DNA from: a virus
Reading direction: 5' to 3' (one strand)
IMG/VR virus record: IMGVR_UViG_3300008459_000167
Location: 1-35,268 of that record
Length of the DNA: 35,268 bases
The notes beneath the pieces were generated by a model. It worked only from the letters and a program-made list of their open reading frames with translations. It did no database searches and was not told the origin of the DNA. How positions within the stretch are numbered: position 1 is the first letter of the stretch; each line of letters begins with the position of its first letter. Positions 1-35,268 of this stretch are shown piece by piece. The position numbers were made by a program, and so were the translations under genes.

Positions 1-1123
1 CAAAACCCAGTACATTTGGGCAGTCACTTCTATTGCCTGGCCACACAGTGTAGTTAGTTCCTGGGGGTGGTGGTTGTACAAGAGTGTGTGGGCCTTTTGT
101 TGTCCACTTGCTTGGTCCGACTACATCGTATGCTGTGTCTGGGTTTGTGAAAGAATTGATGACTCGATTTATACAACAGAGTTCTGTTCCTGCTCCTCGA
201 ACGAATGATCGAGAAGAGTAAACTGGTGGTCTTGTTCTATTGAATGTTGTTGTGATTTTTTCTACACCCTGGTTATTCGGTCCAAGACAGAAAGCTGGGT
301 GATCACAGAACTCAGGAACTGGATCGTCTTTTGTGAAACTGATAGGGCCAGTAATGGAGGTCAGTACCTTAACCCTACTAATTTCTATCGAGCTGATGAA
401 ACCAAGCCCTGCATCTTCTGGGAGGTAGTTGCAAAGAGGGAACTCGTCATCACCTATCTGTGAAGTGTAGTACCAACTATCTTTTACGTCCTGAACTGTG
501 GGTGGTGGTACGGAAGTGGTGCAGGTTAGTATGTCAGGGTCTACAAAGTCTAACTCAGAAGTAAAACTTTGATACACACTGTCGATCCCACCACCAAAGA
601 GTTGAACTGACATCGTAACTCCGATGACGTACACACACTCTGGTGTTCCACCACTCCCACAGATTCTGGAGAATTTCCCGATGGTGACTGTTGCTTGTCC
701 GTAACGAAGTTCAGTAGCTACTACTCGTTCTCCTTTCTCTGTAAGACCACTTGAGGCTCTTCCAGCAAGAATGATTTCAGGGCATTCATTTGTAGGGCAC
801 AAGGTGAGTCCTAGAATTGGATCAACATTTATGTACTTTTGTTTTTTCTTTGCTGCTGTCTCTTCACACTTAACTACTTCTGTGACAAGATAGCTCCAGT
901 CACTGGTGCATTGCTTTGCTGGGGAGATTGAAAGATTTACAGTGTTGCTAGCACAACAACCGTTGATCTGCCAGTTAGCATGGTTAAAGCTTACCGTTCC
1001 GTTACCCACAGAAAGAGAAAGACCTCCTTCAAAAAGAGTGTCTAATTCTTCCTGTGTGATGCAGCAACCTTCCGGTGGTTCTGGGGGTGTACAACAGTTA
1101 GCCAGATCATTGAAACAACTCAT
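1..1123 (-). CDS. Tail-tip region protein, Cys-rich (partial, C-terminus beyond window)
   Basis: The frame is open from an ATG at 1123 to the left edge of the window, giving at least 374 residues with no stop, so the C-terminus is missing. The start overlaps the stop of the upstream gene as ATGA, which argues for translational coupling. The N-terminus is unusually Cys-rich, with CC pairs near residues 10, 19 and 54. A Pro-rich stretch (VQPPPPG) lies near the visible end. I do not recognise a domain. Its place behind the tape measure and two other tail-tip genes suggests a baseplate, tail-tip or receptor-binding component. The paired cysteines could form disulfides or bind metal in the particle. 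Function is inferred from position only. Confidence 0.7.
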   Translation of the reverse strand, partial: MSCFNDLANCCTPPEPPEGCCITQEELDTLFEGGLSLSVGNGTVSFNHANWQINGCCASNTVNLSISPAKQCTSDWSYLVTEVVKCEETAAKKKQKYINVDPILGLTLCPTNECPEIILAGRASSGLTEKGERVVATELRYGQATVTIGKFSRICGSGGTPECVYVIGVTMSVQLFGGGIDSVYQSFTSELDFVDPDILTCTTSVPPPTVQDVKDSWYYTSQIGDDEFPLCNYLPEDAGLGFISSIEISRVKVLTSITGPISFTKDDPVPEFCDHPAFCLGPNNQGVEKITTTFNRTRPPVYSSRSFVRGAGTELCCINRVINSFTNPDTAYDVVGPSKWTTKGPHTLVQPPPPGTNYTVWPGNRSDCPNVLGF

Positions 1124-1908
1124 GGACATTCCTCGAATACGATTACCCAACGACCACCGATATCATTACATACTACCCGACGGTTAGCAACTACAGCTTT
1201 TGTTCTGTGAGGGTTAACCACAAGATCAGAGTAAGTTCCTTTACCAGCAAAGGCTACTGGGTTTCCTCCAGGAACTTCAATGTTTGCTGGCCCTTCTCCT
1301 CCTGGGGAGATATTTGCAGTTGTGATAGCTGTCACAGAAGTTTGAGTTCTTCTGCCAAGGCTCACTAAAGCATGACTTTCGTTAGCTTGTAATACCCCGA
1401 TGATTTCTGCTCGACCTTTTAATCCGTACTTCATCACTCCTGCGACGATATCAATTCCTGTGTAGAATTGAAGATTCGATGTTGGTTTAGTGTTGAGTAG
1501 TTTAAGGTATGTCACCCCAGAAAGAAGGACTCGACCGGACTCAGACTGTGTTATCTTGTCGAGGGCAATACCCCATTGTATGTTACTACGATTGTTGGTC
1601 GTCCAGTTACTCACAGGTTCGACGTACACCCAAGAATCGGGAACAACTTCTGGATTGCTTCCGAGTGTGTTGTAGACTTCGGAAGGACTTCGTTGTCCTG
1701 GCAAGTGATCAGACAACATGACTGGATCATACGTGTTGATGACATCGTTAGCTATCAAACTTCGTGCTTTTACGATCAAGTTTTCTGTCGAGAAAGCAAA
1801 CCCACCACCGCCAGAAGTTGTAGGTGGTGGTTTGATAAGTTCGTTGACAAACTTTGTCGTAAAGACTTCACGAAGTTTAGTACCTGGTTTAACTGCTTTT
1901 CTTGTCAT
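1120..1908 (-). CDS. Putative tail-tip or baseplate protein
   Basis: This is a 262-residue protein that starts at ATG 1908, overlapping the stop of the upstream gene (ATGA). Its own stop overlaps the next start in the same way. A Pro- and Gly-rich segment (PPPTTSGGGGF) near residue 30 separates a short N-terminus from a body that looks beta-rich. I do not recognise a family. The third position after the tape measure is where distal tail or tail-tip proteins usually lie. Assignment to the tail tip is inferred from gene order. Confidence 0.65.
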   Translation of the reverse strand: MTRKAVKPGTKLREVFTTKFVNELIKPPPTTSGGGGFAFSTENLIVKARSLIANDVINTYDPVMLSDHLPGQRSPSEVYNTLGSNPEVVPDSWVYVEPVSNWTTNNRSNIQWGIALDKITQSESGRVLLSGVTYLKLLNTKPTSNLQFYTGIDIVAGVMKYGLKGRAEIIGVLQANESHALVSLGRRTQTSVTAITTANISPGGEGPANIEVPGGNPVAFAGKGTYSDLVVNPHRTKAVVANRRVVCNDIGGRWVIVFEECP

Positions 1909-3005
1909 AGTTTGAATGCCGCAAAATCAACAGCAGGGTAATGTTTGAAGATTGTTCTTAAACTAGGAGTTCGAATTATACGTCCAGTTCCCGCCGTTAT
2001 CCTGGGGGCGTACTCGTAAGATACGATGCTCCACCCAGAATAGATGATAGGTTTGGTCGATGCAGGATTGACTGTCGATGGAAACTCTGGTTCACGTATG
2101 ACATCGAATTGATTGTCTGTGATGACAATTCGTTTACCGTTGGGCAGTTCGACGAAGGTATCTTCTGGGGTGTTGGTTGATTCTAGTGATTGGTGGAATG
2201 AGAAGTTGTTTTTGACTTCAAACTCCAGTGTCACAGGAACTAACTGAAACAAGTCTCCTTCACCAGATGCTCCCAGGAAGATCACGCTTCCGGCAGCAAA
2301 TCCAAAGAAAGGTAGAAGATTTGTACAGGTTGTCATCCGGCTTAGCCGACGAATGTATGAATACGTCAGCTTAGTCGGAGGCATGTACTGGGTGATTTGG
2401 AACTTGAAGGTACGGGTGTAAACCTCAGCACCTTCAATTCCATCTTCACTGTAACCGATCAACCCTGTTTGACCTACTGTGTATGGAGCAACTTCGGATG
2501 CTGGTCGGTTGGTAGCAAGTTGACAAGCCAGCACTTTAGCTTTCTGAATCTTCTCGTTGCCGACTGAGGCATTGAAGGAGATTTGAGTAAACTTGGTGCT
2601 GTTTTCTTCACCTTGGCTTGGCCCTGTATGTCCTGCTCCATTACCGTTATCTCTGGAAACATCATAGGTTACTCGGATTTCCCAAGTAGACCAGTTGATT
2701 TGCTTACCAGTGATATTGGAAGGGTAGAGCAGGACTGCTGAGTCGTCGTCAATCGAGAAGAGAAGAGCAGGAGGTAGTTCAGGAATGAAGATTGGAAGTA
2801 CGTTTTGTTGAAAGACTTTATCGTCCAACAACAAACTGGTTCCCATCCCAGGAAAACTGGTTGTCCCGGCTTCATCGACGAATCTGTCAGAGACTACTCG
2901 AAACACAAGTTCTTTGGTGATGTTTGTTTTGTTGATCGTAAACGATCGAGACTCTCCAAACACTTCTTCAAAGATTATTTGTGAAGGGGTATGGTCGCTT
3001 GCCAT
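1905..3005 (-). CDS. Putative tail-tip structural protein
   Basis: This is a 366-residue protein. An AGAGGA ribosome binding site lies about 9 bases before the ATG at 3005, and the gene overlaps the end of the upstream small gene. The composition is typical of beta-rich virion proteins, with many Thr, Ser, Val and Ile residues and no signal peptide or membrane segment. No catalytic motif is visible. Position directly behind the tape measure and its small companion suggests a distal tail, hub or tip component. The name is positional, not based on a recognised domain. Confidence 0.65.
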   Translation of the reverse strand: MASDHTPSQIIFEEVFGESRSFTINKTNITKELVFRVVSDRFVDEAGTTSFPGMGTSLLLDDKVFQQNVLPIFIPELPPALLFSIDDDSAVLLYPSNITGKQINWSTWEIRVTYDVSRDNGNGAGHTGPSQGEENSTKFTQISFNASVGNEKIQKAKVLACQLATNRPASEVAPYTVGQTGLIGYSEDGIEGAEVYTRTFKFQITQYMPPTKLTYSYIRRLSRMTTCTNLLPFFGFAAGSVIFLGASGEGDLFQLVPVTLEFEVKNNFSFHQSLESTNTPEDTFVELPNGKRIVITDNQFDVIREPEFPSTVNPASTKPIIYSGWSIVSYEYAPRITAGTGRIIRTPSLRTIFKHYPAVDFAAFKL

Positions 3006-3286
3006 TCTTGTGCTTCCTCTTCAAGGATTGACTTGAGTTCGTTAGGGTCTTGAAACCGATATCGTTCTTTGATGAATTCTGCTGCAAGTTTGCAGTCGAT
3101 ATCCACCATGATAACTTTATCGGTTTTTTCTTCTTTAATCTCTTGTACTACCGGCACTCTTCCTGGGGAGAAGAAGAACCGGTAGTCGTTGTAGAAGAGT
3201 CTAAAGTTTGGACTCTTCTTCATTTGCTTGTCGATCCGTTCTAGCAACAAGTAGGCTAGGTGGGTAGCTACTTCGGTTGAAATCAC
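2975..3286 (-). CDS. Small tail protein of unknown function
   Basis: This is a 103-residue protein. I chose the GTG at 3286 because a perfect GGAGG lies six bases upstream and the start overlaps the tape-measure stop as GTGA. The C-terminal half is highly charged and probably helical (KERYRFQDPNEL, LEEEAQEWQ). No family is recognised. A short gene between tape measure and tail-tip genes is common in siphoviruses, and its product usually helps tail-tip assembly. That role is only a guess here. Confidence 0.6.
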   Translation of the reverse strand: MISTEVATHLAYLLLERIDKQMKKSPNFRLFYNDYRFFFSPGRVPVVQEIKEEKTDKVIMVDIDCKLAAEFIKERYRFQDPNELKSILEEEAQEWQATIPLHK

Positions 3287-6200
3287 TGGAGACCTCCATT
3301 AAGTCGTAAGAGTCGGTTAGTTTCTTCCTGATTAGTTACTTGCTGTTGCAGCAAATCTTCTTGCTTCTTGGTATCTACTCGGTAGATTGCTCTAGTAGAC
3401 ATTGCACTTCCAGTAAGGGCTTGAAGATATTTAGGCATTTCTGCGGCTACGTTAGCTCCTTGTCCTTTGTCCATCATTGCAGCAAGTTGTTGTTGCAAAG
3501 CAAACTTCTGTTGTTCAAGTGCAGCTCTTTCTCGACTGTCGATAATTCCTGGGCCTGTTTGACCAGCAACGATAGTTCGGTTTGCTTGTAGACCGGCATC
3601 GGTTGACATGTCGGGTAGCTTGTCGTACAAAGCTTTCATGTCGGCTGGAGTAGTAGTCCTGTTTTGCAGGTTTGCTTTATCCAATCGAGCAGAAACTTCT
3701 GCGAGTGCTTGATTCGTTTGTTGGAAGATTCTTTGTTGAACTTGAGCCACCGTCTCTCCCTGGGGTTGGGTGGTTCCTTGCTGTAGTCTAGCCATTTCAG
3801 CATCCCGAGCAGCAATACGATTTAGGTACTGGTTTTGTCCTAGTTCGACTTGACCGGACATCCAATCCATCACTGATTTGCTTGCTTGGTTTGAATCTTC
3901 TGCTGCTCGTCTACGATTTATAGCGACCATTCCAGGATCGATATTCATCATAGACTCAAATTCTTTAGCTCGTTTCTTACGTTCAATCTCTAGTTGTGCC
4001 CTAGCCATTGAACCTCTCATTGAAGCTATCGAGTCTGTAGTAGCAGCGTCTCGTTGAATTGCTTTTCCTCTTTCACCCATCCCAGGAAGTTGTCCGATGA
4101 TTTGTCCGATGACGTCCTGGAAGGATGCAAGGAATTTCATCAGTTGTTCATGTAGGAAGATTGCTCCTTTGAACAGCCACGTGATGAAGCTGTCTACACC
4201 TGTGATGAACATTCTAGCAAAGATTTCGAGACCACCACCACCTCCGTTCATTGCACCAAATATATCGGACAACGAATTAAAGATCGGGCTTGTGACAACC
4301 CCGAATGTTTGCTTGACTCCTTCAAAGATGCTCATGAAGATCATCTTCAACCCAGTGTAGATTTTCATAATAAAAATCCACATGTACTCAACATGTTCTA
4401 GGAAAGTGTTCCATGCAGCCGTTAGCTGGTTCCCTATGATTGCTACCAATCCTTGGAAACCAGTTTGTAAAGCTGTGATACCCGTGCCCGTATCTCCCTG
4501 GAGGAAGGCATTGAAGGCTAGTTGGAATAGTTGTAGTGCTGGAGCAGCATAGGTGAAGATTCGACCTATCTGTCCGAAGGCTCCACTGATTCCTTTACCA
4601 AGAGCAGAGAAAGCATTTACTACTACCGGTATTTTATCTCCAAATAGTAGTAAGGCATTGAACACCATTCCAACAAAGTTCCAAGAGAATACAAATCTTG
4701 CTGTCGATCCAGCAAGAGTCAAGAATCCTCTAGCTACTGTGAGCAGACCAGTACCCATTTTTGCAAGAGTTGCTCCAGAGAAAAGACCTTTCAGCATCTT
4801 GGATGGACCAAGCATTGTCTTAAACATGTTACCGAAGTTGAGATACTTGGTAGCTGATAGACTTTGTTTGGCTTGTCCGATTCTTGCTGTTCTTGCAGTA
4901 TTAGCTGCAAGTTGTCTTTCTCCAATGATTTTCCTAGCTGCTTGACGTTTCTGGTTAACTGATGCTGCTCGACCGATCTTATTCTGGGTGGCATCAGAGA
5001 GAGCCAGATACCCTCTTTGTTCTTTGACAGCAAGTGAGTAGGTTTGTTGTGTCTGAGTCATTGCTGACTTGACTTTGATTGCTCGTTTAGCTAGTTCTTC
5101 CGATCTTACGGCTCTTGTAACAATGTTAGTTTGTCTGGATATTTGTTTCTTTACACGGGTTTCCCAACCTTGTAGACTGCTAATCGTTTTGTTTAACTCA
5201 GCTACTCTAGCTTTGTTATACTTTTTGTCTCCCATTGCATGGAGTCGGTCGATGTCGGCTAATTCACGAAGAGCAGCATTTTTTCGTTTAATGATACCTT
5301 CTAGTTGAATTTGCCTTCCAAGATTTCCGATACCCCCTACTTTGGACAGCCGAAGTCCAGCATCTACTTGCTTTGGAACAACCATCTTGTAAGCATTGTT
5401 TAGCTTGTTGTAGACAGTTTGTTGTCGAGCTAGTTTATTTGCTGCAAGAGCAGCTCGTTCTTTTGCCTGGGCGGAGAGAGCTGAGTATTTTGCTGCTCTA
5501 GCTAGTCGAGCTTCTTGTTTGACATCAACATCTTTGATAGATTTGAGTCTTTTAGCTGTTCGTTGGTTTTCGAACTTTCCCATTGCTTGTTCGAGACCAA
5601 TTTGGGATTTAAGTGCTTTTCGTTCTCGATAGACTGTTGCAAGTCTAACTGCTGATGCACGGGTAGACGACCATAGAGAAGCTGTGCCTCTCTTGATCGC
5701 ATTGTACGTATTGACGAATCCAGAACTTGATTTAGCTTGCAAAGCTGTTAGCTTCTGTTGAGCAGCAATCAAGTTCTGCATGGTCTTGCTGGAGTTAACA
5801 GCAGCCATTGCTTTGGCTTGGCCTGCGGCAGTCTTTTTCCCTTGAGCAGCAGCAGTCATGCTGTTGATCTTGGTTTGCATCTTTGCTACAGCTTTGGTCT
5901 GGGCTGCAATCTGTGCTGCTCTGCTTGGGCCTTTAGGTGCAAACAGACTAGCTGCTCCTTTAGCAGAACTAATCATAGTCCCACCCAGGAATCGGAGTCC
6001 TCGTCCAGCAGCAGCTACTGCTTTAAGAGCAACAGCAAGTCTTGCAAGAACAAAAGACAAAGTAAAGCTACCTGCTGCCACAGCCGCCAGTATTCCTGGG
6101 GAGAGGAGAAAGGTAGCAACCAGTAGTTTGTTTTTCTTAGCTACTTCTTCGAACTTGGTTGTGAGGAATGCAAGTCCGTTAAGAGTTGAGGTGATTTCGT

Positions 6201-7311
6201 CGGAGAATAGTTTTCCGAGAGCAATCCGTAAGGATTCGATAGCACTGGTGAACCGGTGTAGTCCACCTTTGGCTCCACTTTCCATCTTCATAGCTGCAAG
6301 CCGAGATTCAGCTCCAGCATTCTTAATGGCATCGGTGAAGTCCTCTACTCGATCAATCTCCATAGCTGCTGTGAAAGCACGAGCACCTCGGATATTGAAG
6401 ATTTCTTGGAAGAAGGATGTTCGGCTAGCTACGTCCATGTTAGCTGTGAGAGCCAACAGTTGACGGTTAGTAGCTACTAGGTCGATTGACCCAGCATCTT
6501 TCATTGCAATTGTGAATGCGGGGAATTTCTTCTTGATCTGGTCAACATTGTTGATGAGGTTAAGCATCATTGTGTTGAGGCTCGTACCAGCCAGAGAAGC
6601 CTTCAAGCCTGCTTCGGACATCTGGACGAAGAAACCCATTAGAGTTTCTACGTCGATTCCAAGGTTCTTTGCAGTACCTCCGGCATACTTGTAGGCTTCT
6701 CGAAGATCGACGATTTCGATTGTACCGAGACGAGTAGCCTTAACTAACTGGGAGGTAAGGCTGGTGATCTTAGCGGTACGTTGTTCAAGACTGTCATCGT
6801 TCTTGAACATATCGAAAGTACGGACAAGGTTGGCCACGAAGTCGGCAGACTCACCGAGAGCATAGTTAGTACCACGAGCCAAGTCAATCACACCTTGCAA
6901 GCTACCCTTTAGCTCGTCAGCAGAGAAACCTGCTTGAGCCAAAGAGATAGCTGCGTCGGCTACTTCCTGGGAGGTGTAGGCAGATGATCGTCCGATTGCA
7001 AGGATGGTTTCACCAAGGTCTTTCATCACAGCAGTTTCTTTTACTGTGACTGTTCCCATGTAACCCATCTTTGCAGCAAGATTAAGCATCTTGGCTTCAA
7101 ATTCCATGAAATCTTTCAAGGTTGATCTGACAGCCAAGCCGGTAATCATGAACCCTCCGGTAGCATTGAGGGCTGTGTTACGCAAGCTCCTCGATGCCGC
7201 CATCATTCTGGAGGAGAGGGTTGTGATTAGTTTGTCAAATTGTAGAGTTGCCTTCTCAGTTAACTCTACAACGATGACTGCTTTACCGGCATTGATGCTT
7301 TGACGACTCAT
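3283..7311 (-). CDS. Phage tape measure protein (TP901 family)
   Basis: The product is about 1342 residues and sets tail length in siphoviruses. The frame stays open upstream to 7434, but the ATG at 7311 is preferred. It overlaps the chaperone stop as TAATG, has GAGGGG upstream, and gives the usual tape-measure N-terminus. Residues about 50-380 match the TP901 or PhageMin_Tail core in style: an amphipathic helix, then SLAQAGFSADEL, YAGGTAKNLGIDVETL and FNIRGARAF. The middle is a long Lys-, Ala- and Gln-rich coiled coil. Hydrophobic segments around residues 890-1090 (for example FVFSWNFVGMVFNALLLF) are typical of regions that enter the host envelope. No peptidase or muramidase motif is obvious. 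Confidence 0.93.
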   Translation of the reverse strand: MSRQSINAGKAVIVVELTEKATLQFDKLITTLSSRMMAASRSLRNTALNATGGFMITGLAVRSTLKDFMEFEAKMLNLAAKMGYMGTVTVKETAVMKDLGETILAIGRSSAYTSQEVADAAISLAQAGFSADELKGSLQGVIDLARGTNYALGESADFVANLVRTFDMFKNDDSLEQRTAKITSLTSQLVKATRLGTIEIVDLREAYKYAGGTAKNLGIDVETLMGFFVQMSEAGLKASLAGTSLNTMMLNLINNVDQIKKKFPAFTIAMKDAGSIDLVATNRQLLALTANMDVASRTSFFQEIFNIRGARAFTAAMEIDRVEDFTDAIKNAGAESRLAAMKMESGAKGGLHRFTSAIESLRIALGKLFSDEITSTLNGLAFLTTKFEEVAKKNKLLVATFLLSPGILAAVAAGSFTLSFVLARLAVALKAVAAAGRGLRFLGGTMISSAKGAASLFAPKGPSRAAQIAAQTKAVAKMQTKINSMTAAAQGKKTAAGQAKAMAAVNSSKTMQNLIAAQQKLTALQAKSSSGFVNTYNAIKRGTASLWSSTRASAVRLATVYRERKALKSQIGLEQAMGKFENQRTAKRLKSIKDVDVKQEARLARAAKYSALSAQAKERAALAANKLARQQTVYNKLNNAYKMVVPKQVDAGLRLSKVGGIGNLGRQIQLEGIIKRKNAALRELADIDRLHAMGDKKYNKARVAELNKTISSLQGWETRVKKQISRQTNIVTRAVRSEELAKRAIKVKSAMTQTQQTYSLAVKEQRGYLALSDATQNKIGRAASVNQKRQAARKIIGERQLAANTARTARIGQAKQSLSATKYLNFGNMFKTMLGPSKMLKGLFSGATLAKMGTGLLTVARGFLTLAGSTARFVFSWNFVGMVFNALLLFGDKIPVVVNAFSALGKGISGAFGQIGRIFTYAAPALQLFQLAFNAFLQGDTGTGITALQTGFQGLVAIIGNQLTAAWNTFLEHVEYMWIFIMKIYTGLKMIFMSIFEGVKQTFGVVTSPIFNSLSDIFGAMNGGGGGLEIFARMFITGVDSFITWLFKGAIFLHEQLMKFLASFQDVIGQIIGQLPGMGERGKAIQRDAATTDSIASMRGSMARAQLEIERKKRAKEFESMMNIDPGMVAINRRRAAEDSNQASKSVMDWMSGQVELGQNQYLNRIAARDAEMARLQQGTTQPQGETVAQVQQRIFQQTNQALAEVSARLDKANLQNRTTTPADMKALYDKLPDMSTDAGLQANRTIVAGQTGPGIIDSRERAALEQQKFALQQQLAAMMDKGQGANVAAEMPKYLQALTGSAMSTRAIYRVDTKKQEDLLQQQVTNQEETNRLLRLNGGLQ

Positions 7312-7942
7312 TAGTAGTCCCCTCGATTGACTAGACTTGTTACTACAGACTGGATAGCAGCTTTGGCTGTACCAGGCTTTTTCTTCTTTACACTGTCGGG
7401 TAAGAGTTCTTTGCTTTGGGCAGAACATGCCCAAGCAATTTGCTCTCGTTCGTGGGCTAGGTGTTCAATGTACATGATTTCACCTAGCGTTCGATTGTCT
7501 ACTCGGATGCCTCTTGACTCGACTCGGTAGACGATGTTGAGGATTGCGGAGAATCGAGATTCAACTGTTTCAGTTCTCGTTTCATGATTTTCCACATGTC
7601 CCCCAAAACCCCCCTCTTCTGGGGGCTTGAAAAATTTATAACAGCTCCCCAGAATACTTCCCGGAAGTTGTCAATGGCTTCTGTTTCTTCGTCGAGTAGA
7701 CTGAGGAACTTGTCCCAGTCGTATGAGATTTGAGGTTCGATGAAGAACCAACAAAGACGAAGAGCCAGATCGTCGTCCATCAACAAGTTGTTGATTGTTC
7801 TCTGGGTGGTGGCTTCGTCAACGAAGAGTTTGAGGATTTCGATGTTGAACTTTTCTGGGAGGGTGGAGTGGGCAAGTGACCAGGTGATTGCGATTGGGTA
7901 GGTCTTGCCACTAAACGTAAACTTTGCGATGTTCTTTGACAT
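7311..7942 (-). CDS. Tail assembly chaperone, -1 frameshift product (G-T type)
   Basis: Two overlapping frames sit directly before the tape measure, the classic position of lambda G/T-type tail chaperones. The long form starts at ATG 7942 (TTAGGA six bases upstream) and reads 104 codons to the slippery site at 7637-7631. After a -1 shift it continues to 7311, giving about 210 residues. The second frame is open well upstream of the slip site and has no ribosome binding site of its own, as expected if it is reached only by shifting. It should bind the tape measure and tail tube protein during assembly. The first frame also stays open upstream to an ATG at 8056, which would add a hydrophobic N-terminus. 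I consider that less likely. Confidence 0.8.
7499..7942 (-). CDS. Tail assembly chaperone, short unshifted product (G type)
   Basis: The zero-frame product is 147 residues, ending at 7499 in an acidic, Ser-rich tail (SSTSSTESSQEASE). It shares its first 104 residues with the frameshift product. This short form is normally the more abundant one and keeps the tape measure soluble. I chose the ATG at 7942 for its TTAGGA site. In-frame codons extend up to ATG 8056 with a strongly hydrophobic stretch (FVVVAVGLKLLLLTLLLV). Either a longer membrane-anchored form or an unused open stretch could explain that. Confidence 0.78.
   Translation of the reverse strand: MSKNIAKFTFSGKTYPIAITWSLAHSTLPEKFNIEILKLFVDEATTQRTINNLLMDDDLALRLCWFFIEPQISYDWDKFLSLLDEETEAIDNFREVFWGAVINFSSPQKRGVLGDMWKIMKRELKQLNLDSPQSSTSSTESSQEASE
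7609..7637 (-). promoter_or_regulatory. Programmed -1 ribosomal frameshift signal
   Basis: On the coding strand the heptamer A AAT TTT (7637-7631, phased to the zero frame) matches the canonical X XXY YYZ slippery pattern. A five-base spacer TCAAG follows, then a GC hairpin with arms CCCCC (7625-7621) and GGGGG (within 7614-7609) around the loop AGAAGA. A further G run at 7604-7600 could form an alternative pairing. Frame arithmetic shows that the second frame is exactly -1 relative to the first. Confidence 0.85.
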
Positions 7943-8043
7943 GATTTTCCTAACAAGTAAGAGAGTAAGTAAAAGTAACTTTAGTCCTACAGCTACGACA
8001 ACGAAGCAGATGATCTGTAGTTCTAACGGAATGAGGGAAGTGA

Positions 8044-8172
8044 TTAGTTTACCCATGCTAGATGGGTCACGAGATAGTAGACCAGCTCACCCATCTTCAC
8101 AATTCCAAAAGGAACCGAACAGATACAGGTGTAGAGAAAAGCTGATTCAAGAAGGGTGGGTTTAGCGAACAT
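8044..8172 (-). CDS. 42-aa hydrophobic peptide
   Basis: A 42-codon frame starts at ATG 8172 with a strong GGAGG four bases upstream and ends in TAA at 8044. The peptide begins MFAKPTLLESAFLY and has a hydrophobic middle, with Cys-rich CICSV and then LVYYLVTHLAWVN. It could be a small membrane protein. It lies between the tail tube gene and the tail chaperone. The ribosome binding site sits in the loop of a short perfect hairpin (8171-8186). No homologue is recognised, and its status as a gene rests on the ribosome binding site. Confidence 0.5.
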   Translation of the reverse strand: MFAKPTLLESAFLYTCICSVPFGIVKMGELVYYLVTHLAWVN

Positions 8173-8186
8173 TTTGCCTCCAAAAT
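8171..8186 (-). promoter_or_regulatory. Hairpin presenting the ribosome binding site of the 42-aa gene
   Basis: The coding strand reads ATTTTG GAGG CAAAAT, a six-bp perfect stem with the Shine-Dalgarno core GAGG exposed in a four-base loop. The start codon lies at the foot of the stem. Such an arrangement can tune initiation. Confidence 0.4.
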
Positions 8187-8198
8187 GGGGTGTTAAAT

Positions 8199-8234
8199 AC
8201 ACTAACCCCATGACATAAGCCATAGGGTTAGTGT
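8199..8234 (-). terminator. Putative terminator after tail tube gene
   Basis: A perfect 10-bp inverted repeat (ACACTAACCC and GGGTTAGTGT) with a 16-base loop lies just downstream of the tail tube stop at 8256. The bases after the stem on the minus strand are ATTTAAC, a weak U tract. It could act as a partial terminator or as a 3'-end stabiliser that boosts tail tube mRNA. Confidence 0.55.
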
Positions 8235-8255
8235 GACTAGATGGACAGTACGGGC

Positions 8256-9089
8256 TTAACCGTTCTTGACGATTTCGTTAAGAGCTTCGAGCAGAGCTAC
8301 TCGGTTGAATCCACCAAGACCCATTGGTTCTACCTTTACTCGACGAGCCGAGCGTGGGTTCTTTTCTGGGGTGATTGGTGAGGATTCGACCAGGCTAGTC
8401 AACAGGTCGTCGACTTGATCTGCACCGAGGAAAGTAATCAACGGGCCGACGTTGGTGAAGATTTCTTCTGCCGACGTGTTGTTGATTGCTTTGTAGATCG
8501 TGTGGTTTCTGATCTCTTCGGCAAGGCTTCGAGCATCAAGAGCAGCAAATGCTCCTGGATCGTAGGAGGTAATCGTACCTGCTGCAGCCGTTTTTACTGG
8601 GGTGATCTTGCAACCAGACTTCACACAAGCTGCTGGCTTGAGTTTGAAGTTCTGCTTGCTAGCACCAGTTTCGGGGCCGCTGATCGAGAAGTCGAAGTTT
8701 CGGAACTTGCCCTTGAATCCGACGTTCTTGAGTTCGGTGAGGTATCCGGTCAAGATCAGAATGTTTCGGGCAAAGCTACGTGAACGCATGGCATTCAAAT
8801 AGATGTACCCTTCGTACTCTGGGGATACAACTTGTTCGCCCGAGATTTCAAGATCGTGCTTGCTCTCAGCGTATTGCTTGTAGATTTGATCTGGGTCACG
8901 GACGGAGAGTTCTTCTTCGTCACCAGTTTCGTTGATCGACAAGTCACCGGTGATACCTTTGTGGTACACCCATACTGGGGTGGTACATGAAGAACCACCG
9001 GCAGTCGTTGGATCGTCACCGGTATCGTAGTACAACGATACCTCACTACCCTGCTTGTCACAGTTTGTAAGATCAGTTTCTCCTGGCAT
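8256..9089 (-). CDS. Major tail tube protein
   Basis: This is a 277-residue protein starting at ATG 9089 behind AAAGGA. The start is within a GGAAATTTCC palindrome. The sequence is acidic and beta-rich, with the N-terminus MPGETDLTNCD. It lies between neck or completion genes and the chaperone-tape measure block, exactly where the tail tube gene sits in siphoviruses. It is followed by a strong hairpin, as expected for a highly expressed structural gene. The assignment rests on gene order, size and composition rather than a clear motif. Confidence 0.7.
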   Translation of the reverse strand: MPGETDLTNCDKQGSEVSLYYDTGDDPTTAGGSSCTTPVWVYHKGITGDLSINETGDEEELSVRDPDQIYKQYAESKHDLEISGEQVVSPEYEGYIYLNAMRSRSFARNILILTGYLTELKNVGFKGKFRNFDFSISGPETGASKQNFKLKPAACVKSGCKITPVKTAAAGTITSYDPGAFAALDARSLAEEIRNHTIYKAINNTSAEEIFTNVGPLITFLGADQVDDLLTSLVESSPITPEKNPRSARRVKVEPMGLGGFNRVALLEALNEIVKNG

Positions 9090-9133
9090 AGGAAATTTCC
9101 TTTGTTTGCGAAAATGGAATGAAGTCTAAACTT

Positions 9134-9571
9134 CTAGGGGATGGTAAACTGTTGAGCCAATCCTACACTGAACTTTTTAGGAATCGCACCTTTAGCAATA
9201 AGTTGCTTTAGAGTGTGATTCATATACGATCGTTCAGGATAGTTGTAGTATGCTTTTCTACTAAAGAACAGTCCACCAAATTCGTGAATATGGGGAACCG
9301 GCTCGTTGAAAAAGTTACTGGTTGGGAACTTGACTGGGCCGATGATTGCTGTTTGTCTGTAGACAAAGTACTCAATCACTCGTAGACCACCACGAGTCTT
9401 TGCAAACGGAGGGCTTCCTGGGGGTGAGGTTCGCTTGCTAATCCGTAGTGTGCGGATACACGATCCACGGATGAGAGAGGCTACGTCTTTTAGCCCCTTG
9501 TTGCTGCCTTTCTTTACAGTGTAATTAAACTTCTGTAAATAAAACATTGATCGAAAGAAATACTTAAACAC
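9134..9571 (-). CDS. Tail completion or neck protein (HK97 gp10-like)
   Basis: This is a 145-residue basic protein. The start is GTG 9571 with GAGG five bases upstream. An alternative ATG lies at 9547. The middle carries a pattern often seen in HK97 gp10-like minor tail proteins: SPPGSPPFAKTRGGLR, then IIGP and VPHIHEFGG, then YPERSYM. These proteins join the head-tail connector to the tail tube. It sits between the tail terminator candidate and the tail tube gene. I am fairly confident of the general class. Confidence 0.65.
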   Translation of the reverse strand: MFKYFFRSMFYLQKFNYTVKKGSNKGLKDVASLIRGSCIRTLRISKRTSPPGSPPFAKTRGGLRVIEYFVYRQTAIIGPVKFPTSNFFNEPVPHIHEFGGLFFSRKAYYNYPERSYMNHTLKQLIAKGAIPKKFSVGLAQQFTIP

Positions 9572-9579
9572 GGCAACCT

Positions 9580-10047
9580 CTAGCAGACTTGTGTTCGGTA
9601 GATGAACTCGGTAGTTGACATGAAGGTTCTTTGACTCAGCTCGATTTCTACTGGGGGTTGTGGATCAACACTGTCGAGGGTGTAGTCACCCCACTTTTGT
9701 CGAATCACAAACAAATCCAGCTTTTCTCGAAGTTCAAGAACTTTCTTAACTTCGTCCCAGGAGGACACATCGTTCTTTGAGAACTCTTGAAATGGTATCA
9801 AGAGTGTAACCCCAAAGACAAGTGTTGTACTGATCGACTGGACTTGGCTTCGTTTGAGTGAGTCACCCATTTCGAAGTTTGTAACCAGTGGCATGATAAA
9901 GAGTTTCTTCTCTTTTGTTTCCATCAGTGTCTGGGGGTCGAGACACTTTTCAGCAGTAACGTATCCGGGAACTTTGTAGGTTCCCCAGACGTTGGTGTTA
10001 CTCGCATTCATTGTGTCTGTTATAGTTTCGATGAGTTCTGCTAGCAT
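9580..10047 (-). CDS. Putative tail terminator or neck protein
   Basis: This is a 155-residue protein starting at ATG 10047 with GAGGAA upstream, overlapping the preceding stop by seven bases. There is no recognised motif. It has the size and the position (two genes before the tail tube) of lambda gpU-like tail terminator proteins, which cap the tube. This is a positional inference. Confidence 0.55.
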   Translation of the reverse strand: MLAELIETITDTMNASNTNVWGTYKVPGYVTAEKCLDPQTLMETKEKKLFIMPLVTNFEMGDSLKRSQVQSISTTLVFGVTLLIPFQEFSKNDVSSWDEVKKVLELREKLDLFVIRQKWGDYTLDSVDPQPPVEIELSQRTFMSTTEFIYRTQVC

Positions 10048-10400
10048 GGTTTCCTCAGGTTCATAACCAAGACTATCTTTCTACCTTCACTGTCATTGTC
10101 GAAGTGACTACCAAGGTTGTCCATTACTAGCTCGAACGTTCTCCTGGAGGAGGGTTCTTCTACTAGCAATCCACGGACAATAGACAGTTCATACTTCTGA
10201 AAAGTTTCTCTGTCTACCAGTACATGGTAGCGGGATGCCATGACTTTGACTTGAGCAGAGTCATAGAATTGTTTACACTGAGTGATTGCTCCCTTGATAG
10301 GGAACATTGATTGACCAGGATAACCAATCAATAAGTCTTTCTCAATATGTTGAGAAGAAAACTTATAAAGACTATCCAGTCCCCAGGAAATAAGGTTCAT
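10041..10400 (-). CDS. Putative head-tail connector protein
   Basis: This is a 119-residue protein. I prefer the ATG at 10400, which has GGAG six bases upstream, over the TTG at 10412. The sequence mixes beta and helical stretches (DYHVLVDRE-like segments, TFELVMDNLGSHF). No family is recognised. Its position directly after the capsid cement gene and before the tail genes fits a head-tail joining (gpFII-like) protein. Confidence 0.55.
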   Translation of the reverse strand: MNLISWGLDSLYKFSSQHIEKDLLIGYPGQSMFPIKGAITQCKQFYDSAQVKVMASRYHVLVDRETFQKYELSIVRGLLVEEPSSRRTFELVMDNLGSHFDNDSEGRKIVLVMNLRKPC

Positions 10401-10427
10401 CCCCAACTCCAAAAATTCAGGAAGGAA

Positions 10428-10453
10428 ACCGGCCCCAGTTTCCCAGGGCCGGT
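10428..10453 (-). terminator. Putative intrinsic terminator after cement protein gene
   Basis: An 8-bp GC-rich stem (ACCGGCCC with GGGCCGGT) and a 10-base loop lie between the cement gene stop (10471) and the next start. On the minus strand it is followed by TTTCCTTCCTGAATTTTT, a discontinuous U tract. Partial termination would give excess capsid mRNA over tail mRNA. Confidence 0.6.
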
Positions 10454-10470
10454 ATAGAAAAAGCTAGAGC

Positions 10471-10974
10471 TTAGTTGAACGTTGGAACCGTCCCGATTGC
10501 TGGGGAAGGTTCTTGGGTGTTCAAGACTCGAACAACCGAGGCACCTGCTGGTGCTGCGATTGCTTTGTTGGAACCATTCAAGGAGACAGCACCCGTCGGG
10601 ATGACTGCATTACCGAGAATGAAACCGTTGGTTGGAGCTGCACGAACTGCACCACCCACACCAGCAACCACAGAAGTGACATCGTAACTCCACCAAACGG
10701 TGTCGTTCTGGATGATGTCAGCAGCAAGGGTTCCACCGATCTTGGCTTCGACAAGCCAGTCCATGACTAGCGTGCCTTGTTGTCCTGGGAGGATGACCGA
10801 CTGGGCAATACCCACTCGTCCACCCAACAACACTGGTTCACCTTGCAAGATCGTGCTGCCGGTGGTGTTGTAGTAATTGACAGAAAGTGTTCCACCCTGT
10901 TTGATAACGCAGGGTGCATCGTATCGTTCGAGACGTACCGGGTCTGCTACCCGATTTGGTGTTGAAACTGGCAT
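10471..10974 (-). CDS. Capsid cement or decoration protein (DUF2190-like)
   Basis: This is a 167-residue protein from ATG 10974. A TTG at 10980 with AAGGA five bases upstream is also possible. Small hydrophobic and Gly residues dominate, with the run VNYYNTTGSTILQGEPVLLG followed by GTLAADI and a Val/Ala-rich C-terminus. This matches the style of DUF2190 capsid cement proteins, which bind the shell and stabilise it. It lies directly after the capsid gene and is flanked by two strong hairpins, consistent with a high-copy structural mRNA. Confidence 0.72.
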   Translation of the reverse strand: MPVSTPNRVADPVRLERYDAPCVIKQGGTLSVNYYNTTGSTILQGEPVLLGGRVGIAQSVILPGQQGTLVMDWLVEAKIGGTLAADIIQNDTVWWSYDVTSVVAGVGGAVRAAPTNGFILGNAVIPTGAVSLNGSNKAIAAPAGASVVRVLNTQEPSPAIGTVPTFN

Positions 10975-11018
10975 AGCCAAATGTTCCTTGTGAATGTACT
11001 ACTTGTATTGTCAGTTTA

Positions 11019-11042
11019 TTCTCGTACACGATTGTACGAGAA
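11019..11042 (-). terminator. Perfect 10-bp hairpin between capsid and cement genes
   Basis: TTCTCGTACA and TGTACGAGAA pair perfectly around a four-base loop. No U tract follows on the minus strand (ATAAACTGACA), so an RNase processing site or 3'-end stabiliser is as likely as a terminator. Confidence 0.45.
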
Positions 11043-11067
11043 TGTAGAAGGTCAAAAGAAAGTCGGA

Positions 11068-13212
11068 CTAGCCGTTGAATCGACCGACTGCTTCTCGTTC
11101 TCGTTCGTTGATTTCAACGTCCCAATATCCTCTCCAACCAGCACCAAGCATGTTGCCTGGGAGGTCGACTGATTCGACGGTTGGTCGTTTCATGCCACGC
11201 AAGTAGGTGATCGAGTAAGGGCTGAATCGTTGTGACGAAGGCCACAGCATCCAGGTGTTCTCACTGACGAACGTGCTTGCAGCACCGTTGTTGAGCAAGC
11301 TGGTGTTACCCATCTGTGGGAAGGTAACTTGATCGAGCTTGCCAGTCCAGAAGTTCTTATCACCGGTCTTGACACCGTTGGCAGCACCGGTTTCCTGGAC
11401 GATTCGGTTCTGGTTGAGGATTTCCCAAGCAGTTTCTTCGGTCGATAAGGAGGTGATAAGAGTCCAACGGTCGTTGATGACGTTGACGTAGTTCTTACCA
11501 CGGTTCTCGTTGTACCGACGAAGGGCATTGTAAGCCGTTGACAAGTTGGCTCGGTTGAGTGCAAAGGTGGTTCGGCTGTTGTCACCGTCAACCCAGAAGG
11601 TTCCGGCAGCAGCAGCAGTAACAAGCATCAATCGTCCCAACTTCATGTCTGGGACAATCATTGCACCTTCAACCATAGCAGCCAACATGTCGGAGATAAC
11701 TCCCATGTCGTCGTTGTAAATCTGCTCACGGTTGATGACGAGCATCTGGCCGATAGTGTCCAGCTTGCTTCGGTATTCCGTTTCTGGGCCGAACTCGGTC
11801 ATTTCGAGCTTACCGTCACGGTTGACCGAATCCCAAATCTTTCCTCCACCTGGACGAATTCGTTGGGTGACTCGGAAGTCCTTGTTGGACTCTTCCTTGA
11901 GGTATCGGGTTGCAAACGGTGGGTTGATCGCCCATCGTTCTTCCATCATCATTTCGGTCGTTTTCTTCAACAAATTCGGCATGTCGACTTGACTGTACGA
12001 CGAGTTGTTGAACGTCAAACGACTTGTGTTCTTGATCGAATCACAGATGATTTCGATGTCACTGTGACCAGTGAATCGACGACCGGTTTCATTGGAGTTG
12101 GCAACATTGACCAACGTCTCGATGAAACTCCAGTGTGGAGACTTGTCTGCGTTCTCGACAGTTTTCTTGTCAAGACCAGCCTTCTCCAACGTTTCTGGGC
12201 GGACACCGCAAGCCAAGGCAAAGTGTGCCAAGATATGCTGTTCGTTGCCTTGACGTTGGTTGTTGTTGACGTTTGGAACTTTTGGAAGGTTGTTGTTGAA
12301 CATGTCGAGTTTGACACGGTTCTCGATGTTCTCGAAAGACTCGCCAGCTTCGTATCCAGCTTCGATCAATTGCTGATGATTTGGGTAGCTGTTCAGCAAA
12401 CGGTTCAACTTGATGAAGTCAGTTCGAGAAACCGAGTTCTGAACTGGTGCTGGAGGAATCGCTGGTGCTGGAGCAGGTGCTGGTGTTGGAGCAGGGGCTG
12501 GATCAGAGTTCTTGATCGGAGCCGGAGCTGGTGCTGGTGTTGGGTCAGCAGCAGGTGGAACAACAGGGGGTTGAACAGGTGGTGCTGAGTTTTTCAGCAT
12601 AGTGATTGCTTCCTTGTTTAAGAGACCGAAACTGGTGTTGGAGTCACGACCACTCATTGTGATCGTCATTTCTTTGAGGATGGATCGTTCAGCTACATAC
12701 ATTGGGCCTGTAACTTCACGGTTGTTGATGACACGTTTCTCTCCCTTTTGCAGGAAGGTAACGTCATCTTTGTTAGTGATTCGAAGCCCCATGCTGGCTT
12801 CAAAAGGAAACCCATTTTGCAAAGCTTCGACAACAGTGTTTGTCCGTTCAGAAGGGAAAGATGGAATCCCTTCACCGGACAAGTTGGTATCGGTCTTGCT
12901 GATGGAAGTTGAATGTCCGATCGGTTCCCAGTGTTCGTATAGAATCGGAATACTGTTTTTGTATTCGATTCCAGACAAACTGTAGATCATCGGATATTCG
13001 ATTCCGTAATCACGAAGATTAACGGGTTGTCCTGAATATCCAGCAAATGACAACTTAGGCTTGCTGCCATTTTCTCCTGGGGAGGAGGTAGCTGGAGTAG
13101 CAAGATTGAAAACAGCTTCACCAGGCAAAGGTGCTAAGTTTGCTGGTGGTTCACTGTTGTTGATCTTGCTGTGTGCAGCTTTAATGGCTGCAAGTCTTTG
13201 ACTCAGTTTCAT
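11068..13212 (-). CDS. Prohead protease - major capsid protein fusion
   Basis: This is a 714-residue protein. Residues about 60-200 look like an HK97-type (U35/S78) prohead protease. A His region reads LYEHWEPIGH and the serine region reads PFEASMGL, the expected spacing and context for the catalytic His and Ser. Residues about 210-265 form a long Pro-Ala linker (PAPAPAP repeats) that may act as scaffold. The C-terminal 450 residues have the size and composition of an HK97-fold capsid protein (for example LMLVTAAAAGTFW, LLNNGAASTFVSENTW). It follows the portal gene. Self-cleavage is expected to release the mature shell protein. Fusions of this type are known in phages but less common than separate genes. 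Confidence 0.82.
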   Translation of the reverse strand: MKLSQRLAAIKAAHSKINNSEPPANLAPLPGEAVFNLATPATSSPGENGSKPKLSFAGYSGQPVNLRDYGIEYPMIYSLSGIEYKNSIPILYEHWEPIGHSTSISKTDTNLSGEGIPSFPSERTNTVVEALQNGFPFEASMGLRITNKDDVTFLQKGEKRVINNREVTGPMYVAERSILKEMTITMSGRDSNTSFGLLNKEAITMLKNSAPPVQPPVVPPAADPTPAPAPAPIKNSDPAPAPTPAPAPAPAIPPAPVQNSVSRTDFIKLNRLLNSYPNHQQLIEAGYEAGESFENIENRVKLDMFNNNLPKVPNVNNNQRQGNEQHILAHFALACGVRPETLEKAGLDKKTVENADKSPHWSFIETLVNVANSNETGRRFTGHSDIEIICDSIKNTSRLTFNNSSYSQVDMPNLLKKTTEMMMEERWAINPPFATRYLKEESNKDFRVTQRIRPGGGKIWDSVNRDGKLEMTEFGPETEYRSKLDTIGQMLVINREQIYNDDMGVISDMLAAMVEGAMIVPDMKLGRLMLVTAAAAGTFWVDGDNSRTTFALNRANLSTAYNALRRYNENRGKNYVNVINDRWTLITSLSTEETAWEILNQNRIVQETGAANGVKTGDKNFWTGKLDQVTFPQMGNTSLLNNGAASTFVSENTWMLWPSSQRFSPYSITYLRGMKRPTVESVDLPGNMLGAGWRGYWDVEINEREREAVGRFNG

Positions 13213-13217
13213 CGGAG

Positions 13218-14645
13218 TTATTCTTCCTCATTGCCTGTGTCGTTTGCTGGTACTTCTGTATCATCTTCGGTTTTTTCCTCTTCGGTTTCTTCCGACTGAA
13301 TGATACCAGAAGCTGCCGAGGTTCGACCTAACAAAAGAATCTTGCACATGTCACTGTACTCAATTCCGAGAAGGTCTGCTTCTCGTTGAATCTCTCGCCG
13401 TGGGTTACGTCCACGTTCTGTATAATACCTTACGAGAGTCAATGCACCAGTTTGAAGATCAGTAGCGGTGCTGTTACTAATCTTCTGGGGGTCGGGATGG
13501 TTGAACACTTGGGAGTAGCTTAACGTGTAGGTAAGCCCTTCCTCTTCAATAAACCTGAGAGTTCTTCTGCTGAAGTATTTATCAGTTAGTTTTCCGGCTT
13601 CGTACCAAAGCCGAACCATCTGATGAATTACTGGAGCAAAATCTTCTCGGTCGATATGGATTGTGTTCTTCCACGGTCCGAAGTCTACCTGGGAGGAAGC
13701 CATGTTGTATTTTCTGCTGTTGCCAGTAGCCAAGTTAATTGGCATATTGATACAACGAGCAGCAGCACCAACCATAGCATCGAGAGCTTCTGCATCGTCA
13801 GCCGACGTACCAGAGTACGACAAGCCTTCAAGCACAGCTCCTGGGGGTAGTGTGGGAATCATTCCAGGTTCATATTCCCACTTGCCTGTCGGCATCCCTT
13901 CTGCTTCTTCCTTACCCCAAACTGTGGGGTCTAGTTTGATCGCCATAGGAATTGCTGAACGAAATTCAGCACTACGAATGAGCGAGTCTAGGTATCGTTT
14001 GACACTAGGGAAGATGCAGAGTGCTGGGGAACACTCAGGGATACCACAAATTTGATCTTCAAACTTGTTCTTCCACCAAAGAATGATGTCTTTGGTTAAA
14101 TATCTTTCACCCGTATCGAGAAATATCTCGATTGGTTCCCAGTTTTCGTTGTATCGGATTCCGTCCCAAATACGATCTTCGGCTCCAGCACCCATAGGGT
14201 TTTGTAGCTTCTCGGCTGTGACTACTCGAAGTCCTAGCTTGATTTCGTGGTTGGTGTTTTCTTTGTAGTACGGGATACCGATACCGATACCGGTTCTTGC
14301 AGCAGATCGTCGAAGTAGCCGAATGGAGGAACCTAGTCCAGTTTCTTGACAGAACTGAACCCAACGATCTTCGATGTTAGTATTAACATCTGGATCACTG
14401 GCTCCACCGATAAGTAGTGGAGAAGGGCCAACACAATCGTTAGCAAGAGTATTAAGGATGCCGTGGTAGTGGCTACCTTCTTCGTCTTGCTCCATCGAAA
14501 CAACCATCAGCTTTCGACGAACCCAAGGGTGTCGAATAGCTTTGAGGAATCGTTCTTTTGGAAGTTGATTGTACTGTCCGGGGTCTTTCTTGGACAACCG
14601 GACACTGTTTTTGATCCAATTAAGGACAGCATCTAATCGTCGCAT
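13218..14645 (-). CDS. Portal protein
   Basis: This is a 475-residue protein starting at ATG 14645 inside the end of the upstream gene. The size and the N-terminal pattern fit lambda-type (HK97-like) portals, which form the dodecameric DNA gate at the capsid vertex. Supporting segments are a Trp- and Arg-rich start, then ILNTLANDCVGPSP and RLLRRSAARTGIGIG. The acidic C-terminal tail (EETEEEKTEDDTEV) is also common. Its position just before the capsid gene supports this. The large terminase is not adjacent but about 9 kb upstream. Confidence 0.85.
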   Translation of the reverse strand: MRRLDAVLNWIKNSVRLSKKDPGQYNQLPKERFLKAIRHPWVRRKLMVVSMEQDEEGSHYHGILNTLANDCVGPSPLLIGGASDPDVNTNIEDRWVQFCQETGLGSSIRLLRRSAARTGIGIGIPYYKENTNHEIKLGLRVVTAEKLQNPMGAGAEDRIWDGIRYNENWEPIEIFLDTGERYLTKDIILWWKNKFEDQICGIPECSPALCIFPSVKRYLDSLIRSAEFRSAIPMAIKLDPTVWGKEEAEGMPTGKWEYEPGMIPTLPPGAVLEGLSYSGTSADDAEALDAMVGAAARCINMPINLATGNSRKYNMASSQVDFGPWKNTIHIDREDFAPVIHQMVRLWYEAGKLTDKYFSRRTLRFIEEEGLTYTLSYSQVFNHPDPQKISNSTATDLQTGALTLVRYYTERGRNPRREIQREADLLGIEYSDMCKILLLGRTSAASGIIQSEETEEEKTEDDTEVPANDTGNEEE

Positions 14646-14854
14646 GATCGGTTGAGTTCCTTACAGGGACAGTCGTTTTTGGGAACTGCTTTTGTGAATC
14701 CAAAGTTAGCCAGGAATGGCTTTTTTGTTCCACGTGAGTTTGCTGCTTTCAGCAAGTCAATCAGATCGAACTGCTCCACCTCTTCCTGGGGAGTCTTGAT
14801 TCGTTTAGGTCCGATTGCTTGCTGGATAGCTTGCAAGTTTTCTTCAAGTGACAT
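14633..14854 (-). CDS. Small head-region protein of unknown function
   Basis: This is a 73-residue protein that overlaps the portal start by 13 bases. It is helical at the N-terminus (LEENLQAIQQAI) and ends in a small Cys cluster (DCPCKELNRSC), which could bind zinc. Siphoviruses often encode a short head-tail joining (gpW-like) protein just before the portal, but I see no clear gpW signature, so that role is a guess. Confidence 0.55.
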   Translation of the reverse strand: MSLEENLQAIQQAIGPKRIKTPQEEVEQFDLIDLLKAANSRGTKKPFLANFGFTKAVPKNDCPCKELNRSCDD

Positions 14855-14861
14855 GATTTGC

Positions 14862-16691
14862 CTAGTTGTTAAAGGCTGCGTATTTCTGAACGGCTGGGCC
14901 GTACAGGATGATTCGACCAGTAGCAGAGTCTCGGAGAGACCATTGCATACATTTCTCTGTTTGTTCGGCTGTTGCCGGAATTGTGACAGACACTGAGTTG
15001 GTTACAGAAGTCAATCCTGTAACAGCAATCAAAGTCGTCTTATCACTCTTCTCAATACAGAACGTCATGGCTTGTCCATCGAAGTTTCCTTCGGTAAGAC
15101 TTACTAAGTATGTTCTGGATTCGTTATTAAAGAACACAAAAGTATTCTTCTCTAACAAGGTGTTGTCGAGATTGATGAAGGCTTCTGGACTTACAACAGT
15201 TGTACCACCAGCACCTCCACCACCTGCTGGAGCTAAGCTCAATGCTGTAGCTGTCCACTTGACCAAAGCTGTACCGGAACTAACCAACATGGTGGTGAGA
15301 TCGGTTACAAGCTGTGGCAGAGCCGCCGGTATCCTGGCGAGGATTGTAAACACGTTGTTACCTGCTGTGTTGGCTCCGAAACTGGATAAGTCTCGACTCC
15401 ACACACCTGTGACAATCTCAGTCACACCATCAGCAGCTAACACTCTAGCAGACAAAGCATCTGTTGCAAAGTCTACTTCTGTGATTGACCCTGGTTGAAA
15501 TTCGTGGATGTCAGCAGCAATATGGTGAGCACCAGTAATAGCTACTGTTCGTTGTGCTGTATTACTGATGACTACACCAGAACCAAAACTGTTGTTTGGC
15601 CAGTTGTCCGTATGTAGTGCCGACCAAGTCGCTACAGCATTTTGGCTAGCTGTCGGAATGTTGCTAACTGCTGCTGGGGCTGATGGTAGTCGTGTATCGA
15701 TCGAGTTGACTGTGGTTTGTACAGCTTGTAGGGTCGTTAGTGTGTCATAGTTGACCACAGACCCGACCCATTCGATATAACGGGCTTCGGCTGAGACAGT
15801 TCCTGTACCGACAATCCGCAGACTTTCCTGGGGGTGGGTTGATGAAACAGAGTAGGTGAAGGTGTATCTTCCTGTTGCTGGGTTGGAGACAACAGAGAGA
15901 TTGGCAGAACGGTTTGTGCCGCTTGCGTTCGCAGCAGTAACTGTTGGAAGGCTATCAAGGTTGACCAGTTTTCCTTCATTATCTCTAACGGCGATCGTGA
16001 AGGTGTACAGGGTTGATCCAGCATCTGGAATCTCCAAGAGGGGTGAACCGTAAAGATTTATGAGAGCAGACAAGTTGTTTAGATTTCCGATTGCTGTATT
16101 TACAGCAGCTATCGAGAAATCAAGATTGTTGAGTCGAGTGTCGTTGGCGAGGAGTGGATTGGTAGGAATCGAACCGATCGGGGCATTGAGGTTGTTCAGT
16201 CGAATGTCTGTGGTTAGCAGAGGATTCGTCGGAATGTTGTCGACACTGATCTGTGTTGCTCGAAGTGATACTGTAACTTCGTTAGCAACAGAAGCTGGGA
16301 AGGCAACAGCAGAACTAGCTGTGACAGCTTGTCCGGCTAGTTGTACTGTGTTGACTTTGTTGTTCTGATTCTCAATTGAGAACCGAAATACAACATTCCT
16401 GGTGAGGTCAATAGTGTCTACTGTACCTGCTGTAAATACAACAGTGTAATCTTCACCAACAACAAAAAATGGATCAGACGTATCAATAGTAATTCGGTGA
16501 CTACCAACGATACCATCAAAGTCGGTTACGACGTTTGCTCCTGGGAGGGTGTATTCGCTTACCGATGAGTTCTTGTAAACAACAAAAGCAAATCCAACAG
16601 AGGGTGTAGCTGGGACTTTACTTTGGTTGATCGTGTTGAAGATGTACCGGATAACAGTACCCAAAGTATAATCATTGCCTGAACTACTCAT
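14862..16691 (-). CDS. Putative tail fibre or virion surface protein
   Basis: This is a 609-residue protein rich in Thr, Ser, Val, Asn and Ala, with no catalytic motif. A duplicated unit of about 26 residues (IPTNPLL..DxRLNNL, coding near 16120-16250) sits around residues 150-200. It probably forms a coiled or beta-repeat stalk. Pro- and Gly-rich patches (PAGGGGAGG) and Ig-like beta stretches follow. A series of beta-rich genes before the portal is an unusual place for fibres. They could instead be capsid-surface proteins. ATG 16691 has AGGTAA upstream. Confidence 0.6.
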   Translation of the reverse strand: MSSSGNDYTLGTVIRYIFNTINQSKVPATPSVGFAFVVYKNSSVSEYTLPGANVVTDFDGIVGSHRITIDTSDPFFVVGEDYTVVFTAGTVDTIDLTRNVVFRFSIENQNNKVNTVQLAGQAVTASSAVAFPASVANEVTVSLRATQISVDNIPTNPLLTTDIRLNNLNAPIGSIPTNPLLANDTRLNNLDFSIAAVNTAIGNLNNLSALINLYGSPLLEIPDAGSTLYTFTIAVRDNEGKLVNLDSLPTVTAANASGTNRSANLSVVSNPATGRYTFTYSVSSTHPQESLRIVGTGTVSAEARYIEWVGSVVNYDTLTTLQAVQTTVNSIDTRLPSAPAAVSNIPTASQNAVATWSALHTDNWPNNSFGSGVVISNTAQRTVAITGAHHIAADIHEFQPGSITEVDFATDALSARVLAADGVTEIVTGVWSRDLSSFGANTAGNNVFTILARIPAALPQLVTDLTTMLVSSGTALVKWTATALSLAPAGGGGAGGTTVVSPEAFINLDNTLLEKNTFVFFNNESRTYLVSLTEGNFDGQAMTFCIEKSDKTTLIAVTGLTSVTNSVSVTIPATAEQTEKCMQWSLRDSATGRIILYGPAVQKYAAFNN

Positions 16692-16695
16692 GTTG

Positions 16696-17358
16696 TTACC
16701 TAAACATCGGGTTGATTAAAGGGTCTTGTGCTGCTGGAGTTCCAGAAGCTCCGTATTTGGTTTGTTCGATCAAGATAAGCATCACAGTACGCCAAAGTGA
16801 TGATAGTGCAAGGGTGATTGCTGTCGATGTCCAGATCGATACTCTACCTGTTTGAAGCTTACCGCAAGTCTGAAATGTCGATCCATTGCTGTCTGCAAAT
16901 AGATTTGTTAAAGCTCCTAAGGTTTGCCCAAGATTATTAGTTGTGTTACGGTTAATACCATAAGCAAACAATGCAACATCTTCTGCATCTTGAGCAAATG
17001 TACCGGTAGTTTGCCCACCCCAACTCATTGATGTATTGGTTGTGCTTCCGATAATACGGTCACTTGGAAAAACAATCGTGTTGGCTGACCCTCTCCATAC
17101 TGTACCAGACAAGTGATTAGCACCAACCCATGTACCGAAAGTGTCGGCATTAGACTGAGCATACTTGTATGCGACTATCAATGATCCGGTCGATACACTA
17201 ACACTGTAAAGGTTAACCCATCCACTAGGTTTTGTTGGGACGGTGGCATTTGCGTCTCGATAACCAAAAGCGATAAATGTATCACCAGCAACATGATTTG
17301 GCTGAGTAGAAAATGTATCACCAAGTATTGTTCTTGAGTCAACTAGACTAATGCTCAT
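16696..17358 (-). CDS. Putative beta-rich virion protein
   Basis: This is a 220-residue protein, rich in Thr, Ser, Gly and aromatic residues. It ends four bases before the fibre-like gene and starts directly after the stop of the upstream gene. The pattern (GDTFIAFGYRD, then VAYKYA, then FGTWVGANHLSG) resembles lectin-like or jelly-roll beta sandwiches found in fibres and surface proteins. No specific family is recognised. A structural, host-contact role is inferred from composition and from its neighbour. Confidence 0.55.
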   Translation of the reverse strand: MSISLVDSRTILGDTFSTQPNHVAGDTFIAFGYRDANATVPTKPSGWVNLYSVSVSTGSLIVAYKYAQSNADTFGTWVGANHLSGTVWRGSANTIVFPSDRIIGSTTNTSMSWGGQTTGTFAQDAEDVALFAYGINRNTTNNLGQTLGALTNLFADSNGSTFQTCGKLQTGRVSIWTSTAITLALSSLWRTVMLILIEQTKYGASGTPAAQDPLINPMFR

Positions 17359-17359
17359 G

Positions 17360-17854
17360 TTACAGTTCAGGTTTTGTTAAAGGATTTCCGTCCCACTTGC
17401 TGATGTTTTCTCGATGACGATGCAATCTATCTGTTGCTTCGTCATCCATTTCTTGTTTTTCGAGTGTGAGATTTAGATCAAACTGTGCCTGCGAGATTTC
17501 CTGGAGGGTGGGATTCAACTGGTGTAGTTCAAGTAGGCTTACTACTCTCCGTGTATGCTTGGCAAGTTGCTGAGCAAATACGTTGGGAATCTTTACCAGT
17601 TCAGCATTCTGAAATTCTTCACCGGGTGTGAAGTCAGAAGTTGCTTGTTGAATCATCCAGTTGTGTCCTGCGGCTTGGACAGATTCGATGAAGTTATTCA
17701 TGTTGGCTGTACCGATCACCCTTGCAACCTCAATGAGGTTGTACTTTTTCAAATCAACATAAAGCTGATTTTTAGCATTCAGGGCTGCCTGCAACTCTCC
17801 TGGGGAGAGGGTGTTCCAATTAGGAACTAGAGCTATTACTGGTTGGAGCTTCAT
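17360..17854 (-). CDS. Hypothetical helical protein
   Basis: This is a 164-residue, mostly helical protein. ATG 17854 overlaps the upstream stop as ATGA. No membrane segment, signal peptide or known motif is visible. Conserved-looking features are LSPGELQAALNAK near the start and a charged C-terminal helix (LEKQEMDDEATDRLHRHREN). The neighbours are a membrane coiled-coil protein and fibre-like genes. Function unknown. Confidence 0.55.
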   Translation of the reverse strand: MKLQPVIALVPNWNTLSPGELQAALNAKNQLYVDLKKYNLIEVARVIGTANMNNFIESVQAAGHNWMIQQATSDFTPGEEFQNAELVKIPNVFAQQLAKHTRRVVSLLELHQLNPTLQEISQAQFDLNLTLEKQEMDDEATDRLHRHRENISKWDGNPLTKPEL

Positions 17855-18138
17855 GTGGCCCTCGACGGTTTGATCTCTTTGATTTGTTCTTCGAGGGCTG
17901 CGATCTTTGTTTGTTGTTCGACTTGAGTTCGGAATAGCTCAAGCCGATCTTTCTCACACTGTTCTGATCGGGCTTCTTGCTTGGCAAGATTCAACTGGAG
18001 GTTAGTGATAGCCTCCCTGTTGTTACTTTCCAGTTTACGATAAAAGAACGCAACGAGCGAAGATAATGTAGCGATCACAGCGAGCAATCCTTTTTGCCAC
18101 CAATCGTTAGGTCCAAGTGTTGGTTCCAAATCGTTCAT
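17851..18138 (-). CDS. Membrane-anchored coiled-coil protein (holin or spanin candidate)
   Basis: This is a 95-residue protein with a single hydrophobic segment at residues about 16-33 (KGLLAVIATLSSLVAFFY). A long charged coiled coil follows to the C-terminus (LQLNLAKQEARSEQCEKDR, EQIKEIKP). One N-terminal membrane helix plus a coiled coil is the plan of Rz-type inner-membrane spanins and of XhlA-like lysis accessory proteins. No endolysin is recognised next to it, so the lysis role is inferred from topology alone. Confidence 0.55.
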   Translation of the reverse strand: MNDLEPTLGPNDWWQKGLLAVIATLSSLVAFFYRKLESNNREAITNLQLNLAKQEARSEQCEKDRLELFRTQVEQQTKIAALEEQIKEIKPSRAT

Positions 18139-18147
18139 GATTCTTTT

Positions 18148-18483
18148 CTATGAGGAAAGAACAACTTCAAAGTTTTTGTCGGTAACTTCCGACCCGTTTG
18201 TTTTAATACGCAGTTGATCCAACCCTCTGGTGAAGGCTGGGTCATACTGGAAGGATCGGGCAGTCCCTCCGACAGATGCTGAGACCGAGGCTCCTGTACC
18301 TGCAACGTAAAGTACGTCGAAGGTCACTCCTTCGTCAACTGAACCTTCGATGGTGAAGGTGGTAGCTACGTTCATCACAGGTGCTTTAACACGAACCAAT
18401 CCCCATCCTGCTGGGATTTCGATTGGTTCACTTGTGGTGGACATAGCAATAGTTTTTAGAGTTTGTTTTCTGATTTGTGACAT
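18148..18483 (-). CDS. Small beta-rich protein, probably virion-associated
   Basis: The protein is 111 residues from ATG 18483, or 98 residues from ATG 18444, which lies 12 bases after the methyltransferase stop. Neither start has a clear ribosome binding site. The pattern (IEIPAGWGLVRVKAPVMN, then TFTIEGSVDEGVTF, and a C-terminal LRIKTNGSEVTDKNFEVVL) is that of a small beta sandwich, often seen in phage decoration or fibre-associated proteins. Specific function unknown. Confidence 0.5.
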   Translation of the reverse strand: MSQIRKQTLKTIAMSTTSEPIEIPAGWGLVRVKAPVMNVATTFTIEGSVDEGVTFDVLYVAGTGASVSASVGGTARSFQYDPAFTRGLDQLRIKTNGSEVTDKNFEVVLSS

Positions 18484-19073
18484 GACATTGCTTGTTGAAG
18501 AATATATAATCCTAAATCCGGATCGACACAGTTTCTCAAAACTTGTCGTTTGTTTTCGATCAGACTACTACTGACAGCAGAAGAAAGTTCTTCTTCAAAA
18601 TCAGAAATTTTATTCTTTGTTCGAAGATTTGTAGCTTCAAATTCTTTGTTGTTGATCGGAAAATTAGACCAGAACAAGTGTCTTTGTAGAGTCGCTGTTG
18701 GTTTAATTAAGGGTATGTAGTATGGTTCGGTGTTTTCGACCACCCACAAACATTTACTGTAGGTTTGCAAGAAAACAATCATCCCGTACAAGGACATGTC
18801 TGGGATTATTTCTTGATAACCTTTACCAAGCACACCGACATTGTGTCGGTACTGTCCGTGTGACTGGCATGGTGGACTAGCCCAAATAAAGTCGTACTCT
18901 TTGTGGTGCATTTCTAAAAAGTTTTTTGCATCACAGTTTACAACTTTGTCGTTCGGGTATAAGACTTTACAAACTTTATAGATCGCATAGTCTAACTCTA
19001 CAGAAGTAACTTCATGTCCTTCCCAGAGTTTTCTATTACCACCGATACCAGCAAACAGGTTGAGAATCTTCAT
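18456..19073 (-). CDS. C5-cytosine DNA methyltransferase (orphan)
   Basis: I start the gene at ATG 19073, which overlaps the upstream stop (ATGA) and gives a 205-residue protein beginning MKILNLFAGIGG. Motif I is NLFAGIGG for AdoMet binding. Motif IV is ASPPCQSHG with the catalytic Cys. The motif VI region reads VVENTEPYY, with Thr where Val is usual after EN. A QRHLFWSNFP segment resembles motif VIII. At 205 residues there is little room for a target recognition domain, so specificity is unclear. No restriction enzyme gene is adjacent, so a protective (anti-restriction) or regulatory role is likely. Confidence 0.85.
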   Translation of the reverse strand: MKILNLFAGIGGNRKLWEGHEVTSVELDYAIYKVCKVLYPNDKVVNCDAKNFLEMHHKEYDFIWASPPCQSHGQYRHNVGVLGKGYQEIIPDMSLYGMIVFLQTYSKCLWVVENTEPYYIPLIKPTATLQRHLFWSNFPINNKEFEATNLRTKNKISDFEEELSSAVSSSLIENKRQVLRNCVDPDLGLYILQQAMSCHKSENKL

Positions 19074-19798
19074 GGTACGTTGGGGCAAGTTCCGTTTACA
19101 CAAAGACCTCGTATCATGGCTTTAACACACTCACGATACGAGCCGACATCTTGTGGATTGAATTTAGCAATCTCTCGATCAAGTGGGATTCTCCATAAGT
19201 TCAACCAGTCTTTGCCTCGACTTTCGGGTTGTCTCATGGAGAAGCAAAGTTCGATTGTAGCAGTTACGGCTCCCTTTGCTTCTGGGAGGGTAGCTGGTAG
19301 TGAGTTGATTACTTTGAGTAGGTTGGTTTGCAACAGTTGGGTTGTTGCTGGATCGACCAGGTTATCAACTCCTGTTCTGGATACTACCCGTATGCTGTCA
19401 AAGTTTGGAGCAGTCGGAGGAGGAACTGGAGTAACTGGAGTTGGTTGGGTCGGTAGAGGAGTCGTAACTCCTGGGGAGGTAACTGTGATCGTGTGGTAGC
19501 TGTAAGCAATGTTGGCTTGCTTGTCAGCAACGATCAACCCAAACTGGTATTTGCCGGGTGTCGGGATGGAAAAGAATACACTCGTACCGCAGGAGGCTGA
19601 TTGCGATTTGAGTTCTTCTGGAATCACCCAGACTTTGTTGTCTCCTACCGCATCTTCATGTGATAGAAAAACCAGTGTACCAGCTAGTGCTGTACTCGGC
19701 CCCTTTATGGTTGCTTTCAGGGCAGGAGATTCTTGTCCTACGGATTGTAGAGACAAGAGTACAACTAAGACAAATACCAGAGGGCTGAAAGTTTTCAT
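19070..19798 (-). CDS. Exported protein with Pro-Thr linker
   Basis: This is a 242-residue protein with a clear signal peptide (MKTFSPLVFVLVVLLSLQSV, cleavage probably after SVGQ or nearby). Residues about 28-110 look like an Ig or PKD-like beta domain (TAIKG-type strands, SIPTPGKYQFGLIV). A Pro/Thr linker (TPLPTQPTPVTPVPPP) follows, then a C-terminal domain of about 110 residues with two pairs of cysteines (CVKAMIRGLCVNGTC). Exported phage proteins of this type are uncommon. Possible roles include lysis, superinfection control or envelope modification. None is shown by a motif. Confidence 0.7.
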   Translation of the reverse strand: MKTFSPLVFVLVVLLSLQSVGQESPALKATIKGPSTALAGTLVFLSHEDAVGDNKVWVIPEELKSQSASCGTSVFFSIPTPGKYQFGLIVADKQANIAYSYHTITVTSPGVTTPLPTQPTPVTPVPPPTAPNFDSIRVVSRTGVDNLVDPATTQLLQTNLLKVINSLPATLPEAKGAVTATIELCFSMRQPESRGKDWLNLWRIPLDREIAKFNPQDVGSYRECVKAMIRGLCVNGTCPNVP

Positions 19799-19807
19799 GG
19801 TGGGAGA

Positions 19808-20254
19808 TTACTTCTTCTTGGGGACTTCGGTATACGACTCAGCAGTTGCTGGTTTGGTTACAGGAGCTGTCGGGGCCGGGGCTGGTTCTTGTTTCTTCTT
19901 GCGGTTTTCCAACCACAATTTGAAGAGTTCGAGCAAGATAGGGATAAGGACTTCCCAACCTTGAACTCCAGCAATAGGAGGAGAACCAGCCATAACCGAG
20001 ACTTGAGGTTGAGCCAGGTTGTTGGCTTCGGTTTCAAGTTGAGTCAACAACGACTCAATGGTTACTTCGGACATCGTTGACACTTCTTCCTGGGGGAGAG
20101 GAAGAACTGGCACACCAGTCTTTTCGATAACACAGCCGATCAGCCACAAGGTGTTCTTGATGGTTTGGGTGCTTGGGCCGTTACGGAACTCAGCAATTAA
20201 GCTGAACACACAGGACAGAGAAATATCGTTTGTGAACTTAGCAGAACAAGACAT
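19808..20254 (-). CDS. Hypothetical protein with hydrophobic helix and Pro-Ala tail
   Basis: This is a 148-residue protein from ATG 20254 with AAAAGGA upstream. The N-terminal half has four cysteines in the first 50 residues. A hydrophobic, amphipathic helix (WEVLIPILLELFKLWLENR) near residue 105 is followed by a basic and Pro-Ala tail (KKKQEPAPAPTAPVTK). A holin-like or membrane-peripheral protein is possible, since it sits in a cluster with exported and membrane proteins. No family is recognised. Confidence 0.5.
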   Translation of the reverse strand: MSCSAKFTNDISLSCVFSLIAEFRNGPSTQTIKNTLWLIGCVIEKTGVPVLPLPQEEVSTMSEVTIESLLTQLETEANNLAQPQVSVMAGSPPIAGVQGWEVLIPILLELFKLWLENRKKKQEPAPAPTAPVTKPATAESYTEVPKKK

Positions 20255-20291
20255 AACAGATTCCTTTTAGGAAAGTGGAGAAAGGGAACAA

Positions 20292-20359
20292 AAGACTTGG
20301 AAGGACTCGAACCATCCACCTCCGCCTTACGGGGCGCTCTACCTCTGAGCTACAAGTCT
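20292..20359 (-). tRNA. tRNA-like gene with shortened anticodon region
   Basis: The acceptor stem is perfect (AGACTTG with CAAGTCT, 7 bp). The D arm is canonical (GCTC, AGAGGTA, GAGC) and the T loop is TTCGAGT on a 5-bp stem with one T-T mismatch. CCA is not encoded. Only 19 bases separate the D stem from the T stem, where 22-23 are normal, and no 5-bp stem with a 7-base loop can be drawn. The best fold is a stem with a 5-base TAAGG loop and a bulged A. It may be a degenerate or non-decoding tRNA. Isotype undetermined. Confidence 0.6.
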
Positions 20360-20365
20360 TGTGGT

Positions 20366-20686
20366 TTACAGTTTGACGTACTGGAGTTTTCCAGTTACGT
20401 CAGGAGTTACAGCATCACTGGTACAACCCAATGCCCATCCGTGTGGCACAAGCACTTCCCTGGGGGAGATACTTGTTGTTCCGGTGATGTTCGTTGTGTT
20501 GAATCGGTGGACTGCGATCATGTTGTTGGTAGCACCGATAGGGTTGTCTGCATTGTACAACCGAATGGTGTGGGTTCCTGTACCCAGGTTGTTGCCTGAG
20601 ACAATGTAGCTCCCACCTTCGAGTGGGCCTGTGGTAGCCGATAGCACGTTTTGTGCTGGAGAGATTGGAATGTCTCCGTGAATCAT
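20366..20686 (-). CDS. Small beta-rich protein of unknown function
   Basis: This is a 106-residue protein starting at ATG 20686, overlapping the protease stop. It is rich in Thr, Gly, Asn and Ile, without charge clusters (SATTGPLEGGSYIVSGNN). It looks like one Ig-like or cement-type beta domain. The gene lies directly after the subtilisin-like protease and could be its partner, a substrate or a virion decoration protein. These are suggestions from position only. Confidence 0.55.
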   Translation of the reverse strand: MIHGDIPISPAQNVLSATTGPLEGGSYIVSGNNLGTGTHTIRLYNADNPIGATNNMIAVHRFNTTNITGTTSISPREVLVPHGWALGCTSDAVTPDVTGKLQYVKL

Positions 20687-21612
20687 ACATACTCCAGTTG
20701 GTCATTGAGGAGAGCATTGATGATCTCCGAGGTCTTTGGAACTCCAAATCCCCAGGCAGGGTCGAAACCAGGTTCTCCCTTGTCTTGGGTGTACAGTTTG
20801 AGAAATTCTCGGACAGCTTCTACTCCATTGAAAGCTGGATACCCTTCTCGTCTCATCAGTTCGATGATGAGGGCAAACAGTCCAGCAGCAAAAGGTGTTG
20901 CCATGCTAGTACCGGACATACCTACATAGCCATTCGAAGTAGAACAAGAAATGATGTCTTGCCCTGGGCAACACATATCCATTTCCCGGCCCCCAGAAGA
21001 GAAAGAGGCTCGCTGTCCATTTTCTTGGTAAGCACCAATACACAAAGACTCTGGGTACTTGGCTGGGTATCCGATTGTGTTGTACTTCCCTGTGAAGCCG
21101 GAGTTACCAGCAGCAGAGACAACAACACAACCTTTCTGCCAAGCATACCGTAGAGCATCTTGCATTGGTTGGTACGGGGAAGATGATCCAAGTGACATAC
21201 TAATGACGTCAGCACCAGCATCAACAGCCCATCGGATTCCCTGGGAGATTGCTTCTGATGAACCACTTCCTCGATTCGACAAGACTTTGCCAACCAGTAG
21301 AGAAGCAGCAGGAGCCACTCCTATACCCTCTCTCCCTAGGATCGTCCCTGCACAATGGGTTCCGTGCCCATTGCCGTCTCTCCAGCTCTCACCCTGGATA
21401 AACGAACGCCCCTCTACTGGAGTTGGCAAAACATCGTGTGGATTTAGTCCGGTGTCGAGTACAGCAACTTTGATGTTGTTGCCGGATACTCTTTTCCAGA
21501 TCGGATTGAATGTGTCAGGTGGTAAATGCCAGAGATTTCCCGGAGTTGCATAAGTGATTATGTCCGAGGTTAAATCTGGTGGGAGGTGTACAGGTGGGCC
21601 AGATTGGGTCAT
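20683..21612 (-). CDS. Subtilisin-like serine protease (S8 family)
   Basis: This is a 309-residue protein with the full subtilase triad: Asp53 in VLDTG, His83 in NGHGTHCAG and Ser236 in GTSMATP. It also has the oxyanion Asn170 in SAAGN. There is no signal peptide and only about 45 residues precede the catalytic domain, so it lacks the usual pro-domain. It is the first gene behind the predicted late promoter. The ATG at 21612 follows the terminator U tract by six bases and has no Shine-Dalgarno sequence. Roles could be cleavage of host or virion proteins inside the cell. A prohead protease is already fused to the capsid protein, so this enzyme probably does something else. Confidence 0.92.
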   Translation of the reverse strand: MTQSGPPVHLPPDLTSDIITYATPGNLWHLPPDTFNPIWKRVSGNNIKVAVLDTGLNPHDVLPTPVEGRSFIQGESWRDGNGHGTHCAGTILGREGIGVAPAASLLVGKVLSNRGSGSSEAISQGIRWAVDAGADVISMSLGSSSPYQPMQDALRYAWQKGCVVVSAAGNSGFTGKYNTIGYPAKYPESLCIGAYQENGQRASFSSGGREMDMCCPGQDIISCSTSNGYVGMSGTSMATPFAAGLFALIIELMRREGYPAFNGVEAVREFLKLYTQDKGEPGFDPAWGFGVPKTSEIINALLNDQLEYV

Positions 21613-21668
21613 GATACGAAAAAAGGTTGGAGTCCAGTGGATTACCGGAAACCAACCTTAGTATCATG
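21610..21668 (-). promoter_or_regulatory. Leader RNA switch candidate covering the protease start codon
   Basis: In the leader transcript, CAUGAUAC (21668-21661) is perfectly complementary to GUAUCAUG (21617-21610), which contains the protease AUG. Between them lies the terminator stem. The two stems together make 16 bp separated by a 1x5 internal loop. The upstream leader can instead form GUAUCA-UGAUAC (21677-21661), which uses the same bases and would free the start codon. The two folds are mutually exclusive, as in attenuators and riboswitches. Confidence 0.6.
21619..21659 (-). terminator. Intrinsic terminator in the late leader
   Basis: An 8-bp stem (AAGGTTGG with CCAACCTT, 21659-21652 and 21630-21623 on the minus strand) has a 21-base loop. 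The stem runs into a U tract of six (21624-21619). It lies about 35-75 bases downstream of the predicted start site and directly before the protease ATG, so most transcripts may end here unless antiterminated. Confidence 0.72.
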
Positions 21669-21677
21669 CTGTGATAC
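21661..21677 (-). promoter_or_regulatory. Leader hairpin, alternative to start-codon pairing
   Basis: GTATCA, TGCTG, TGATAC: a 6-bp perfect stem with a five-base loop. Its formation excludes pairing of the same bases with the protease start region. Confidence 0.5.
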
Positions 21678-21686
21678 TTAACCGTG

Positions 21687-21719
21687 GCGGTTCCCGGTAT
21701 ATTATACGCCGGAAACCGC
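21687..21719 (-). promoter_or_regulatory. Operator-like inverted repeat over the promoter
   Basis: GCGGTTCCCGG (21687-21697) and CCGGAAACCGC (21709-21719) form an 11-bp inverted repeat with one mismatch. It is centred on 21703, over the -10 box and half of the spacer. A further half-site ACCGGAAACC lies at 21644-21653 in the leader. A dimeric repressor or activator is the natural reading. The XRE-type protein encoded at 23006-23356 is a candidate. Confidence 0.65.
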
Positions 21720-21729
21720 TAAAAGTCAA
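21701..21729 (-). promoter_or_regulatory. Sigma-70-type promoter driving the late genes
   Basis: The minus strand has TTGACT (21729-21724), exactly 17 bases, then TATAAT (21706-21701). An A/T-rich stretch lies upstream, as in UP elements. Transcription would start near 21694 and run leftward into the protease and all morphogenesis genes. This is the best promoter match I found in the window. Confidence 0.82.
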
Positions 21730-21755
21730 GTAAATTTTTAGAAAAACGCGAATTA

Positions 21756-21772
21756 TTATCATGGGGTGATAA
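21756..21772 (-). terminator. Hairpin ending the nuclease transcript
   Basis: TTATCA and TGATAA pair around a five-base loop immediately after the nuclease stop at 21773. A/T-rich sequence follows. It would separate upstream transcription from the late promoter. Confidence 0.5.
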
Positions 21773-22246
21773 CTATCGTGTGACGATCCATTCATTTATT
21801 GGGTAGCCCGCATCAGATGCTCGATTACCAAATTGAAGTACAATCCAGTCTAGCTCTTCTTTTGTCCACGGAGTTTTGGCTGTTTGACCAGAGAATAGTT
21901 TTGCCATTTTCTTGTCAAGAAGGTAGGATGTCAGCGATTCTTGGGACGACATACCATTTTTGTAGACAACTTGGCGGAAAATTTGACCGACAAATCTTCC
22001 ATCAAATTTGTCTTTTGTCAGGTACTGTATACGAAGATTCTGAGGTTTCTCTTCAATCCATTGTTTGACAAAAGACATTACTATCTTTCCGGCTTCCGTG
22101 TTTTTCTCTGGGGTGTCGATCCCGTAGATTCGTAGATGTTTTTGCACAAACATTCCTGGGAAGGGTTCGGTAGGTAGTATACAGTCGAGGGTATCTCCAT
22201 CAATTACGGACAAAGCAAACGGTGTATAAAATGATGGTACGGTCAT
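21773..22246 (-). CDS. Staphylococcal-nuclease-like endonuclease
   Basis: This is a 157-residue protein with the thermonuclease core. VIDGDTL provides the calcium ligand Asp18. LRIYGIDTPE supplies Arg39, Asp44, Thr45 and Glu47, matching SNase Arg35, Asp40, Thr41 and Glu43. FDGRFVG supplies Arg84, matching SNase Arg87. All catalytic positions are kept. It lacks a signal peptide, so it acts in the cytoplasm, perhaps on host nucleic acid or during DNA processing. ATG 22246 overlaps the stop of the upstream gene. A hairpin follows its stop. Confidence 0.87.
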   Translation of the reverse strand: MTVPSFYTPFALSVIDGDTLDCILPTEPFPGMFVQKHLRIYGIDTPEKNTEAGKIVMSFVKQWIEEKPQNLRIQYLTKDKFDGRFVGQIFRQVVYKNGMSSQESLTSYLLDKKMAKLFSGQTAKTPWTKEELDWIVLQFGNRASDAGYPINEWIVTR

Positions 22247-23016
22247 GATTGTTTCTCGTCGGGATGAATGTAGGTGTCGGGTTGTTGTTTTTGTTCTACG
22301 GCGTGCTGTAGAGCTAACGTGATTCTAGCCATCGCATGAACTAGATGCTGTTCACTACGATCACCACGATTCCATTCGTTGATATGGTTCATGGCATGGT
22401 TTAGGTGATCCCACTGTTCGATTTTTCTCCAATTTTCTTTGCCGTATTTTCGAGCACCAAATCCAAGGGATTGAGCTAGAAGTCGAAGTACGACTGGAGG
22501 TATACAATCGAATCGAGCAGAAACAAATGATTGGCTACCTCCTTTCTCGTTCACGACCGTACGACCTTCGAACGGATTAGGTTCGTCAACCGATTTGGGT
22601 TCAACGTAGTCAAAATGTCCTGTGTTCGGAACGTATATCTGTAGGTACTTTTCTAGTACACTGTACACGTTGTCTGCTTCTACAGGTTCTCCTGGCAAGT
22701 GGGGGAGGTATCTGTTTAGATGATACTTCCATTTGTCGTCGATATGCCAAAACATACTGTTGATCTCATACACTTCTGCGTGGTACACAACTTGTTGACC
22801 AACAGTAAATTTGGCTGGGACTTGAAGTGGCGGCAGCATTAGTAAATCTTCTTTAACCAGCTTGTGTCGTGGTATTAGAACATCTTGTTCTACGAGGCTG
22901 TACTTCCAAGGCCCAACCGTGTATCGACGATTTGTTACTCGGTAAGCTACGTCTTTGAAGTAGACGATGTCACCTATGTTAAACTTTGGTGGTGGGGTGG
23001 GTTGTTTACTTCCCAT
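22243..23016 (-). CDS. dATP/dGTP pyrophosphohydrolase-like protein (MazZ/DUF5664 type) with N-terminal repeats
   Basis: This is a 257-residue protein. The C-terminal 100 residues match the dATP/dGTP diphosphohydrolase family: RFDCIPPVVLRLLAQ, then FGARKYGKENW, then HLNHAMNHINEW and a final LVHAMARI helix. These all-alpha enzymes cut dATP or dGTP to the monophosphate. In Z-genome phages, MazZ provides dGMP for PurZ. The N-terminal 130 residues hold two similar beta modules (FNIGDIVYFKDVAYRV and FTVGQQVVYHAEVYEI), each likely SH3-like. I do not recall this fusion. No PurZ is visible in the window. AAGGA precedes ATG 23016. Confidence 0.75.
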   Translation of the reverse strand: MGSKQPTPPPKFNIGDIVYFKDVAYRVTNRRYTVGPWKYSLVEQDVLIPRHKLVKEDLLMLPPLQVPAKFTVGQQVVYHAEVYEINSMFWHIDDKWKYHLNRYLPHLPGEPVEADNVYSVLEKYLQIYVPNTGHFDYVEPKSVDEPNPFEGRTVVNEKGGSQSFVSARFDCIPPVVLRLLAQSLGFGARKYGKENWRKIEQWDHLNHAMNHINEWNRGDRSEQHLVHAMARITLALQHAVEQKQQPDTYIHPDEKQS

Positions 23017-23356
23017 TTTTAAGTTCCTTTAATTTCTTGGAGTAAAGTTTGGCCAGAAGAACGTATATCCTGGGGGAGATAGGTGTTCTTCCGTTGGTTA
23101 GGTTGGATACGTGAGTACGACTGATGTCGATAGACCTAGCTATCTCACTTGGCCCAATGATCTTTCTAAGCTTCATTAGTAAAGACCTCCCTTCACGTCC
23201 TATTACATATGTCACATTCTCGTATTCGTTAGCTAGACGCACAAAGTGTTTCCAGTCATCAGTAAAGATAGGGTCAGGCAGAGTTTTAGGTTTCATGGGT
23301 TGGTAGTTATCCTCTTCCTTGTAAGGGTTGTAGACTGAGAATGATAAAGATTCCAT
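23006..23356 (-). CDS. XRE-type helix-turn-helix regulator
   Basis: This is a 116-residue protein with a Cro/CI-like HTH in the C-terminal half: GPSEIARSIDISRTHVSNL is the helix-turn-helix, followed by TNGRTPISP and a final helix. The N-terminal 50 residues are unlike known regulators. ATG 23356 has no good ribosome binding site. A later ATG (MKPKTLPD, about 23297) is an alternative start. It is encoded 1.3 kb upstream of the late promoter with its operator-like repeat, so it is a candidate regulator of that promoter. Whether it represses or activates cannot be read from the sequence. Confidence 0.78.
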   Translation of the reverse strand: MESLSFSVYNPYKEEDNYQPMKPKTLPDPIFTDDWKHFVRLANEYENVTYVIGREGRSLLMKLRKIIGPSEIARSIDISRTHVSNLTNGRTPISPRIYVLLAKLYSKKLKELKNGK

Positions 23357-23366
23357 AAAGTGTTCT

Positions 23367-23398
23367 TATTTTTGACTTTGGAGGTAAAGTCGAAAATA
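23367..23398 (-). terminator. Hairpin after the large terminase gene
   Basis: A 13-bp inverted repeat with one mismatched position, TATTTT.GACTTT against AAAGTC.AAAATA, surrounds the loop ACCTCC on the minus strand. It sits between the terminase stop (23409) and the regulator start. The A/T-rich outer stem provides a U-rich 3' flank. In plus-strand RNA the mismatch would be a U-G pair. Confidence 0.6.
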
Positions 23399-23408
23399 AC
23401 AACAAATG

Positions 23409-25595
23409 TTATCTTTGACTTTGAATGAAACTTCCCATGTCGAGTTTTTTAATCTCTTTACGGGCTTTAAGGGTACACCCTGCTTTGATAAGCAGAGCAG
23501 TTCCACCAACTGTGTTGTCAAGGTATTCGTTGTCGAAGGCTTCGTGTTCTCTAGTCCATTCGACAACAATACGGTTTTCTTTGACGTTAGTTTTGGTGGT
23601 CGGGTCTTCCGCACACAGATGTTCTGCGTACAGTTGGTGGTCTCCCGGATTTTCTGGGATGAAGAGCTTGTAGGTTCCGATAGAACCTGATCGAGCAATG
23701 AATCCTCGGTGTACCAGAGTCTTGATAGAGTTGGTATCGATCTTGAGAAGTTCGACAACTCGGTCGGTACTTGGAGTCGAGAAGCAATGGAAGTGCATTG
23801 TTCTGTCTCCGTGTACTTGTTCCATCATAGGACGGTCTTTTACACCGTAGAAAATACCTTGAGTTCCTAACATTAACGATCTGTGACGACTCTCTCGAAT
23901 GGCTCGAAGGATATGGTCTGTTTGCCACATCGTATCAAATCCGATGTAACGGTGAACCATTTCGTGACCATCTTCTCGTTGGTAGATCGTGTTAGCTAGG
24001 ATTTCTCCAAAGTCTCTTACGGCTTGGTACATCATACCGCCGAAATCTTCTCGTTCGATGTCGGGGTAGATATGTTCAAGTCGTTTGAGAATCTTACCTT
24101 TCTTCCAAAGCACACCTGGTTGTGGAGGGTAAGTACCGTAGTCAATTAAGTACGGTCGTAACTCTAAGTCGGAAGCAAACGTACCGTAGGTGAGTACGTC
24201 AGCATTACAGTCAACATGAGTTACTAAGTGCTTGCAATGAGCCGGTATCTTTCTCCTGGGGAGGTGGGATTGTTTGGTGACAATTTGTTCGGGAGTTGCT
24301 TTGAGGACTTCTTCGTCAGGGTTCCTACGTTCTACCTTACACTGACATTCAAAGTTGAAGGCTTCTTCACCTTCTTCAAAGAAGAACGTCATAGCGTGGT
24401 GAACTGGAGACAATTCGATTGGATCATCGGTGTCCCATTCGTAGGCCCATTCCCAAGTAGCTTCTGCACCTTCGTGAAGAGCATCATAGTTTGCCTTTAC
24501 AAACTCAGCGGCTCTACGTTGGGCTTTCTCTCTGTCACCTTCTTTTCTTCTATCGAAGTTTAGGAGGATAGCAGAATACTCTTCCCACAAGTCCATGTTT
24601 TTAGGCATAGACTTGATCATTGGGTAGAGAGCAACTTCCCAAGACGGTTCATCTAGAATGAAGTGTGTGGCAACGTCTCCCTCGATGTTCGGTGTGATCG
24701 TCATGACAGCTCGAATTTTTTTCGAATGGCTACCACCGAACAACACCGATCGTTTGATTGTTCGAATAATCTTGAGGGAAACTGTTGGACTTGTTGCTTC
24801 CTTGTCTGTCTGAATGTCGTCGATAAGAACAAAGTCAGGACGGATAACTTTACCAGCCTCAGGCCCGTACCGAATCTTACGAGAGATACCCCGCAAGTTA
24901 TCTTTGGTACGGACTAGAATAACAGCACCGCTGCTCGGTTCTCCTGGGACGTGTGGGAACCTGATGCTGTCTTTAGACCAGTCTACGTGGGTTGGTTCTC
25001 CGTTCAGGGTTTGTTTGGCAGCTTTGAGAGCTTTACCTTCGGTAGCATGAAAGCACTTCATGACAGTCGGAAAGTATTCTTCAAGTGCAGGATTGCTGAG
25101 CAATTCTGTTTGAAGTTGTTCCATAATGTCTTGAGACTTGTCAATTGCCGAAGAAACGATCAAAGCAAACTTAATGTCCCCTGTTAGGATACCGAGTAGG
25201 AGTTGGTTGACGGCTCTGGAAGTCTTTGCAAATCCTCGAGGTTCTGCTTGTACAAGTTTACCGCGAGACTGGACAATCCGTTGGAATCGTCGAATAGCAG
25301 CATTCTGTTCATCCCCGTACGGCTTTTGTCCGGTACTGTTAGGGAATAGAAGTTGGTGTGCTTTGACGTAATCGTTACGAACCTCGTCTCGTTTAGCCTG
25401 GATTTCTGGTGTAATTGTGCAGTCCGATTCAACATTGTGAATCAAAGACTTGTAGAGTTCTGTTCGACGATCGTTACGCTTCTGCATAGAGCTTTGACGT
25501 ATAAATGCCTGCACGGTTTCTTCTGGGGAGAGAACCTCAGGTATTGATCCGTCATCTTCGAATTCGTCGAACATACTAAAAGTTGTCTTAGCCAT
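23409..25595 (-). CDS. terL: Terminase large subunit
   Basis: This is a 728-residue DNA packaging motor. The ATPase has a Walker A variant at residues 117-127 (QAEPRGFAKTSR), a helicase-like strand IKFALIVSSA, and Walker B FVLIDDIQ with Asp259 and Asp260. The C-terminal nuclease domain begins near THVDCNAD, where the first metal-binding Asp is expected. A GFDTMWQTDHIL segment follows. ATG 25595 has AGGAAG upstream. The gene lies among replication genes and away from the portal. I see no small terminase next to it. The XRE-like protein downstream could conceivably fill that role. Confidence 0.88.
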   Translation of the reverse strand: MAKTTFSMFDEFEDDGSIPEVLSPEETVQAFIRQSSMQKRNDRRTELYKSLIHNVESDCTITPEIQAKRDEVRNDYVKAHQLLFPNSTGQKPYGDEQNAAIRRFQRIVQSRGKLVQAEPRGFAKTSRAVNQLLLGILTGDIKFALIVSSAIDKSQDIMEQLQTELLSNPALEEYFPTVMKCFHATEGKALKAAKQTLNGEPTHVDWSKDSIRFPHVPGEPSSGAVILVRTKDNLRGISRKIRYGPEAGKVIRPDFVLIDDIQTDKEATSPTVSLKIIRTIKRSVLFGGSHSKKIRAVMTITPNIEGDVATHFILDEPSWEVALYPMIKSMPKNMDLWEEYSAILLNFDRRKEGDREKAQRRAAEFVKANYDALHEGAEATWEWAYEWDTDDPIELSPVHHAMTFFFEEGEEAFNFECQCKVERRNPDEEVLKATPEQIVTKQSHLPRRKIPAHCKHLVTHVDCNADVLTYGTFASDLELRPYLIDYGTYPPQPGVLWKKGKILKRLEHIYPDIEREDFGGMMYQAVRDFGEILANTIYQREDGHEMVHRYIGFDTMWQTDHILRAIRESRHRSLMLGTQGIFYGVKDRPMMEQVHGDRTMHFHCFSTPSTDRVVELLKIDTNSIKTLVHRGFIARSGSIGTYKLFIPENPGDHQLYAEHLCAEDPTTKTNVKENRIVVEWTREHEAFDNEYLDNTVGGTALLIKAGCTLKARKEIKKLDMGSFIQSQR

Positions 25596-25603
25596 GTTAC
25601 TTC

Positions 25604-27637
25604 CTACTCAAATCCGATGTGTTGGAGTGAAGCTGTCAATTCTGGTGTGAGTTGTACTTTGAGTACCTTACGACCAAGACCAGACGAAGAGTCCGAAGCA
25701 ACACCGTACAACATACGGAGAAGCATCATGTCTTGTAGTTCTCGGTTTACTCGTTCGATAGACAAGTCCGTTGCTTGTACAAGCTCGTCTCGACTGTAGG
25801 GTCGTTTCATAATATGACGACAAATCCGCATCCGAGGAGACTTGAAGTCGATAATGTCACGAACAACTTTGGCTACAAGTCTGTCCACAGTCTCGTTCGG
25901 TTTGTCAATACCGAGAACGATAGTAGCACAGATGTATAGCTTGGTAAGTTGTCCGATCAGACGAGCAGGAACTTCCACGATTGGTTCGGAAGCTACTTCT
26001 CGTTGACCGAAGTTTTCACGGTCGACTTTGGTACGGAGAGTTGCAGCAAGTCTAGCCCAGGTCTTGATGTTCTGTTGTTCACGATGACCTAGTTGGACTG
26101 TACAGTTTTTCTCCATCAACAAGTCGATGAATCCCTTGGCAGCAGCAACGACCGGCATTTCTGGGGGAAGGGTCGATGGGTTGTTAGCTACCATCATTGA
26201 TCGTTCGAGCATACGATCTTCGATCATTTCACGGTCACGATCTGATAGATCGAGTTCGAAGTCGAGGAACCGTTCACCCAAGAAGGATGAATCGGATCGA
26301 CGTAGAACGTGAGTACCGCAGAGGATCATAGTGCTACGAATGTTTCGGTAGTCGTGGGAAACCATGTTCTTGTAGAACGTCGAACTGTCTTTGTCGTAGA
26401 AGTCTCGTAGCTCAGAGAAAATCTGTTCTACGTTCTTCTGACGAAGCAAAGCATCGGCATCCTTGACGATCAGAGTCTTACCAGCAATCAATGGAATCAA
26501 AGATGCGTCGGTGTTGCCCTTCTCGTCTTTCCAACCAGAGAACAAACCAGTGAACGTAGATTTGAGAACTACCTGAGCAGAACCGCTGACTACCTTTGCT
26601 AGAGTTGTTTTACCGGAGGATGGAGCACCGAATAAACGACCCCACAACTGTTCTCCTTCTAATCTGGTCGAGTAGATCGACGACAAGATAAAGAGAAGTC
26701 CGAGTTTCATTGGTTCAGTTGTATGGAACACTTGTTCATATCGTTTGACCAACTCGTCGTAAGTAGTACAAGTACGGTCGGCTTCCACAGTCTCAATGGT
26801 GTTCTTGACGACCACCACGTTTTCTGGGGAGGTGTAAGGTGTAATCCATTCCTTGATCTTACCAAATGCTCCTCTACCGTATTCTCGGTAGCAGTCATTC
26901 ATGTCGTAGCCTACAGGTTTGTCAGCAGGCCAGTTGAGGTAGGATATGGATTTGGGTTTGTACTGTGATGCAGAGATATGTTTGAGAATCACCTGTTCGT
27001 AACCTGCTCGACCCGATGTATCGTTGTCGTAACAGAACACGATATGCTTCTCAGCAAGATACTCACACCACGAACTCTTCCACACCCCTGCTCCTGGGGT
27101 GCTAGTCACAGAGATACCGTTGGATGCAATGATTGCTTGTGTGGCTAATCTGTCCCATTGGCCTTCTGCGATCCAGAGGGTATCTTCTGTGGTTTCTTCC
27201 CAGTTCATGAGCGTGTGCTCAATTCCTGGGGATGCCATGATGATCCACTTGTCTTTCCATTCGTGGGTTTCTTTGTCCTGTTTACGGGTAAGAGCTACCT
27301 TGTAGAGATTGTTGATCTTGCCGTTCTTGAACGTAGGAATTAAGTAGCTTCCGTTGAACTCGTTGTACTTGAGACCAGCATCTTGAATACATGATAGCGG
27401 TAGGTCTCTAAGGTTGGCGATGAATTGGGAAGTACGAGTTACGTTGTCGAATCGGTTGTACAGTTCTCTTAGGAAGGTAATCGGATTACCACTCTTGAGA
27501 CAAACCTTGCAATCCCACAAACCAGATTCCTGGTTGTAGAAGAAGTGTTTTTGTTTTTCACAAAGAGGACAATCAGTTACGAATTGATTGCCGTGTTGTT
27601 CGGGTTTGAAACCGGTATGAAATTCAAACAGGTGCAC
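25604..27637 (-). CDS. DNA primase-helicase (zinc-binding, TOPRIM and P-loop ATPase domains)
   Basis: This is a 677-residue protein. Cys23, Cys26, Cys43 and Cys46 form a zinc ribbon (CPLC...CKVC) that would read the template. A TOPRIM domain follows, with Glu158 in LWIAEGQWD and the DxD at 204-206 in FCYDND. The C-terminal ATPase has Walker A GAPSSGKTT (Lys343) and a Walker B region at LIVKDAD. The start is GTG 27637 with GGAG six bases upstream. The ATPase does not look like the usual DnaB/RecA type, and its AAA-like sequence resembles SF3 or MCM-type phage helicases. It should unwind and prime the replication fork with the polymerase encoded just upstream. Confidence 0.87.
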   Translation of the reverse strand: MHLFEFHTGFKPEQHGNQFVTDCPLCEKQKHFFYNQESGLWDCKVCLKSGNPITFLRELYNRFDNVTRTSQFIANLRDLPLSCIQDAGLKYNEFNGSYLIPTFKNGKINNLYKVALTRKQDKETHEWKDKWIIMASPGIEHTLMNWEETTEDTLWIAEGQWDRLATQAIIASNGISVTSTPGAGVWKSSWCEYLAEKHIVFCYDNDTSGRAGYEQVILKHISASQYKPKSISYLNWPADKPVGYDMNDCYREYGRGAFGKIKEWITPYTSPENVVVVKNTIETVEADRTCTTYDELVKRYEQVFHTTEPMKLGLLFILSSIYSTRLEGEQLWGRLFGAPSSGKTTLAKVVSGSAQVVLKSTFTGLFSGWKDEKGNTDASLIPLIAGKTLIVKDADALLRQKNVEQIFSELRDFYDKDSSTFYKNMVSHDYRNIRSTMILCGTHVLRRSDSSFLGERFLDFELDLSDRDREMIEDRMLERSMMVANNPSTLPPEMPVVAAAKGFIDLLMEKNCTVQLGHREQQNIKTWARLAATLRTKVDRENFGQREVASEPIVEVPARLIGQLTKLYICATIVLGIDKPNETVDRLVAKVVRDIIDFKSPRMRICRHIMKRPYSRDELVQATDLSIERVNRELQDMMLLRMLYGVASDSSSGLGRKVLKVQLTPELTASLQHIGFE

Positions 27638-27646
27638 AATAAACTC

Positions 27647-27889
27647 CTAGTTTCTTGGTGTGTTTTTGAGGATGCGGGTTCGAAGCTCGTAGATTGTTTT
27701 CTCGTCTGCCGGAGAAGGATCATTGAGTTCTTCCGCAATAGTGGACTCGACGTAATCAGAAATCTGTTGGACGGACTTAGCCCGACGAACAAAGTTCTCA
27801 ACATCGAGAAGAGCAGCCTTGAGAAGGATAACCTTCTCTTTGAGTGTGTGTCGTCGATATTCAATAGAGTTACGATCAGGAATAGTCAT
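27647..27889 (-). CDS. Small helical protein between polymerase and primase genes
   Basis: This is an 80-residue protein with ATG 27889 overlapping the polymerase stop as ATGA. It is nearly all helix and highly charged (RRHTLKEKVILLKAALLDVEN). No motif is recognised. The overlap with the polymerase gene and the adjacent primase-helicase suggest a replication accessory role, which is inference. Confidence 0.6.
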   Translation of the reverse strand: MTIPDRNSIEYRRHTLKEKVILLKAALLDVENFVRRAKSVQQISDYVESTIAEELNDPSPADEKTIYELRTRILKNTPRN

Positions 27890-29775
27890 GAGTTTATCAG
27901 TTCTTGAATAATTGGGTTGGTTTCGTCGGAAGGATGGTAGATGAGTTTCCAGTCAGCTTCACAAGTCGGAATGTATGTTTTACCGGCATCAGAGATAGAT
28001 CGACACTTTGCCTCGATAATGAGGGGGAGTGCTGCTGTAATCTTTACTTCGGTATCCATACTATCGTGTACTTGTGAAATCAACTCACAACCAAACTTCT
28101 TGTAGAACGGGTGTTTAGTCCATTCAATCATGGCTTTCGACATGACCATCCCGGCTGTTCCCTGGACGTAGTAGTTGGTTGCTTTGAAGGGTTCGTTAGG
28201 TGGAACGTCGAGACGATAACCACCCATCGTGTGGACAGAAAAGACAGAATACTTGAGGTAGTTACGTTCTGCCATTGCTACCCGACTCTTGGTAAACTCT
28301 TTGATACCGGGGAACCGAGCATCAATCTTAGCACAATAGTTTGGAGCATCTTTGCCGTTGTGGTATGTCTCGTTGGTCTTTAGATCAGTTGCACCGTAAA
28401 TACGAGCAAAGTTACCGTTCTTGACAAACCCGTAAATCTTGAGAGCTTTCTTGTGGACTTCGTTGTGCTGGTTATCCTGGAGACGTTTGGCTTGTCGGTA
28501 GGCATCCATATGTTCAGGGAAAATAATTTCCATGATCATCTGGTGAACAGACTTACCTTGCTCGAAGGCTTCGATTAGTTCTTTGTTACCTACGGTGTAA
28601 GCCCAGATTCTGAGTTCGATGTTGACGAGGTCGGTGCTGATCCAGACATATCCTGGAGTAGGGCCGAACAGAAATCGCAATACTTTATCAGTGTTCTGGT
28701 CGTTTGGACTATTCGAGCTTTGGCGAGTTTCTCTCGTTCCGGTGATATTGAGGCTGGAATGGGTTCGGTTATTTTGATCAAGCCAGTTGAGGAGTCCCTC
28801 GATATCCGTGGCCTGCTTCTGCTTTCTCTTGTAGAGAGCAAGTAAGTTGAGCGTAGGTGCATTATGTTCTCTTGCATACGATTCGATTGCTTTCTTGTCC
28901 ATTGCTGGAGTTGTTTGTTCTGAGTTGGTGTAGTATTTGACCGGAATGTTCAAACACTTATGAACGAGGTGGATCAAGTGGTCTCGTTTGTTCGGATCGA
29001 ATCGGAAAGGAATACCAGCTTGTCGTTTGATTTCCCAACGATGTTCTTCCATTTCTTTTCGTAGTTGTTCGATCATGGCTTGAGCTTCTGGGCGGTAGAA
29101 GTTCTTACCAACTGTTTGCATACGATAAGCAATAGGAAGGAGTTTTTTACGAAGCTGGTAAACTTCCCATAGGTTGTCAGCAAGTAGGCTGGTCTTGAAG
29201 GCATCCCATAGGAGTAATGTACGTTCGACGTCACGAACAGCATAGACACGGCAAGCATCCATAGCTAGCCAGTAATCTTGCTTCCAGAATTGTGTACCGT
29301 TGGCACGGAGTCCTGGGAAGAGTGGATCACCTGCTTTGGCTACTCGATAACCAGCAAGTCTTGCTGCTTTGACTTTCTCTTTGACAATCTCTGCTAGAGT
29401 ATCTTCATCTTCGTCGGAGTAGTTGAGGTATTTGACTGCTAGGTCTTTGAGATTGTGGGTGTCACCAGAACAGATACAGTGCGACGCAAGTAGTGTGTCC
29501 TCGATCTTGTCCCAAAACAAATTAGGGTCGATACCGATAGACTCTAATGCACGAATGTCGAAGTTGGTGTTGTGGAAGATTATCTTGGTAGCTTTCTTTA
29601 CTAGAGAACGAAACTCATTTAGTTCTTCTTCTTCCCAGAAAACTTCACGAGTGTACGGGTTGACAGTTCCTTCAAAGATGTAGGAAGTACGACCGTCACA
29701 AGCTGTGATCATGAATGGTTTGCATCCATGAAAAAAGTCTGTGCCGGTTGTTTCGGTGTCAACTGCGAGTAACAT
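27886..29775 (-). CDS. Family A DNA polymerase with 3'-5' exonuclease
   Basis: This is a 629-residue protein. The exonuclease has Exo I AVDTETTG (Asp6, Glu8), Exo II HNTNFD (Asp73) and a VRDVERT Exo III-like segment (Asp182). The polymerase has motif A TDLVNIELR (Asp382, Arg389), where the usual DYS is DLV. Motif B is KNGNFARIYGA (Tyr460). Motif C is QVHDSM, with His570 and Asp571 followed by Ser in place of the usual Glu. Ser here is seen in some phage polymerases. There is no 5'-3' exonuclease domain. ATG 29775 overlaps the upstream stop (TAATG) with AAAGG upstream. It replicates the phage genome with the primase-helicase. Confidence 0.93.
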   Translation of the reverse strand: MLLAVDTETTGTDFFHGCKPFMITACDGRTSYIFEGTVNPYTREVFWEEEELNEFRSLVKKATKIIFHNTNFDIRALESIGIDPNLFWDKIEDTLLASHCICSGDTHNLKDLAVKYLNYSDEDEDTLAEIVKEKVKAARLAGYRVAKAGDPLFPGLRANGTQFWKQDYWLAMDACRVYAVRDVERTLLLWDAFKTSLLADNLWEVYQLRKKLLPIAYRMQTVGKNFYRPEAQAMIEQLRKEMEEHRWEIKRQAGIPFRFDPNKRDHLIHLVHKCLNIPVKYYTNSEQTTPAMDKKAIESYAREHNAPTLNLLALYKRKQKQATDIEGLLNWLDQNNRTHSSLNITGTRETRQSSNSPNDQNTDKVLRFLFGPTPGYVWISTDLVNIELRIWAYTVGNKELIEAFEQGKSVHQMIMEIIFPEHMDAYRQAKRLQDNQHNEVHKKALKIYGFVKNGNFARIYGATDLKTNETYHNGKDAPNYCAKIDARFPGIKEFTKSRVAMAERNYLKYSVFSVHTMGGYRLDVPPNEPFKATNYYVQGTAGMVMSKAMIEWTKHPFYKKFGCELISQVHDSMDTEVKITAALPLIIEAKCRSISDAGKTYIPTCEADWKLIYHPSDETNPIIQELINS

Positions 29776-30068
29776 TATTTTTTACCTTTCTGGAGGGCTT
29801 CGTGGCAGAGGTCGATCCATTTGCCCAGATAAGCCTGATTGACAGGTCTATCTTCGGCTATTCGAGCTTCTTCCCACCCTTCTTCTGGGGGGAGGAATGT
29901 TAAAGTGATTGGTCGTTGAGGGTACTTGTGTCCTTCGATTACTTTGAAAAGTCCGATAGGATTTGTTGGGTACTCTAACCGACGGGTGCTTCTGTCAGCA
30001 TAGAAGAACACGGCTATTGGGCCGGTGTAGTCATCTGCTGATCGTTTACGTTTCTTCTTCGTCGTCAT
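29775..30068 (-). CDS. Small basic protein of unknown function
   Basis: The protein is 97 residues from ATG 30068, with AAGG ten bases upstream. A TTG at 30077 would add three residues. The N-terminus is very basic (MTTKKKRKRS). The middle (FFYADRSTRRLEYP) and a Trp-containing C-terminal helix (LGKWIDLCHEALQK) suggest a compact alpha-beta fold. The stop overlaps the polymerase start. The position suggests a replication partner. No family is recognised. Confidence 0.55.
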   Translation of the reverse strand: MTTKKKRKRSADDYTGPIAVFFYADRSTRRLEYPTNPIGLFKVIEGHKYPQRPITLTFLPPEEGWEEARIAEDRPVNQAYLGKWIDLCHEALQKGKK

Positions 30069-30285
30069 CTTCTGCAAGCCTTACTGGAATAATTGTGATA
30101 GGGAAAGGGCCATTGTCGTTAGCCGAGAGAGCATTAACAACTCTCTCGGCTGAGTAGTGGTCAGGGAATAAAATAGCCGAGGTTGGTTCGTCTACCCAAC
30201 TAGGGCATATGTCGAGAGCTATGTCACAGTAAAACATCAGGTGACCGTGTATGTTTCTTTGAACAGCATAACGTACGTTACTCAA
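30046..30285 (-). CDS. Small acidic-tailed protein of unknown function
   Basis: This is a 79-residue protein that probably starts at TTG 30285 (AAGG nine bases upstream), overlapping the upstream stop. It ends in an acidic tail (AEDDDEEET) that overlaps the next gene. Its reading frame contains a perfect 11-bp inverted repeat (30121-30151). No family is recognised. Confidence 0.5.
   Translation of the reverse strand: MSNVRYAVQRNIHGHLMFYCDIALDICPSWVDEPTSAILFPDHYSAERVVNALSANDNGPFPITIIPVRLAEDDDEEET
30121..30151 (-). repeat. Perfect 11-bp inverted repeat inside a coding region
   Basis: AGCCGAGAGAG and CTCTCTCGGCT surround a nine-base loop. The repeat encodes SAERVVNALSAN in the host gene. It is the longest perfect hairpin I see within a gene in this window. 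No U tract follows, so it is not an ordinary terminator. Confidence 0.7.
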
Positions 30286-30742
30286 AGTAGTCGCCTTTGC
30301 AGTAGGAGTTGAGGTGGTTGATAAGGTACTTGTAACACCGAGGGGCTTGGGTAGGTAGCTTAGCTAACCCGTTACCGTATCCGGTTTCACAGAACACAAT
30401 CGATGAGGTCTGATTGAGTTTTTGGATTTTAACAAAGTCCTCCAGAACAACGGTGGTGAACCAGATAAAATCACTGTCGTAGAAGTAACTCGCTTTGTCG
30501 TTACGAGGAGACTTCTTGGTTCTTATACCGTAGGTGTTTGTCAATCCACGAACGATAGCTTGACCACTAGTTCCGACACGTTCAAGGTTGTCATCAAAGA
30601 TGAACGTTTTGTCTGGGTGTCGTTCGACTATCTGAGGTGTTAATCGAATCTGAGACGACAGAAGGTAAACTCCGTGTTGTTCAATTGTTCCGTCAGGCTT
30701 GTACACCTTAGGGACAACTTCTCGAAAAGCTGAGTTGTTCAC
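30278..30742 (-). CDS. Conserved-type hypothetical protein (DNLxRxGxxGQA motif)
   Basis: The frame is open from 30970, but that would overlap the CsrA-like gene by 155 bases. I prefer GTG 30742, which overlaps a short upstream stop as GTGA and gives 154 residues. The core reads FDDNLERVGTSGQAIVRG, then NTYGIRTKKSPR, then a Tyr- and Asp-rich segment. I recall this pattern (F.DN..R.G..GQA..R...N..GI.TK) from small uncharacterised proteins of phages and bacteria. The function is unknown to me. Confidence 0.6.
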   Translation of the reverse strand: MNNSAFREVVPKVYKPDGTIEQHGVYLLSSQIRLTPQIVERHPDKTFIFDDNLERVGTSGQAIVRGLTNTYGIRTKKSPRNDKASYFYDSDFIWFTTVVLEDFVKIQKLNQTSSIVFCETGYGNGLAKLPTQAPRCYKYLINHLNSYCKGDYFE

Positions 30743-30828
30743 AGTAATGGTGCTCGCTTTCTTCCCTGGAGGTATCCTATCAGGTAGATAGCTACGTGTG
30801 TTGCTAAGAGTGCGGCTATTTCGTACAT
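30739..30828 (-). CDS. Possible 29-aa membrane peptide
   Basis: ATG 30828 lies inside the end of the CsrA-like gene, and TGA 30739 overlaps the GTG start of the next gene. The peptide begins MYEIAALLATHVAIYLIGYL and ends in basic residues (QGRKRAPLL), a small membrane-helix pattern. It may serve only to couple translation of its neighbours. AGAAAGAAG before the start is a weak ribosome binding site. Confidence 0.35.
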   Translation of the reverse strand: MYEIAALLATHVAIYLIGYLQGRKRAPLL

Positions 30829-31100
30829 GGTTCTTCTTTCTGGAGTTTTTCTCCTCGAATGAGTTTGATTTCCTTGGGTACTGTGAGTCCCAAGCGGGCT
30901 TTGTTTTGTCCGTGGATGGAATGGAAACTGATGAGAATGTCACCAATTTCGATGTAGGTTCTTTGTGCAAGACCTGCTTTAAGAGTGACGGTTGGTGATT
31001 TGAAGCTGATCAAAACAGTATTGAAAACTATGTTCTCTACTGTAAGAACGGCTTCACCGATATGGACAGACTGCCCAACTTTACGGTTGTAAATAATCAT
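30816..31100 (-). CDS. csrA-like: CsrA-like RNA-binding protein, apparent fused tandem dimer
   Basis: This is a 94-residue protein against about 61 for CsrA. The N-terminus MIIYNRKVGQSVHIG aligns with CsrA strand 1 and the start of strand 2. The C-terminus KARLGLTVPKEIKLIRGEKL aligns with strands 4-5 and the start of the helix. In between, a second IEIGDILISFHSIHG segment repeats the strand 2-3 pattern, as if two CsrA units were joined. CsrA dimers build each RNA site from strand 1 of one chain and strand 5 of the other. This fusion would keep one such site. CsrA binds GGA motifs in mRNA and controls translation or decay. ATG 31100 has a weak GAAAG site. Confidence 0.75.
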   Translation of the reverse strand: MIIYNRKVGQSVHIGEAVLTVENIVFNTVLISFKSPTVTLKAGLAQRTYIEIGDILISFHSIHGQNKARLGLTVPKEIKLIRGEKLQKEEPCTK

Positions 31101-31142
31101 GGGTCTTTCTTTCTGAAAGAGTGAGAGAAACAAATAAACAAA

Positions 31143-31210
31143 AAGACCGGACAGGAATCGAACCTGCATCTAGGAATGACTTCCTCGCTCTACCGTTAAG
31201 CTACCGATCT
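31143..31210 (-). tRNA. tRNA-like gene with four-base anticodon-position loop
   Basis: The acceptor stem is complete (AGATCGG with CCGGTCT, one G-T pair). The D arm is canonical (GCTT, AACGGTA, GAGC), the T stem is GCAGG-CCTGT and the T loop is TTCGATT. CCA is not encoded. In place of an anticodon arm there is a 5-bp stem AGGAA-TTCCT with a four-base loop GTCA. Only 19 bases lie between D and T stems, as in the tRNA-like gene at 20292. It could not present a normal anticodon. It may be a degenerate or regulatory tRNA. Confidence 0.6.
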
Positions 31211-31217
31211 TGACCGA

Positions 31218-31889
31218 CTACTCGATAGAACCGCTGACCAGTGTAGACGATTTGTTAATATCTACAGGTTCTGTGGTTCTGTTGATGACCGTGTTGAGTA
31301 AGTCAACAACATCGTTACTATTGACAACTAAACCTTTCGAGGGTTTAGCAATTTCAGGATTGCATCCGTCAAGGATACTCCCTGAAATCAAACCGGCCGA
31401 TCCAGTGTTCAATGAAACACAAACCCTAGTAGAGGCTGTTGTTACTGCTCTGTTTGTAATTTTGCAGTTGCTGATTGTAAAATCAGTAGCTTGTAAAAAC
31501 AAACAGTTAGCATTGATTGTCGATGTCCAGTCTAGGTACGAGACAGAGACTTGAGGTCTTTGTCCAGATGTCCAAGGACAAAACAACGTGCCGCAGTTTT
31601 TTCCTGGGAGGGGTGAAACTTGTACAGGTTCTGATTCTGTACCATTGATTTCGAGGATACCTCGATTGTAGAACACGATGCCAGGCCCATCAACTTTGAT
31701 GACAGTTCCTGCATCGATCACAAGTTTTCCTCCCGGTTGAATGTTGCACTGAACAGTCAGCAAGTATTCCCCTTTCGTGACTGTGGTGGTTTGACCGGCA
31801 ACAACATTACGGACAGGGAATGGCGTTTGACCAAACGCTGGTACAAGAACAGCCAATCCAATAACTAACGAACAAACGTAACGCAACAT
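31218..31889 (-). CDS. Exported right-handed beta-helix protein
   Basis: I start at ATG 31889, which has GGAAGG eight bases upstream and gives a clean signal peptide (MLRYVCSLVIGLAVLVPAFG). The frame is open further up to 31967, but that would run into the tRNA-like element. The mature 200 residues show a parallel beta-helix pattern with short repeats rich in Asn, Gly, Val and Thr (GGKLVIDAGTVIKVDGPG, DFTISNCKITNRAV). The mature N-terminus FPVRNVVAG closely resembles RTPVRNVVEG in the neighbouring exported protein. Function unknown. Such folds bind or cleave polysaccharides or serve as adhesins. Confidence 0.72.
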   Translation of the reverse strand: MLRYVCSLVIGLAVLVPAFGQTPFPVRNVVAGQTTTVTKGEYLLTVQCNIQPGGKLVIDAGTVIKVDGPGIVFYNRGILEINGTESEPVQVSPLPGKNCGTLFCPWTSGQRPQVSVSYLDWTSTINANCLFLQATDFTISNCKITNRAVTTASTRVCVSLNTGSAGLISGSILDGCNPEIAKPSKGLVVNSNDVVDLLNTVINRTTEPVDINKSSTLVSGSIE

Positions 31890-32232
31890 AACTAAACCCT
31901 TCCATAAAGGAACACGAAACAAAAACACAAGTACCGAATTGGGATTCGAACCCATACCTTGCAACATCGGCCAGACAACTTGGTAAGCTTCCCAAGTCGT
32001 CAGTATCTCCTAGAAGCAAGATGCCTTTCCTGGTGAGGCACAAACATTCGGTAACAGGTTGGTTAGGGCCAACCACTCCACTCTATAGATTACTTTGGGT
32101 AATCGCTCCCTGACTGAGGTAATGTCAGATACCTATACTCTGTTTGGGTTGAAGGAACTGTGCTTAAGTGAAACCAGTTGGATACCCCATTGGGGCAGTT
32201 AGTCTGGTTTTGTCTCGGACAGTCCCAAACAG
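31890..32232 (-). other. Gene-free stretch with serial hairpins
   Basis: No supported gene lies in these 343 bases. Besides the tRNA-like element I see perfect hairpins at 32057-32074 (GGTTGG-CCAACC) and 32088-32104 (GATTAC-GTAATC), and pairs around 32110-32134. A two-part stem lies at 32171-32210 (AAACCAG-CTGGTTT enclosing CCCC-GGGG). The density of hairpins suggests one structured RNA or degraded tRNA genes. Confidence 0.5.
31932..32053 (-). ncRNA. Long tRNA-like structured RNA (about 122 bases)
   Basis: The minus strand has arms TACCGAA and TTCGGTA (perfect, 8 bp with the next pair) and a consensus T loop (GGGTTCGAATCCC) at the right distance from the 3' arm. A D-like arm is TGCC-GGCA with GG in its loop. 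Next is an anticodon-like arm ATCTT-GAGAT with an eight-base loop. A 10-bp hairpin GACGACTTGG-CCAAGTTGTC with an eight-base loop occupies the variable-arm position. It is too long for a normal class II tRNA. It may be an intron- or insertion-bearing tRNA, or a tRNA mimic. Confidence 0.5.
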
Positions 32233-32715
32233 TTACCTGTACAGGTTACAGGCAAACCAACCGTATGCACGGAAACGACTGTTGTATCCGTATGCAACAC
32301 CAGATTCGACAAGTGTACGTTGGTTGTAGTAACAGCAACGACGAACCGCATCTTCTGGGGAGTGGGTTGAGAATCCTACACCCTCGTATCGGGCATTGCC
32401 GAATCCTCCACCGACATGGCAACACGATCCACGTGCAGCTTGTTGTTCGGCTTTAGATTGTGCAAGTCCTGTAGCAACAGATTGTACAACCGACCGAACC
32501 GGCTGGACTTCCTGGAGGTATCGGACTGGTGCTGATGCGACGACGACCGTTGACTCGACAATTTCTCCGACAATATAGCTGGTTCCTTCGACGACGTTTC
32601 GTACCGGAGTTCGGTAACAGGTTCCGTTGGAGCAGTTTTGTCCGAAAGCAGAGATAGAGCTAAAGAGAATTGTGGCAATCAAGCAAACAACAAACAAAGG
32701 GGTGAACATCTTCAT
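32233..32715 (-). CDS. Exported Cys-rich protein with PVRNVV motif
   Basis: I start at ATG 32715 (MKMFTPLF), giving 160 residues with a signal peptide cleaved near SAFGQ. AGGA lies 11 bases upstream. The mature protein begins with a Cys pair (NCSNGTCYR), then TPVRNVVEG. A second PVRSVVQSV lies in the middle. The C-terminal third has CCHVGGGFGNARYEGVGFS and a CCYYNQRTLVESGVA segment, which I associate with small exported planctomycete proteins. Function unknown. It may be a host-derived gene carried by the phage. Confidence 0.68.
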   Translation of the reverse strand: MKMFTPLFVVCLIATILFSSISAFGQNCSNGTCYRTPVRNVVEGTSYIVGEIVESTVVVASAPVRYLQEVQPVRSVVQSVATGLAQSKAEQQAARGSCCHVGGGFGNARYEGVGFSTHSPEDAVRRCCYYNQRTLVESGVAYGYNSRFRAYGWFACNLYR

Positions 32716-32751
32716 AGTGATAGTTTTCCTTAACACAAAGTCTAACAATAA

Positions 32752-32769
32752 CCAGCGGTGGCTCACTGG
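32752..32769 (-). terminator. Hairpin after the 42-aa membrane gene
   Basis: CCAGTG and CGCTGG pair (one T-G) around six bases on the minus strand, followed by TTATTGTTAGACTTTG. A modest intrinsic terminator is possible. Confidence 0.4.
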
Positions 32770-32803
32770 CAAAATTTGTAACGAAGTCCACTCGTTAATG
32801 CTA

Positions 32804-32932
32804 CTAGAATACAAGGGTGTAGACTAGAACTGCAAGACATCCTACTATCGAAAGGATAGCAAGACAGTACAAAAGAACAAACAACAGGAAACCTATAATG
32901 GTTTCGTCGTCGATAGGGTCGAATTCGCTCAT
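32804..32932 (-). CDS. 42-aa single-span membrane protein
   Basis: ATG 32932 lies two bases after the stop of the ssDNA-binding-like gene, and TAG is at 32804. The peptide has an acidic N-terminus (MSEFDPIDDE) and one long hydrophobic segment to the end (FLLFVLLYCLAILSIVGCL, then AVLVYTLVF). This is a clear single-span topology. Tight coupling to the upstream gene supports translation. Phage membrane peptides of this size include holin-like and host-takeover factors. Nothing points to one. Confidence 0.6.
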   Translation of the reverse strand: MSEFDPIDDETIIGFLLFVLLYCLAILSIVGCLAVLVYTLVF

Positions 32933-32934
32933 GG

Positions 32935-33732
32935 TTAGCCGATCAGGTCAACGTGAACCATCTTCTCCATCCGAGGGTCGTCGATATTCTTCAAGTGAAG
33001 TTTCTTCGAGTCGGGAAAGACTTCTTCGACTTTCCAATCCATGTCCAGGTACTTCACTGACGCTCCAACAGTCGGAAGGGCAGTAGATGTTTCCTGTGAT
33101 GGGGCAACAGTCGGGGTTGGGGCCGGGGCAGGAGTAGAGACGGCAGGAGTCGAAACTACTGCTGGGTCTTTTGGGGCCTGCATCATCGACGGAGGAACAA
33201 TGCTGTCGTCCTGGGGGACGTGTTGATCCATCGGTGTCAACCGGATTTCCTTGCCGTCGTCCAACGTGTTACGAGGGTTCTCGATGATTTGGAAGTGGAA
33301 AGCCAAACCTGGGGTTTCCAGGAAGTAGCTACCGATTTCCGTCGGACTCTCGTAGTTGGTACGAATCTCACGTGGGAGACCGATTCGTTCCAAGTCGTTC
33401 AAGAACATCTCGAACCGTCCAGCAGCATCCATGTTTGCCGAAGTAGCAAACCACCATTGCTTACGAAGAGTCTTGCCTTGGTAGGCTTCATTGTCAATGA
33501 CGTTGAACGTCATTTCGCAGTACGGTGTTCCTTCCTTGGTCGAACCGTCAGGGTTTTTCTTGTCTTTGCTCTTGTCGAGCTTGAACCCGGTAACGATAGC
33601 AGAACCGGAGGCTCCGATGGGAAGAGGAACATTCTGCAAGCGAGACTCAGCTTGCTTGGCTTCTTCGATCTTGGTTGTGTTACGGCCATAGAAGGACATA
33701 AATTCGCTGGATACAGAAACTTGCTTCGACAT
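32935..33732 (-). CDS. Putative single-stranded DNA-binding protein
   Basis: I start at ATG 33732 (MSKQVSVSSEFMSFYG), giving 265 residues. The upstream open frame to 33786 looks like untranslated leader. Residues about 30-150 resemble phage SSB-like OB folds (GSAIVTGFKLDKSKD, YCEMTFNVIDNEAYQGKTL, RKQWWFATSANMDAAG). A Pro-Ala-Val linker follows (STPAPAPTPTVAP), then a C-terminal SH3-like module (GASVKYLDMDWKVEEVF). Its partner is the Sak4-like ATPase encoded just upstream. It would protect and organise ssDNA in replication and recombination. Confidence 0.68.
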   Translation of the reverse strand: MSKQVSVSSEFMSFYGRNTTKIEEAKQAESRLQNVPLPIGASGSAIVTGFKLDKSKDKKNPDGSTKEGTPYCEMTFNVIDNEAYQGKTLRKQWWFATSANMDAAGRFEMFLNDLERIGLPREIRTNYESPTEIGSYFLETPGLAFHFQIIENPRNTLDDGKEIRLTPMDQHVPQDDSIVPPSMMQAPKDPAVVSTPAVSTPAPAPTPTVAPSQETSTALPTVGASVKYLDMDWKVEEVFPDSKKLHLKNIDDPRMEKMVHVDLIG

Positions 33733-33810
33733 AGTAAATAAACCTTCGTAGATAAAAATCAACACACAAACAAAAAGGGTAAACAACCTACACTGTGTAG
33801 ACTGTTCGGG

Positions 33811-34602
33811 TTAGGACGCAGAAGTCGGAGTAGCTGCCTTTCTGTAGACTTCTGGAAAATGTTTGGACAGGTTTTTGTAAGCCTCTTCGGACGAACGACC
33901 CATCGAGATTACTGGGGGCATACCCCAACGATTCTTGGCTTGGTGAGAAGTCGAGAGAGTTGTGTAGATGACACGGTTGTCCTCTTCACGAGCTTTCCCT
34001 TCCATTGCCAAACCTTTGTTTGCTTCGGTAACACGGGTGATGTCAACTTGCAGATTGAGGAAGAAAATAAATCCTGCCCAAGCTGTGAGAGTCGATCTCA
34101 TACCAAGACCCTTGTCACCATCATCGAGGTTGATGATATGGCAGAGGTAATCTGGCCCCATCGTGTTAGGAAGTGAAACTGTACCAACGTGTCCGATAAG
34201 GATTACATTGACACCAGCATTGGCCTTGTTGTTACACAAGTCCAAGAATTGTTGAAACACCACCGGCGACTCTTTCCTGGAGCCACTACTGTAGCTGTGG
34301 AAGTCTTTGGTAGAGTTACCATAGCAGGTCTGCAAGACGTAATCAAAGATTTTGTTCTGCAAACCCTTGGTCGAGTCAATCACAATCGTACCCTTTGTAA
34401 CTTTGGTAACTAGTGCCACCAGTTGTTGAAAAGAGTCGATGATGTGATTGATGCTGTTGCCGGGAACTTGTCCGACAATCTCTAAGTCCTGGTATCCTGT
34501 CTCACCGATTGACATACAGTGTACAGGGCCAGCAAACTGGAGAGCAAGGCTGGTTTTACCCATACCTTCTCGTCCATAAATAACACCTGTCATACCACGC
34601 AA
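33811..34602 (-). CDS. Sak4-like RecA-fold ATPase
   Basis: I prefer TTG 34602, which has AGGAG seven bases upstream, or ATG 34593 three codons later. The frame open to 34635 lacks support. With TTG the protein is about 263 residues. Walker A is YGREGMGKTS with Lys16 in this numbering. Walker B is GTIVIDSTKG. These AAA_24/Sak4-type phage ATPases promote ssDNA annealing and strand exchange and usually pair with an SSB, encoded directly downstream here. A role in recombination-dependent replication is expected. Confidence 0.82.
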   Translation of the reverse strand: MRGMTGVIYGREGMGKTSLALQFAGPVHCMSIGETGYQDLEIVGQVPGNSINHIIDSFQQLVALVTKVTKGTIVIDSTKGLQNKIFDYVLQTCYGNSTKDFHSYSSGSRKESPVVFQQFLDLCNNKANAGVNVILIGHVGTVSLPNTMGPDYLCHIINLDDGDKGLGMRSTLTAWAGFIFFLNLQVDITRVTEANKGLAMEGKAREEDNRVIYTTLSTSHQAKNRWGMPPVISMGRSSEEAYKNLSKHFPEVYRKAATPTSAS

Positions 34603-34639
34603 AATGATTCTCCTAAAAGAGAGGGAAACAAACAAACAG

Positions 34640-35268
34640 TTAATTGGTCGGGTTCTGGTCTACCTTGGCTTCGGCAGCTTCTGGGGTGAACTTGCCGGTT
34701 GGGTGACGTTTTTTGAGTTTTTGAATGTTGAGTTGTCGAAACTGGTCGAGCGTTAGAACACGTTGATCGTCAGATTCTACACAAAAGTCACGAAGGAAGG
34801 TTTGTCTTGCTCCGTTGATGATCAGGTTCATTCGAGCAAAGATGTCGTTGAAATCGACTTCATGTCTGTAATGAATCCGTTTCTTGGTCAAGTTGAGGAT
34901 TTGCTCCACAAACTTTGTCGCAAACCAAGAAAAAGACACATCGAATGATTGGTTGAGTTCTGGCCACTCGGATATACCTAACAATTTAGGTATCAGTACC
35001 TTAACTTCTACCGCCGACAAAGATTCTTGAACTATGCTGCCCCACCCAGCGTGGCGAGAGATGGATAAAGATTGACCACAATGGATACGAAGCAGAGTTT
35101 GAAGTTGTGTCATGTAGAAGAGCAAGTCCCCTACTTCTTGACAAGCTTCGTTGTAGAGGTGCTGGTACTCTTCTGGTGTTTCAGCATCCTCCATTTTTTC
35201 TTCTTGTTCGACGAGTTCAAGCACTTCACCGCAGAACCCGTTGATACAGTGAAGCACGTCGAGTTTGT
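34640..35268 (-). CDS. MazG-like nucleotide pyrophosphohydrolase (N-terminus cut by window)
   Basis: The frame stays open to the right edge (codons K L D V precede LHCINGFCGE). The GTG at 35257 is therefore probably internal and the start lies outside. The visible 205 residues begin with a MazG signature: GFCGEVLELVEQ provides the E..E metal ligands, and CQEVGDLLFYMTQL provides the second E..D pair. Such enzymes cleave NTPs or dNTPs, or (p)ppGpp-like alarmones, to monophosphates. The C-terminal half, rich in Lys and Arg, does not match MazG and may be a second domain. Together with the DUF5664-type gene it points to active control of nucleotide pools. Confidence 0.72.
   Translation of the reverse strand, partial: KLDVLHCINGFCGEVLELVEQEEKMEDAETPEEYQHLYNEACQEVGDLLFYMTQLQTLLRIHCGQSLSISRHAGWGSIVQESLSAVEVKVLIPKLLGISEWPELNQSFDVSFSWFATKFVEQILNLTKKRIHYRHEVDFNDIFARMNLIINGARQTFLRDFCVESDDQRVLTLDQFRQLNIQKLKKRHPTGKFTPEAAEAKVDQNPTN

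Follow-up and report, generated by a model that had tools for sequence, protein, structure and literature searches.

A probable two-layer control module of the late operon in an uncultured phage family, with paired operators and a possible origin-dependent terminator

In the protection of IS10 and IS50, read-through RNA folds on itself, RNA from the own promoter is without one arm of the fold, and the effect is exerted on translation of the transposase. In gal, lac and lambda CI looping, pairs of dyad operators flank a promoter at helically phased spacing. In the genes e (lysozyme), soc, 49 and I-TevI of phage T4 the 5' arm of an inhibitory hairpin encloses the late promoter (PMC3014915, PMC2988022). 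Tn916 carries terminator T1 together with the cis-acting antiterminator RNA canT (PMC11658703).

Here we describe the region ahead of the subtilase gene in IMG/VR virus record IMGVR_UViG_3300008459_000167, of which positions 1 to 35,268 were analysed (the window). The region is probably the control module of the late (structural) operon of the phage, built in two layers, and a repressible late promoter followed by an origin-dependent terminator is the model which, judged from sequence, we favour. It would resemble the T4 gene e type in that RNA from upstream promoters holds the 5' arm of an inhibitory structure and RNA from the late promoter escapes it, which times a late gene; the T4 hairpin, however, hides a ribosome-binding site and thus acts on translation, whereas transcription termination is predicted here, and the window type has a third strand, A2, that couples an antiterminator. 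With Tn916 it would share a terminator that insulates from read-through and an RNA that acts in cis to allow passage of the element's own transcription, but canT is processive and reaches distant terminators, whereas the present antiterminator pairs directly with the arm of one terminator. From both T4 and Tn916 the present case differs in its one local terminator with a three-way choice of partners. The likeness to IS10 and IS50 lies in the self-folding of read-through RNA and in the arm missing from own-promoter RNA, the difference in their action on translation. As in classical attenuators and riboswitch platforms, two exclusive helices share one strand, the 5' arm of a terminator, but the proposed input here is the RNA's point of origin. 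The literature covered was open-access, so that the absence of a closer precedent in it is weak evidence.

The intergenic region is 160 bp long, on the minus strand, between an endonuclease-like gene (5') and the subtilase gene (3'). The features, in window positions, are:

21773 to 22246, minus strand: endonuclease-like gene (phrog_452 endonuclease, E 4.6e-12), a possible source of read-through transcription
21756 to 21772: P1, putative upstream operator palindrome TTATCACCCCATGATAA, directly past the stop codon of the nuclease gene
21701 to 21729, minus strand: predicted late promoter TTGACT-17-TATAAT, sigma70-like, with 11 of 12 consensus matches, kept in relatives
21709 to 21719, minus strand: arm A, GCGGTTTCCGG, in the -35/-10 spacer, complementary to A'
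21687 to 21697, minus strand: A', CCGGGAACCGC, putative antiterminator strand at the 5' end of the promoter-born transcript, assigned from its duplex with A2 and from covariation
21661 to 21677: P2, putative downstream operator palindrome GTATCACAGCATGATAC
21645 to 21654, minus strand: A2, TGGTTTCCGG, common to the antiterminator and the 5' arm of the terminator
21619 to 21659, minus strand: predicted intrinsic terminator AAGGTTGG-TTTCCGGTAATCCACTGGACT-CCAACCTTTTTT, a GC stem with U6, assigned from sequence and fold
21610 to 21617, minus strand: GTATCATG, complementary to the P2 right arm and overlapping the start codon of the protease gene
20683 to 21612, minus strand: subtilase (Peptidase_S8), 309 aa, first gene of the late block (PF00082, E 2.3e-48), with its ATG at 21612-21610
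13218 to 14645: portal, in the late block
11068 to 13212: capsid, in the late block

Portal and capsid were assigned from profile hits to PF05136 and PF25209 downstream of the subtilase gene. This gene opens the structural block, with portal, capsid and cement further downstream. All 35 conserved ORFs of the window lie on the minus strand, and as all genes of these phages are on one strand, the late genes lie downstream of everything made early. Transcription would start at about 21694, and arm A is carried only by RNA from upstream. The 111-nt leader folds at -38.3 kcal/mol against a shuffle mean of -24.8 kcal/mol (z -3.7, better than 200 of 200 shuffles), with most of the excess coming from the terminator stem. 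In the Rfam scan of the window two tRNAs were the only hits, at 20292-20359 and 31143-31210 (minus strand), and the leader matches no curated RNA family, riboswitches included; neither a ligand nor a leader peptide or regulator site emerged. ARAGORN detected only the tRNA-like gene at 31143-31210, with an anticodon that could not be assigned.

The search for the subtilase gene and its surroundings gave 30 viral loci, in many of which the gene stands in another context. A recognisable version of the promoter region is present in 12 distinct sequences, window included, which are of four kinds: the window and L097, its nearest relative; L098 and L121; L105-L108; and L109, L113, L116 and L117. A downstream terminator lies at the same place in L097, L098, L121 and L105-L108, besides the window, and for A'/A2 these eight leaders represent few independent lineages, about three, a point against the model; L109, L113, L116 and L117 are without it. 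Because the hypothesis came from the sequence of the window, only the relatives count as a test. A search for further relatives based on the terminase delivered no new late promoters, and bacterial genomes searched in the same way gave distant terminases only, some of them from Planctomycetota or Lentisphaerota, a weak hint at the host.

P1 starts 42-44 bp upstream of the -35 element in the window and the nine relatives in which both palindromes are clear, and P2 starts 52 or 53 bp beyond the start of the -35 in 11 of 12 leaders (57 bp in L117). The centres of P1 and P2 are 94-96 bp apart in the same ten sequences, despite diverged DNA between them; this spacing of about 95 bp corresponds to about nine helical turns. 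At one mismatch or fewer the relative genomes hold 4-10 sites each, against 0-2 for a reversed control pattern: 9-10 in the four near-complete relatives, 4 in G003, and 4 in G010, a fragment to which that count applies. The sites lie at the late promoter, in a four-site intergenic array by the structural block, at an early-gene pair and at the early promoter. By position all but two of the 48 sites fall within these four control regions; the two exceptions are centred at 46411 in G001 and at 14740 in G004. The window, itself a fragment, contains just the late pair. The TATC/GATA core hardly varies among the 52 sites compared, and changes at the edges mostly break the pairing, with no compensation. 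Fixed half-sites together with changes that break pairing argue for a DNA site bound by protein rather than an RNA stem, and the sequence comparison thus gives good support to P1 and P2 as DNA operators bracketing the late promoter. As in phage repressor operator sets, several near-identical dyad sites stand in the control regions of one genome, and the half-site sequence is conserved rather than the base pairing. Since P1 and P2 belong to a genome-wide set of control-region sites, a dimeric regulator presumably keeps the late promoter repressed until late and may do so by bridging the two. Two dyad operators with helical phasing around a promoter are also the arrangement of gal, lac and lambda CI, but the motif here is TTAGTATCA-N5-TGATACTAA, in a phage family without a DNA match in the phage collection searched. 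A pattern scan for paired palindromes gave 56 hits, which, this family aside, appear to be unrelated repeats.

P2 also lies in the leader, and might act there as an RNA site for processive antitermination on the adjacent terminator, in the manner of boxB/nut or put. The hairpin is of boxB size, stands at a fixed distance from the start and adjoins the terminator, and early leaders carry the palindrome too. Yet the arms of P2 are fixed and its centre varies, the opposite of boxB as it is known; P1 lies upstream of the promoter; the changes seen in the palindrome break its pairing; and the P2 hairpin is weak (-0.4 to -4.6 kcal/mol). Neither the conserved loop nor the compensated stem of lambda boxB and HK022 put was found in the palindrome, and we regard such a role as very improbable.

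A different role for the leader was proposed in the sequence-only reading, in which the P2 hairpin, GTATCA-N5-TGATAC, alternates with a helix that hides the protease AUG, as in a thermosensor, riboswitch or translation attenuator. The complementarities themselves are there: GTATCA (21677-21672) and TGATAC (21666-21661) occur on the minus strand, CATGATAC (21668-21661) is the complement of GTATCATG (21617-21610), which holds the protease ATG, and the terminator AAGGTTGG..CCAACCTTTTTT lies between the two. For the window, L097 and L098 folding predicts an 8-bp AUG helix (p 0.001-0.006), and pairing between the flank and the AUG side beats shuffles in these and in L121 (p 0.001-0.006), so that it is more than chance there. 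Against this switch, the seven distinct leaders give no covariation in the AUG helix, and 321 of 500 shuffles score as well; the gene is kept in L105-L109 with the pairing weak or gone, an outcome that this reading had itself named as its refutation; in L121 the pairing has moved off the AUG, ahead of which there is a GTATCA copy (GTATCAAAAATG); and the palindrome, with arms that are conserved as sequence and also occur outside the leader upstream of promoters, behaves as a DNA operator. Conservation of the helix in relatives, which a thermosensor sequestering the start codon would show, is thus lacking. The missing Shine-Dalgarno sequence had been taken as a sign of a special trigger, but an SD-like core is present in only 90 of 208 conserved family genes. 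The triplet found most often ahead of family starts is ATC (23 of 208 genes, with a background of 2.8% over all ATGs), and with ATC-ATG this common neither GTATCATG nor the missing SD needs a special trigger; the helix owes something to the usual start of the family. To judge from sequence, its role would at most be an accessory one in the four window-like leaders, and we consider the proposed switch highly unlikely.

That the leader has mutually exclusive folds is nevertheless borne out in general, with other helices than those named: the real pair appears to be the terminator and an antiterminator formed by the RNA 5' end, which covaries. This pairing, the sigma70-like promoter and the second palindrome copy at 21772-21756 had been left out of that reading. 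In the antiterminator A' (21697-21688), the RNA 5' end, pairs with A2 (21654-21645), the terminator's 5' arm, at -21.4 kcal/mol in the window (p 0.002 against shuffles). Each of the eight leaders that carry a downstream terminator shows the complementarity (p 0.001-0.041), and the sequences involved differ by lineage (CCGGGAACCG/UGGUUUCCGG, AGCGGAUCGG/CCGAUCUGCU and AGCGAAUCGG/CCGAUUUGCU). In an alignment for which the two strands were cut and joined by hand, 93% of the cells are paired, six of ten pairs have changed on both sides, and the covariation score was reached by none of 500 shuffles; with the partner slid by 1-3 columns the covariation falls to near zero. Between L106 and L108 a change in A2 is matched in A' (G-C to A-U) and, by eye, in the 3' arm of the terminator, as expected if the A2 strand serves two helices. 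The leader thus has an intrinsic terminator upstream of a gene and a competing antiterminator helix with covariation, as in a transcription attenuator, and the modelling predicts read-through as the default of promoter-born RNA.

For the folds, RNA polymerase was placed at the end of the U-tract with 10 nt hidden. Under this set-up promoter-born RNA retains A'/A2 in 8 of 8 leaders. The pair count alone does not lie above that of shuffled A' (p 0.08-0.33), and only duplex energy and covariation lift A'/A2 above the shuffles. Counting against the model, in full-length promoter-born RNA the terminator is the more stable fold by some 4-14 kcal/mol, and escape of this RNA would therefore depend on kinetics. 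In L107 and L108 a second long hairpin, made from a copied P2 right arm, is inserted between P2 and the terminator.

The second partner of A' is arm A. In the window the A/A' duplex amounts to -22.0 kcal/mol (p 0.002 against shuffles), and p values below 0.05 were also obtained in L108, L109, L116 and L117, and not in L097 or L107. When read-through RNA of the window, L098, L105, L106 and L108 is folded in the same way, A' is hidden and the terminator formed; in L121 this happens in part. This capture of A' beats shuffled upstream sequence in six of the eight leaders (p 0.007-0.026); it is absent in L097 and L107, where the arm is weak or lost, which counts against the model. The four leaders without a downstream terminator have 13-16 bp hairpins around the promoter (-16 to -22 kcal/mol, p 0.002-0.004), enclosing the -10 in L109 and L117 or the -35 in L113 and L116, and followed by U-runs of 3-6, with only three in L116. 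Such hairpins cannot form in RNA born at the promoter. Inhibition that needs upstream RNA, the trait of the T4 gene e type, is thus predicted in the six leaders with A' capture and the four with promoter-wrapped hairpins, L097 and L107 being the exceptions, so that 10 of 12 sequences should stop incoming transcription and spare their own.

The A/A' dyad could instead be a second protein-binding DNA site and no RNA device, as its centre lies close to the -10, a position at which a regulator could bind. Its arm sequences are, however, wholly different between lineages with self-complementarity kept, and the U-run after the dyad in L109 and L117 makes a terminator; we rate a DNA site as improbable. 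Somewhat more weight, though still on the unlikely side, is due to an arrangement in which P1 and P2 serve as repressor sites, the terminator is plain or a partial attenuator giving a short RNA, and A/A' and A'/A2 have no function. The operator evidence is the strongest of all, full-length RNA favours the terminator, and arm A is lost in L107 and L097, all in line with this; in conflict with it, A'/A2 is present in all eight terminator-bearing leaders and covaries across lineages of unlike sequence, including the exchange of G-C for A-U between L106 and L108.

In the favoured model of a repressible promoter and an origin-dependent terminator, the first layer (the P1/P2 operators) is well supported and the second (the attenuator) is supported by covariation and by the predicted folds. 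A dimeric regulator at P1 and P2 would hold the late promoter repressed. RNA started at the late promoter would form A'/A2 first and pass the terminator, and RNA from upstream genes would bring arm A, which in most members would pair with A', whereupon the terminator forms and the late genes are shielded from early read-through. That only RNA which began at the late promoter is let into the late operon remains a tentative part of the model: the 5' strand would be captured either by the promoter spacer, in upstream RNA, with termination, or by the 5' arm of the terminator, in promoter-born RNA, with read-through. Just as tentatively, related phages would reach this end via promoter-wrapped hairpins. 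If the model is true, premature late expression would be avoided without a dedicated antitermination protein, a compact element would tell where an RNA began, and this element might be put to use as a natural insulator of promoters. The operator set offers a handle on the regulator of an uncultured phage family.

In the search for the cognate protein no convincing DNA-binding family above the Pfam cut-off was found among the candidates tested. For the first early gene as a repressor, the AlphaFold model (pLDDT 83) is without a match in PDB or BFVD. A protein of 457-466 aa near the four-site array (L075 2096-3469, L077 472-1872 and L081 1142-2515, all minus strand) was considered as a ParB-like regulator; its sole match is phrog_5931, of unknown function. 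A phage-encoded CsrA homologue is present in the window (30816-31169, minus strand; PF02599, E 2.4e-7) and in G001, its closest relative, and was absent from the searches of the other relatives; limited to these two, it cannot account for the whole family and was rejected as the trigger.

The four-site palindrome array (L073 738-1122, L075 5361-5733, L077 3400-3738, L080 2439-2788, L081 4337-4714) is conserved and intergenic, with near-constant spacings of 156/157, 64-66 and then 103-148 bp. In the arrays inspected the last two palindromes flank a TATACT/TATAAT promoter. In five genomes the array is adjoined by a cysteine-rich protein of 163-202 aa (GPGTxL..CxCxxRAxxMDxWG..GC..N; L077 3802-4302, minus strand, and homologues), which has no convincing family match. 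Early leaders (L074, L076, L078, L079) carry GGCGGA or AGCGGA and then the palindrome, followed in L074, L076 and L078 by TCCGCC or CCGCCGCG plus a palindrome of the GTCTCATTTTGAGAC type; in L074 a reversed copy lies additionally upstream of the early promoter. Close homologues of the protease (75-77%) occur in other phages (L004-L009, L016) behind a different gene and an unrelated terminator, which suggests that the protease gene moves as a unit without the late control region.
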